Shown: positions 1 to 64,000 of the stretch, piece after piece
Position numbering within the stretch: position 1 is the stretch's first letter
How the letters are laid out: each line of letters begins with the position of its first letter
Source of the DNA: Amyloporia xantha
Taxonomy: Eukaryota > Basidiomycota > Agaricomycetes > Polyporales > Adustoporiaceae
Assembly (NCBI GenBank): GCA_036971615.1
Contig: JAYKKR010000046.1
Coordinates: forward strand, 1-64,000
Reading direction: 5' to 3'
DNA length: 64,000 bases
Made by a program: the position numbers and the translations under genes
The notes under the pieces: model-generated
What the model was told of the DNA's origin: nothing
Seen by the model: the letters and a program-made list of their open reading frames with translations, nothing else
Databases searched by the model: none

Positions 1-162
1 GCGCCGATCCTGTGTAATGCTATTGCAGACCTCGGTAAGATCAAACGGGACCTACGCAGCCTCAGTGTCTTGTTCATCCCGGAAGATATGTTGTTGGAGA
101 CCCTGCAACTTGTCTCCACATCTATATTTACCCTGGACTTCAAGTATCTATCGGTACCTTAA
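1..162 (+). CDS. 3' end of an unidentified protein gene (partial)
   Basis: The window opens inside a reading frame of 53 sense codons ending in TAA at 160-162. The peptide is leucine-rich (segments such as RSLSVLFIPEDMLLETLQLV), as seen at the ends of F-box/leucine-rich fungal proteins. That assignment is only a guess, since no motif is decisive. The start and any earlier exons lie outside the window. It could also be chance open frame, though absence of stops over the full 162 bp with a sensible composition favours a gene end. Confidence 0.35.
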   Translation, partial: APILCNAIADLGKIKRDLRSLSVLFIPEDMLLETLQLVSTSIFTLDFKYLSVP

Positions 163-1207
163 CGTTACCCGATACACGATGTAAGCGACTCATCTCTCAG
201 TGCTGGATACTATTGAGTAATGAAATACATTGCCAACGCTTCATGATATATACCGCTACCTGGATACCTCTGCGAGCTCTTCAAACGATGAATCCTGGAT
301 GTCACGGCGTGGGTCTGACAGCCTATGGATGTCTACCAACGGATGCTTACGATCAGAACTGCGAACGTTCTGTCGCTTCGTTGCAATGTGTCGGCTTCTG
401 GATCGGCCAACATCACATAGTATGGATCTGTCCACGACGAGGAATGGATGAACGGGCAGCTGACTGGTCCGTTCCCCCTTCATGAAAATATATGGAGGCA
501 TGCATGAGGCGGCGTTTGGTACCGTTGTAAGTTTAGAGTAGTGCGATGGGGAGAAAACGGAGCATGAGGGCCGATTCTAGTCTAGTGCGGAGATGACTCT
601 CTTGACTGCAGTGATAGTGGTTAGGTGATTCATGTATGTGGGATCATGTCCGCGTGTCTGAGCTGTGCTGACTATCTGGATATCTGGCGCTTTGGCCTCA
701 TTTCTCACTAGGTATGTACTGTGTAGCCGCTGGAATTGCATGCCTCCGGGAGCGATACAGCCTGTCTGACTCACGAATAAGAATAGAGCCTAGACTTTTC
801 ACCTCAGGAGCAGACTTGAGGAGGAGGGATAGGGATCGCCTGTGTTGCGATACCGGAGCTGGGCTGTGGCAGCGCTTCCGAGGACCATCCATCAGTGAGT
901 CAGTTCTGGACCGAGTAAACATCGCCACGGACCGCGCCCAAGCATATCTCATCTCGGATCTGCTTCCGTCCGCAGTGCGATTGTTCAAGCAACCGGTGAC
1001 CCAGCCATCGGCATCCTCCGTGCAGGTTCAAATTCGCCTTATCTGGCAGCCACCTCCATGGCCGCTTTGGGCGCGTGGTTGAGACATACGCTTTTCCGTA
1101 CGCATCTCCCCGTCACGGAAAGCGTAAGTGCAGGCTGTGGCGCTTTCATATAGATCGTGGCCCCTGGTCCAAGCCATTGTCCACTGTCAAAGCACCCCCA
1201 GTACTAA
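163..1207. other. intergenic, no supported gene
   Basis: Only short overlapping open frames on both strands with no family resemblance and no convincing exon chain. It probably holds the 3' flank of the partial gene and the promoter side of the 1208-1773 gene. Confidence 0.4.
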
Positions 1208-1773
1208 ATGGCTGCTCCGTCCCTCTGTTCCTTCGCCTCTTCCTCGTCCTCTTCCCCTTCTTCCCTTTCATCCTTGTCCCGGTCCTCCATGAGCATGCAG
1301 CCGACGTCGTGTCAGTCCCGTCCTCCGACGCCTCCGACGCCTTCAATCGCATCGCTCCCCAGCCTTGCCCACTCGCTGTCGTCATTCCCGACAATGACCA
1401 CGGTGACAAAGGACATGGTTCACTACGGGACATGGGGTCGAACCAAGGGCGCCAGTGAAGCCAAGGTGTGCACCGTAGCCATCAGCACCGCCTTTTCTCC
1501 CTTTGTGGCTGACTGTGGCGTCTTCCCCCTTAGTTGAACACGGCCCTTCAGAGGACAAAACAAAGACAAGAGGCGAGTCCTGCACCTCGGGTTAGTATTC
1601 CCGCAAGGTCTAATACCCCCGGCACGGATTACGAACGGCGTCTCCAGGCCAACTCTCCGTTCACACAGAACGTGCTATACCCGCCAAGTGAGGAAGATGA
1701 GCCCCCACTGACGATGCCAAGAAAGCACAGGGTGAGGCTGTCAGCCGCGTCCATTCGGGATGCACCACATTAA
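1208..1773 (+). CDS. hypothetical Ser/Pro-rich small protein, two exons
   Basis: Exon 1 (1208-1465, 86 codons) ends at a GT donor. A 68-bp intron (1466-1533, GTGTGC...CTTAG) joins in phase 0 to exon 2 (1534-1773), giving about 165 residues. The N-terminal half is a serine-rich run followed by proline/threonine-rich sequence (SRPPTPPTPS). The C-terminal half is basic with a PPSEEDEPP acidic patch and a KHRVR stretch. No signal peptide, membrane segment or known domain is evident. The exact phase-0 join of two open exons is the main support. Low complexity means it could still be spurious. Function unknown. Confidence 0.45.
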
Positions 1774-2097
1774 ACTTCGCTCAGGTCAAGCGAACGACAT
1801 AATCATCGTCGAATGCTCAGGAAGATTACCCGGACAATTGGAACTTATGAATGTATGACTTGCATGATATTAGGACATAGGTTATTTCATCTCCCACATT
1901 CCATTCTCATTTCTCGCACAATGCCTTGATGACATTCATATTCGCTTTGGAAAGCGTATCTTACTATAATGGCTAGTCCTGATACAGGTTATGAGTAGCA
2001 ATTTGATGTAGCAATCAATATATAGGGAATTTGCAACGAGTCAAAGCAATAGTCCAAGAGCAAGCAGTCACCTAGATAAACGCCACCTAGCACAAAA
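1774..2097. other. intergenic between convergent genes
   Basis: AT-richer spacer between the stop of the small plus-strand gene and the stop of the minus-strand chitin synthase. It should hold both 3' ends; no gene seen. Confidence 0.4.
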
Positions 2098-5000
2098 CTA
2101 TTCTCTAGCGAACAAACGGACAAGCATGTACAGCGTTGATCCAATGAAGCGAACAACTGGATAATGAAGAGGTACCAAGTTAGCCAAGTCATGCTGCGAG
2201 TAGCACGTTACTTACAAGCCAATCCGGCTACAGAAAACAGAATGAAAGCCATATAACCATCAACAGTGGCATCCGCCCCCTTGTCGGAGGCATTACCGGT
2301 AGCAGTGCTGTAAATTTTACATCAGTTGTCAGTTTGTTCGGTCGAAGAGAGAGCCTACATGATAATTCCAGCAAGAAGGCCCTAAAATAATGGGTTCAGC
2401 GCTCGAGGCCAGACATGAAGCACGGTGACTCTCACATTTGATAGGGTCCATGCGAGTAGAACCTATAAGGAAAGTCAACTGTCAATATTTCTTATCTCAT
2501 AAATCTGTCGCAATGACGCACACTGCGTGAAATCTGTTTCAGTAACATCCCGATCAATCAAATTGAAGGACGCACTTTGTTCTGAAGCTCCTGTAGTAAT
2601 CCTCTTGCTCTGTTTGGGGGTCATGTTTGGGTGCCTCTTTCGGCGGCTTAGTCGATAACACGTGAATCGCATCTTCATATGCCGCATTGATGTCGGTCTC
2701 AGCAGTCGGCACCGCTACTTCGACCTCGTTCTTGTTCTTGCCGGTTTGGACAACACCCAAATCGGTAGAAACCTTGTTATCACCTTTCGTACCCCATGAC
2801 ACATCGCTGAGCGGAGCATATGGCATGAGACCAGGTTATTCTAAACGCAGGATGATGAGAAGAATACGGACTGGACATTTGCAAACTGCAGATAAGAATA
2901 TCAGGACCGGAACAAATGTTAACAACCTCATGACCGACGTACAGCATAGACGTTAAGCACAGCAATATATGACGGGGCCATTAGCAGATATTGGAGGAAG
3001 GACGTGACCATGTGCCAGGGTTCAAACTGCGGATGGTGGAAATTAGAGTCGAAGATGAGTTTTTCCCAAAGTCACGTACATGTACTAGGGATGCAAGGAC
3101 ATAGAGCCCGTATGTTGACAGAACCGATATGACAATATCTCGGAATATCGCATTGCCGAATAGATCCGAGACTGTAAGAGGGCCCTTGGATTTCACCACA
3201 TTCTCGATGCCTTTAAAGGCGAGGAAGAATGCTGCAACCTATCGCAAAAGTCATGTTAGAGCACATTACTACTGCCGGAGGGAGGGAGAAGCCGGATAAC
3301 TTACCGTCATGTAGACCGTGATCAGAGCGAAGCCAACCATAGCCAACGTGTATCCCCACTTCGCGCCCTGTGGTCTGTTCCCGAGAGAGAGAAGGAAACA
3401 CATGATCAAGAGACCGAGATAGAAGAAATTCAGACCGATATTGAAGTATGTGATTGCCTTCCCAAGATGGAAGGACGGATCCTCTAATGATTGGCTGAGT
3501 ATGATGAAGAAGATGTAGAAGTTGCCCTAGATAGATCGCAGCCGTGTGAGATATGTATGTACTGTGGAATAAAAGGTTCCGACTCACGAGACCGAACCAC
3601 GAGAAAAGCAGGTTAAACGTCTGGTATATGAACTCAATGTGGATCCAAAACTTGCGCAGGAATGTGTGCGACGACCGATAAATGTAATGAAACTTCACCG
3701 TCCCGTGAATGCCGGCGAAGAAAGAACCATTCAACCATCGCCGACGTTGGGATATCAATTCCGGAACCTAACACAAGAGCAACTCCGGGTCAGTCTCCGG
3801 ATCTGATCGACTAAACTGCTCAGAGCACAAACCTGGTCTGGCACATCCGTTACTGCATACGCAGATTTCACGTAATGCAAGATCCATGAAGCCCCTCGTT
3901 TCGAGACTAACTCCCAGCAGAGAATCTGAGATCGAACAATCCGGGAATGCATCTCAGGTGACAGATTACCGTCTCAGATATAGACTTACCCGATCTTCGG
4001 CTAGGTACATGTTTGCTGTGAAGATGTCGGCACCGGCACCGTGCTGCCATGAAGTAAAGATCAGAGGTGAAACTTCGTGAGCGATTGTCTACATACCATC
4101 TTCTCTCCAAGGAAGTATTTCTGCAGCGGGCCTTGTCCCGTCGCGTCGTTCTGCAAGGCGATATAGCGATACGCACTGAAAGCACCGGGAAGCACAGTGA
4201 TGTAACCAAAGATAGATTCACTACATTACAACGTTAGTTCTCTGTATTATCACTGCTGATCGTGTTACTCACAGCGGTTTATCAAGAATGTTGGACATCT
4301 TGTACTCGAAGTTCTGCGCGGCGACTGAATACCGAGACAGACGTCAGATTATCGATTCAAATATGAAGAAAGGGATATTTACCGAGAGGATTGAGCAAAT
4401 TTAGGCCATATTTTCCTTTCAAAGCCACAATTTCGCCACAAGCACCCCCTACATTGGAGTTGATATCGAACGACTTCCACAAGTGATAGATAGAGGTAGG
4501 ACCCGGCATAGTTCCCACATCAAGGAGCACGCAGACATTGGGCTGGAGAATCGGCCCGAAAGCGTTGAAGAACCATCGATGGGAATTGATCTTCTTCTGA
4601 TTCTTCTCTTTCAGGCAGAAGATGAGTTGCACGGGCACCATTCCGCGTTCGGCACCCTCGATCTTCATCGAAGGGGACACGGAGACTGTATGACAACGTG
4701 AGCATCCCATGACCGGGCGAATGCGGGGTACACACTCTGGGTGGTATATTCATAGATGTGCGCGGTGACAGGCTTTCCGTTGACAACGTTCTGCGCGGCG
4801 TGAGCTAACTCAGAAATCCAAATATAGAGCAACAAACCTTCGCAATCCCATCCTGGTAAGCCCCCATTGCAGCAATAACACTCAGAGTCCTCGAGTTGAT
4901 CTTCTGCCGGCCATCCGAGACGATGCACACAACGACCTTCTTCCAGCCGTCCTTCCCCCATGTCATACTGCGGTCGCGCTTGCAAAGATGTGCAACATTC

Positions 5001-5968
5001 TTCATCACGCCATGCATAGTGCGACAGAAGAGCTCTTCGTCTTCGTTATACATGGTCATCACGATGAACAACTCTGTTCGTCGCGGTGGGTCATAATGAA
5101 TCTGTCGCAGGGTGAAGCCAGAGTCCTTGAAGTCGTTCGGGTCGCACGTCGCTGCGGAGTACCGCATGTGGGTGAATTCGCGTTCATTCCTTTGTGCGCA
5201 CATACTCAGCAGCTTCGTGGGTACGGCTGCATCAAGCACAAGGTTGCCCTGGAACAATCTACAAGTAGGTGAGCGCAGAAACAACATTTAGTAAGGTGCC
5301 CTGACACTTACTCGACCTTCTTCATGGTCTTCAATCTCCTTGGTACGCGCTGGGGGATCCGCCCATACCTGATATTGCTCTCTGACCTGTCGTCTGCCGA
5401 TACAGGCTCATACTCGCCTGGAATGGGTAGGTTCGACGTATAGCTCTGATCGCGTCTCAGCAATGGGTAGTCTCCTGCATCCTCCAGACCCTCATCCACT
5501 TCTCCTTGTTCACCTAGTGATTCCGCCGAAGGGCCGGGATCATATAGCGACACAGGGGTCGGCGTAAGACTATGGACGTTGCCGTAGCCCGGACTCAAAT
5601 TAGTGTTGTGAGTCGGGAAAGGAGGAGATCCAGGGTGTATTGGAGGCGGGCTTTGTGCATGTCCTGGGCTCGAATATGGGTCGTGCAGTGGTGGTGGGGA
5701 GTGGTATAAGCTGGGATGAGGAGGTGCCTGCGAGTCCATGAACGGATCTGCATGGATAGGCTGAAAGGGCTGATGTTGGTGCTCGTACAAATCGGGCGTT
5801 GGTTGCATTTCGTAGGGATTGGCTGGCGGCTCAGCTTCGTAGCCATAAGTCGGATATGGTCCATAGCCATCATTGTATCGGCCATGCTGGGCCTCGTCTG
5901 CCTACGTCCATATATGAGTAGAGACACAGACGCTGTGGAGAGACACTTACTTCTGGAAAACGCGACAT
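2098..5968 (-). CDS. CHS: chitin synthase (division 1, GT2 family), 19 exons
   Basis: Membrane enzyme polymerising UDP-GlcNAc into cell-wall chitin. Assembled exons: 5968-5951, 5901-5312, 5258-4838, 4790-4736, 4685-4383, 4324-4273, 4220-4097, 4043-3990, 3925-3833, 3767-3588, 3526-3305, 3238-3080, 3026-2943, 2885-2872, 2806-2572, 2462-2436, 2381-2359, 2307-2216, 2156-2098. They sum to 2805 nt, about 934 aa, normal for the family. The N-terminus is a Pro/Tyr/His-rich cytosolic tail ([17 protein letters not shown]). The catalytic core shows [41 protein letters not shown] and the product-extrusion motif [13 protein letters not shown]. Several hydrophobic helices follow, with WGTKGD between helices. 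Oddities are a 14-nt exon and one non-consensus donor (GTCCTT at 2571). Exon ends are my reading and may be off by a base. Family call very sure; class (I-III group) not resolved. Confidence 0.95.
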
Positions 5969-6716
5969 TGTCTCTGCTCAAATTCGTCAGGCCAAGTTGG
6001 ATCCTTTTGGACCGCGTATAGGTATATGGCTGCAGAGTGCTGGGGCAGTGCAAATGCTGTGAATTCAGTACTGCGTACCATCAACTAGCCACAGGATATT
6101 ACTATACCTTGGCGCGAACTGAAGGAGGAAGGGCTGTAGAAGCCGTTCAAGCCGCTGTCTGACTTCGATGGGTATCCTGCGGTTGCCTTGTAGGGGGTGT
6201 GCTGTGTCCGCACAGAGTACTGCGTAAATCAATCTCTCTCGATATCCTCGTCACAGTAGATTTGTCGTAGATGTGGTCGTCTTATAGCACAGTGCGTCGT
6301 CTTGTCTCGTCAATGTCGTCGTCGCGGTCAAAACATGGCAACGCCTCGAGCACTGTATGCAGCAGCAGCACCAGGGCAGAGTTGCCTTATTTGGATATCA
6401 CTCTAGTGCACAATTAACATGTATGCAAGCGCAGATGGATATGCATCGTGCACGACTAGCCATTCCCGGAGCAGCTCATGATTAAGGTCGCATAGTATGA
6501 GATCATTTCTGTGGGAGCAGATAGAATTGACGAGAAAGCAGGCAGGGTCTTTCCACACAACACTCGCCGGTGGTCTGCCACACCGTCGTCATCGCCAATT
6601 TCAGCACCTGTATCCGTAAAGTACATTGGTTAAGGCATACACCATGAGGTCTTCCTGTCGTAGGTAATAATGATATGTAGCAACGTTAATGAGCATCAAA
6701 GGTACAGAACCAGACA
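5969..6716. other. intergenic: chitin synthase 5' flank and transporter 3' flank
   Basis: No open frame of note. It must contain the chitin synthase promoter and leader (minus strand) and the 3' end of the transporter transcript. Confidence 0.4.
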
Positions 6717-8266
6717 TTATACGCGTGATGTCCATCTACGGTCAATCCGGAGTCTTGCCCATAGCATGAAGAGCGAACCGATCACCATTGTTACCCCGCT
6801 AAGGACAATCATCCCGGTATACGAGCTACCGCTGCTCTTCAACAAGGCGCCAGCAGCTGGCCCGCCTCCCAAGGAGCTATGCCGCAGACTTCAGACATTT
6901 CGGAGGCTAGCAAGTCTGACGACTCACGGGAACGAAATGATAGTGTAGAGCATGCCAACTCTCGTGCCTATCTCCTCGACGTCCGAGATTTGGGCGACAC
7001 AGGAGACGATGAGCGCGTTGAATCCGCCGGAGAAAAATCCGAAAAGCACGGAAAATACAATAATCGACCCGAGACTCTTCGCAGTGGTCCATAGGACCAG
7101 CGTCAAGAGCCCAGAAAGAAATATGCAAGGTACGATCAGGTTGAATCTCCCAGCGCGTCCGATATAAACGGAGGTGCCAGTCTTCCCGGTATGCTTCCGG
7201 CATTCAAGATTGCCAAGACATAAAATGCGGTGGAGGGAGGAACAGAATGAGCAGTTGCATAATCGACAATGTAGAAATTGGGGATAAAAAGACCTGCTAT
7301 ATGTATTAACCACCAGAATTGACTTCGCGAGTTGGACCCACCGAATGAAATAAAGATACTCGCGACTATTACGAGCACGAAACGTTCATCTTTGAATGTC
7401 CGAGGCTCAAACCACGGTCTAGGAGTTCTCTCAGCAAATGATGGGGAAGTCACTGTCGCCAATGCGACTGCACACAAAGCAAGACAGATAAACCCGGATA
7501 TTCGGACAGCCCAGGGAAATCCTACGTCTATGAAGAGACTGCGAAACATTATGGGATACAGAACGCCACCTGCCGCTCTGTCTCGGTTACTTGTTTATTG
7601 ACAATCAGGATGACACTCACCGAGGCCCGAGCCAGAAATGGCTATGCCCACTGCGGTGGCACGATACTTTTTGAAGTGCGTCGAAACGGCAGCAACAGAC
7701 GGGTAGAATCTGGGAAGAGGACGTGAAAGTCGTGCAGTGGAAGATGTAGCCTAGACTCACATAAGGCCTACACCCAGGCCAAATAGGATTCCTTGGCACA
7801 GAATGTACTGATAGTAACTGGTCGAAATGCTCGTCATCATGATACTGAACACGAGTATCACCGTCCCGGACAATATGAGTCTTCGAGGGCCGTATTCATC
7901 GAACAACCGACCGACGAAGCCGCCCTTGTTGCCCAGCCAGAGAGAAGGTTCAGCTCATTGTATGATTAGCAAACACCACGAATTACTCACGGAGAAAAAG
8001 AACACCCATAGCTGCAGTGACCCAATCCAGGAGATTGTTGAGGGCGTCAAGTGCTGCAGCTGATGCTCCGCGTACCACGCTTGAAACGTCCCGAACGCAT
8101 TGAGCTGTCCGAAAGTGCAGAATAGTGCCAAGAAAGCACCGAACACGCAAGTCCACGCCTTCCAGCCTCCATCGAGTGGGACGTCCGTAGGGTACGGCCC
8201 CGAGGGTAACACGGCATCTATGTCGTCGATAGGCGACCTCTGTTGCGACTTCTCATTGTCTGCCAT
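6717..8266 (-). pseudogene. monocarboxylate-transporter-like MFS permease, frameshifted
   Basis: Twelve-helix MFS carrier of the fungal monocarboxylate porter (MCH/MCT) type, expected to move a small acid across a membrane. Six exons: 8266-7991 (start MADNEKSQQRSPIDD), 7924-7761, 7709-7621, 7569-7342, 7293-6928, 6876-6717. Family sequence includes PLDGGWKAWTCVFGAFLAL, GFVGRLFDEYGPRR (loop 2-3 motif) and ATAVGIAISGSGLG. All junctions keep frame except inside exon 5. Near 7150 the frame ends as PPFISDALGDST-stop, while the next frame resumes as RFNLIVPCIFLSG, so one base is missing. Exons total 1283 nt, one short of 428 codons. Either a recent pseudogene or a sequencing error. An alternative start further upstream (8362) is possible but less family-like. 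Confidence 0.8.
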
Positions 8267-9528
8267 GTGCCAGAATAGTGAGAATGCCCCAGACGAGTGT
8301 TTGCGAGGACCGAGTCTACGCAGGTCGGACGATGCTCTTCCAGGCAGAGGGACTGCGGTCAATGTGGGACCAGCTTCTTATATCCACAGTGAATTGAGCT
8401 GAGGGCGGCCGCTCAGGACGGAATTACCAAATCCTTTCCCTGCGTATTTGCCTTTAGCCATCATTCTCTGTACATGAAGCCGTGACTAGACCGATGCGTG
8501 TTCCCCGCGCATCGGGCCCGCGCAACGGGAGAACGATGTCATCGGTCATCGGTTTGTGCTGCTAGGTACAGACAGGGCTGTGAATATCGTAATGCAGCCA
8601 GGCGGGTTGCGGTTCTTCCATATATGAGACAATTAGCATGTCAAATTTAATCTGAAGGCATGTCCATCGGACGCCCGCACGGCGCCCTGGGAAGCATGCC
8701 TCCGGTCGGACCAGACATCATCACAATTGATGGACATGTCGGTGATGGTCTGTCAATTGTATACGCATAGGGCGACTGCTATGCACGCATCACCATCGGT
8801 GAAAGCATTGTCAATGTAACCCATGGCTTAATGAAATCCTTGCACTTACTTCATGTTTATATTCGGCAGAACACCCATAGCTGCCCAATGCCTTGGAGGA
8901 CATGGTTTATACACCACTTATATATAAGGGTCATGGGTGAGCGTCCCGCGAGATATATTGTGGCGCCTGGATTTCCAATTTAACAAGAAGACAGGAAGCA
9001 GTTAGTTATCACCGACAATTAGTTGACAAGTCCGCGGAGAGGACATATATCGAGACTCGCGTATTCCCGCGGTCCCGGAAAACAGAGGAGAGCACAAGAA
9101 AACTCAGAGCGAAGTCGAGATCTACGTGTGTTCGATATTGATATTTCAGGGACCTGTCAATGAACGTATATTGAAACAATGGGATGTTCGGCCTATTGGA
9201 CTTTCTGGTCGACCGGGAGTGGATCTCCATGTGGTTGTGCCGCCTTGCCACTTGTCCAGCCAGACAAATATCGGGCAACCTCCTGTTCCGCACTGTCCTG
9301 TAAAGTGTGATGTGGCATCAAGCCGCATCATATGATGGTGGACAACAGCCAACAGTCGTGGGAAGGCAAGAATCCGCGCTGGTCGACACTTGGTTGACGC
9401 AAATATCTTTCCTATATGGTAGACACAACCGTTGTGTAGAATGCAAATGTGATTCTCGTTTTGTTTTGTTCAAAAATAACCTTCCCTTAAGATGGGAATT
9501 CAAAAAGTTTGCGTGCAAGTATTTACGC
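8267..9528. other. intergenic, no supported gene
   Basis: About 1.26 kb with only short, unrelated open frames. Contains the transporter's upstream region and the 3' flank of the tRNA gene. No repeat or RNA structure was recognised. Confidence 0.4.
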
Positions 9529-9628
9529 TGCCCCAGAGAGGCTTGAACTCTCGACCTTCCGATGCCGATTACGTCACTGTAAGACTAATGTAACAGTCGG
9601 ACGCTGTAACCAACTCAGCCATGGGGCA
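9529..9628 (-). tRNA. tRNA-Asn(GTT) with a 27-nt intron
   Basis: On the minus strand the acceptor arms TGCCCCA and TGGGGCA pair fully, the D arm reads GCTGAGTTGGTTACAGC, and the T arm contains GAGAGTTCAAGCCTCTC. The anticodon stem TCCGA/TCGGA closes a loop that reads CTGTTAA once about 27 nt between position 37 and 38 are removed, giving anticodon GTT. Intron placement one base 3' of the anticodon is the canonical eukaryotic site. Decodes AAC/AAU. A run of T downstream was not examined in detail. Confidence 0.9.
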
Positions 9629-9796
9629 CTCATGGTTCAAGGCACCAATAGCTTACACAAATTACTTGAAATAGCTTGGAAGACAGGCTCGGGGAAAGGC
9701 GGACAGCGCGCTATTTGGTCAAAGCAAACAAAGTGCTTGCACTCGCTCGACGTTCGCAGCGTTCAGCTGGCATCCATCCTCGTCGTTTCTGCCGCT

Positions 9797-10262
9797 ATGC
9801 AGCCCACTCTCATCCGCCGTCAGCTAGGGGGCCTTGTCCCGCCAAAAATTGCTACACCTTCAATCCTGGTGAGAGGCTCGGCCACCTTTTGCTCGCTCGC
9901 CTGAAGGACTAAAGTGAATCATTCTAGTCGTCCGGCAGCGGTGCAGGATTGGGCCCGTTGGTCAACTTTTACTCTAAATTGCCCAAGGGTCCGGCTCCTA
10001 CGTCTGCGTACGGAGGGATCAAGGCACGGTTGTTCAATGGAAAGAACGCTTCGGCCGCCCCGCTCGTGTTCACCATCTTCGGGATCTTCACCCTAGGGTA
10101 TACCATTGACTATCAGAGTGCGTATGGTTTATCTTCGCGGTAATGGACATCTATTGACAATATTTCTCTCTGCTCCAGTGCATTTGAGTGAGAATTCATT
10201 GTTCTCCTTACATGCACCTTTCGCTGATGATTCCAGAGCACCACAAGAACCACCCTCACTAA
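9797..10262 (+). CDS. ATP17: mitochondrial F1Fo-ATP synthase subunit f
   Basis: Small inner-membrane subunit of the Fo stalk and dimer interface. Exons: 9797-9868, 9928-10117, 10179-10187 (9 nt) and 10237-10262. They sum to 297 nt, 98 aa, as expected for fungal subunit f. The N-terminus (MQPTLIRRQLGGLVPPKIA) resembles a presequence. The core contains NFYSKLPKGPAP and GGIKARLFNGKNAS, and one membrane helix (APLVFTIFGIFTLGYTIDY) is followed by a His/Lys tail ending KNHPH. The start is the only ATG in frame with the presequence. The tRNA-Asn gene lies about 170 bp upstream on the other strand. Confidence 0.9.
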
Positions 10263-13200
10263 ACGCGGGAAGACACGCGGAGTGTTTAGGATGGTGGTTG
10301 GACAGAATCGATAGACCTTGTGTACTGAGAATTTTTACGGAGTCTTATCACTCATCTGCAAGTACAAACTGCTACGTCGCTGCATCTCGTCTGACTGTTC
10401 AGCGTCCCAATCGAGCCTCAAACCCTTGAAGCTAACTACATTACTATAAGCGTGCACACTATCACCACTGGGTCCTCGGTACAAGACAACCTGTATGTCC
10501 ATTCCTTCTTGCAGTGGAAAGACAGCAAACACCACATCGTACCATGGGTCACTAATTATCTGGCCGGCTCACATTGTAGGCAACGCCAGTGCTGTCCTTA
10601 TCATTGTACCTACCGCATTGCAAAGGCCATTGCTGCATCGTGAAGACTGCTTTCCTCCTGTCGGCTTCGCGCATTTTTCTGACTGAATCTTGTTATGGCC
10701 GCTCTATCAGCGCTTTCATTGCGATATTACGCCGGCACTCTATCACCGGCAGTCTTTCTGGGAAGCGTGAATTCTGGATCGTACGCGGAATATACACCTA
10801 ACAGGGTAAGAGCAAGGTAAGAGCAATTCATTGGGTGTGCCGCCAACTACACCCTTACTCTCGATCGCGCTTTACGTGTATCTTACCTTTCCCGATATCT
10901 TGACATACGCGATATGAAGTGAAATCTCAGTCCCAAGCGATTGGATACGTTTTTTATTGCTGTCGTCACTGTTCCCTGATCTCAATCTTCGTATTCACCG
11001 CGATACTGTACCTTCGTATGCCTTATGTGTCTTGTCATGTCGCGTGCAGGGAAGGCACGGTTATCTTAGGGTATTCAAAGGCGCCGGCGACATGTCTTCG
11101 ATGCATGACATAGGCAACGAAGGCCAACATGTGTGAGTTACCCGTTTGTATCCACCGGAGGGCACTGAAGCTAACTTTCCGTTACCTGCTCGACGAATTT
11201 CATGTGAACTGGTCAGGAGGGACATATTTCTCACATGTGAAGCCCGACACAGGCTATCTTGGCGATCCTTCGACTGCTGACACCTGACAAACCATACCCT
11301 CGATCGTATGATGCATGATCGTCCGTACAGCGCTAGCAAAATATCAAGTGGATATCTGGCTGTGATGGATATTTGGCTGTGAATTCGCGCTTTTCCGCCG
11401 GGCATTGTGGGAACAACCAGTCTGTTCCTAGCTACTTTCCCTTCACCGGATACAGCTACCTACTGCTTCGAGGTGACCCCTGCGGCGTTACCAAGAGGCC
11501 TGTTATACGAGGCCTAGACACCTTGATGATTGGACGCAATTGGCCGCCGTTGACACGACCTTCTGCGACCTATACACGGACATATTCCTACAGTGGGCGG
11601 TAGTCGTGGGCTTACACTTGCGGGTGCCTCGTGTTCCTCTGACATTTTGCGGCGCAGCTCGTGTACCCACCTGGCGCGGGTCAAGCGGACGTGGCAGCCT
11701 CTCCAGGATGGAGACGCATCACGAGTCGAAACCGCGCAAGACATGAGGCATCTGTTGACTGGTGCCAAAGCGCTTCGAGGCGGGCGCGACGAGCAGTGCC
11801 CTACACGCCTCCACACATGTGTCCGACGATGGGGGTGTGTATCGGAGTTTGACAGTTAGGTGATGGTGTACGCTTATGGCATACGTGAAGCAGGATAGCG
11901 GACCATGACGTTCTATCCTTACGGCAAGACTGGGATTTGCTTCCTCAGCTCATCATCGCGTCAGGCGACAGCCAGGACCAATATCTCGACAGTTTGCATT
12001 GCGATTAGTATTACAGGGATGCAAGAATACGACTAGGAGAGCAATGCGAAGACAACAACATGTGGATGATACAAACTGTCCGTGCGAAGAGGAGCAAACG
12101 AATCCGAATACGAAACATCCTTCGCGGGCGAGGCAGTTGTTCGGCGATCAAGATGGCAGTGTACGGGCGGCGGATGCACGACATTGGAAGCATTCGTCTT
12201 TCACGGTGTCGACGTCTTTTTGCACATCTGGCCCGTAGTTCTGGAACGCGGAAATGAATGGGAAGATTAGGTGCACGTTGTGGCAAAGGAGCATCGCCGC
12301 TCAAGAGTGGGCCGAGGTCAAATGGTCTCGTACCTTCAGGCAGTTTTGATCTCGGCAGGCTCGAGGGTGCAGAATACTGCGCTCGCAATGGCTGGAATTA
12401 CAGTCCATGATGGCAACAACGTGATGACGTTGGAAATGCTGTAAGCGTTTGACCGATTCCATTCAGCTGACCGATGTTCGTTGACAGATACAGGGAAACG
12501 ATCGCATTACCCCACATTTCGACCATCGTGTTCCTTCGCTGGGTGCGGGCAATCAGCAACGAAACATCTTTAGGACAGGCAAACGTACGCAATTCGGCGG
12601 CACATTGTTGTCTACAAAAGGTCAGAGACTACGTGTGGTGAGTGATAAGTGGCGTGCTGGGGACGGTGGTCTTATAAGGGGATGCCACAACGGCAGGGGG
12701 TGGCCACTGAGAAGGACAATGGAGGAGGAAGGAGGGGAGTCACAAAGAGGAGGAAGAACGCATGAAGCTCTCTTTGTCTTTTATGCGAGCGCGATTCCAA
12801 GAAGCGCTGGGCTAAGATGCCCACAGCATGATCAGAACCAACGCGGGGGCATATGAATACACCACATTGATCTAAGGAACTAGAGGGTCGTGAGATATCC
12901 GCCTTCCCCTGCAAGTCCGCAGGCCGCTCGTTGGCCGTGCTTGACATACTTGCAAGAAGCCCTCGGCCTCACTATCATGTGACAGCTCACAATTTTCCTT
13001 TATCATCTGGCCCTGCGTGGCAAAGCGGCCAAATGGGAGCAGTTGGGCGTAATTCCTGGAACTGACAAGATAGCGTATTCGGCGGAATGCCCTCATAGCT
13101 GTCCTATTCGACCTCAGATTGCGAACTTCGCAAGCTTGTGCGTTCAGGATGGTTTCTTCCGCTTATGCGGATAGGCTAAAGTCTATGCATAGTGACGCGG

Positions 13201-14611
13201 TTCATGTGCGGCTTCTCGTCAGGTCTTTCGAACTGGCTTGGCCGAGCTGAGGAATAGCTATGAGAAGCGTACCTCCGTCCAGCGAGCATGTTGATAACCG
13301 ACTTCCATCATATCGCTTTTCATTCCACAATCGTCAACCTCATGCTGGCCACTGGTGGCCTGCTTCTCTGAGAATGTGATGTGGAGTCTTCCGGTGTTTC
13401 TCACGCAGAAAATAATGATCCTGAGATGACGAGGATGGACGACATCCGTATGTACAGTGCCTGAAGCTGTAACCGCGTGTTACGGTTATAGCCCGCTCAA
13501 GTAACTGATGAACTATACTTACCAAAAGGATGTAGCAATCCGTCTGAGACAGCTCTGAGCGCTGTTGAAGAACCCGGTGAAAGGTCTCATCATCTAGCAC
13601 GGTTTCTGACGTGCGACATACGTGGTAAGTCACCAGAAATCTCCTTCTTTGGTGCAATACTGACGTCGATCGATAACATAGGCATTTGTCCTCGCCGGGA
13701 GCCATGCCCGCATCGCAGACAGGATCCGTATCTGATCCATCATCAAATAGCTGGGAGGAAGTAATACGCCAATAGACGCCAGCTCAGATTGACGATGAGG
13801 CGATCTTCTTGGTCGCCGCCGGACACAGTCACACACATGCGACACGCTACAAAAGCGGAACTCGACGTTCATCGATATATGGCTCGGGCCGATAGTGTCA
13901 AACAGTGTCGGTGACTCGATCTCGGGACAAGGTGAGACGTTTGTGTACGGAGTAGGATAGAAGGACACGCCTCGCTGTGACCTGAACCTTCTGGGTCAGC
14001 ATCTGATTGAAACTTGCAACTAGACGTACATGTTGTACTTGTTGATTCGTGTTGGATATGACCATCGGAGTGATGAGTTCCGCGTTGAATAAATTTGGAG
14101 AATGGCAATTCGGATCAACCACAGTGGAAACCGATTGGCAAGACATGACGAACCTATTCCTGTTATCACCTATACAGAGTCCATGGTCTCCGCATAGATA
14201 TCACGGAGCACATGACCGCGTTTGCACAAGCCTGGTAATATATGACGAGGCCCTGATCGATCGTAATAGCTACTTAGCACATCCGACCACGGCGGAACTT
14301 GTTTATATAGGACATAAATTCAAGGTCGCGAACTGAATTGAATCGCACTCACAGTCAATAGCCCAACTCCTGGCCCCTGGCCTAGCCTCAAGGACATCTA
14401 TGGAAATAGCTCGAGACCCATAGTCACCTGTTCCAATTAGTGTAGACGATGAGCATATATGCCTATGAGATCAAGATCCGATATCTGTGGATACACTTTG
14501 CGGGATCCGAGACATCGCCTTGTCCGGGCTTACCTGAGCTAGCGCGACTAACGCTGACAGATGAGAAGATGTGCGCCGATGCGGCATCGTGTGGATAATG
14601 AGTTCTTTTCG
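10263..14611. other. 4.3 kb without a confidently identified gene
   Basis: No single long frame. Short open, spliceable-looking pieces on the plus strand suggest one multi-exon membrane-protein gene or its remains: 10695-10803 (MAALSALSLRYYAGTLSPAV), 11050-11118 (GYLRVFKGAGDMSSMHD, ending at a GTGAGT donor), 11520-11660 (LAAVDTTFCDLYTDIFLQW), 12330-12440 ([17 protein letters not shown]) and 12490-12600 (YRETIALPHISTIVFLRW). The last two resemble the C-terminal part of DUF6533/DUF6534-like proteins. Minus-strand pieces at 13630-14150 are also open. I could not chain either set in one frame, so no gene is called. Confidence 0.3.
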
Positions 14612-16619
14612 TCACTCTGGCTTTCCTTCTACTCGTACTACTACAAACTTCCTCGTCAGCAGATTGAACACGCTCCCGAATATCAGCGCGATGAGGGTGC
14701 AGCTCAGGATGATGACGTTATATGGCATGCTAAAGTCCGGAGTGGCTAGATCGACTAACAAGACGGGCGTGTACATCCGTGAGGGCCGCACCGGTAGCGC
14801 GATTCCGCTGGCATCGAAGTCCCGATCTTCGGAAGTATTCCCAAACGAAAATGGCAGTAGCACGGCTGGAGGCAGGTCCCAACCACGTTGCGCGTCTGGC
14901 GGATGTTCGGTATACCGCAGGAAGGGCTTCGAGACGTCCATCGTGAGGTGCAGCGTGGACTTTGGCGGCAACGTGAGCACAGCTTGCAGAAGTGACGGCC
15001 GAGAATGCGGGATGGGTGCTGTATACGAAACGATATTGACGAGATCATCTGCAAAGATGGAAATGAATTGCATTAGACGCCCTATCTGGAGAAGACGCTG
15101 TGACGCTGTCTTAGATCCTTGGGAGTACGTACCACTTGAAACCCCGTTGCTCTGCACGCGGAGGGTGTGTAATTCGAATTGCAATAACCAGGGCATAGTC
15201 TCGAGATAGCCGCTTTGAACTTGAACTGGGAGATTATTTGTGATCACAAGGGATAGCCGGGCGGCATACTGGCTCGATCTCATCAAGGTGCGATGCATGG
15301 AGAGCTGGGTGAGTGGCATAGCTGCCGAGCCGAAGGCTGCAGGGCACACAATCAACACGAAGATAGTGCATGAAACACATCAGACTAACGATATTGGAAC
15401 GAATATTCCTCTGGCCATTGCATTACAATGTCGAGAGGTTTACCTGATCTCACAGACCGATCAGTACCCTCAGCAGGTTGAGCAATTGGGGAAAGACTGA
15501 CCGTTTTCAACAGCAAATTTGGCAACATTTGTGCCTATTTCCGTTGGAATCGGAGCAATTGCATACGACTTCTCTGGTGGGAGCGTCACTCTGACAACAC
15601 TGGACTGCGCGGCTGGACATGCGCTATTAATGACGCGATCGAAAACAGAGCCTAGCGACCAATCTGAACGGCGTGTCGACACATGAGAAACTATATTCAA
15701 ATGAAAGATTTCCCCGAGCGCTCACCTCGTCGCTTTTCCGGAGAGTATCGGACGGGGTCAAACACCGTTTGGAAGGCAAGCCGGACCTCGACGCCCACGT
15801 TTTCACGATAGCGCACATGCACGCCCATTCCATGCCAGTCTGCATCGAATAAACGATGCGGATTCAACAGGCTAGCGATGCCCGAGAACGACTTGCACGG
15901 TAGCAGTTTCAGGAAAGGTGTCAGATTCTCCGTACAAACGTGCTCTGACGGAAGCGTTGCGTGACGGAGAAGATGCGAATTAGTCCAATTAGGAAGTGAC
16001 CCCTCTGGTCGGAAAGTGAGGACGGGGGAAGTGGTACGTTGTTCATCTAACGAGCCGAGAGATGCACAGAACAATCCAGCGAGAGCATTACGCAGGCCGC
16101 GCCAACGTTCGTCAACACTGACCAATAGTTGTTGGTCCATCTTGCGTAGCGTAGATAGTGTAGACAACTCACGTCAACGTACCGCCATCTCCCATCCACG
16201 CCCACAATTCGGCACCAGTGCCCACACCGGGTTCATCGGGATAGCCCCAGCGGTCGTAATTCCAGTTTCCGGCATTCAGAGTGAGATGCAGCTCAGTGAC
16301 AGCATATTCACGTAGTATTTGGCCGAGAGCGAGGGGGAAGAGTGTGTAATGCTGCGCTGTCTTATTGCTCGTTATGTTAGTAGCATGACTTTGAGACGGG
16401 CAAACACGCACATTCATCGTCTTTCTCCAGAGTATCCGGATCTCTCGGTGTCGCCTTATTCAACAAAGTTATGAAGGAAAAGCGAGCGGCCAATTTCCCA
16501 TCTCGCAAAGGCCTCAAGGTTAATTCTTCTTCAAACTGTTCCGCTGGAATCGCTGCGAGAACCCGGGAAAGACAGAGAGCAAGAAAACAATAGACGTAGG
16601 TGCGCCAGTTTAAGATCAT
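14612..16619 (-). CDS. GPI16: GPI transamidase subunit PIG-T / Gpi16
   Basis: Core ER-membrane subunit of the GPI transamidase complex that attaches GPI anchors to proteins. Exons: 16619-16412, 16356-16173, 16117-15726, 15690-15502, 15443-15390, 15336-15133, 15048-14612. They total 1668 nt, 555 aa, all in phase. A cleavable signal peptide (YVYCFLALCLSRVLAAIPAE) is followed by the family's EELTLRPLRDGKLAARFSF. Also seen are HYTLFPLALGQILREY, ELHLTLNAGNWNYDRWGYP and LFDADWHGMGVHVRY. Near the C-terminus a single membrane helix (PYNVIILSCTLIALIFGSVFN) precedes a short cytosolic tail (RKFVVVRVEGKPE). It is divergent from the AAA ATPase gene, with 386 bp between the two ATGs. Confidence 0.93.
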
Positions 16620-17005
16620 CGTTACAATGCCGACTCAATTCATTGGTATGAGCAGCAAAGCTGGGGGTACATGTTCATGCAGGTCGTTGTTGTCGGCTCG
16701 GTCGCGTCAGTGGCTGTTAATGGGCGTCTGATGCACGTGAGATTCAGATCTCAACTAGGCGCTCGCCGTGCACTTTGAATACACCGCAAGCTGATACACC
16801 GTGACTACTATTTCTAACTGTGGGCACAACCAACTGCTTGGGTGGTATATAGAACATCTGCTAGGCCGGCAACACTTGTATGTAATACCCACGTTCTCTA
16901 CTTTACTACTGACCTCGTGTAAATTGTGATTTAACAAGCATTACCACACAAGACGTTATTGAAAATACCTCGGTTTGATACAGGATTACTCCGGTCACGC
17001 CTTGT
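16620..17005. promoter_or_regulatory. shared divergent promoter region of GPI16 and AFG2
   Basis: Only 386 bp separate the start codons of two divergently transcribed housekeeping genes, so both promoters and leaders must lie here. No TATA box is obvious at a useful distance from either ATG. Purely positional evidence. Confidence 0.5.
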
Positions 17006-20000
17006 ATGACCTCAATTACCTCTCGGACGTTTGTCGTGGGCCTCGCCAGCGCATCAGACTCAGCTTCTCGTGCTGCTCGCCGCGTTACACTCAACGTAGA
17101 TGTTCTCAAAAGCGTAAAGCTATGCGCAGGCGATGTAGTGGCGATATCTGGGGCTGGGCCAGAACAGACCGTGAGTGAAACGCAGTGGGAATAACCCACT
17201 ATGCAGCTGACCAGAGTCGCACCCTCGATATCAGCGCCCACTAACTCGAGCTGTTCTGAATTGACAGGTCTTCTCAGTGGGTATCGCATGGCCTTCCCAT
17301 GAGGTATCACAAGACAGTAAGTGGGATACATGTGCAGATCCCGAATATGTGGCGAACGTGCTCATGTCTCATTGAATGGTGTTATCGCAGCGGTCCTTGT
17401 CTCCTCGTCCTTGCTTCTGACCGCCCATCTACCGGAAGGCACCAAGGTTAAGATTACCCCGCTGAATAGCGCAAAACTTCCTCCGCATCTTCCATCCACA
17501 CGAAAATCGCAACTAGCCCGGACGGTGCGTCTTCGTGAAGTGTATGAAGGCTCTATATCGCCCGCAAAAGCTAGCGCATCGAGGACGCCAGAAAAGGCCG
17601 TCCCTGGACGCCGTGATTGGTTAACTCTGCTGATCAGAGAAGCACTGGGTTCGTTCCTTTCGTTCCTTTCGTCTTTTCTCGATCCCACGAGAACCCCGGC
17701 TCTCTTAAGGCAATGTTCTCACTGTTGAACTTCGGCCGTTAGTGGATATCAAGTACCTGGCACCTACACAAACCGTGGATTTGATTTATGAGGGCCAAGG
17801 CCGCCGGTTCGTCCTTTCTTCCGTGTCCACAAGTACGGGAGAAGCTGGTGGGGAGGATGACTTGGCAGGAAGTATTCAGAAACTGTCCTTGTCATCGGGT
17901 CCGCAGTTGTGGATCGTGGACTGGGACACCACGGTGTACTTGGTAGACAAAGAATCCAATATCGAGCATAACGAGTCTAAAAAGGTGACGCATGCACACG
18001 CCGATATGGTCGTTTCGCTACTTATGCATGACTATATGAAATTGTATAGACGGCCGCCATTGGTGTGGAGCATAACGAAGAGGCGTACACAGCTGTCGGC
18101 GGACTCGACAAGCAAATCGCTCAAATTCGCGATCTGATAGAAATTCCACTCACTCGCCCGGAGTTATTCCGTCATTTTGGTCCGTCATCTCTGCCACACA
18201 TTATGCTACCACCCCGCAATATTTCCTATCCAACACATGCCCCTGCTGCCCTTCCCCTCCATCTTTGACATGCACCGCCCCGTGACCGTACTGACCACGA
18301 TGCAGGCCTGAAGCCCCCACGCGGCATTCTCCTACACGGGCCGCCTGGTACAGGGAAGACACACCTCGCGCGTGCGATCGCAGCCTCGACGCGCTCCGCC
18401 GTCCTTGTGATCAATGGACCCGAGTTATCCTCGGCATACCACGGCGAGACCGAGTCGAAGCTGCGCGACGTCTTCACAGAGGCACGTGCACGCAGCCCGT
18501 GCATCGTCGTCCTCGACGAGGTCGACGCGCTCTGTCCGCGGCGAGAGGATGGGCCCGGCGGAGAGGTCGAGAAGCGTGTCGTCGCACAGTTGTTGACCAT
18601 CATGGACGGCATGGGTGATGGGGCTGAGGGCACAGAGCAAGAGCGCGTGGTCGTCGTCGCGACCACCAACAGACCAAATGCGATCGACCCAGCGTTGCGG
18701 CGGCCAGGACGGTTCGACAGGGAGATTGAAATAGGTGACCTTTACCCTATTTGCTTTTGGGGCACCGTCGTAATTTGACCATCACATCACACAAGGCATC
18801 CCCGATGCGGAAGCCCGGCTCTCGATCCTCAATGTGCTCCTTTCGAAGACACCCCACTCCGTCACCGAGGACGAGCTCCGGGCTGTCGCAGCCCGGGCAT
18901 ACGGCTACGTTGGCGCAGACCTAAGCGCCGTCGTCCGCGAGGCAGGCACGCTCGCCATCAAGCGCTTCCTGTCCTCCCAGCAGCCGCCCGCCGCCGAAAC
19001 TAGCACAACCCCGACCTCCCCCCGCCTCACCCTTGACGATCTCCTCGCGTCCCTGCCCTCTGTGCGCCCCTCTGCGCTGCGCTCGCTCTTCCTTGACACC
19101 GTTCCCGTGCACTGGTCCGACATCGGCGGACAGGCGGAGACGATCGAGAAGCTGCGCGAGTGCGTCGAGTGGCCTTTGCTCCACCCTGGCGCATTTGCGC
19201 GCCTCGGCGTGCGCGCACCAAGGGGCGTACTGCTGTACGGCCCGCCGGGGTGCAGCAAGACACTGCTCGTGCGCGCGTGTGCGACGGAGAGCGGGGTGAA
19301 CTTCCTTGCTGTGAAGGGGCCCGAGGTCTGTCGTCGATATTCACTCAGATGTCCAGCGCCCAATTTGGCTGATTGGTGTGATGTTGCCAGCTCTTAAACA
19401 AATATGTCGGAGAGTCAGAGCGAGCGGTGCGCGAGATATTCAGCAAGGCCCGCGCGGCGTCCCCGTCCATAATCTTCTTTGTACGTCGCCTCTACGTCCA
19501 GCCCGCCGTCGAGGCCCACATACTGATATCGACCGCCCTACCCCCTATAGGATGAGATAGATGCCCTCGCCACATCGCGTGCATCCGGCGACGGCACAGG
19601 CGCACACGACGGTGTGCTTACCAGTCTCCTCAACGAAATGGATGGCGTGCAGGAACTCGTCGGGGTCACCATCGTCGCGGCGACGAACCGGCCCGAAGTA
19701 ATCGTAAGTCGCCGTCTACTTCCCCACCTCTCTGACACGACGCGGCACGGTGCGATTCATACATCGAACTTCCGGCGAGCACGTACTCCTTCTGCGACTC
19801 TTCTCGTCATCTCCGTGTTCAGATAGACAGCTGATGACGATTGGCCGGTCGACAGGACTCGGCGCTCATGCGCCCCGGCCGTCTGGACCGCATCCTGTAC
19901 GTGGGCCCGCCTGACGTGCGAGGGAGGGAGGACATCCTTCGCATCCGCACGCGCAAGATGAGCGTGGAGCCTGGCATCGACTTTGCAGAGATCGCGCGGA

Positions 20001-20332
20001 TGGTGAGTCTATCATTTTCGTCTCGTCGGGGATTTTGAACTCGTAGCTTATGTGCGTGTTCGCGGCGATCAGACCGAAGGATACTCAGGCGCGGAGATAA
20101 CGGCGCTGTGCCAGGAGGCGGCGCTTCTAACGATGAAGAGGGATATAGACGCCCCATATGTAAGATGCCGTTTCGCTGCAGCAGGCGGGACAGTTGGGAT
20201 AACACTATAATTAATCAGGTGCCGTACGACGCGTTCCTTTCCGCAGCGTGTGCGATGAAGAAACAGATTACGCCCGATGTCATCGCTAAGTACGAGAGGT
20301 GGCGAGACCACCAGGGTATGATTGAAGCATGA
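17006..20332 (+). CDS. AFG2: AAA ATPase of the AFG2/Drg1 (SPATA5) type, 12 exons
   Basis: Hexameric type II AAA+ ATPase that strips shuttling factors such as Rlp24 from cytoplasmic pre-60S ribosomes. Exons: 17006-17170, 17268-17316, 17391-17648, 17743-17984, 18050-18179, 18306-18734, 18796-19325, 19391-19480, 19551-19703, 19856-20002, 20073-20159, 20219-20332. They sum to 2394 nt, 797 aa, all phases consistent. The N-domain is residues 1 to about 250. D1 has Walker A GPPGTGKT, Walker [11 protein letters not shown] and [21 protein letters not shown]2 has Walker A GPPGCSKT, Walker B IIFFDEIDAL and [15 protein letters not shown]. The GCSKT form of D2 Walker A and [11 protein letters not shown] point to AFG2 rather than CDC48. 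C-terminal helices end in [10 protein letters not shown]. Start chosen as the first ATG giving the N-domain. Confidence 0.93.
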
Positions 20333-20558
20333 GGTGAGCATTCGCGTGCCATGGGTAGAAGGAATCGTTCTGATCAGGTCGAAATGCTCATCGTAGATCA
20401 GTGCGTGTTATACTGGTGGTGCGGCCAGCAGGATGCAGTAATGTGAAATTTGTAGAAGTCCCATGTTAACTGGAGTGTAATGATACAAATGCTTTCTCCT
20501 TCATGCTACTAGTACCCGATGTCCCCCATGCGAGTACATACCCATCACAAAACGGGAT
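20333..20558. other. intergenic between convergent genes
   Basis: Short spacer holding the 3' ends of AFG2 and of the small minus-strand gene. No gene seen. Confidence 0.4.
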
Positions 20559-20883
20559 CTACAAGCTACTGTCAGACTCTGCAGTGCCGGTTCGCCGTTT
20601 CTCTGATAACTCACCTGCTACAGGCTGAGGGTCGCCATGGTGCCCTCCTTTTGTGTCGAATTCTGCGGAAACAAAGTCAATATCCCACCCTCCGATGCAA
20701 TACTCAGTGTCACTCACGAGCGGGGTCTCTCGTGGCTGCCCCAGCACGCTTGTTCGCTCCCGGCTCCTTCGCACAGTCGCGGTTCGCCTCCCGCTTTGTG
20801 AGCTCGTCGTCGTCGATTTTCTGGACGGCTTCTGGAGGAAACTCGTCGACGGGCTCGGTATTGACGAAGTTCTGCTTTGTCAT
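20559..20883 (-). CDS. small hydrophilic hypothetical protein, two exons
   Basis: Exon 1 (20883-20718) and exon 2 (20662-20559) join across a 55-bp GT-AG intron (GTGAGT...CCGCAG) to give exactly 90 codons, 89 aa. The protein begins MTKQNFVNTEPVDEFPPEAV, is rich in Lys, Glu, Asp and Gly, has a KGGHHGDPQPVAG segment, and has no membrane helix or signal peptide. Composition resembles small intrinsically disordered stress-type proteins of fungi, but no family is recognised. It has no C-terminal CaaX, so a mating pheromone precursor is unlikely. Convergent with AFG2. Confidence 0.55.
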
Positions 20884-21874
20884 GATGAGGCGAGTACGAT
20901 TTATGAAGAGTGTAGTGAGTGACGATGACTGAGTTGAGTGCTTTGCAGATTGCGATGGGTTGTCGCGGGTTATAAGCTGCCTTTATATATGAATTTACGG
21001 ATGCATATGCATTGGGAGCATGCGTCCCCAAAGGCGCCACGATGATACACTAGTCTGACGTCACATTTTATGGGACACCTACTGCACCAAATCCGGCCCC
21101 TCAACCACATGAGGAAAACTACACCCGAGATTCAGAAGCGTCGAGCTACTTCGCGAACGCACAAGTGGCTCAAGTCTCAAGAAAATCAACTTGACTTTGT
21201 ATGTTGGCGGTTGTCCATAGCCTATAATCAGGTACATATGTGCAAGTATATGCCAAATCCGTAATATTGCATGCATACAAAGCTATGATGGTATGATACA
21301 ATCCGTCCCATAATTATGAGATGTAGAATTTTATGAAGCGCTAGCCCAGGTAGCAGTTACTAACTATCTTCCAAAGATCTTCGCCCGGCCGCAACGAGTA
21401 CATGTACCACCCATTGACCAAGCAGGATATTCTTACTTATATGCAACAGATAATAACGAGATGTACGATGCACGACTCTTTCGAGAGAGAACGCGGCTCC
21501 ACGGGAATCTCAGCACTGTAGGTGTTCGGTTGTTAGAGCAGACGCTCGCGCGCTAAGCGCCGTAGTACAAACACGTACAAACACGGCCAGCGCGATCTGC
21601 GACGGCCTCCTTCATATACATCGCTTGCTTCCGCGACTTCTTGTGGGCCTTAGGTGTCGGTGTCGGTGTCTGTGTCCTCTCGTGATCGAGTCTCGCTTCT
21701 CATCTCTGGGCTCTCTCAGATCACATCTTCCATTCATTCTGCTGACATTGGTATATATTGATACCAAAATCACAGAGCAGAGTGTGTCGATATCATTCTC
21801 AGAAACTAGGACAATGAAAGCGTAGCACTGCTTTTATATATTCCCGTCATAGCAGAGATTCCCGAAGGCGTCTT
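20884..21874. other. intergenic, no supported gene
   Basis: About 1 kb of AT-rich spacer. Only chance-length open frames, e.g. an alternating Arg/Cys-rich frame near 21625 with no family likeness. Confidence 0.4.
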
Positions 21875-22735
21875 CGTTGAAGGTCACGCCATGCAAATCT
21901 CTCCTACAGCAGGCATGAGACGACGGATCCATGATAGACCTCAGGCGCTCCAGTAATGACAATGACGTGGTATTAAGCCTCACTCACCTAGACAAGAGTG
22001 TCACTGACAGCAGTCTGTCGGGTAAGACTGCAGAGTTTTCAGAATCACAGGTACCAAAAAGAGCGACGCGTTTGGCTGACACCGACAGGAGGTAAACAAC
22101 TGTGACCGGCGAGAGTAGACGTACTGTTTCTCGTCCTTGTTGGTGTGCGTATACCAACTTTATGAACCCTTCTACCTGTCTTTGCGTGACTGCTATCGTC
22201 ATTATCTGTGGATGGGCTTGCTCTTGGTGGCTCAAGCAGAGTCGTAACCTTCCGTTATCCCCTGACAGCTTCATAGACAAAAGATGATACCTTCAGGTGA
22301 AGGCGATAACATTTGGATCGGTCTAATCTGGCCAGAATCTTACACATTCTGGAGAAGGTAAATAGTGGAATGAATGATGTGATGAGTTACAATGAGACAT
22401 AGTCAAGGCATGCCATGAGCATTTAGCGTACCAAACGTCCGAGCAATCATTTATGTCTACGTTGTAGAAGAAGAAACATGGCAGGAATGACAACCTGTAT
22501 ACCAAAAAGCCTGTGTCTCCTAAAATCTGCCGCATCCGGAGCAGAGCTACCGAGCTTACAGCACAGCTCTGCTGACCAGGCCAGGAGAGAATCGGTCTCC
22601 CCGGGCCCAGGGAATGAGGCATCGCACGGAGTGGACGGCTTCGACGAGCTCCATACCCGATTGCACAGCCTTCCAGAAGTACATGCTGGGTCGACGTTGG
22701 CGCCATATCACGACTGATGAATAGGCCAGGTTCGG
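21875..22735 (-). repeat. dispersed repeat R1, copy 1
   Basis: Read on the minus strand this block matches 56680-57415 on the plus strand with many substitutions and small indels. Shared features include a peptide-level match (RPLRAMPHSLG...RPILSWPGQ), the string TTCTACAACGTAGACA and its context, and a far part with CTGAGGTCTATCATGG. Neither copy has an intact frame, so it is either an old transposon fragment or a duplicated gene remnant. Boundaries are approximate. Confidence 0.6.
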
Positions 22736-23702
22736 CGTGCCAACACTCCGTTGAGACCGTCTTGCTTATATAGGACGAGCCAATGCTGGGAAGTCGACTC
22801 TGCTGAACTCTTGTCTTGGGGCGCGCACACCAATTGCGGAGGCTAAATCAAGGGAAGCGCCAGATGCTATAACTATGAGGAAACGCAGCTGCCTTGGTAG
22901 CTGTCTAAGCAGATTTTGCTCCGTCCAGAGGCTGTATATAGTAGGATGAGATCTGGAGTCGACTCACCTTCCTTCGTGATAGGTTCGACGAGTAAATTGA
23001 ATTCATTGTCTAAGATCTCACCAACAACAATGTATAGTCACATTGTGCGACTTAGAGTAAACCCCCAGAATTGCCCTTTGAGAGCCGAAACATATTGACA
23101 GCACCGCTGCCTTGCATCCTACAATCTTTATCGATTAACGGGACGCGATGATTGACGCCGCGCTGACAGAGGCCTCAGGCTCTAAACAGAAGCACGAGAT
23201 GAAATAACAACTTGGATGAGATGGAGACCAGGACTTGAATGGGGACCAGGACTTGAAATGCGAAAGCAAATGAGCCACCATGTAAACCACACAGTCGTAA
23301 ATGAACTTTGATGAAGTTGACGACTCGGATGCGGGCGCTGCTACCTTCACGTACACCGTGACAGTGTACACCGAGCATGCTCAAGTAGATGACAACGTGA
23401 ACTTCTGTGCAGACGCCAGGAAATTCCGGCCTTCTCGATCAATCTCCATACTTCGTCCTTCACAAGGAAGTTCATGCGTACCTCAAAGATTCGAGAGTCA
23501 GCACCCCGTCGCTTGCTACCTACATCGGGTCGTGATTCCATACTTGCCTACCGGTACCCATCTGTTCGTACTTCGGTGTGGCACACAATGTGCACTGTAT
23601 GACCCAAAGATGTGACTCGTACAAAAGGTGGAAGCGATCACGCACGACTCGGAGCCGCCCCGTCGGCCGCGCGTGTCCTAAATACATGCATTGAAGATGA
23701 TA
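22736..23702. other. intergenic, no supported gene
   Basis: About 1 kb without a supported gene. A short direct tandem duplication is present at about 23224-23260 (GACCAGGACTTGAA twice). Confidence 0.4.
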
Positions 23703-24373
23703 CAGTGTAGTGGTGTTCCTTTTCAAAGTGAAATTTCAGTCTCGCTAGCCTAAAACCAGATTTGACAAAATTTTGAAGAGACAGATCAATTCAGAATTGA
23801 CTAAACATACTTTCTGTGTCAATAGTTTCTGAGTATTCAATGCCTATCTCACTTTCGACCTGAAAACGTTCGCAGTGGTTTGGAGTCACGCAAAAGCACT
23901 CCTTTTCACAGCGTGACTAGGTGTGACAGTTGCCTGCCGCGCGGTGAGTTTAGCAGGTAGCGTGACACACGACATGCCGAAAGACAGTCGCGCGTCTGTC
24001 ACACTTTCTCGGGTCAGACTCAAATATCTTGAATATCTCTGTCATATCATGTCTGATTCTCTTAGTCTGTGAGAGGAGTTTGCACCCATGGATATATAGT
24101 TCCAAGTAATGTGTACAAAAATGTTTGAATGTCAAGAGATTAAGAATGAAAGCTATCGTAAAAGTGATCTGTACTTGATCTCACCTGATTTTCGACCTTA
24201 AAAACACTGCCCGTTCAATTCAACTCAACGGACCACTCTCAAAATTGGTACAATTATAGCTTAGTACTACAAGAGTATATATGCCAAGTTTCAGGGAAAT
24301 CCAACATGATTTACGGAGTTTATCCGTTGGTGTGAAAAGGAACGGTGGTGTGAAAAGGAACGCCGCTACACTG
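23703..24373. mobile_element. MITE-like element with CAGTGTAG inverted termini
   Basis: The left end reads CAGTGTAGTGGTGTTCCTTT. The reverse complement of the right end reads CAGTGTAGCGGCGTTCCTTT. Each is flanked by TA (23701-23702 and 24374-24375), consistent with a TA target duplication of Tc1/mariner/pogo-type elements. Inside the right end, GGTGTGAAAAGGAAC is present twice in tandem. No transposase frame in 671 bp, so it would depend on a partner. A hAT origin is less likely because no 8-bp duplication is seen. Confidence 0.6.
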
Positions 24374-24730
24374 TAGCTCCTTGAAAGTTTCCAGGGGTTG
24401 TCTAGGGGCTGTAGGGTGAGTCCATGTCTCACGCAATCGTTCTGGATCGCTCCGAGAACCCTTGTAACTTGAAGGAGCTTAAGATGATTGGCCCTACATA
24501 AACAACTCTCTCCCTCCCCGCACGGCATAAAGGCTGCAACTGCAAATTACCCAGGCACCGGGTTCAGATCTCATCACTGATTGTGGCATTGATTTATCAA
24601 AGTTTTGATTGACGGCGACGTTGTTTTGATGATTGCTCCACTCAATAGTCCGAGGTGATCATGTGGTAAACCCCAATACTCGGTTAGGTACTTACCCATA
24701 CTAGTAGTAAGACCTTGTCTCTCAGCAATC
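24374..24730. other. former upstream region of SDR copy 1
   Basis: Host sequence immediately left of the LINE. Because the same 15-bp target sits right of the LINE, 90 bp before an SDR gene, this stretch was the distal promoter of that gene before the insertion. No gene recognised in it. Confidence 0.5.
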
Positions 24731-24745
24731 GAGTATATAGTGTAG
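24731..24745 (+). repeat. left 15-bp target site duplication of the LINE
   Basis: GAGTATATAGTGTAG occurs here and again at 52647-52661, immediately after the LINE poly(A). The duplicated target contains a TATA-like box. Confidence 0.9.
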
Positions 24746-24747
24746 GG

Positions 24748-25198
24748 GAAGCAGAGATGCGGACCAACAACCCCAGGCTGAGCGAGATCATGCCACCTTG
24801 GGGGAACTCACCTAGGGCACGCCTAGCGTCGTCCAAGAACGGTACAGGAGTGCTGGTGTTCGCTATCGAAGACACGCGCTCTGGGCATGTGGCTCAGAAA
24901 TGGGCTGGTAAGCAAGTCTCGTTCTACGGAGTGAACAAGACGCTCGAGGTGTGGTGGGAAGCCGAGACCACACCCCAGTGTATTCGATGCTGGCGCTGGG
25001 GACATCACGTCACCATATGCCGCGTCAACAACCAGTGCTGCGTCAAGTGTGGCGAGGCTCACGAAACCGACATGCACGAGTTCTATAGCTCGTGCTGTGC
25101 TCGGGCCAGAGCGGCGCAGAAGGTCGAACAGATCTTCTGCCCGGAAGACCATTACTTCTGCCCGAACTGTGGGATCAGGGGACATGCCGCGGACGCGC
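24748..25198 (+). pseudogene. LINE ORF1 (gag-like, zinc knuckles), piece 1
   Basis: Nucleic-acid-binding protein of the LINE, truncated at its N-terminus by the 5' truncation. It shows a CCHC knuckle (CIRCWRWGHHVTIC, C-x2-C-x4-H-x4-C), a second Cys/His cluster (CCVKCGEAHETDMHEF) and the first half of a third (CPNCGIRGH). The third knuckle is split by the Ty3 insertion, with its last Cys encoded at the start of piece 2. No start codon of its own. Confidence 0.85.
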
Positions 25199-25342
25199 TG
25201 TAAGGAATGGGTATGCGCTACCCTATGAACAGACGGTAGGGCAGGACGAGACAGCGGAACGGAGGAGACGCGATCATGCGGGACAAAGGAGCTCGGCGGA
25301 AGCAAGCATGGCATTCAAACGGAACGACTACAGGACGGAACG

Positions 25343-26141
25343 CTAATCTACGGTCGACAAGTCGATGGGAGCGTCGGGCCCTTCCCCGCCGACGTCAGAG
25401 AACGAGCGGTGGCGCGGGGGACGATAAATAGTCTCCCGGTGGTAACGGAAATCCTCCTCCGCAGGGGTACGGGCCCGCGAGGAACCTCCCTCCCGACGTC
25501 CTCCCCTCCCTCCCAGAGCATGAGCGGCAACACGGATCGAGTGCTCTAGGTCTTCGAACGCCCGCGGATAGGGACGCATACGGTCCAAAGTGTCCGAGAA
25601 CTGGCGGGCGACAAGTTCGAGCCGTTCTAAAGCTTTATCGGTACGTTCCTCGGCGATGCGGGGAGGGGTCCAGAAGGCCTCTTCCGTGTACAACGGGAGG
25701 GGAGGCGGAGTACCAGCTTCGTCCCGCTGCGTATTGGAACGAACCTCGTCGGGGCTCCAGGCGATCCCAGGATAGGGGACTGCACCGCGATGGCTCAGGG
25801 AGGAGCGGAAGATCGAGTCGATGTAGTGGACGAGCTCGCGGAGGGTGACGAAGGCAGTGAGCGGAGGGAGCGTGAGGTTCCCCGCGGCTATGGCTTGGGC
25901 TCGAGCCTCATAGGCAAGGCGCTGCGGGACGGGACGTGAGGGAAGGAAAGAGAAGTAAAAGAGAAGGTGGACGAACCAGCAGCCAGCGCACTCCGTGCGC
26001 CCAGGCAAGCCAAGCAGCCGGATCGGAAGGGCGGAATGAAGGCTCAACAACGCACTCAGCGCGAAGCACGTCTACGAGGAGGAGGTAGCGGCGGACGTGG
26101 ACGGAACCGATGGGGTCGGTGGGTTCGGCGGGCTCAGACAT
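25343..26141 (-). CDS. antisense gene C, inside the Ty3 5' LTR
   Basis: Two exons, 26141-25977 (55 codons) and 25921-25343, with a GTTCGT...CCGCAG intron in phase 0; 247 aa. The first exon encodes an acidic start MSEPAEPTDPIG and a PSDPAAWLAWAHGVRWLL end. Exon 2 has ARAQAIAAGNLTLPPLTAF and a long helical segment (DKALERLELVARQFSDTLDR), then an Arg-rich tail ending PIDLSTVD. An earlier ATG at 26312 is possible. Exon 1 has the same length and phase as that of antisense gene A, suggesting common descent. No known domain. The single indel separating the two LTR copies falls in the intron. Confidence 0.65.
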
Positions 26142-26267
26142 GGCGAATGAGGCGAAGGGAGGGAAGAGCGCGCGGAAGGAGGATAAATGAGTCAGGGGAA
26201 GAGTCGGAGCGGGAGGTAGCGGGAGGAAGCGGGAGGGAGAGTGACGTGGCAGCGCACGCGGGACGAG

Positions 26268-26275
26268 GTATATAG
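26268..26275 (-). promoter_or_regulatory. possible TATA box of antisense gene C
   Basis: CTATATAC on the minus strand about 130 bp before the MSEP start codon. It is also palindromic enough to serve the plus strand. Positional inference only. Confidence 0.3.
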
Positions 26276-26664
26276 GAGGAAGGGGGACGAGGCGGGAGGG
26301 GGCATCTACCATCTGGTACGAGCTGCGACTGGGACTTTGATTTTCACGCGACCGGGTTTTCTTGCTCAGCGGAGCTACACTGCGTTTTACTTCTAGGAGA
26401 GGGCGAGCAAGCGGCTTGACCCATTTTACTGCGATTCGGGATACCTACTGCGTACTTAGGACTGCGACTGCGACTTGACTGGGATAGCGCACATAGAGCG
26501 TCCCCCATATACCTACAAGTCTCTAGCTCAATCAATTCTTTTCTCTCTTGCTCATCCTCCGTGCCAGACGCTGCGAACGTCTTCACTCCCCTTCCCCTTC
26601 GACTCATTGATCTGTTCCTTCCAGGTGTGCTTATCGCACAGCGGGAGGAGCACCAAGCCTTACA

Positions 26665-28262
26665 AGTGGAGCCCACCGCGAGGGGGAATCTTATAGTTCG
26701 AAGACTTCGTTCGCGCACCATCGCCGTGCCGGACCGTACTCTACAGCAAGAACTTCTCTTAGCCCAGAACAGTCCTATCTCCCCCCGACTAGATCTCGAC
26801 CTTCCTCACTTTCCCCTCCAACCGGCCGCGTTCGACGACTCGGACTCGGATAACCCTTTCGACGTCAGAATCCCTCCCTTCCGGTCACAAAGCAACACGC
26901 GCTCTGTATCCCTCGAACATCCTTCGCCTCCGCTCCATTCCCCAGTAAACCATGAGCCACCGGCGGAAGGAAGGAGTAACGAAGAAACATCCACAATCTC
27001 ATCAGTCACCGAATCATCCGCGACCCCGTCAACCCGCTCATCTCCCGTTCCTCCCGAACGTCCACGCCGACGAACGATTTCGGCACCACCCTCAGTATGA
27101 GTCAAACGCGAGGTCGTCGAGCCTACCATCCTGTCGACATACATAGATCCCGCGAGCATACCACTCCCTCCATCGCGAGCGAGCTCGCCCCGTCCCGCAC
27201 CTACCCAATCGACGAGTGCTACAGTACCCGCGCGTGCCATGCCTACTTCATCCATGCCCGTGCGAGGGGCGAAGACGGCGCCGACCTTCGACGGGGAACC
27301 GCGCAATCTACTGCGATATTTCGAGGATCTAGAGGACCTGTGCGCGGCAGCAGGGATTACAACGGAAGAAGAGAAGATACGGTACGCGCTGAAGTACCTG
27401 ACGGTGGAACAAGAGGAACTATGGAAGACGGCGGATGGGGCCACTGGGCGGGTGTATCTGGTGTTTAAGCGAGGGGTGAAGGCCTTGTACCCGGGGCGGA
27501 CGGAGACAAGAGGTACACCGCGGCAGACCTCGATTGCATAGCACAGTCAGCGCGAGACAAGGGGGTGCGGACGAGGGGGGAGGAGGCCGCATATTATCGA
27601 GAGTATTCCCCGGTCGCAGCCTTCCTGATATCGAAGAGCAAGATAGCGGCGCGGCACAGGGACGAAGTGTACATGCGCGGGTTTGGGGAGGAAGAACTGC
27701 GGACGATTACCCGGAGGGCGGAGATCGCAGAACCCGACCACGACCCGGACGACCCGTGGGGGATGGACGTAATGCACAAGGTGGCGCAGAAGTGCCTCCC
27801 GGGAGTAGGAGGAGGAGCCGCGGAGGGGGCGGAAGAGACACAGCAGGAACGAGTGGGACGACAGCGCCTCCAGCAGCGACCGCGGTGGTAAAGACGGAGG
27901 GCGTGGACTTGGCGCTCTTCAACCAGACGATACAGATGATGCAGGCGTTCTTGGCGGGACGCAGCGGAGGAGCGGGAGGGGCGCCGCGGACCGGGGGAGG
28001 GGTCGCGCAAGGAGCGGGAGGAGCGCCGGGCAACTTCCTGTGCAACTTCTGTGGGGACCCGGAGCACTTCATGCGGAACTGCGGGATTATTCTCCAGTAT
28101 ATCCTCGACCGGAAGATCTACCGGGACGAGACTGGGAAAGTACGGCTGCCGAACAGCATGTTCGTTCCGCGCGGCCTGCCTGGAGAGTACATGAAGGATC
28201 GAGTGGACTCGTGGCACACCCAGAACCCTGGGCAACTGGTACGAGTCGCGGGGAACGAGTGA
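26665..28262 (+). pseudogene. Ty3 gag (capsid and zinc knuckle), interrupted
   Basis: Structural protein of the particle. A proline/serine-rich leader runs in frame from the LTR to a TGA at 27098-27100 and continues in the same frame afterwards. The capsid part (KTAPTFDGEPRNLLRYFEDL, GITTEEEKIRYALKYL) shifts frame near 27490 and again near 27800-27880. The nucleocapsid knuckle CNFCGDPEHFMRNC lies at about 28040-28080. A TGA at 28260-28262 ends this part, but the frame continues into the protease region. Both TGAs would be CGA before a C-to-T change. Confidence 0.75.
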
Positions 28263-29269
28263 CAGGCCCCTCCGCACTTGGCCGCGAACCTTTTCCAGAT
28301 ATACGAGGGCGTGAACATGGTGGAGACAAGGGACAAAGGTTCGTCGGATGAGGAAGATCTGTCGGAAAGGGTCCGGGTTCTCCAAGCAGAGTTGGCGCGG
28401 GCGAAGAAGAAGGAAGTGCGGTTCGAAGAAGTGAAGAAGACAGGGGCAAGGACGGGGGCGGCGTTGCGGGGCCCGGGGGGAAAACCGCCGGGGATACCTG
28501 CGGCCAACATACCACGGACGAGCGAGGAAAAGGCTAAGGGAAGCGAAGGAAAGGGGGCGGGAGGAACCACGGGGCAATACAAGTACCAGACGGAGATCGA
28601 ACAACGGTACTCGGTGGCGGAAGCGACGAAGAAGCTCTACGGGACGAAGGTGGAGATGACGGTGGGGGAGGTCCTGGCGATCTCGGCAGGGGTGCGGAAA
28701 GAAGTGAAGGGGGACGTGACGACGTCGCGGGTAGCCACCGCCGGTCTGGTAGAAGTCGACGACGAGGACCATTGGGAGGACGCGAAGGAAACCTTCCAGG
28801 TTACGGAAGGAGGGGCGAGTATCGGGCACGACTCCCTGGCGCTGCGAGCGGTGGAACCAGTCATCGAAGGGAAGTTCACATGCGAGTGTGTGCTCGACAG
28901 CGGGGCGCAGATCGTGGCCATGCGGAAAGATATCTGGGAGAAGACAGGGATCGTCCTGAAGCCTGACGAAGCCATTACGATGGAGACGGCCAACAGCGCC
29001 CAAGTGAAAACGGTCGGGAAGGCACAGAACGTACGTTTCACGTTCGGGAGCGTTGACCTGTACCTCCAGCTGCAGGTGCTGGACGATGCGCCGTTCAAAG
29101 TTCTCCTGGGACGGCCCTTCTTTGCTCTAATCGCTTGCGAAATGCGGGACTTCCCCTCCGGCGAACAACAAATCACTCTTACGGACCTGGAGACAGGGGA
29201 ACGGGTAATGGTGGCGACGAAACCGCGGAACGGTCGACGGAAGCCATCCGCGGCGGGTTTTCAATAGTC
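28263..29269 (+). pseudogene. Ty3 protease region
   Basis: In the same frame as the end of gag, separated from it only by the TGA at 28260. A coiled-coil-like Lys/Glu stretch (RVRVLQAELARAKKKEVRF) precedes an aspartic protease with CVLDSGAQIVAMRKDIW and the distal FKVLLGRPFFALIA. Ends at TAG 29267. Cleaves the polyprotein in related elements. Probably expressed as a gag-pro fusion in intact copies. Confidence 0.7.
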
Positions 29270-29511
29270 GAGGATGCGGGCAACGCTCGCGGAGACGCAC
29301 TCGTACGTTTATACTCTCTGTATACCCCTTCCGACCCGATAGATAGAGCAGGCAAATCGGCGGAGAGGAGCACTGCGCGGGGGGAAGAAGAGAGGGGTAA
29401 TCGCACCCGGGTGTCGTCGTCTCGTCTGGACAATTCGCACATATCATGTATCGGCAAGGATATTCAGTCTCAATGCATTTCTGTTCCCTCGTATTTGCCG
29501 CGCGAACCCAA

Positions 29512-30508
29512 GATGAACGAACGACCACCGGTGGTGCGAGCAGGGAAGAAGAGGATACACTTAACGCGGGAGGGAGGACTTGTAGTGCCGGAAGGGAGCG
29601 GAAGGAGCGGGAAGGAAGGATTCTGGGTAGAAGAAGACGAGGTGGTACATGCGTACGCCTACAAGAAGGTAGCGAACAAGGTAAGGCCGGTGGCGACGAC
29701 GCTACCTGAAGAATTTCGAATCGTGCGAAGAGCGCCAGGGGACCCCTGAGGAACCTACCGGAACTGCCTCGTCGGCCGCCCGAGTTCCACCCGCAGGGGC
29801 GTTATACGGACGAGCGGAGGAAGGCGTTGGACGTAGGGGGAGGGGGATTCCTGTGGCCAGAGGAAGTGAAGTTGGTGGACTTTTTAGTGGGACAGCACGA
29901 GCGGGTGTTCGCCTGGGACGAGACGGAGAAGGGAAGGTTCTCGGACGAATACTTCGACCCGGTCATGATTCCGACGGTGGAACACGTTCCGTGGGTGCTG
30001 AAGAACATCCCTATCCCGCCGGGAATCTTTGATCAGGTCGTACAAATCATCAAGGACAAGATCGCTTCGGGGGTGTACGAGCCTTCAAACTCGTCGTACC
30101 GGTCCAGGTGGTTCTGTGTGGTAAAGAAAGACGGGAAGTCCCTCCGGTTGGTGCACGATCTACAACCCCTAAACGGCGTAGCTATCAAGGACGCGGCAGT
30201 TCCCCCACTGGTAGAGCATTTGGCGGAGTCCTTTGGGGGAAGGGGATGTTATGGGATCCTGGACCTATACGTAGCTTTCGACCAGCGGACCCTGGACGCC
30301 CGGTCTCGGGACATCACCTCGTTCCAGACGCCGCTGGGGGCATTTCGGCTGACCTCGATTCCGATGGGGTATACCAATTCTGCGCAAATTATGCATGGGG
30401 ATGTGACCTTCATCCTGCAGGACGAGATTCCGCATGTCACGGTCCCGTTCATCGACGACGTGCCAATTAAAGGGCCAAAGACCCGGTACGAGCTGGAAGG
30501 GGGGGGGG
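29512..30508 (+). pseudogene. Ty3 reverse transcriptase, N-terminal half
   Basis: A connecting segment (MNERPPVVRAGKKRIHL...) ends at TGA near 29747. The next frame carries PLRNLPELPRRPPEFHPQGR and the RT fingers/palm: WFCVVKKDGKSLRLVHDLQ, FRLTSIPMGYTNSAQIM and catalytic FIDDV at about 30450. A run of ten G at 30499-30508 breaks the frame; nine G would be in frame with the next open stretch. Confidence 0.8.
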
Positions 30509-32947
30509 TATGAGACAATCGAGGGGAACCCAGGGATAAGGCAATTCGTGTGGGAACACCTACAGAACGTAAATCGGGTGTTGCAACGGATAGGGAACGT
30601 GGGAGGGACGTTCTCGGGGAAGAAGGCGTATCTGTGCGTTCCAGAGGTGGTGGTGGTAGGGCACCGATGCACGTACGAGGGGAGGGTCCCGGAGGAGTCC
30701 CGAGTGCAGAAGATCAAGGATTGGCCGTGGTGCGAGACGGTAACAAACGTGCGAGGATTTTTGGGGACCTGCGGGCTGGTGCGGATGTTCGTAAAGGACT
30801 TCGGAAAAATGGCGCGCCCACTCAACGACCTGCTTCGGAAGGGAGCCGACTTCGTATGGGAAGAGGCGCAGGAGGATGCTATGCGGAAGCTGAAGGACGC
30901 AGTAATCAACTCGCCCGCGCTCGTCCCGATTGACTATGGGTCCGAACGGGAGGTAATTCTGGCGGTGGATTCATCGTGGATCGGGGTGGGGTTCGTGATC
31001 TTACAGAAAGGGGAGGACGGGAAGAGAAGGCCAAACCGATTCGGGTCCATAACGTGGAACGAACGCGAATCCCGATACTCGCAAGCCAAGCTGGAGCTGT
31101 TTGGGTTGTTCCGGGCACTGCGAGCGTGCCGGATCTACATTATCGGGGTGAAGAAGCTGGTCGTCGAAGTCGACGCCAAATATATTAAGGGGATGCTAAA
31201 TAACCCAGACATCCAACCAAACGCCACTATCAACAGATGGATCGCCGGGATCCTCCTATTCAACTTCAAGCTGGTACACGTGCCGGGGGAACGACATGCG
31301 GGGGCGGATGGGCTTTCGCGGCGGGGAGCAGCAGAAGAAGACCCGGAAGAGGAAGATGACTTCGAAGAGTGGATTGACGAGGCCTACGCGTTTACCATGG
31401 AGGTCTTGAATACGCCGGGAGGGAAGAGGGATGAAGAGGGACTCATGGTGTGGTCGCTGGACGCGGGAGAGGGGGTGGAGATCCCAGAAGTCAGCAACGG
31501 AGGGGCGCGGGAGGAAAGGGTGCGGAAGGTAGACGAATTTTTACGAGACCCGAGGCGGCCGGAAGGAATGGACGAAAGGCAGTTCACCTCGTTCGTCCGC
31601 TACGCCAGCAAGTTCTTTGTCAAAGGGGGGAGGCTCTGGAAGAAAGATAAAGGAGGGAAGCACAAGGTGGTGGTGGAGAAAGGGAAGCGGTACGGCCTGA
31701 TGAAAGAGGCGCACGACTCCCTTGGGCACAAAGGGATCTTCACGGTGCGCGCCCGGCTCCTCGAACGATTCTGGTGGGTTAGTCTCGATCACGACGTAAA
31801 ATGGTATGTGGGAAGCTGCCATGAGTGTCAGCTCCGCAAGGCGCACAAGTACCACATCCCACCGACGGTACCTATGCCGGGGGGGCTGTTTTCGAAGGTG
31901 CACATGGACTCGATGCACATGCCAACAGCATACGGGTACACGCATATCGTCCAAGCGCGTTGTTCCCTGTCGTCTTACCCCGAATGGCGGATGCTGCGGA
32001 AGGAGACAGGAGTGACGATTGGAAACTTCATCTACGAGGAGCTGCTGTGTCGGTGGGGAGCGGTGGAGGAGATTGTTACGGATAACGGGACACCGTTTGT
32101 CGCGGCGTTGGAACACCTGCGGGAACGGTACAAAATCAACCATATTCAAATCTCAGCGTACAACTCACAGGCGAACGGGATCGTGGAGCGGAGGCACCGG
32201 GACGTACGGGAAGCAGCGGTTAAGCTCTGTGGAGGGAACGAGAAGGGGTGGCCTAAGGTGATGCATGCCGTGTTTTGGGCGGAACGGGTGACGATTCAGA
32301 AATCGACGGGCACCTCGCCTTTCTATATCGCGCACGGGATCGAGCCAGTTTTCCCTTTCGACCTGGCGGAAGCCACTTACTTGGTGCCGCCCGACCGGAA
32401 GGAGATCAGCAATGTGGACCTGCTTGAAATCCGGGGGCGGCAGCTGCTCAAACGAGCGGAGGATTTGCGGGACGTACGGCGGAGGGTGCTGGCGGCTCGA
32501 TAGTACGCGTCGGTCAAGGATTTCGAGCGGCGGTTCGCGCGGACAATCAAGGATTTTGTGTTCACGGCGGGGGATCTGGTGCTAGTGCGGAACTCACAGA
32601 TTGAGACGGAACATAGCAGGAAATCAAAACCCCGGTATTTCGGGCCTATGGTTGTCGTACAGCGTACAAAAGGAGGAGCCTACATACTCGCGGAACTAAC
32701 GGGAGCGGTGTCGAGACTACGGTATGCAGCTTTCCGTGTGGTACCGTATAAGGCGCGAAAAGAGGTTGCACTAGACGTGCGCAAGATCGTCGAAGAAGCG
32801 GAAGAAGCGCAAAAGGGGGTATTGGACGAAATGGAAGCGGGGGAGGAAGATGTGGGTTGGGACAGTGAGCAAAAGAATTATGGGGAGGAAACGGAAGGGG
32901 GAGGATCGAGCGGGGAGGAAGGATCTGACGGTGGGGGGGAAGAGTAG
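30509..32947 (+). pseudogene. Ty3 RT thumb, RNase H and integrase
   Basis: Continues from GGYETIEGNPGIRQFVWEHL. RNase H shows ILAVDSSWIGVGFVILQ. Integrase has the HHCC zinc module (HDSLGHKGIF...CHECQLRK), catalytic-core parts MDSMHMP, VTDNGTPF and the glutamate in NGIVERRHRD. The C-terminal GPY/F-type domain (PRYFGPMVVVQRTKGGAYIL) follows. A single in-frame TAG at 32501-32503 precedes YASVKDFERRFARTIKDF; CAG would restore it. The end overlaps antisense gene B tail-to-tail by 70 bp. Confidence 0.85.
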
Positions 32948-33677
32948 GGAACGGAAGGAGGGTCGGGGGAAGGGAAGCGGGCTTCCAGGGCGAGGACGCG
33001 GCGGAGAAGGAAATGGATGACGGTGTTGTGAGTAGAGAGGGAGAAGGCGGCTCGATCGAACCCGTGGGCGACCTGGTCTTGGAGGATACGCAAGGCAGAA
33101 GAGGAGTCGCGGGCACGCGCGTGGACCTCGGCACGAAGGAGGGACATGGACGTACCCAGCGCGGAAGAAAGGGCCGTGTCTTGGAGAGACAAACGGTGAT
33201 CTACTTCTGCGAGGATCTCGAGGGCACGGGCAATGACGTCAGAGCGCAGCGGGTCCATTTGCACTTGAAGGATCTGAGTTAGGGCGGGTTCGAGTTGGTC
33301 GAGACGTGCTTGGAGTTGGGTGTTTTGGAGTTCTAAGGCGGTCAGGCGGACGGGGACCGGCGGCGGATGCGGGAGGTAGCGCAGGTGGAAGAAATCCACC
33401 ACAGCGCGACGGGCAAGGACATCGATCCCGGGGGCAGGCTCCGACGGGGACGAAGGATCATAGTCCTCTGGGAGCGTGGAATGAAGGATGGCCTAGACGG
33501 GAGTTCGGGGACAAGAAATGGTGTGGGCGAAAGGGGAGCACGTACCTCGGCGGTGTCTACGGCGTGGACCCACGCGATGCGCGCGGCTGGTTCGGAAGGG
33601 ATAGAGGTGTCGCAGAGGACCTGCAGGTACCTTTCGCGGGCCTCCTCAGGAGAAAGCACCGGGGGCGTCGTGCTCAT
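32878..33677 (-). CDS. antisense gene B of the Ty3 element
   Basis: Exons 33677-33546 (44 codons) and 33492-32878 with a GTACGT...TCTAG phase-0 intron; 248 aa. The first exon ends EPAARIAWVHAVDTAE, echoing the DPAAWLAWAHGV of gene C. Exon 2 carries a likely coiled coil (LTALELQNTQLQARLDQLEP) and a helix LLRRVLALEARFPSPD, then a Pro/Ser-rich tail. No known domain. Intact in this copy although the sense genes are broken. Confidence 0.6.
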
Positions 33678-33999
33678 GAGACTGGGCGGGAGGTCAAGGG
33701 GTGAGGTGGAGAACTCGTGGAATTTGGCGATGGGCGGCGGTAGTTATACGAGGGGGCGCAACACGCGCTTGCCGCGAGGCGGCTTCTACGCAGAACGCGC
33801 GGAGGCACGCGGCAGGGGCACACGGGACGGAAGGGGGCTGTGGAACGAGAAACTGACTTGCATTGATTTTAGCCGATCAACGGCGGGCGGCGGCGCGTAC
33901 ATACAAGGACTACGGTACAAAGGGAGACCAAACGCTACTTCAACGACAAGAATATTGGTACATTTCATACACTACGCGAATCAAGGGGGGAGTCCCGCG

Positions 34000-35769
34000 C
34001 TACGTCTCGCGGCCTTTCCCTTTGGACGCCCCAGTGAGGTCCAACATGTCCTCGTCGGTGGGCGACAGCGGCGGAAGCATTGGGGACTCGAGCTCAGCGG
34101 CAAGCAGCTCAGCGACGGCGTCGTCGCTGTCGGGAGCCGGGTTGGGAGCGGGGCCGCTGGAAGAGCCTTCGATGAAGTTGGGGGCGGGGCTGTCGGAGCG
34201 AACGGGGGCGGGCGTATGGTTGGGGTAGTCGGGAATTCCGAACTGCTCTGCGTACCCGAGGTCCCGCGCTCGATCGGCCATCTGAAAGAGGAAGTCGGTG
34301 GTCGCTGCTAATCGAGCGACGAGCCACATCTCGAGCTCGGTCTGCGGCTCGCATGGGGGATCCGCGGCGACGTCCAAGAGGTCGAGATTGCGGGGGCGAC
34401 GAATGAGGGCGGGGGGAGACTGAAGGGGAAGGGGAGAGAAGGCCGGAAGGAGGCTGGAGGGTTCCCATGGGAAGGCATCCGGGTGCTCGGGCGTCATGGG
34501 TAGGAACAGAGGTTCCTCAGCGGGCCGAGGGGGTGCGGATGGCCGGGAAGAGGGCGTAGCGGGTGCAGGGGCAGGGGACGTGATGGGTGGACGGATGGTG
34601 GTAGCGCGCGGACGGGGCGGGATGAGGACGACGGGACGGGCGCGGTTGGTGAGCGGGAATTTGGGAGGGTATGGCGGCTCGTCGTCGTCCTCGTCAGATT
34701 GCGGGCCGACGAACTCGATGTGCTCTGGGGAAGTGGAATGAAACGTACCTGTGGGAGGAAGAGCGGGGGAAGGACTTACGATTGGCGGGGGGATCGTCGC
34801 GGATGGTGCACTTCGCCCGCGCGATCATGCACGACTCGCAGACATGGCGGCGAGTGCCGTCTCCCGCGCAGCGATACCCCTTCTTGGTGCAGTATGCGCA
34901 TGGGGGGTGGTTGAGGTACACAATGGGACCCCGCCGATCGCGGTTCGGGCGATCAGCGAGGTTTCTCTTGGTGGCGGTGGCGGGACGAGGCGGAACCTTG
35001 ATAGAAAGGCGGGGGGCTTTGGGAGGTTTCGGGGCGGCCGTTCTACCTTTCGTCTGCCGCTTCTTCCCACCCACGGTGTGCGGGGGCGGCGGGGACGGCG
35101 GGAAAAGGTCGGACGAGGGTTCTACTTCATCTTCACCCTCGTCATCGTCCAACTCCACGGTCGACGGCGTTAGCGGCACGCTTCCGCCTGAAGAGGCGTT
35201 GCGACTTACTTCATCCGTTTCTGACGGGGAGGTGTAGCGGGACCCCGAGGCGGACGTATCGGCGTCGGTGGGAGGGAATGGGGCTGGGGGCCATAGGTTA
35301 TGGAGGGTGCGCGAGTGGCGATTCCAGGTGAAGTTTTGAGTGCCGGCGAGGAAGGTGGCGCTGTGGGCGGGAGAGAGGCGCTGCAGGAGGGAGTCGTAGT
35401 ACTGATCCGCGACGGGGAATTCGTCGCGGTAGGCCATGAGTCGGCCGCGCGTGGCTGCGAGCCAGGTTTGCAGCTCCAGGGCCGGGGCACTGCGCGGCGT
35501 GGTTTCGTGGCTGGCCACTGCATGGGCCGCCGCCAGCGCCACCTAGCAGGAACGTCAAGGTTAGGGAGCGGCGGCGCAATGGGAATCGCGAACGAGCCAC
35601 TTACCCAGGCCTGGCCCAAGGAGTTCACCCACCGTAGCCACTCCTGTAGGTCCCGCGGCGAGGGGTCGTCGCCGAGCTCTGGTTCCGCGCCGCGTAGCGT
35701 GTCGAGGCGCTGTTCGATGATAGGGAGGGAGCGGCGAGCAGCGGCGGGGTTGGTGAGGTCGACGGACAT
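34000..35769 (-). CDS. antisense gene A of the Ty3 element, Cys-cluster protein
   Basis: Three exons, 35769-35605 (55 codons), 35542-34780 and 34724-34000, totalling 1653 nt, 550 aa, with GTAAGT donors and all phases consistent. The first exon ends DLQEWLRWVNSLGQAW. The middle has an acidic region and a Lys/Arg/Pro-rich stretch, then a Cys cluster CAYCTKKGYRCAGDGTRRHV followed by CESCMIARAKC. This six-Cys spacing recalls fungal Zn2Cys6 or knuckle modules, so nucleic-acid binding is plausible. The C-terminus is Pro-rich and ends in TGASKGKGRET. Related antisense genes are known to me only generally from basidiomycete Ty3 elements; function unknown. Confidence 0.65.
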
Positions 35770-36082
35770 GGTTGTGGAGGGAGCGGGTCGAGGTCGGGAA
35801 GGGAGAGTGGGGGGTAAAGGGCGAGGTCGGAGGGGAAGAGAGGACGTTAGGGATGAAGAAGCGGGTGCCGTTCCCCTCGTTTGGCAGCCTCTGTGGGAGC
35901 AGCGGGATGCGCAGCAGGAGTGCCTCGAGGTGGGCGCGTGCCCCGGCGCTATCGATCTTAACGCGATCGCGGCCCGATCGCGTGTATCTGCGATGATCGG
36001 ACGACCTGAAGGCCCGGGGATTTGCTCGGGGATTAGGACGGCAGACCGACCGAGGACGGTCGGAATTTAAGTGGGTAGGGGG

Positions 36083-37549
36083 TGTAAGGAATGGGTATGC
36101 GCTACCCTATGAACGGACGGTAGGGCAGGACGAGACAGCGGAACGGAGGAGACGCGATCATGCGGGACAAAGGAGCTCGGCGGAAGCAAGCATGGCATTC
36201 AAACGGAACGACTACAGGACGGAACGCTAATCTACGGTCGACAAGTCGATGGGAGCGTCGGGCCCTTCCCCGCCGACGTCAGAGAACGAGCGGTGGCGCG
36301 GGGGACGATAAATAGTCTCCCGGTGGTAACGGAAATCCTCCTCCGCAGGGGTACGGGCCCGCGAGGAACCTCCCTCCCGACGTCCTCCCCTCCCTCCCAG
36401 AGCATGAGCGGCAACACGGATCGAGTGCTCTAGGTCTTCGAACGCCCGCGGATAGGGACGCATACGGTCCAAAGTGTCCGAGAACTGGCGGGCGACAAGT
36501 TCGAGCCGTTCTAAAGCTTTATCGGTACGTTCCTCGGCGATGCGGGGAGGGGTCCAGAAGGCCTCTTCCGTGTACAACGGGAGGGGAGGCGGAGTACCAG
36601 CTTCGTCCCGCTGCGTATTGGAACGAACCTCGTCGGGGCTCCAGGCGATCCCAGGATAGGGGACTGCACCGCGATGGCTCAGGGAGGAGCGGAAGATCGA
36701 GTCGATGTAGTGGACGAGCTCGCGGAGGGTGACGAAGGCAGTGAGCGGAGGGAGCGTGAGGTTCCCCGCGGCTATGGCTTGGGCTCGAGCCTCATAGGCA
36801 AGGCGCTGCGGGACGGGACGTGAGGGGAAGGAAAGAGAAGTAAAAGAGAAGGTGGACGAACCAGCAGCCAGCGCACTCCGTGCGCCCAGGCAAGCCAAGC
36901 AGCCGGATCGGAAGGGCGGAATGAAGGCTCAACAACGCACTCAGCGCGAAGCACGTCTACGAGGAGGAGGTAGCGGCGGACGTGGAGGGAACCGATGGGG
37001 TCGGTGGGTTCGGCGGGCTCAGACATGGCGAATGAGGCGAAGGGAGGGAAGAGCGCGCGGAAGGAGGATAAATGAGTCAGGGGAAGAGTCGGAGCGGGAG
37101 GTAGCGGGAGGAAGCGGGAGGGAGAGTGACGTGGCAGCGCACGCGGGACGAGGTATATAGGAGGAAGGGGGACGAGGCGGGAGGGGGCATCTACCATCTG
37201 GTACGAGCTGCGACTGGGACTTTGATTTTCACGCGACCGGGTTTTCTTGCTCAGCGGAGCTACACTGCGTTTTACTTCTAGGAGAGGGCGAGCAAGCGGC
37301 TTGACCCATTTTACTGCGATTCGGGATACCTACTGCGTACTTAGGACTGCGACTGCGACTTGACTGGGATAGCGCACATAGAGCGTCCCCCATATACCTA
37401 CAAGTCTCTAGCTCAATCAATTCTTTTCTCTCTTGCTCATCCTCCGTGCCAGACGCTGCGAACGTCTTCACTCCCCTTCCCCTTCGACTCATTGATCTGT
37501 TCCTTCCAGGTGTGCTTATCGCACAGCGGGAGGAGCACCAAGCCTTACA
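36083..37549 (+). repeat. Ty3 3' LTR
   Basis: 1467 bp, preceded by a purine-rich tract (AAGTGGGTAGGGGG). Differences from the 5' LTR that I can see: A/G near 25234 versus 36118, one extra G near 36827 (inside the antisense intron), and C/G near 26103 versus 36987. Confidence 0.92.
36227..37026 (-). CDS. antisense gene C, second copy in the Ty3 3' LTR
   Basis: Same two-exon structure as the copy at 25343-26141, with the extra base in the intron and one amino-acid change (IGSLHV instead of IGSVHV). Open throughout. Being in the LTR, the gene is duplicated with every insertion and would survive as a solo-LTR gene after recombination. Confidence 0.65.
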
Positions 37550-37855
37550 GCGCCCAAGTGCCCGTTCGTCCGGAACAAGAAGAAGTCCGCGTGGCACAAG
37601 GCACATCCACCGAAGGTGCCGGCCATCGCAGGCATCCAACGGGCGGAAAAGACCGCAGACAATGAGCGCCGCCGAGGTATATCCAAGAGGAAGCGCGCAG
37701 AGAAGGCCGCTACAGCCACCGCTGAAAACAGTGCGCGCGAGCTGGGCGAGTTCGTTACGGACGAGTCCGAGAGGGAGCAGATGCCCCGCCCCGGACCGGA
37801 ACAGGCAGAGTCTTCGGGCGCCCGCGAAAGTAGTATCACCGAATATTCTGCATGA
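37550..37855 (+). pseudogene. LINE ORF1, piece 2 (C-terminal part)
   Basis: Continues piece 1 after the GCGC duplication with PKCPFVRNKKKSAWHKAH, including the last Cys of the third knuckle. A basic Lys/Arg/Ala-rich segment (ERRRGISKRKRAEKAATATA) and an acidic tail end at TGA 37853-37855. The stop overlaps the ORF2 start as ATGA. Confidence 0.8.
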
Positions 37856-39710
37856 GTAGTCGTGACGAGGGAAACAACGGCGACATAGTCGCACCGTATG
37901 TACCGGCCGCTTCCACGCCACCCGGTTCGCATGTACGGGCTCCAGGTTCAACACCTGTCCCAAATGTATCTACTGTATCCGAGCAATCTGATGAGTTCCT
38001 ATCCTTACGTTGTGTGAGCGCAAATGTCCAAAAGTCGGCGGACAATTTGGGCATGCTCTTAGAACGTAACCAAAATGCGGACATCATTTGTGTCCAAGAA
38101 ATATATTGGGGGAAGGTCAAACAGATCGCCTCCAGCAAGTCGAAAGACGGCGAAGCGTACGAGAACACGATTGGCCATCGATCATTCAAGTGCCTGGGCG
38201 CCTCGAAAGAGTCGCGCGTAGCAGTTTATGTAAACAAGCGTTGGTCCAAAGCCAGTCCGCAAATACTAGCCAGTCACGTCACACACAGGGATTGTCTGTT
38301 GGTGACGCTTCGATTACCCACAGGAGAGTTTAATATACTCAATGTGTATAATGATAGTGACCGCCATGAGGCGATCCAGTATCTCGGGAGCCGTATTCAT
38401 CAGCTCCCACCAATTGCGTTCATGGCAGGGGACTTTAATCTCCGCCATTCCCTATGGGACAAGCGCACAGCGAATTCAGCGATAAGACCTCCACATGTTG
38501 CTGACTCAAATAGGCTTCTCGAGTTGGCACAAACCGACTTGGAGCTCACCCTCCTAAACGAGACAGATGGACCCCCTACATGGAGATCCAATAATCAGGA
38601 ACTCGCTCTGCGAGTTCTAGACTTAGTATGGATAGACCCCATGTATTTGGGCGACAACTATCTAAGAATAGGAATGGCAGACCGCCACAAGAGTGACCAT
38701 GCGGTCATTCGGTGGGAAATGCCGATTGAAGTTCGGCCACCCCCCACGCAGGGTATCCCGCGCGTGAGCGAGGAGGCGAACGGATTTGTAGCGGAAGTTA
38801 CGACGCTAATGTCGGAACTTCCCCAAGAATACTCGACATCCGAGGAAGTCGAACGCACGGGGGAGCTGTTTGAGCGCTCCCTACAGGAACTGTGGACCAA
38901 GAATGCCAAGGTCAGCAGGCCAACCAAGCGCTCTAAATCGTGGTGGAATGCCGCGTGTGCCGAAGAAGCTGCGAAGCTTCGTTCGGCAAAGAGCGAATTA
39001 GATGCCGCCGGAGCAGCAATGCGGGCAGCAAGATACGAGATGGGCGATCTATTCACTCACGACGAATTTAGAAGAGTACAGGGCTGCAAGGCCACAGTAC
39101 GCTTCTACCACGGCACCTTGAGGGCAGCTTGCCGCAAGGCAAAGAGGGAACATTTTGAGAAATTCATGAATGAATCCCACCCCCAGTTAATCTCGGACTT
39201 TGTTGCCTGGACGAAGCCGAGGAAAACAGATGTAGCCATCCAACTCAAACGGCTGGACGGCACAGCTGTAGAGACGCCCGCGGATCTCCGTGATGCGTTC
39301 CAAGAACAGTTCACACCGGCCAATCCCCGGCCGGTGGACATGCAATTTGTGCATGACCTGCCTCAACGAGAGATCAGGTCGTACGCGCCTATCAGTGAAG
39401 CAGAAATCCTGGAGAATCTCCGGGACACAAGCAACACATCAGCGCCAGGCCCAGACCACGTCAATTGGCTGTGGCTAAAATGGATAGTGGGCGTCTCTAT
39501 GCGCCCAGATCGCGAGGACAATACTATCCGGGTAGTGCCGCAAGTGAGGAAATTCCTCGTTGCATACTATAATGCATGCATGAACCATGGGATATTTCCC
39601 AGTGTGTTCAAGCGATCCATAACGGTCGTGTTGGCAAAGCCCAACAAGCCGGATTACTCCAAAGCTAAGGCCTACCGGCCGATATGCTTGCTTAATTGTC
39701 TGGGAAAACT
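37852..39710 (+). pseudogene. LINE ORF2, piece 1 (AP endonuclease and RT start)
   Basis: Starts at ATG 37852. The endonuclease shows RCVSANVQKS, CVQEIYWG, AGDFNLRHSLWDKR and the catalytic SDHAVIRW. A linker leads to RT motifs APGPDHVNWLWLKW and KAYRPICLLNCLGKL. The copia element interrupts the frame two bases into the codon after LGK. Across its three pieces ORF2 totals 1517 codons including stop, with no internal stop. Confidence 0.9.
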
Positions 39711-40014
39711 TGTTGAACGATCAGTTTCCAACTATAGTAGTCGCACTTCCATACTTGGTAGTCAGTACTTACTCATTTCTATGATGTTCTATGACGTTCC
39801 ATAGTATGCTCTTGTCTTACTTCATAGGCTCCACTTTCTTACTAAGAAATCTCCACTATGATTTCATTATGACTTCATATCTTACTCAGATATTCTATAG
39901 GTTTCTGGATACGATTACTAAGGAGCCTTTCATGCATGTATATAAGCAGGGCCTTACAGCCCACTAGAATACAAGACGGATTAGCCTCCTCTCCTCTATA
40001 GTCTGCGCTCAACA
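39711..40014 (+). repeat. copia 5' LTR
   Basis: 304 bp, identical on inspection to 47894-48197. Contains a TATA box (TATATAAG, 39939-39946) about 70 bp before its end. Confidence 0.95.
39939..39946 (+). promoter_or_regulatory. TATA box in the copia LTR
   Basis: TATATAAG in GCATGTATATAAGCAGGGCC. The same box is present in the 3' LTR near 48122-48129. Confidence 0.6.
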
Positions 40015-40032
40015 GGTTATGAGCCCCGCGCT
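40015..40032 (+). other. probable primer-binding site matching the anticodon arm of tRNA-iMet
   Basis: Directly after the LTR comes GGTTATGAGCCCCGCGC. Its reverse complement contains GGGCTCATAACC, the anticodon arm of initiator tRNA-Met, not its 3' end. This matches the half-tRNA priming known for Drosophila copia and Ty5. Confidence 0.6.
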
Positions 40033-40472
40033 CTAATCTGTCTGACTACTGTGCAGTCATCTGTCTTCACTCTTCTATTTGCGCTTTCACTTTCTCTTTT
40101 GCGCATTTACCCCTTCTATTGCCTTCTTCTTATAAGGCCCCTTAGTAGACTACGTAAGTACACAGTCCTCAGTTTTGTGACGAACTCTTGGGAGTCTGCA
40201 CTTCAGTGGGCGGCTCTTAGAGGTCCAAATCCTCTCCTGGGAATAAGGCACCTTACGCGAAATAGTCAAAGGCGTAACAGGGCCCTCAGGCAACTGCGAA
40301 GCAAAACTCTGCGGCTCCATAGGTAGCTGTAGATAGAAGTACTATACAGTAGCTAGCTAGGCCTTGGGCAATACCCTCTGCGGCATAGTCTCGTCTCGAT
40401 CGCTCACTTCCCTCGACTCTACCCTGCGTCTTGGCTATTTCGGCTAGCTGGGACAAAGGTTCACTTCAATAA

Positions 40473-40913
40473 GTGTCCATCTTTGAGCTAGAGACGTTGA
40501 CTTCTTCATCAGAAGCAGCTGATCCAGTGGCAGATCAATCTCAGTCAGGCGACTCAGAGGGATCTTCACCAGAGCCAGTACAGCTTATATCTGTCTACCC
40601 AACAGATTATAGCTGGAAATTCCCTTACGCAGGCGATTATATTGGTGGTCTTACAGACGACGATCTTGGTTATTTTCCATATAGTATTGAAAGTAACTCT
40701 CTTCGTCACACTGACAGTGAAGAGTACTTTCCAAACCTCTCCAATACATTTTGGGCTATACTTCTTCGATCCGATCCTTTTGATCAAGAAGTTAAAGAGG
40801 TTAAACCAGATCGATCGCCTCCATCAATTCCTCAATCAATTCCATCAATTCCTCGATCACCTTCCATCGCCTATCTTCTTCAGTCTGACACTCGCCCTGA
40901 CATTTTATTCTGA
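40473..40913 (+). other. unexplained acidic open frame in the copia leader
   Basis: 147 codons open from a GTG (no ATG near its start) to TGA six bases before the gag ATG. The peptide is Ser/Asp/Glu-rich with repeated PSIPQSIPSIPRSP. Either a leader peptide reached by splicing or by a non-AUG start, or a chance frame in the 0.9-kb leader. Confidence 0.35.
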
Positions 40914-40918
40914 TCGCC

Positions 40919-42456
40919 ATGGATCCCTCCAAGATTCCTACCTCCACCATTCCCATTTTTGATGGCACAAACTATATTGCCTGGTCTAACGCCATGCGAG
41001 GTGTTTTTAGATGGTCTGGTTCCTGGAACATTGTTGAAGGGAATTCAGGCACACCTCTTCCTCGTCCTACTGCTGCAGCTGCTGGAGAAGACCTTCCTAC
41101 AATCCAGGCTGCTTGGGATGAGAAAAATGACAAGGCACTTGGTTTGATGACCATCTATATTTCCTCCTCGCTACAATTCCTCATTGGCAATACTACCACT
41201 GCTGCTGCAGCGTGGAAAGCAATTAAAGATCAGTATGCCAAACCTGGTGCTGTTGGTGCATTCGTCTACTTTCAACAATTATTCAATACTCGCTTTGACG
41301 ATGCACAACCTCTTCGCCCTCAGATAACAGCACTTGAGGAAATTCGTAGTCGTACCGTTGATGCTGGGATTGCCATCTCAGATCAATTTGCTGCCCTCAT
41401 TATTGTCAACGCCTTGCCCAATTCTTATCAGACCATTGCTTCGACTCTGCTGGCTACAGTTACAGACCTTTCTACACTTAAACCAGCAGATGTCATCCCC
41501 AAAATTATTGAGGAAGAAGCTAGACGTCAGGCCTCTAAAAATGCTAATGTCTCTCGTGTCTCGTCGACTACTCGTCTCCCAAAGAAATGTAATATCTGCG
41601 GGAAGACTAATCATTCGACTGAGAACCATTGGCCTGATGGAAAGCCACCTCAAAAGGGGAATAAGCAGGGCAAAGGCAAGGGCAAGCAAGGCGGTAATCA
41701 AGGTGGAAATAATAAGGGAAGTGGACAGAATCACGGTCAAAATAATGGTAATAATGGAGCTTCACAAGGACAGGGACAGAATTCTGGTGCAAAAGTCAAC
41801 AATCTTCTTATAGAATCTGTACCAGATGTAACGGTAGCATCTTCTTCGTCCAAATCAATTGACCTTTCCCTGTACCATGTGGGAGATGAGATCGCAAGAT
41901 GGATGGTTGACTCAGGTTGTACTTCACATGTCACAAACGTCTTTGAAGATTTTGATCACTATCATGAATTTCCAGTACCTGGTCATGCGCACTTAGCCGG
42001 CGCAGATAAAACCATAGATATCAAAGGTGTTGGAATAGTTCTTCTGCGACATCAGAATAGTGACGGAATCATTGTCAACCTGACTCTTAAATCTGTCCTT
42101 TATATTCCTGAAGCGTCTCATCGTTTCTTCGCTCCACGTACCATTATTGACCAAGGAGGCTGCTATAGTGCCCATGGGGACACTATGAATTTTTGGGCAG
42201 GCTCCAAACCGGGTGAGAACCTAATCCTCACTGCGCGATCAAGCCATGATGGTTCAGGTTTCTATTGGCTTGAAACCAAAGTGTTTCATCCAAACACCCG
42301 GCCTCAGACTCTGCAATCTGTGGAAGCTGACTATGACTTGTGGCATCAACGGTTTGGTCATGCGGGACGTAACACAATTCGTCAATTGCCTAATCATGTT
42401 AATGGCGCACCAAATAGTCTTTCTTCAGCACCAAAGTCTGATCCTTGTGCTGGTTG
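40919..42456 (+). pseudogene. copia gag, protease and start of integrase
   Basis: Starts ATG 40919 (MDPSKIPTSTIPIFDGTNYI). Gag has the usual copia-type FDGTNYIAWSNAM and a zinc-binding CNICGKTNHSTENH followed by a Gly/Asn/Lys/Gln-rich tract. Protease motif WMVDSGCTSHVT; pre-integrase motif DYDLWHQRFGHAGRNTIRQL. The frame is cut inside the integrase zinc region, just after PCAG, by the DNA element. Confidence 0.9.
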
Positions 42457-42482
42457 CATCAGGAAAAACCCTATTAGTCCCA

Positions 42483-42650
42483 GGCTGCTCTAAGAGCATC
42501 CTAGAGTATCTGGGAGACCTCAGAGCATTCAGACTACTCAGAGTAGCCAGAGTGCTCTCAGACTACGTCGACATGAGATTTATTTCTCAGGTTAACCCAG
42601 AGTGACCTCAGAGTTCTCTGAAAGCACTCTGACATGAGCCTGAGTGGTCT
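42483..42650. repeat. left subterminal repeat array of the DNA element
   Basis: Dense short repeats around CTCAGAG and CTCTGA in both orientations. The mirrored array lies at the other end (45000-45140). Such arrays are transposase-binding sites in several DNA transposon groups. Confidence 0.7.
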
Positions 42651-44472
42651 TTTATCGTCTCTCAAACTTCTTGTTTATTTGTATTCAAGCACTCTTAAAG
42701 TCATATTATTTGTAATGAGAAACAGCCATATATTCATAGATAATATACACAAAAAAGAATCTAGTACTAGCAGCCATAATAGCGACCTGCAGTGAGGCGT
42801 ACAAATAATAACTGTCAGAAAATCTTAATAGCATGTTCAGTATACACCAATAAGAAAAGTAGAGCTAAGACGTACACAAGATTGACAGAGATAATCTGCT
42901 CATTTTGGACAAAATGTAAGGGAATCTGATAAATGGATTCAGACAGAAGCGAACGACTTACATGACATAACTGTAATCAGAATCACAATTCACCATTGCC
43001 CATGTCTGTAGATACAGTCATGAATTTAGTCCAGCTAAGATATGGAGAAGCAAATGGACGACTTACAGGCCAGGAGTATTCTCACTGATATACATAACTC
43101 ACCAATAATTGCAAGTCGTAAGGAAACATAGATTCACACTGAGTGCATGCTATATCTGGAATATATTGGGCATGTCAGCCTGCAAGAGCAAGACAAATAG
43201 AACTTACATTGTTTCACTGTCATACGACGACAGCCAACAGTCAACAGCCAACATTCATAGATGGTTATTTCAATGCTGATATTACCAGTGGATAGAAAGA
43301 GTGTCAGTTATTCATAAATTCAAATGGAAGAAAGAAGATATGGACTTACCTGTGTCTGCAATAACCAACTTACAACCCATGCGCTCTGCCAGCGCATCAT
43401 CATATCCTGCCATGAGACAGAACCAGTCAGAGTCCAAGAAATACAGCAACAAGCTACATGTACACCAGAGAGCAGAAGAACAGTGGATATGAAAGCTGAA
43501 GCAAACAGAAATAGTGAAGTGGCAAGGAAGGAGACGAAGCAGAGTGGTCGTTGAGGAAGAAGAGAAGGAATGACTGTGGCTGCTTAATTTGGTCAGAGTT
43601 TGACGCGGCAGACTGACACCTGTTTTGGGAACCCAGGTTTAGGGTTAGCAGGGACTTGGGCGCATTTGCCCTTCAAGTTCTCCTCAGCTGTTCCTCCTAG
43701 CTGCTACTGCTTGATATCTATTAACTGTACTATCTTGGATCTAAAATACTGTGACTAGGGACTCTATCTTAGTACCTGTGGCTTTGGGGTTTGTCTAGTT
43801 CACTGGGACTTGACTGAGCTTAGACGGTTGTTCTGTCCCTGCTCTGCACTATCTGGTAACTCATGTGAGTCCTCCTTCTCTCTTCCTTATTCTCCACTCT
43901 TGGAGAAGAGTCTCAGGGCTGTCCCATCCTATTCTGTGAAGGTATGAAGGAGTTCTGGGAGATATTGAAGGGTCTTGGATGGAATGGGCGCTTTTTTGCG
44001 ATTTTGATTGGGAGATATCTGGGGATCCAATGTGAGTTATCCCTTCGCTTTTACACCATTCTATTCGCATTGTCAAGCCCTTCCAGACGAGCCCTTGCTC
44101 ATCCAAATCCGTCCACTCCTTCCTCCTCTATTTCTCTTTTTCATCAAAAACCTCGTCTTGTCCATATCTCAGGAACCCATGGACGGTTTCCTTTGATTGT
44201 TGAATAGAATGAAAGCCCTAATTGCAGGCTTCCTGACGATATATACATTGGTGAGTCTGCATCCAGTGGTTTTCGTTCTATGGTTGCATGTTGAACGACC
44301 TCCTCCTCATGCTCCCATTCCTCATGTGCATGTGCGTCCTTCTCTATCTATTCCTGCACTGATATATCACATTATTCAACTATCTAACACTCCTTTACCT
44401 CCCCATTTATCTAGTTACAGTCTCTTTCATTGGCAAGAGTCCAGATTCTCAATTCTGAGATGCGTCTTACTC

Positions 44473-44516
44473 TGTTTGACCTTTGACCTTTGACCTCTGA
44501 CTTTTGACTGTTAACC
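44473..44516 (+). repeat. short tandem repeat TTTGACC
   Basis: About five imperfect copies of TTTGACC/TCTGACT inside the DNA element. Confidence 0.7.
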
Positions 44517-44999
44517 GTCAGTGAAAGGAAGACCTTGTGGATGTATGGAGTGAATATGAATGAAGGAGAGGATATGACTGTAGCTGCACAGAGGTGAGTA
44601 CACGTATTATATCCCTACTTTTGCTCCTTTCTGATACAAGTATGCTCTTTCTTCTTTCTCTCACCACTATATTCCTGCTATTCAGCAGCTCTTTGTGCTA
44701 ATTCTGTATGAATGTACATTTCTTATTTCAGTATCTCCATTTTAGCCAGTACGACAGATCGCCTTCACATGTATTTAACTTAAATAATTCTAATAAAACC
44801 TATAAAGTGAATAGAATGATAGTAAGTAGTAGGATACTATAGCTATTTCATAGCCAGTAGAAAATATAGCTCAAATAATGCATATCAGAGATGCCAGCAA
44901 TTTATTATGCAAACAAGCGAGAAAACAATCTATTTGCATATTATACTGTTCAGAAATAATGTATTATAGCTTTATAAATATACTACTGTCTCACAAAGA

Positions 45000-45140
45000 A
45001 ACACAAGCTAGCCTAGGATGCTCTGAGAAATCTAAAATATCTCAGAGAAACTCAGGTTTACCTGAGATGCTCTGAGATAACCTGAGCTACTCTGAGAAAC
45101 CTCATATATCTCAGAGCACCCTAGGTTACCTCAGAGAAAA
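45000..45140. repeat. right subterminal repeat array of the DNA element
   Basis: Repeated CTCTGAG, CTCAGAG and ACCTGAG units up to the right inverted terminus. Confidence 0.7.
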
Positions 45141-45156
45141 AGTGTTTTTCCTGATG

Positions 45157-46893
45157 TGTGCGCTTGGCAAGTCCCACAGACAACCGTTCCCACTCTCTTC
45201 TACTCGCGCATCTAAACCATTAGAACTTATTCACTCAGATCTCGTCGAGATGCCATCTTTGTCCATTGATGGTTTCAAATATTGTGTCACATTCCTCGAC
45301 GACTTCTCCTCATTTGGTGTCATGTATTACCTTAAGCGGAAATCTGATGCTCTCACCTGCTTTAAAAGTTATCGAGCATGGGGGGAAACTCAGCTTTCTA
45401 CGCGACTTAAGCGTTTCCGCTCTGACAGAGGAGGAGAATTTATGGGTGAAGAGTTCACACAATATTTACATGAAAATGGTATTGAGCGCGAGGCATCTAT
45501 GCCACAAAGTCCACAACAGAATGGACGTGCAGAACGTTGGCAGCAAACTATTGTAGAAAAAGCAGAAGCTATGCGTCATCATGCTGGTTTATCCACTGGC
45601 TTCTGGAAACTTGCTGTTGAAACTGCCGTTCATATTTACAATCGTCAGCCATTCCGCAGAGCACACTGGCGTACTCCCATTGAATTATGGAATGGTACTG
45701 TTCCAGATGTGTCGTACTTTAGAGTCTTTGGATGCCTAGCCTATGTACATGTTCAGAAGGAGCGACGCCAGGATAAGCTCACGACTCGAGCTAAACCTAT
45801 GGTGTTCGTCGGCTATGAACCTGGATCAAAGGGGTATCGATTCTGGGATAAAGATAGCCGCTCCATTGTTTTATCGCGTGATGCGGTATTCAATGAGAGA
45901 TCCTTTCCGAACAAAAGTGAGAATCCTATTCCCGCTGCCCAACAACCGCATGAGCCGCCCGTTCCTGTAGCTCCAGCACCAGAGCCGGCCCTGCCGCTTG
46001 GTGATGATGATGCTAATAGGCCTGAACCGGATGCTGACTTGCCTCCACATCCGGGACCACCACCAGAACCACCTAGAAACCCATCTCCTCCACCTCGTCC
46101 ACCTTCTCCAGATGAGCCTCCAGTACCACAACCTCCTCCATTTATACCTAGACGCTCTACTCGGTCAACCGCTGGTAGACCTCCACCACGGCCTGACAAT
46201 GCGTATGGTGATCGTCACCCTGCAGCTATACAGCGTGACATTGATCAAGGAGGTGGTTTACCTGATGTCATGGAGAATCTCATCTCAGATCTTCCAGTAG
46301 AGTTTATTCTCAACGCCGATCCTCAGTACGGACCTTTTCCACAATCTTATCAGGAAGCGATCTCTCGCCCTGATCGGACTCAGTGGGAGGCCGCTATGCA
46401 GGAAGAGATAGACTCTCAAATGGAGAATGGTACATGGGAGTTAGTCGACTTACCTCCTGGACGTAAGGCAGTACCTTGTCGTTGGGTTTACACTATTAAA
46501 CCTGGTGGTAGATATAAAGCTCGGCTTGTAGCCAAAGGCTTTAAACAGGTCAAAGGCATCGATTATGATGAAATATTCTCCCCTGTCGCTCGTTTTGAAT
46601 CTATAAGATTCTTACTCGCCCATGCTGCTCTTAATGATTGGGAGGTAGAGGCTATGGATGTAAAGACAGCATTCTTATATGGCGAATTAGACGAGGAGAT
46701 ATATATGGAGCAACCAGAAGGATTCAAAGTCCCTGGTCAGGAACACAAAGTTTGTCGTCTTTTGAAGGCTATTTATGGTCTTAAACAGGCTGGCAGACAG
46801 TGGAATAAAAAACTCCACAATGCGTTGGTGGAATTAGGGTTCACACGTACATATTCTGATGCGGGTATTTATGTGTATCGTCATCATGGGGGG
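45157..46893 (+). pseudogene. copia integrase and N-terminal RT
   Basis: Resumes with CALGKSHRQPFPLSSTRASK. Integrase core: HSDLVEMPSL, FLDDFSSFGVMYYLK, SDRGGEFMGEEF and QQNGRAERWQQTIVEKAEAM, then a Pro-rich linker. RT: WVYTIKPGGRYKARLVAKGF, EAMDVKTAFLYGEL, RQWNKKLHNAL. A G-run at about 46888-46893 shifts the frame so that it ends at TAA 46897, just before the YVDD catalytic motif. Confidence 0.9.
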
Positions 46894-47867
46894 ATTTAAT
46901 ACTTGTCGTATATGTTGACGATCTATTGCCTATTGGGTCTGATCGGCGTCAGATTGCATGGCTTAAAGGTTGTCTTCAGAAGCGATTTAATGTTCGTGAT
47001 CTTGGGCCTGTAGAATCTTTTCTAGGCATGCGGATTACTCGAGATAGATCATCCAGAAACATTTGGCTTGATCAGTCTAAATACATTGAAGAGACACTCG
47101 AGCGATTCCAAATGCTAGATGCAGCACCCACGCGAACTCCCCTTCCATTTGGCGTACATCTTGTCAAAGCAGATCCTTCATATGAAGTTGATGCCGCCCT
47201 TCGTTCAAAGTACCAGCAGCTCATTGGTTCACTTTTGTGGATCGCCTTAGGCACTCGTCCAGATATAGCCTATGCAGTTAATCGCCTTTCCCAATATTCT
47301 GCTAAGCCTACAATGCAACATTATAAAGCCGCACAACATATTCTTCGTTATTTGAACGGTTCACGTTCACTTCGGCTTTGCTACAAAGGCAGCGGATTAT
47401 CTGGACTCATAGGTTATTCTGACTCTGATTGGGCTGAGAACAAGGACGATAGGCATTCAACTAGTGGCTTTGTCTTCTTTATGGCAGATGCTGCTATTTC
47501 ATGGGTCTCAGTGCGACAAAAGACTGTCGCTCTGTCTTCAACAGAAGCAGAGTACATGGCGTTGTCCGACTCTTGTCGACAATTAGCCTGGCTTCGGACT
47601 CTTCAGTCTGAGATTGGTTTTAAGCCGCAAAATGCCACACCTTTATGCATTGATAATAATGGTAGCATTTTTCTTGCGGTTAATCCAGCTCATGACAGAA
47701 GAACCAAGCACATTGATATACGGTACCACTTTTGCAGAGAGTTCATTGAAAACGGTCATGTCGATCTTTTCTTTGTACCTACTGCTGAGCAAAGGGCCGA
47801 TATCCTCACTAAGAATTTATCTTTCTCTATTCATGAGAAATTTGTACATAGTCTTGGACTAGAGTAG
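46894..47867 (+). pseudogene. copia RT C-terminal part and RNase H
   Basis: Continues as DLILVVYVDDLLPIGS with the catalytic YVDD, then LGPVESFLGMRI, GSLLWIALGTRPDIAYAVNR. RNase H ends the protein: GYSDSDWAENKDDRHSTSGF, ALSSTEAEYMALSDSCRQL, KHIDIRYHFCREF. Stops at TAG 47865. Confidence 0.9.
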
Positions 47868-47893
47868 TTAGCGACTATCTAGTTGAGTGGGAG

Positions 47894-48197
47894 TGTTGAA
47901 CGATCAGTTTCCAACTATAGTAGTCGCACTTCCATACTTGGTAGTCAGTACTTACTCATTTCTATGATGTTCTATGACGTTCCATAGTATGCTCTTGTCT
48001 TACTTCATAGGCTCCACTTTCTTACTAAGAAATCTCCACTATGATTTCATTATGACTTCATATCTTACTCAGATATTCTATAGGTTTCTGGATACGATTA
48101 CTAAGGAGCCTTTCATGCATGTATATAAGCAGGGCCTTACAGCCCACTAGAATACAAGACGGATTAGCCTCCTCTCCTCTATAGTCTGCGCTCAACA
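47894..48197 (+). repeat. copia 3' LTR
   Basis: 304 bp, same sequence as the 5' LTR as far as I can read, followed by the AAACT duplication. Confidence 0.95.
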
Positions 48198-48202
48198 AAA
48201 CT

Positions 48203-50506
48203 CATGGAGAAGGTGTTATCCCGGCGCTTACAATTTGATGCCCAGAAATACGGTATCATGCACCCATGCCAATTCGGTGGAACTATACAGCATAGCACCA
48301 CAGATGCGGGAATCCAATTGGTCCACTTCATTCGAGAGGCATGGGCCAGAAACATCACACCCTCAGCCCTATTACTGGATGTGTCGCAATTTTACCCTTC
48401 CATCAATCATGATGCGTTATTGGGGATTATGCGGAAACAGGGATTCAATGAGAAAACCTGCTTATTCTTTGCGAACTACATGAAAGGGCGTCAAACCCAA
48501 TTCGCATTCAATGGGGTCCTCACGGACCCTGCAGACTTCTCAGTAGGCGTGGGGCAGGGATCTTCCCTCTCCCCCGTTCTATCAGGATTATACATAGCAC
48601 CTGTCCTGCACAAGTGGGCCCCAATCCACGAATTGCAGACAGGTAATACATGTGTACAGTTCTTCGTTGATGATGGACTGATAATGACTGCGGAGAAGGC
48701 TACCCCAGAGTCTGATCTGACACAGCTCGATCATAACAATGGCCAATTGGCCGGAATGTTTCACCCGTTAGTCGAGGACCTCAATCGCATTGGTTGCGGT
48801 GTCGAGGCTGACAAATTAGAGCTGATGCACTTCTGGCACTACCGGAAGAAAGTATGGCATGAAAACCAGCCCCTCGGTCCGGACATTGCTCTCCGGATTG
48901 ATGGGCAATTAGTACGCCTCTCTCCAAAAGCGGCTATGAGATACCTGGGATTCTTTCTGGATCCCAAGTTATCATTCAAAGCACATGTGCGCTTCTATGC
49001 CAATAAAGCGGCTAGCACAGTCAACGCGCTAAGAATGCTCGGGAACTCATCCCGGGGATTCCACCCAATCAACAAACGGCGCTTATATGTAGCGCATGTC
49101 ATTCCGTTGATGCTCTACGGCGCCCAACTTTGGTGGAACCCAAAGTGGAAGCACATCAAGTGGATCCAAAAGGAGCTACAAACAGCGCAGTCCAGAGCGG
49201 CCCGGTGGATAACCGGCTGTTTCCGAACTACACCGATAGGCGCAATGGAAATGTTGGCCGGGTTAGTCCCGATCCGGTTCCAAGTGGACAGATACATGGA
49301 GAAGGCGGCCCTTCGGGCCCGCCGAATCCACGAAGGACACCCAATGCGGGCTATATTACCCGATGATTGGGTGATCAACCAAACCAACATCATCGCTCCA
49401 TTCCCATTACGGGCGCGGAAGGTGAAGAAGGAAGTAGTAACGCCGTTAACTCACATTGATGAGATTGGGCGACAAACGGCCGAGGATTTCGCACCGCTTC
49501 ATGCGGAAGCGCGACCCGGATTCAGAGTGTTGGATCAATTCCAATCCCAAATGACTGAGTTTTTCTTGGATGCCATAGGCATTCCACCCAAGAATGACAC
49601 AGAGAAATTTAACAAGTGGATGGACGAAACCTGGTGGCCAGCTTTCCGGTCACAACAGGCGCGTATGTTCGGCCGCTTACTATTCACCGACGGATCCTAT
49701 AAATCGGATCAGGATGGTACTAGATCTGGAAGTTCGTGGCTCGTCATGGAAGGGCCATTTCAGATAAACAGCGGCAAATTTGGTGGGGGGAAATCCCTCA
49801 GCTATGATGCCGAGATGATGGCGCTCGCACGCGGCCTTCGTGAGGTGACTCGCGAAGCCGAGTATGACATCATTCACATCACCATCCTGTCTGATAACAA
49901 GGCAGCATTGAAACAAATCATACGACCCAATGTGGGGCCATCACAGATGGCGGCCATATCGGGTTGCCAATCGATCCGGGCATTCCTGCAGGATAGACCA
50001 GATCGTACTGTAACCTTCATGTGGATTCCTTCACATAAGGGAATCGAGCCAAACGAGCTGGTAGATAAACTAGCGAAAGAGGCACTTGAATCGGAACAAC
50101 CTGAGTTTGTTTCATACTCAATGGCAATCCAGCGGATTAAATCCCGCATGATGGCCAAATGGAATGCGTTAGCCAATGATTTGGAGAACACTAAATATAG
50201 GGGTAACCAATTATGGGTTACGGAATCACCCTTGCATGCAGCCACGGCCAAACGCACGTGGCTATTAAAGCGAGTAGGAACATCGAATAAGGAAACTGCG
50301 CGGGTTGCGCGGGTCCTCACAAATCATTTCCCTAGCGGAGCATACCGCGAGAGATTCAACATAGCGGGCCCCATTGAGTGCCTCTGTGGTCTCAGTGACG
50401 GCCCGGAAACACGAGAACACATTTTGTTTGAGTGTCCATTTTGGATACGCACCAAGGGAGCGTGGGTACCACCCACGTCTCAGGAAGAAAGTCATCAAGA
50501 CAGAAG
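48203..50506 (+). pseudogene. LINE ORF2, piece 2 (RT palm to RNase H)
   Basis: Resumes the RT with MEKVLSRRLQFDAQKYGIMH. It contains LLLDVSQFYPSINHDALL, SVGVGQGSSLSPVLSGLYIA and the catalytic FFVDDGLIM. RNase H follows (LLFTDGSYKSDQDGTRSGSS, ILSDNKAALKQII, MWIPSHKGIEPNELVDKLAK), then a Cys/His cluster CLCGLSDGPETREHILFECP. Cut by the hAT-like element after HQDR. Confidence 0.9.
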
Positions 50507-51899
50507 TAGCGTCTCCTAAGTTCAGTTCGGTTCGGTTCAGCAGGTATTTTGGCCGAACCCCGAACCGAACCTGCATGCATATGGCTGAACCTGAACCTGA
50601 ACCTGAACTGAACCTGCTGAACCGGTTCGGCAGGTTCAGTTCAGGTTCATAACCGGTTCGAACCTTCCGAACCTGTGATTTTCTAAGTAATTTTTTTTCA
50701 TTTTATGCTAGTCTACTGCACCAACTTATGTATACCTGGTGCACCAACTGACGGATAGGCCTACGGACGCTTATGCACCAGGCAGCGTTTCTGCCTGGCC
50801 TCTGGTGCATCAGTTCGTGGGCTATCTCCGGACCCTCCGGGGCCTCCTCCCTTTCGCCGTAGGGTCCCCTCGGCATCGCGGCTTATTACCATATGTAGTA
50901 AGTATCTATTAGAAAGGCCTTAGGCCATTTAATTTACAGCGAAATTTCTATTTTGGTGCCACAGACTCATTTGGGCACTACTTAAAAACTGTATTAAAAT
51001 AGCAAAAAAATCACATTTTCATTTTCAATTCAGTAGGTACAATGGTACGAGAATCTATATACTGTAGGTACGTCCGGCGAGCGTGCGCGGGCGAAGGGTA
51101 CCCGCCGGGCGGGAGCAGCGTAGACGGGCCGGCGCAGCGTGCAGGGGCAGGGGCAGCGTGGACGGGCGTGGCGCGTACACGGGCGGAGGGAACGTGCACG
51201 GGCGGGGCAGTGTGCAGGGGCAGGCGCAGCATACAGGGGCAGGCGCAGCGTGGAAGGACGGGCGCAGCGTACAGGGGCGGCGCAGCGTGGACGGGGCAGC
51301 GAGTGCGGATCGAGCAAGTGCGGATCGAGCAAGTGCGGACGGGCACCGAGGGCAGACGGGGCAGCGAGCGCGGATCGAGCGAGGGCGCAGCGAGTAGGGA
51401 CGGGGCAGCGAGCACAGATTGAGCGCGGATCGAGCGAGCAGGGACGGGGCAGCGAGTGCGGACGGGGCAGCGAGCGCGGATCGAGCGAGGGAGCAGCGAG
51501 CAGGGACGGGGCAGCGAGTGCGGATCGAGCGAGCGGGCAGCCACGCTAGCGGGTGAGTGGACGGCGGGGCGAGCGAGCGGGGAGAGGGCGAGCGAGGGCA
51601 CTGACGAGTGAGGAGCGGGTGCGCGGGAATGCGCACCGTCAGGCAACGGTGCACAGCGAACGGGCTGCGTTGGGGAGCGGGTGCGCAACGAACGCGTAAT
51701 CCGATCGATCGGACCCCGTCCCCCGGTTCGCGGTTCGGACGCGTTCGCACCGCGTTCGGGCAACGCACTGCAAGCCCGAACCCCGGACCGAACCTGACGG
51801 CCAATGGCCGGACCGAACCTGGACCGGACCTGAACCTCAGGTCCGGTTCGGCGGTTCGGGGTTCGGACCTAGGTTCTGGACTGAACTTAGGAGACGCTA
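50507..51899. mobile_element. hAT-like non-autonomous element
   Basis: Terminal inverted repeats TAGCGTCTCCTAAGTTCAGT (right end one base shorter in match) agree with the hAT YARNG start. An exact 8-bp duplication GACAGAAG flanks it (50499-50506, 51900-51907). Subterminal regions are full of GGTTCGG/CCGAACC and GAACCTG repeats in both orientations, and the middle is a GC-rich tandem-repeat block. No transposase. Removing it restores LINE ORF2. Confidence 0.85.
51070..51600. repeat. GC-rich degenerate tandem repeat
   Basis: Repeated units such as GGGGCAGCGAG, GTGCGGATCGAGC and CGTGCAGGGGCAG. The bias leaves long open frames on both strands (e.g. minus 51763-51011), which I take as artefacts of composition. 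Confidence 0.8.
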
Positions 51900-51907
51900 G
51901 ACAGAAG

Positions 51908-52295
51908 GAGGCGCTCACAGCGCCACTGGACAGAAGATGACGTATTGGAGTTCCTCCGGCTAAACAGCTGGGTGGCTACTTTCGAATGGGCCGAGATATT
52001 ATCTATGGCTCACGAGGACCGTGAGGAGGGAGAATACCATTCGCTCGCGAATGCTACACTCCATGCCCACACTAAAGGACGGGTGGCGGCCTGGAAGAAA
52101 TTCCATGACGAACGCCACCTAGACCCAGATGCAACCGAAGCGCTCAGCGCTGAGTTCAAAGAATTCACGGAATGGTACGACGTGCTCAAGGCGTCGGAGG
52201 ACATTCGGAAAGAGTGGAGGGGGATCCTGGTCCAAATGGACGATTCAGATCCCCCTTCCCCGGCACCTAGCAGACAATCGCTAGACTACGAATAG
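51908..52295 (+). pseudogene. LINE ORF2, piece 3 (C-terminus)
   Basis: In frame with piece 2 after removal of the insertion: RRRSQRHWTEDDVLEFL, then a Trp-rich helical segment (NSWVATFEWAEILSMAHEDR, AAWKKFHDERHL) and a Ser/Pro tail ending LDYE at TAG 52293-52295. Confidence 0.85.
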
Positions 52296-52646
52296 CCTGC
52301 TTCTCTGCCCTGAAAACTGTAGGGGTGGAGGTGAGGGCACATAGCGGCGAGATGCCTTACCGGGCGCCCATCCTTTACTAGCCTTAGGTGGAAGTGCCTT
52401 TGGTCGTGGGCGTGCGTGGGAGCCTCTAACCGGGGTTCCCCTTGAGTGCGCTCCGGGGACCGGCCTTACGGGGACGGTTATGGTATGGTGTTAAGGTAGG
52501 GCGGCTTCGCCGCCCCAGGTTGCAGACCGCTCTGGAAAGCGACCACAGTAGGGCGTGGAGCCCATAATTCATTTATACCCGACACTCTACATGTACTTAG
52601 CAGTATGGAGTATAAATTCGAAGAATTTAAAAAAAAAAAAAAAAAA
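52296..52646 (+). other. LINE 3' UTR and poly(A) tail
   Basis: About 330 bp of non-coding LINE end followed by a run of 18 A (52629-52646) that abuts the right target duplication. Confidence 0.85.
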
Positions 52647-52661
52647 GAGTATATAGTGTAG
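52647..52661 (+). promoter_or_regulatory. right target duplication, doubling as TATA region of SDR copy 1
   Basis: GAGTATATAGTGTAG lies about 90 bp before the SDR ATG. SDR copy 2 has GGGTATATAGCGTGGGGTGA at a comparable distance from its ATG, so the TATATAG core looks like the native TATA box, duplicated by the LINE. Confidence 0.6.
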
Positions 52662-52738
52662 CGTGAGGAGTTTCTGTGAAATACCTCCTGTACGACTACC
52701 ATAGGTCCTTATTCATCAACTTCCACGCGCCCACTGTT

Positions 52739-53757
52739 ATGCCGTCTTACCTCATTGTCGGGGCAAGTAGAGGGATCGGGCTTGCCTTCGCTGAGGTGCT
52801 GGTATGTAGCTGTCCCTTCCTGCTCCACGATAATATGTTGCCTAATAGACTTCTTCGTACACCAGCTCAAGGATCCCCAGAATGTCGTGATAGCGACAGC
52901 ACGGAACCCAAGCGGATCGAGCGGTATACAGGCTCTGAAAGCGGACTACCCTGAGGATCGGTTTAAGATTCTTATGTTGGACGTGACCGACGAGGCGAGT
53001 GTTCATCTGGCTGCGGATGAGACGTCGGCGCTGTTGCCCAATGGCTTGGACTGTCTTATCCACAACGCTGGAGTTTGCCTACAAAATGGGTCTGCCGAAG
53101 AGGCGTACGTGAATTTCACCCAAGCGCGAGCTTATTCTGGCCGTCCGTCGCTGACTTGTTCATGGGCACATATGTGTATTTCTGTTTGGTAAGTGATCTT
53201 AATCTTTTCGAGGAAGAGCTGCGCGTCAACACCGTTGGGCCCCTCCGCGTCGGCCGCGCCTTTATTCCTCTCATCCGGAGGGGAAGCGGCAAGAAGGTGG
53301 CGTGGATCACGTCCAACGGCGGGTCCCTCGAGCTCGCGCATTTCGGTAGAGGGCTGGTCGACACGTATGCGGCGACGAAGGCAGCCCTTAACATGTACGC
53401 TCTGTCGCTCGTTGCTCGCCGAATTAGACATTGACAGCACATATTATTCTAGGCTCGGTCGAAGATGGGGCACGGTCCTCAATGCGGAGGGCATCACGAT
53501 GGCTCTTGTGCACCCAGGTAAGCATTGACGCTAGGGCGATCTTATCATTCCGCTGATCCCAGCCGTTGGAACTTCTAGGCTGGGTCGATACTGAAATGGG
53601 CCATCAAATTGATGCCTGGATTGCTGAAAACGCACCAATGGCTCAGAAGATGAGCCCCCAAGAATCTGCCACAGCGTGTTTGAAAGTGATCATGCAGGTG
53701 AAGCCCGAAGATGGAGTGAAGTACAACGTCTACGATGGCACCCAGCTTCCTTGGTGA
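52739..53757 (+). CDS. short-chain dehydrogenase/reductase, copy 1
   Basis: NAD(P)-dependent oxidoreductase of the SDR superfamily, soluble, substrate unknown. Exons: 52739-52801, 52866-53104, 53194-53394, 53453-53517, 53579-53757; 747 nt, 248 aa, phases consistent. Rossmann glycine motif GASRGIG, LDVTDEASV, LIHNAG, strand ITSNGG with the catalytic Ser region, YAATK (Tyr-x3-Lys) and HPGWVDTEMG are all present. The start is MPSYLIVGASRGIG. Same exon lengths as copy 2 except the last exon. The LINE sits directly upstream, so expression may now depend on about 90 bp of native promoter plus LINE sequence. Confidence 0.9.
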
Positions 53758-54395
53758 CCGGGTTCCGCATAGCATTACGTATGGAAGATTATGAAACGAT
53801 TGAGTTCTTGATCTTGCTAAGAGCAAACGAATAGACTAACCACTGTGTATGCATAGACGAAATATTTATGTTGTGATTATACTGTTTTCATTGGACACTT
53901 GATGCGGGTTCGTCTCTGGTTTGTCTAAAGGCGGCGTTGACCGATGTGTTCCAGGAGGCCTGGTAGTTAGCAAGTATCTGGATCATCCGCACACCGAACC
54001 ATCATAATCATTCACCACTGACGGCACAGCCCTGTCCACCTTACAAGCTGGTGTAGCTGGTATACCGGGAGATAATATCATCACTGCATCTCTCCCGTTG
54101 CATACTGTGAACTCGCGGTCTGTCATGATTTGATATACACATCGACAGCTCGTAGATGACGATGGTGATTATAGAATGAGTCTCTTGACGAGGCTCGTTG
54201 TGACTTGTGTTTTTTGAGACCAGGGAGGTGGTCGCTCTTTCCCTATAGACGAGTCAGAAGGTGAGCTCACGGACGGGCTTGGTACCCTACTAAAATTAAA
54301 ATGCGAAACCTGATAGTATCACCTCGTCAGCCTAGCGCAAGCACTACCTGCATGCCTATGCGCACCACGCCAGCGGAGGTTCCACGCCGTGCACA
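53758..54395. other. intergenic, no supported gene
   Basis: 3' flank of SDR copy 1 facing the membrane-protein remnant. No gene seen. Confidence 0.4.
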
Positions 54396-54519
54396 CTACA
54401 TTACTTGCTTTTCAACCTCGTTAAATTGGACAGGGATCTGTGTTCCACTTGGCCTCGAGCCGCATTTTTGGTCATATTCCTGCGTCTTTATCTTGAGGAG
54501 TAGTCTGAAGCTGAGCACG
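54396..54519 (-). pseudogene. last-exon remnant of a DUF6533-type membrane protein
   Basis: On the minus strand SVLSFRLLLKIKTQEYDQKC...FNEVEKQVM-stop matches the last exon of the intact-looking gene ending at 62196 (SVLSFRLLLKIKAQEYDQKC). Upstream on the minus strand the sequence jumps directly to a block (54540-55090) that, in copy 2, lies before the first membrane-protein gene. About 4 kb, including all other exons, is missing. Confidence 0.75.
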
Positions 54520-54539
54520 CTGTCCAAAGGACATGAGAG

Positions 54540-55090
54540 ATGCGATGAGAGCGGCCACAGACTTACCCGGTGGACTTTCTATGAACAGCCTTTCGTCCTT
54601 CATGTGTGGTGGCGTCGTGTTGTGTCGTTTGTAACAATCTTTTCATTAAGGCTCAGACATAGAGTCCATGCCAGTAAATCAAGACGAGAAGCCCCGAATT
54701 CGGTATCTCACTGATGGCCTCATTCACTTGTGCTGGAGACGTGAAAGGAAGACAAAGACGTGCTCATATATATGTCGCCGTATTCCATCAAGCATCAAGG
54801 AATGAGTGCGGAGATGTTGACGTGACGACGTCTGCGCGAGGGCTTTTGGCGAATTCGTTCCCACTGTTCGAACTCACTCTCACATGGGCGCTTATCTGTC
54901 CATTTGGGATTCGGGCAGTTCCCGGGCTTGTCAAACTTGATAGTATCCTTGATATCGTCGTATCCGTTAAGCAAAGCATATTTATGGGCAAGACAAGCAT
55001 ACCTTCGCCGTCGCCCACGGAACAAGAGAGACTGTCTCTTCATCCCATCTCGTCGCCGCCGCCAATCCACCCATTCTTGCAATAACGGTT
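54540..55090 (-). repeat. duplicated flank of the membrane-protein cluster, copy 1
   Basis: Matches 57440-58050 in inverted orientation (shared peptide-level strings RWTFYEQPFVLH, NECGDVDVTTSAR and PSPTEQERLSLHPISSPPPI). No intact gene on either strand in either copy. Confidence 0.7.
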
Positions 55091-55761
55091 GGCCTAGGCT
55101 CGCACTCTTTCGTGTGCACTGTGTTTTAGAGTCTAGCCTGCGTAGCTATGAGACCTACGCTGTGACATCTTGCACTAGATTTGCGGAAAGAATTTGATCC
55201 AGATCAGAGCGACGTTTACCGGATGACCTGAAGATAGAAGCAGCAGCAGTTTCCGTCCGGAATAGACAACTCTGGGGACAAGAAAGTCAAGAAACGGCAC
55301 ACTGGCCCAATGAGGAGACAAAGTTACTGGGTTCAAGCCACTCATAGAAGCAGGGAACAAAGCGAAGACCGGTGGGCGCGAAGAATCGCACATTATGACC
55401 GCAACTCGACGTTAATGATCGTATGACATATTCACTCTTACCCACTTTTAAAGTATTGCAGAGTTCGAGCTGGCTTCGGGAAACATGGTCATGAGAATAC
55501 GACATCCGAGTAGGAGGGAAACTACTTACCGTCTAGGTGCGCGGCACAGCAGCCAGTAAGAGCACGACCTGTTCCACTTTCCACAGACAACACCCTCCGC
55601 CTCGCACCATCGCTCGTTCAGGCTTACTCGTTTCGTTGCAGACGATGTGGCGAGGAGGCTAAGCAATTGTTGTAACAGTCATTCGATTACTATAGTGGAT
55701 GCAGAAGAGAACAAAAGGACGTATGGTAAGTACACTCTCCAACAAATTGAGACTAAGAAGG
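55091..55761. other. intergenic, no supported gene
   Basis: Spacer without recognisable features; short frames only. Confidence 0.4.
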
Positions 55762-56343
55762 TCACAGAACAAAGGCACTCGTCGACGGTGCATATGGGTC
55801 GAATGGCGGGTTGCCACATGCCAACTCTCTGCGGGGCTTTGTGACACGTCTCCCCTTCAGCCTCCCTGTTACAGATCCCGCCCATGAGGGCGTCGTCGCA
55901 GGACAAAGAAGAAAGCACGTACGTCTCCCGCCCTTAACGTGCTTCGGCGCGCTCTTCACCTCCGCCTCAGCATCCGCCTCCTCCAGCTCCTCCTTCCGAT
56001 ACGCCACAGTCTTGCCGCACGACGGGCACGTACAGCGCGCCGTCCCGGAGGCACCGAGCCTCTCCTTCCAGTACTCCTCCCTCAGCTGCGTGATCTCCGC
56101 AGTGTACAGGCGTTTGCAAAACCCGCCGCCGCCAGGCGCCGCAGACTGTCGCTGTGACAGAGCAGGCTCCTTGTCGAGCGCGTGCTCAAAGGCTACGAGC
56201 GCCTCGTGTGGGACGGAGACTTCCTTGGCGTCGGGCGGGATGTAGCCGAGGACTTTGAGGTATGCGACGAGGACCTTGGCGACGGTGAGCGGGTCGTTCT
56301 TCTTCAGGACAGAGGATATGGCCTGCTCGATGCTGGTCGACAT
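55762..56343 (-). CDS. hypothetical protein with CxxC motif
   Basis: Reads MSTSIEQAISSVLKKNDPLT from ATG 56343. A helical N-terminal part (VAKVLVAYLKVLGYIPPDAK) is followed by EITQLREEYWKERLG and a possible metal site TARCTCPSCGKTVAYRKEEL, then a Glu/Lys tail. The frame stays open to 55762 (193 aa). A strong donor GTACGT at about 55922 suggests that the real end is spliced, which would give about 145-150 residues. No family recognised; real gene likely, given codon composition and GC contrast with its surroundings. Confidence 0.6.
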   Translation of the reverse strand: MSTSIEQAISSVLKKNDPLTVAKVLVAYLKVLGYIPPDAKEVSVPHEALVAFEHALDKEPALSQRQSAAPGGGGFCKRLYTAEITQLREEYWKERLGASGTARCTCPSCGKTVAYRKEELEEADAEAEVKSAPKHVKGGRRTCFLLCPATTPSWAGSVTGRLKGRRVTKPRRELACGNPPFDPYAPSTSAFVL

Positions 56344-56679
56344 GGAATTTGAGAGTGGCGGATCGCGCATACAAAGGTTATGGTATGCGATGCGGGGCAG
56401 GTGGTGGTCGATCAGAGAAGGGTGAAATAAGCGAGAGAGATTTATAAAGGACGCTTTGTCGCCCAGCAAGCGGAGGCCCACCCAATGTTTCTGGACCTAC
56501 AGACGCACGAGACGGCAAGGCATGACGACACGGTTCGAACTTGGAGGTGGGATAAGAAAGGGACTGGAAGGTACCCAACAGTCTTTGTGCTCCGGGACAC
56601 ACCGCTTTCGCCACTTGACACGAGTACCGCAGAGGTCGTCCATCGCAACATTCCAATCGCGACCATGTCACAAGATCAC

Positions 56680-57415
56680 GTGCTCGCGACCCACCCACCC
56701 ACTGTGCTGTGACGTGTCACGGCTCTTCCATCTTCCACCCAGACAAATTGGCTCGTCGAAGTCGTCCACTCCGTGCGATGCCTCATTCCCTGGGGAGACC
56801 GATTCTCTCCTGGCCTGGTCAGCATAGCTGTGCTGTAAGCTCGGTAGCTCTGTTGCTGATGCGTCAGACGATAGGAGGTACAGGCTTTTAGTATGCAGGT
56901 CGTCATCCATGCACTATTTTCCTTCTACAACGTAGACAGGAATGATTGCTCGGACGTTTGGTACGCCGAATACTCATGTCCTGCCTTGACTATGTCTCAT
57001 CGTAACTCATCACCTCATTTATTCAATTATTTTCCGATTTCACCAGTCTCCTTCAGAACGTGTAAGGTTCCGGCCAGATTAGACCGATCCAAATATTATC
57101 GCCTTCACCCGAAAGTATCGTCTTTCACCTGTGTATACGCACACTAACAAGAAACATTACGTATACTCTCATCGGCCACAGCTGTCCACCTCGTATCGGT
57201 GTCAGGGAAATGCGTCGCTCTTTTCGGTGCCTGCAAATCTGACAATGCTGTCTTGCCTGGCAGACTGCTGTCAGTGACATTAGCTCGTCTAGGTGAGTGA
57301 CGGTCAATAGCACGTCATCCTCGTTACTGGAGCGCTTGAGGTCTATCATGGGTCCGTCGTCCAATACCTCGTTGCGCTCATGCCTGCTATAGGAGAGATT
57401 CGCAACTAGTTTCCC
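56680..57415 (+). repeat. dispersed repeat R1, copy 2
   Basis: Plus-strand counterpart of 21875-22735, e.g. RRSRPLRAMPHSLGRPILSW at peptide level and the CTTCTACAACGTAGACA stretch. Degenerate, no intact frame. Confidence 0.6.
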
Positions 57416-57439
57416 TCCCACTCGGATGTCGTATTCTCA

Positions 57440-58050
57440 TTACCATGTTTCTCGAAGCCAATTTGAGCTCTGCAGTCACCTAGGCAAATCCTTATTGTAA
57501 AGATTGGGTAGATCGGCGGCGGCGACGAGATTGGATGAACAGACAGTCTGTCTTGTTCCGCGGGCGACGGCGAAGGTATGTTTGTTTTGCATCTAGACAT
57601 GCTTTGCTTAAAGGATACGATGATATCAAGGGTACTATCAGGTCTGACAAGCCCGGGAACCGTCCGGTCCCCATACGGACAGACAAGCGCCCATGTGAGG
57701 GTGAATTTGAACAGTGAGAACGAATTCGCAAAAGACCCTCGCAGACGTCGTCACGTCAACATCTCCGCACTCGTTCCTTGATGGAATACGGCGACATATA
57801 CATGTGAACACGTCTTTGTCTTCCTTTGTGTCTCCAGCATAAGTGGATGCGCCCATTGAGATATGCCAAATTCGAGGCTCGCCTTGATTCGTGGACTCGC
57901 CTTGAAATGAAGTGATTGTTGCCAACGATACAATACAATGCGGCCACATATGAAGGACGAAAGGCTGTTCATAGAAAGTCCACCGGGCAAGTCTGTTACC
58001 GCTCTCACCACATCTTTCTGACGTTGCTGTCATCCCACGCCATCCACATA
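57440..58050 (+). repeat. duplicated flank of the membrane-protein cluster, copy 2
   Basis: Inverted match of 54540-55090. Lies immediately before the two DUF6533 genes, whereas in copy 1 it is joined to their last exon. Confidence 0.7.
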
Positions 58051-58510
58051 CGATCTTTGACAGATGCCGCAAACAAGGTCTTTGTATCCCATTATCACTT
58101 TGCGGAGGTTGGTACAATGCGATGAGACTCGTCCTATATGTGGAGCCATCTTGAATCACATCTCCTTAATATGAGCGCTGTTGTCTGGATTTCGCCAGCT
58201 ATGTCTGCTGGTGGCCTAAGTAGACTTTGCGTTGCCTCGCTGAGCACGTTTACAGGCAGGAAGCTGACTGTATCGGGCTTCCATTGGATGCTGATGACCT
58301 CTGTTGATATGCCATCTCCTCCGAGTCCGAACACATCTCTGCCAAGGTTTCATGTGACATAGAACGCAGGTGCTTTCATTGCGGTCGTCATTCCACAATT
58401 GCCAATCAGATATTAAGCTTCTTGGGCGTCCATGCGATATAACGCTCGCTCGGACAGGCTCTCATCCTTGCACCCCTTTGTCGAGGATTACACTCATGTT
58501 GATCGTCTGG

Positions 58511-59970
58511 ATGTCCGCTGCCCATACCCTGCTCACGGCTCGCTATCTCACAGGTGAGTACTTTTGCTTTTAGACCATAAATTGTCTGAGGGACTGACAC
58601 CATCCGCTAGCTGTTGCACTGACTATATTCGTCTGGGATCATACATTGACTCTTGCAGACGAGATATGGTCGGTATGGTTGCAGCCGTGGTCACTTATAT
58701 CATCGCTCGTCCTGTTCAATCGATACGGCGGAGAGCTCGCTATGGTATTTGTTGCGTACAGTAAGGGAATCGTCGTTGTACGGTGGAGACAGTAAGCCCT
58801 GCTGATCAATGTTTGTAGCTGTCGGCTGGTGGGAGACTACTCTTTCTTCTCAAGTGAGTGGTTTCGCTATGTGTACACCAATCAAGGCTTCACAAGGTCA
58901 ACTCTTCTTGACTAGATGTCAGTCATTTGAAGGCACGTTTGAATGCGATCTGCTCGGCTGATCATCGCGGTAGATGCCAGGCTCTTTTCGGAATTGTCAG
59001 CGTATATTGCATCATAAACAGCGCTTCGTCACAGTGTGAGCACGCTCGATGTTTTCAGTCGTGCACTTGAGTAATCTGCACACAGTCATCGTCATTCTAT
59101 ACCTATATAACATTTGGGACGATAGGAAAGTGATGAAACGTCTGCTTGTGTCTGGTTTTATGGTCTCCTTCTCCATTTCGCTCGCATTTGCGATTGTGAG
59201 CGTGCATAAATCTCTGAGTAAATATAGACCCTTTACCTCGCACTTTCATCGCTGACATATTTTAGAATCCATCCAGTATACCTTTCCTCACCACTACTGC
59301 GCTGTCTCATCGCCACCGACATACGAAATCGGCATGTGGGGTGGACTGGTTAGTCATGCAATCCTGACAGAACGATGACCATAATTCGTTGAACGTGAAT
59401 GACATAGGTGCTTTACGATATTTTTATTTTTGGCCTGATCACTGTCAATGCACTGCAAATGCCGCGAAGGCAAGACTCGGAAATCCTGAGCAACCTTTTC
59501 CGTGATGGCGGCTATGTTTTCCTGGTATGTGACATCTTCGTGCGGAAGTCTTAGATGATGGCTGACTTATCTCGCAAGGCCTGTTTCGGTCAGTCGAGCT
59601 CGTACGCAGGATTGATAAGCGTGCTCAGACAGGCTTGTAGGGCTCCGTTTGCTTCAGTTTGCCTCGAGCGTGACCAGAGGAGTATGGGTGTTTCTATGCC
59701 ATCGTTTCATGCATGCTGACGAATGGCTGCTCACGCAGGGACAGCTTAATCTCACACCTGTGTACGTGCTCATTCGGTCACTCGCCGGTCTCATCTAGAG
59801 GTCAACTGACGTCTGTGTGCAGTGTTGCGTGGGCTATAGATGCTGTTCTCAGCTATCGGCTCTTTTTGAAGGTGAAAGCAGTCGACCTCAAAGCACAAGG
59901 TGCTTTCGGGACCTGGACCAACCTCGATTCTGTCTATATTTATAGAGAAGTTGACGTCGACCTGATTTAG
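58511..59970 (+). CDS. DUF6533-type integral membrane protein, gene 1
   Basis: Predicted seven-helix protein of a family expanded in Agaricomycetes, function unknown. Start exon MSAAHTLLTARYLT (58511-58553). The DUF6533 domain exon contains VALTIFVWDHTLTLADEIWS and VLFNRYGGELAMVFVAY. Later exons carry VIVILYLYNIWDDRKVMKRL, helix LLVSGFMVSFSISLAFAIVS, LYDIFIFGLITVNALQMPRR and a last exon SVAWAIDAVLSYRLFLKVKA ending DVDLI at TAG 59968-59970. I could not phase every intron, so some exons may be damaged. Tandem paralogue of the gene at 60736. Confidence 0.6.
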
Positions 59971-60735
59971 AGTCAATCGCGAAGGGAACCTACTCTCTGA
60001 TGGGTTAACATGTAAGTCAGTACGGCATGGTTATTCGTTCAGCAGTCACTCATGCATTACGACCATAGCACAGCCCCAGCACAGATAAGGACTTGCGTTG
60101 GCATTGAATTACGGCTAAATTTGTGTAGGTTTATCAACTGTGGTGTCCGTGTCCGTGCGGCGTGATGTACCACATCTACCTGTACAGCCTCTTATCTAGC
60201 TGTCATATTGAAGCGCTGGCTGTTCGCGATGTCGGTCTGCGCGTCAGTACGAGGTAGGCGATGTAGTCTGAAAGCCCGTTCACCCTTCAAAATCGAATGA
60301 ATTCAATCTCCGGTGTTCAGGAAGAGAGACTTACCACCCTGACGCAAGAGTTCACAGACCATCTCTCATCCCACAGTAATGATATGAATGATAACACAGC
60401 TGACTTCCATCAATCATTGTAACCGTTTGTTCATCATCTGTCATTGAGTGGTCCTGTCCAGCGGATGATGATCACTACAAGCGGAAGGGGATCATATTGG
60501 AACGTGTCACAGTCCATGAGTACAGCTTCCTAGCGAGGCGCTTCCCCGGTGCCTGCACACCACTTGCGGGTAAAATTTATCCGATAAATGTTAGCTCTAT
60601 ACAGTGTGCCACCGAAGTGCGGATATCTTTGACAGATGGGTCGAGATGTCTCACTGTGGCATATAAATACGTCTTAGGTCGGTCATCCTTCGCCACTTCT
60701 GGACTCTGGGCTGCTCACTCATCTTTACGTCGGCG
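59971..60735. other. intergenic between tandem paralogues
   Basis: About 0.77 kb holding the promoter of the second membrane-protein gene. No other gene seen. Confidence 0.4.
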
Positions 60736-62196
60736 ATGTCGCTGCCTTCCGGTGAGGTAGACTCCTTGTCTGCGACGCACTATTTGACAGGTAGGCCTGC
60801 TATAGTTTGTCAAAGAGACTGATTTAATATAGCATGTAGCCGTTGCCTTGACGATTGCGCTCTTCAGCCATGCTTTGAACTTCGACAAAGAAGTCAAGCT
60901 CATCTGGCAACAGGCATGGTGCCCTGTGCAGACTGTGGTCATGATTAATCGCTACGTTGGGGAGGCGAGCCTCATTTTCATCGCGGCTTGTGAGATGCAT
61001 TCAACACAATCCAAGCTGTCTGGCTGATCCCATCGATTCAGCTGGTGTTGGTATTGGCCATAATTCATCTCAATCGGTCAGTAATCTGCAAGTTTTTTTC
61101 TAAACGCAAGTTGATTTTCTTCTGCCAATACCGTTTAGGTGTCAGTGCAAAGCACCTGTGTTTTGTATCTTTCACTCACCACCATCATTGCCCAGGTGCC
61201 GCGCCGCTGTGGTATTCATAGCCGAATATTGCATTTTAAACAGCACATCGTCACAATGTCAGATAGCATTACTATCACTAACGCGGCGAACTAATCGAAG
61301 TGTCCCAGTCGTGTTGATTGTCCGCACATACTGTTTATGGGATGGCAAGAAGGCGATTACATACGCCCTCACAGTGGGATATTGGGTTTGCTTCGCCTTA
61401 GCTTTGACCTTTGTTATCCTAAGTGGACTTGAAGTATTTGGTAAAGACGGACTGATCTTCTATATGTGCTTTAAGTTCTTACGTTTTATCATAGGGCATA
61501 TTGCCTGGTCATCCAACCTACATTCATGCACTTTCAACCGCATCCCGGCTTATCTCCCGGGAGTATGGGGAGCTATGGTCAGTGGAGTGTTGTCCATTCG
61601 CTTTCTCCCCAGCGAACATAGCTTGACTCAATCGCAGTTACTATATGACGTTTACGTTTTCGGACTATTAGTCGTCAATGCGATGAATAGGCCTCGCCGG
61701 AATGATGGCGAAATCGTCACGGCGCTCGTTCGTGATGGACTTTGGACTTTTGCAGTGAGTTGAGCTAGGAACCTTCATGTCACGCAATTATGAAACATTT
61801 TTATAGGCATCTTTTTGTCAGTATTCCAGAGGCATCCTACGGAAATAGCACACTGAAAGGCATTCTAGGTCTACTGTTGATTCAGTTCATACTGAGTCTC
61901 GTCAAAGGAGTGGGTGTTCGTGACGATCTACAGCAATCTATTACTTACTTCCTCGTGACGATAGGAGGCGCCGTTTCTGCTCATACCTATGTTCGTTTTC
62001 GACTCCTGATTTTGCGTTTCACCCAGTGCTCATGAACGAGTATTGCAGCCTTGCGTGGTCTTTGGACAGCGTACTCAGCTTCAGACTACTCCTGAAGATA
62101 AAGGCGCAGGAATATGACCAAAAATGCGGCTCGAGGCGGAGTGGAACACAGACCCCCGTCCAAATATTTAACGAGGTTGAAAAGCAAATAATATAG
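60736..62196 (+). CDS. DUF6533-type integral membrane protein, gene 2
   Basis: Start exon MSLPSGEVDSLSATHYLT at 60736. The domain exon reads VAVALTIALFSHALNFDKEV and VVMINRYVGEASLIFIAAC. Further exons contain RCRAAVVFIAEYCILNSTSS, VVLIVRTYCLWDGKKAITYA, helix VCFALALTFVILSGLEVFG, LYDVYVFGLLVVNAMNRPRR and the last exon LAWSLDSVLSFRLLLKIKAQ, ending in TAG at 62194-62196. The exon after TALVRDGLWTFA does not run on cleanly, so a frameshift or an unrecognised intron is possible. Convergent with SDR copy 2. Confidence 0.6.
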
Positions 62197-62744
62197 TGTG
62201 TGCGGCTTGGAACCTCCGCTGGCGTGGTAAGGACATGCATCGAGCAGTACTTGCGCTAGGCTAATAAGGGGGCATTACCAGGTTCTACATTCTAATTCAG
62301 CAAGGTACTAATCCGATCCGTGATCTCGTCCAAGAGACCCATTGTATAATTACTAGTATCTGAGCTGTTGTTGTGTAAATCAGATTCTTACAGACTACGA
62401 GAAAAGAGAATACAGCGGGAGATGCAGTGAGGATATCCTCTCCCAGTATGCCCGCTAGACTAGGTTCTGAGGCGGATAGGCTTGTGCTCTCTCAACAATG
62501 CACGATGAGCACGAAGTGCAAACCTTTCAGGCACGTTAGATTCAACACCGCATGAGAAAGGTCAGACAGATGAACTTGCATCAAGCGTCCAGTAAGAATA
62601 ACATGATGACAGTGCCAATATTTCGTCGATGCATACTTGGGAGACATACAGGTGAGGCTAAATTTGTTTGCCTTTACCAGATCAAGAACTCAATCAGCCA
62701 CTATTTACCGTGTGTATCACATGCAATCGATGTGTTGGACCTGG
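62197..62744. other. intergenic between convergent genes
   Basis: 3' flanks of gene 2 and SDR copy 2. The first 75 bp match the flank at 54320-54395 in inverted orientation. Confidence 0.5.
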
Positions 62745-63733
62745 TCACCAAGGAATCTGGCTGCCGTCGTAGTTGTAGAACCTCACCGCTTCTTCGGCCT
62801 TCGCATCCATGATTACCTTGATGCACGCTATAGCGGATTCTCGAGGGCCCAGCTTCTTAGCATTTGCCAGTGGTGCATTTCGATAAGCCCAGCCTAAATA
62901 TTTCATAGGTGGGGATAAGAAGCACTACAAGACCATCCTAGCGCCAACACTCACCTGGATGAACGAGTGTCATCGTGATGCCCTCCGTGCGAAGTGAAGT
63001 GCCCCATCTTCGAGCGAGCCTAGAATAATATGTGCTATCAAAGTCTTATTCAGCGATCAACCAGCGACAGAGCGTACATGTTAAGGGCCGCCTTACTCGC
63101 CCCATACGTATCAACAACTCCGCTACCAGACGGCGCACGCTCGAGGGACCCGCCTATGGACGTGATAAACGCCACCTTCTTGCCGCTTCCCCTTCGAATG
63201 AGATGCATAAAAGCGCGGCCAACGCGGAGGGGCGATATGATATTGACGCGCAGCTCTTCCTCGAATACATCAAGATCGCTGATCAAACAGAAATACGCAT
63301 GTGTACCCATGAGCAAGTCGGCGGTGGACGGCCAGAACAAGCTCGCGCTTGGGCGAAATTCACGCACCACTCTTCTGCAGGTAGTGTCTGTAGGCAGACT
63401 CCGGCGTTGTGGATGAGGCAGTCTAAGCCATTGGGCAATAGCGCCGACGTCTTCTCCGCAGCCAGACGAACATTCGCCTCGTCGGTCACGTCCAGCGTGA
63501 GAATCACGAATCGATGCTCGGGGTAGTCCGATCTCAAAGCCTGTAGACCGCTGGATCCGCTCGGGTTCCGTGCTGTCGCTATTACGACATTCTGGGGATT
63601 CTTGAGCTGGTGCAAATAAAAGTCTATTGGGTAACATATTATTGGGTAGCAGGAGCGGGTAATTACGTACCAGCTCTTCAGCAAAGGCAAGCCCAATCCC
63701 TCTACTTGCTCCAACAATGAGATAGGAAGACAT
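62745..63733 (-). CDS. short-chain dehydrogenase/reductase, copy 2
   Basis: Paralogue of the gene at 52739-53757. Exons: 63733-63671, 63606-63368, 63278-63078, 63019-62955, 62893-62745; 717 nt, 238 aa. The first four exons have exactly the same lengths as in copy 1 and the last is 30 bp shorter. Motifs: GASRGIG, LIHNAGVCLQ, ITSIGG, YGASK, HPGW. The 10-residue loss follows the HPGW turn, where copy 1 has VDTEMGHQIDAWIAEN and copy 2 reads AYRNAPLANA. This region shapes the cofactor/substrate lid in SDRs, so activity may be altered or lost. Confidence 0.88.
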
Positions 63734-64000
63734 AGGAGTTGGTTTGTAAACGTTGGTGAGTGAGAACCTTTGATAGTTGCACGGGAAGCAAAGACAATCC
63801 TCACCCCACGCTATATACCCGGGCGAAATATGAGAGGCGTCAGCGGATAAAACCCGCAGTGTCCACACAAGACAGACGACTTTCGCAGTCAGCACGCTTT
63901 CGGCGCCTCCGTTTGGCTTTCAGCGCTCCGCACTAACGGTCGCTGTTCCGCCTTCGCTTTGGATTTGCGCTTTGCACTCTCAAATTTGGAACTGCTCTCT
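63734..64000 (-). promoter_or_regulatory. upstream region of SDR copy 2
   Basis: On the minus strand a TATATAGCG box lies about 85 bp before the ATG. Further upstream the sequence does not obviously match the left flank of the LINE, so the duplication may end near the TATA box. Confidence 0.45.

Follow-up and report, generated by a model that had tools for sequence, protein, structure and literature searches.

Genes that run antisense to the sense genes of plant LTR retrotransposons have long been known, and their function is described as unknown (PMC7264820). The aORF-3R genes, which lie antisense between pol and the 3' LTR, include gene23 of maize Grande and occur in rice RIRE2 and Silene Retand; their origin and role are given as unknown, and a nuclear or DNA-binding role has been proposed (PMC7264820, PMC11963269). 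In fungi, the Boty-like (BcGypsy1) retrotransposons of Botrytis cinerea carry an extra gene in antisense, brtn (PMC8365987). The antisense gene HBZ of HTLV-1 has spliced messages driven by the 3' LTR; its protein is nuclear, has a domain of transcription-factor type and reduces sense expression (PMC10186651). The fungal element described here carries a set of three antisense genes, A, B and C, which we read as a novel form of the kind described from plant Ty3 elements and Botrytis Boty.

The window (the whole 64-kb stretch of DNA that was analyzed) harbors a young Ty3 element with near-identical LTRs. The 5' LTR (TGTAAGG...CCTTACA, 25199-26664) and the 3' LTR (36083-37549), both on the plus strand, were delimited by their mutual alignment, which has 1467 columns, two substitutions and one gap. 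A purine-rich tract (36071-36082) stands just before the 3' LTR, and a 4-bp target duplication, GCGC, was read from the flanks of the element at 25195-25198 and 37550-37553. The plus strand holds the sense gag-PR-RT-RH-INT region (27101-32945, with an approximate gag start), which is broken in the window copy and was recognized from Pfam searches with separate pieces and from pN/pS. The gag-asp_proteas (1.5e-08), RT_RNaseH_2 (3.5e-18) and Integrase_H2C2 (1.1e-16) matches of these pieces are above the Pfam cut-offs, and those of SH3_Tf2-1 (4.7e-04), RVT_1 (0.003) and rve (0.0036) are below them. Near-identical LTRs, a short target duplication and the order PR, RT, RNase H, integrase, with RVT_1 and rve at sub-cut-off scores, place the element among the Ty3/gypsy LTR retrotransposons.

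The three antisense genes are predicted as spliced genes on the minus strand. Gene A (35769-34000, 550 aa) has three exons (35769-35605, 35542-34780 and 34724-34000), and gene B (33677-32878, 248 aa) has two (33677-33546 and 33492-32878), its 3' end overlapping the end of the sense frame. Gene C (247 aa, two exons) is contained in full in each LTR: the copy in the 3' LTR spans 37026-36227 (exons 37026-36862 and 36805-36227), and the copy in the 5' LTR, which is directed outward from the element, spans 26141-25343 (exons 26141-25977 and 25921-25343). The first exon is 55 codons long in A, 44 in B and 55 in C, and phase 0 is common to all three first introns. These models agree exactly with those of the first-pass annotation. 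A pattern scan of the 5' LTR found a palindromic TATATA (26269-26274; 37154-37159 in the 3' LTR) about 130 bp upstream of the start codon of C and facing the sense side as well, a possible two-way promoter. In addition, two stretches upstream of A on the minus strand (35922-35944 and 35954-35975) are invariant in the aligned copies and possibly represent a signal.

By position, A and B belong to the aORF-3R genes, since they lie antisense between pol and the 3' LTR, and C falls outside that definition because it sits in the LTR itself. Compared with plant aORF-3R, the present element has three genes, all of them intron-bearing and with a common first-exon module, and one lies entirely within the LTR; the word 'intron' is absent from the text of PMC7264820 and PMC11963269. 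No match to the TRP28 family (PF04195) of Retand came from pieces of the A, B and C exons, from exon 2 of A and relatives, or from spliced B and C. Like brtn, these are extra antisense genes of a fungal LTR element, although this comparison is by description and sets one gene against three. Zhao et al. (2011) reportedly deal, to judge by the title, with one antisense gene, brtn, in Boty-like elements. The likeness to HBZ lies in the antisense orientation, in the predicted splicing, in expression from an LTR, which is probable for C, and in the putative nuclear regulatory role. HBZ differs in its bZIP type and TATA-less promoter, as far as described in PMC10186651. Among the Pfam matches of A, B and C there was no bZIP family. 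HBZ is not known to be a complete gene within the LTR or to have any sequence relation to A, B and C.

We compared the window copy with the 20 other copies most similar to it in the B region; recruitment via this region means that copies without B could not show up. More than 90% of the exons are present in 19 (A), 21 (B) and 18 (C) of these 21 copies, and the same sets, window included, were used for the counts. Two copies (L022 and L026), whose matches end inside A, were left out for A and C, and a third (L013) was left out for C. Between the copies, pN/pS was in the range of 0.15-0.20: 0.197 for A, 0.190 for B and 0.151 for C. The observed N/S ratios were 0.55-0.68, compared with 2.1-2.5 under random placement of the same changes, and none of 500 placements was as low for any of the three genes. 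The GT and AG bases of the introns are invariant (16/16), whereas 99 of the 210 other intron core sites vary. We conclude that selection has kept the A, B and C proteins, the spliced frames being under protein-level purifying selection. Chance is also made unlikely by the in-frame stops among the copies, which number 0, 1 and 0 in the frames of A, B and C; over these stretches, each of the five alternative frames has 44-292. The stop counts by themselves are weaker evidence. Stop-making changes on the window codons number 1, 1 and 0, with 10.4, 2.2 and 2.2 expected; as few stops arose in 0, 171 and 49 of 500 placements, respectively, so that the deficit is clear for A alone.

Further copies and relatives were seen outside this set. 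At least 94 of 101 C loci are without a stop among the matches listed, the typing having set aside matches shorter than 147 aa and those to exon 1 only. Searches of the protein collection with A, C and exon 2 of A as queries revealed relatives of C outside the assembly at 96% and 62% identity, the former of which may come from the same species, and a relative of exon 2 of A at 81%. With the whole of A as query, no relative turned up in that collection, and an LTR DNA search (among the 40 matches listed) and a further search with C added nothing. Long frames can stay open by chance where DNA is rich in GC, and might here be taken for genes: every codon position has a GC content of 0.50-0.76, and both strands show long open frames. 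The probability of such an origin is negligible: it is ruled out by the pN/pS values, the N/S placements and the invariant splice bases, and the relatives outside the assembly speak against it as well.

The genes are complementary to the LTR and to the 3' portion of the genomic RNA, and antisense RNA control has been discussed for plant elements (PMC7264820). Both facts would suit a minus-strand RNA that itself matters, pairing with genomic RNA for copy-number control or silencing, with the open frames being incidental. We consider this improbable, given the codon-level selection and the divergence of introns around fixed splice bases. Moreover, frame-breaking indels are two to five times rarer in the antisense exons (2.28, 1.47 and 1.04 per kb in A, B and C) than in introns (5.46) and spacers (4.71). 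Codon-level selection rejects an RNA role as the sole explanation; the RNA may play a role as well.

The first-pass annotation had argued that the antisense genes stay open while the sense genes, with at least three stops and several frameshifts, decay. The sense damage of the window copy is real in part: the stop at 28260 (gag/PR) is a sense codon in all 12 covering copies (eight others lack coverage), and the position of the one at 32501 is gapped in all 20 other copies. Of the six sense frame-class deviations in the window copy, one is private. In contrast, the stop at 29265 is found in all 13 covering copies and is therefore part of the usual layout. Likewise, the antisense genes are undamaged in the window copy, but across the copies, window counted, A is unbroken by indels in only 4/19, B in 9/21 and C in 9/18. 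With 15 of its 19 copies frame-broken, A is evidently unneeded in cis and could be dispensable. When the other copies are compared with the window copy, their single-base deletions cluster in runs of at least four equal bases (84/99 in sense genes, 34/61 in A); some may thus be assembly errors, and we have relied on substitutions.

The contrast between the strands does not hold up as an argument. The sense genes PR, RT and RH-INT (pN/pS 0.070, 0.075 and 0.067) are under stronger selection than A, B and C; the integrase tail (0.156) is comparable to these three, and constraint is weaker in the gag piece (0.323), where frames are mixed. Sense genes accumulate frame-breaking indels at a similar rate (1.53 per kb), and damage on the two strands is uncorrelated in 12 copies, with L026 left out (rho 0.10, p 0.76). 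The extra constraint on the antisense genes that the argument predicts for the window copy goes in the opposite direction: its private codon changes are N9/S4 in antisense and N10/S18 in sense genes, although these numbers are small. Summed over the other 20 copies, private changes (N93/S104 in antisense, N58/S108 in sense) also indicate that the antisense genes are the less constrained. A loss of sense genes from the window copy, with selection now keeping the antisense genes alone, would account for broken sense and open antisense frames side by side. This is very improbable, since the private changes, the lack of correlation and the family-wide selection on PR, RT and RH-INT all speak against it, and two substitutions between the LTRs leave almost no time.

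The similar ends of the first exons, pointed out in the first-pass annotation, are real. A Trp at position -9 from the first junction is present in every copy (A 19/19, B 21/21, C 18/18), and the junction-anchored likeness of A+B+C, as well as of A-C and B-C, was reached by 0 of 5000 shuffles (A-B, p 0.002), with a 20-residue anchor picked after the likeness had been seen. Over the first 80 residues, p was 0.012 for A-C, 0.003 for B-C and 0.23 for A-B. Judged by sequence, the three first exons are thus related to one another. For the proposal of one paralogous family, the related first exons and their same-phase join speak in its favor, within a comparison that covers the first 80 residues.

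Gene A encodes the cluster C-x2-C-x6-C-x9-C-x2-C-x6-C at residues 270-300, preceded by a basic stretch (215-222). This six-Cys cluster, already reported in the earlier annotation, is kept in 19 copies except for one single-base gap. It fits the Gal4-type consensus spacing of Zn(II)2Cys6 proteins (PF00172), but the score of A against Pfam Zn_clus (12.6-12.7 bits) is under the gathering cut-off of 21. Sequence searches of PDB found no match for exon 2 of A and three chance-level rows for exon 2 of C, and spliced B and C matched no Pfam family at E 0.1. The evidence that A may bind nucleic acid is thus the spacing of its Cys residues together with its basic residues.

In a second Ty3 family, an antisense Cys-rich gene, D, adjoins 10 of 10 pol copies among the matches listed. 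With its splice model read by eye, D resembles A, B and C in where it lies and which way it runs, in having introns and CxxC pairs, and in a Trp at -9 from a junction in phase 0. Local alignments of D with the N-termini of A, B and C and with the Cys region of A were not significant; junction-anchored comparisons gave p 0.04 (A-D), 0.40 (B-D) and 0.13 (C-D). In a further Ty3 element (L046, 45% pol identity), one 1.4-kb stretch contained no visible antisense gene. We tentatively suggest that one ancestral antisense gene was duplicated within Ty3 into a C-A-B set of trans-regulators, and that an antisense Cys-rich gene may be old and widespread in the Ty3 elements of these hosts. As C is complete in the LTR, probably with its promoter, each solo LTR might, on the same tentative reading, be a free-standing regulatory gene copy and spread C independently of gag-pol.

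The interpretation that we favor is that A, B and C serve this recently active Ty3 family as accessory proteins that act in trans, probably as regulators in the nucleus. They would be minus-strand protein-coding genes, each with its own intron or introns. Transcription of C probably begins at the two-way TATA in U3, and the promoters of A and B probably lie in the spacers preceding each gene. Introns in antisense orientation are not recognized for splicing in the genomic RNA, the template of reverse transcription, and are carried through each round; those of A, B and C would survive accordingly. Action in trans is suggested by the commonness of broken alleles and by the many frame-break sites that recur in several copies. 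The conserved Zn2Cys6-spaced cluster and the basic stretch of A make it most likely that this protein binds nucleic acid in the nucleus and regulates the expression, the chromatin state or the integration of its own element; B and C have the same first-exon module and are its probable partners. Alternatively, the proteins might act directly in replication, in the particle, in the pre-integration complex or in import into the nucleus, much as env-like or retroviral accessory proteins do. Purifying selection and trans action would fit this equally well, and A could use its basic stretch and Cys cluster to bind RNA or cDNA. We regard such a function as rather unlikely: none of the family and PDB matches pointed to a particle or integration protein, and antisense expression from an integrated copy would better fit the regulatory role that we prefer.

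In the present element, antisense genes come as a set of three, all predicted to be spliced and one of them inside the LTR, in a multi-copy family whose copies show clear selection on the proteins. Should the host prove amenable to culture and transformation, the functions of A, B and C would be open to expression and deletion tests. Our results also suggest that LTR masking, or listing as hypothetical host proteins, can cause such genes to be missed.

The Ty3 element occupies positions 25199-37549 of the window (12.35 kb), with a 4-bp duplication in its flanks; its LTRs, 1466 and 1467 bp long, align with 2 substitutions and 1 gap between them. In Pfam searches of the separate sense pieces, protease, RNase H and the integrase zinc domain scored above the cut-offs, and reverse transcriptase, the integrase core and the Tf2-type SH3 tail below them. 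The minus strand reads C (within the 3' LTR; a second C lies within the 5' LTR), then A, then B. The end of the sense frame is overlapped by B, and the rest of A and B lies between pol and the 3' LTR. For all three genes, the exon coordinates and protein lengths of the first-pass annotation were reproduced exactly. Because C sits upstream of a TATA-like site, its location would be in U3. All 13 covering copies have the stop at 29265 that ends the protease frame; it therefore seems that gag-PR and RT-INT are read as separate frames or are connected via a frame change or an intron. Two blocks upstream of A, at 35922-35944 and 35954-35975, are invariant in an otherwise variable spacer. A LINE-type endonuclease frame (37834-39804; Exo_endo_phos_2, 2.3e-11) lies beside the element, which seems to be inserted within a LINE; the other flank (24688-25198) holds a Cys-rich frame with no Pfam match.

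The B region had 40 listed matches in the 46.8 Mb assembly, including the window's own (40 of 43 candidates scored), and we compared the 20 most window-like of the other 39 over stretches of about 10 kb each. Across these copies, the spliced antisense genes of this multi-copy element are under selection for their proteins. In window coordinates, pN/pS was 0.197 in 19 copies of A, 0.190 in 21 of B and 0.151 in 18 of C; the corresponding counts of in-frame stops were 0, 1 and 0. Read in any of the remaining five frames, these stretches contain 44-292 stops per frame, with pN/pS values of 0.98-4.4 except for one opposite-strand frame at 0.19-0.27, which mirrors the gene frame and holds 144-151 stops. 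Observed N/S ratios were 0.68 (A), 0.55 (B) and 0.66 (C), versus 2.54, 2.05 and 2.06 under random placement of changes on the same bases, and none of 500 placements gave a value as low as the observed one for any gene. Single changes creating a stop numbered 1, 1 and 0, versus 10.4, 2.2 and 2.2 expected, a deficit that is clear for A only. Among the sense genes, pN/pS was 0.070 for PR, 0.075 for RT, 0.067 for RH-INT, 0.156 for the integrase tail and 0.323 for the gag piece, where the frames of the window copy are mixed. Thus the sense enzymes are more constrained than the antisense genes, and the integrase tail is about equal to them.

GT and AG are fixed at all 16 splice-site bases of the four introns (62, 55, 53 and 56 bp), whereas 99 of the 210 core positions are variable; were every site equally variable, such invariance would have a probability of about 4e-5. 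Copies differ in intron length by one to four bases, so the frame would shift if the introns stayed in. Taking the commoner frame class at each site as the reference, we counted 5.46 frame-breaking indels per kb in introns and 4.71 in spacers; the corresponding rates were 1.53 for the sense genes, 2.28 for A, 1.47 for B and 1.04 for C.

The first-pass annotation had seen special selection in the contrast between intact antisense and broken sense genes of the window copy. Judged by indels, and including the window, unbroken stretches were found in 0 of 13 full copies for the sense genes, 4 of 19 for A, 9 of 21 for B and 9 of 18 for C; one of the nine copies with unbroken B (L018) carries a substitution stop in it. 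Few copies, the window copy among them, have A, B and C all open. Two stops in the sense genes of the window copy are absent from all other covering copies (12 and 20 copies), and five of its six sense frame-class deviations are common to other copies. Sense and antisense break counts are not correlated (12 copies, rho 0.10, p 0.76), and the window-private codon changes are N9/S4 in antisense versus N10/S18 in sense genes, so this contrast gives no evidence for special antisense selection. Changes private to single copies, summed over the 20 others, are N93/S104 and N58/S108, respectively. The evidence for selection is the family-wide codon pattern rather than the state of the window copy. Some frame breaks recur at the same site in two or more copies (26 sites in sense genes, 13 in A, 4 in B and 5 in C), which suggests amplification of broken copies with proteins provided by other copies; repeated slippage, or misassembly of base runs, could also produce them. 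In the sense stretch of the fetched copies, 84 of 99 single-base deletions relative to the window fall in runs of at least four equal bases, and some of these may be assembly errors. In nine rows from other copies, the match to exon 1 of A ends at residue 37-40, at a recurring frame break beside a run of C bases.

At least 101 C loci were typed (rows of 147 aa or longer, among the matches listed), and in 94 of these 101 the match is free of stops. They include 26 pairs with the spacing of LTR pairs (9.8-12.4 kb) and 49 loci without a partner, which may be solo LTRs or pieces of truncated elements. In two copies, L018 and L027, A is 80-81% and B 93-94% identical to the window's, as if A alleles had been exchanged between subfamilies. 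Beyond the assembly, the protein collection holds two relatives of C (96% and 62% identity) and one of A exon 2 (81%); a search with whole A found none there.

A six-Cys cluster had been noted in A, and it is indeed present at residues 270-300 (C-x2-C-x6-C-x9-C-x2-C-x6-C), kept in 19 copies except for one single-base gap. Six of eight positions are invariant in the basic stretch at residues 215-222, and the Pfam Zn_clus match reaches 12.6-12.7 bits, below the cut-off.

The three genes likely have a common first-exon module, judging from sequence comparison. Anchored at the first junction, the final 20 residues of the first exons of A, B and C outscore all 5000 shuffles, the 20-residue anchor having been picked after the likeness was noticed; the score also exceeds all 400 shuffles in which exons slide freely by 0-2 residues. 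A Trp nine codons ahead of the phase-0 junction is invariant in the 19, 21 and 18 copies examined. Local alignments of the first 80 residues support B-C (p 0.003) and A-C (p 0.012), but not A-B (p 0.23). The proposed single paralogous family is thus likely at the level of the first-exon module, and the genes as a whole may share a common origin.

A second Ty3 family is represented by ten rows at 47-48% pol identity among the matches listed (66 of 353 candidates scored). Each of these rows is accompanied, 0.79-0.97 kb past its pol match and on the opposite strand, by matches to another antisense gene, D. The D model, read by eye downstream of pol in one copy (L045), has a 51-codon first exon, a phase-0 joint with Trp at -9, a long E/R/K-rich stretch that is coiled-coil-like in appearance, and the Cys pattern CxxC-x9-C-x8-CxxC-x6-C. 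Its last exon has matches in 22 rows (46-100% identity), of which 20 are free of stops. No D match lies near any of the ten rows listed at 44-46% pol identity, and no antisense gene was evident in the 1.4-kb stretch beyond one of them. Local and junction-anchored alignments did not establish a sequence relation between D and A.

Zhao et al. (2011) reportedly found an antisense gene in Botrytis Boty. Published papers likewise describe an antisense gene in Boty (PMC8365987) and such genes in plant LTR retrotransposons (PMC11963269); one is also reported from HIV-1 LTR DNA (PMC1654176), and HBZ of HTLV-1 is a spliced antisense regulator (PMC10186651). A basidiomycete host, as taken in the first-pass annotation, would be in keeping with elements of this type. 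Word searches of the open-licence literature, with most subscription papers outside it, found neither a description of basidiomycete Ty3 elements with spliced antisense genes nor one of a retrotransposon LTR that contains a whole spliced antisense gene.

It is possible that the antisense proteins take a direct part in replication. In the mechanism that we propose, they would act in trans, A as a nuclear regulator and B and C as its partners. Their genes would be transcribed from minus-strand promoters, one of them at the palindromic TATATA in the LTR, and the antisense orientation would shield the introns during retrotransposition.
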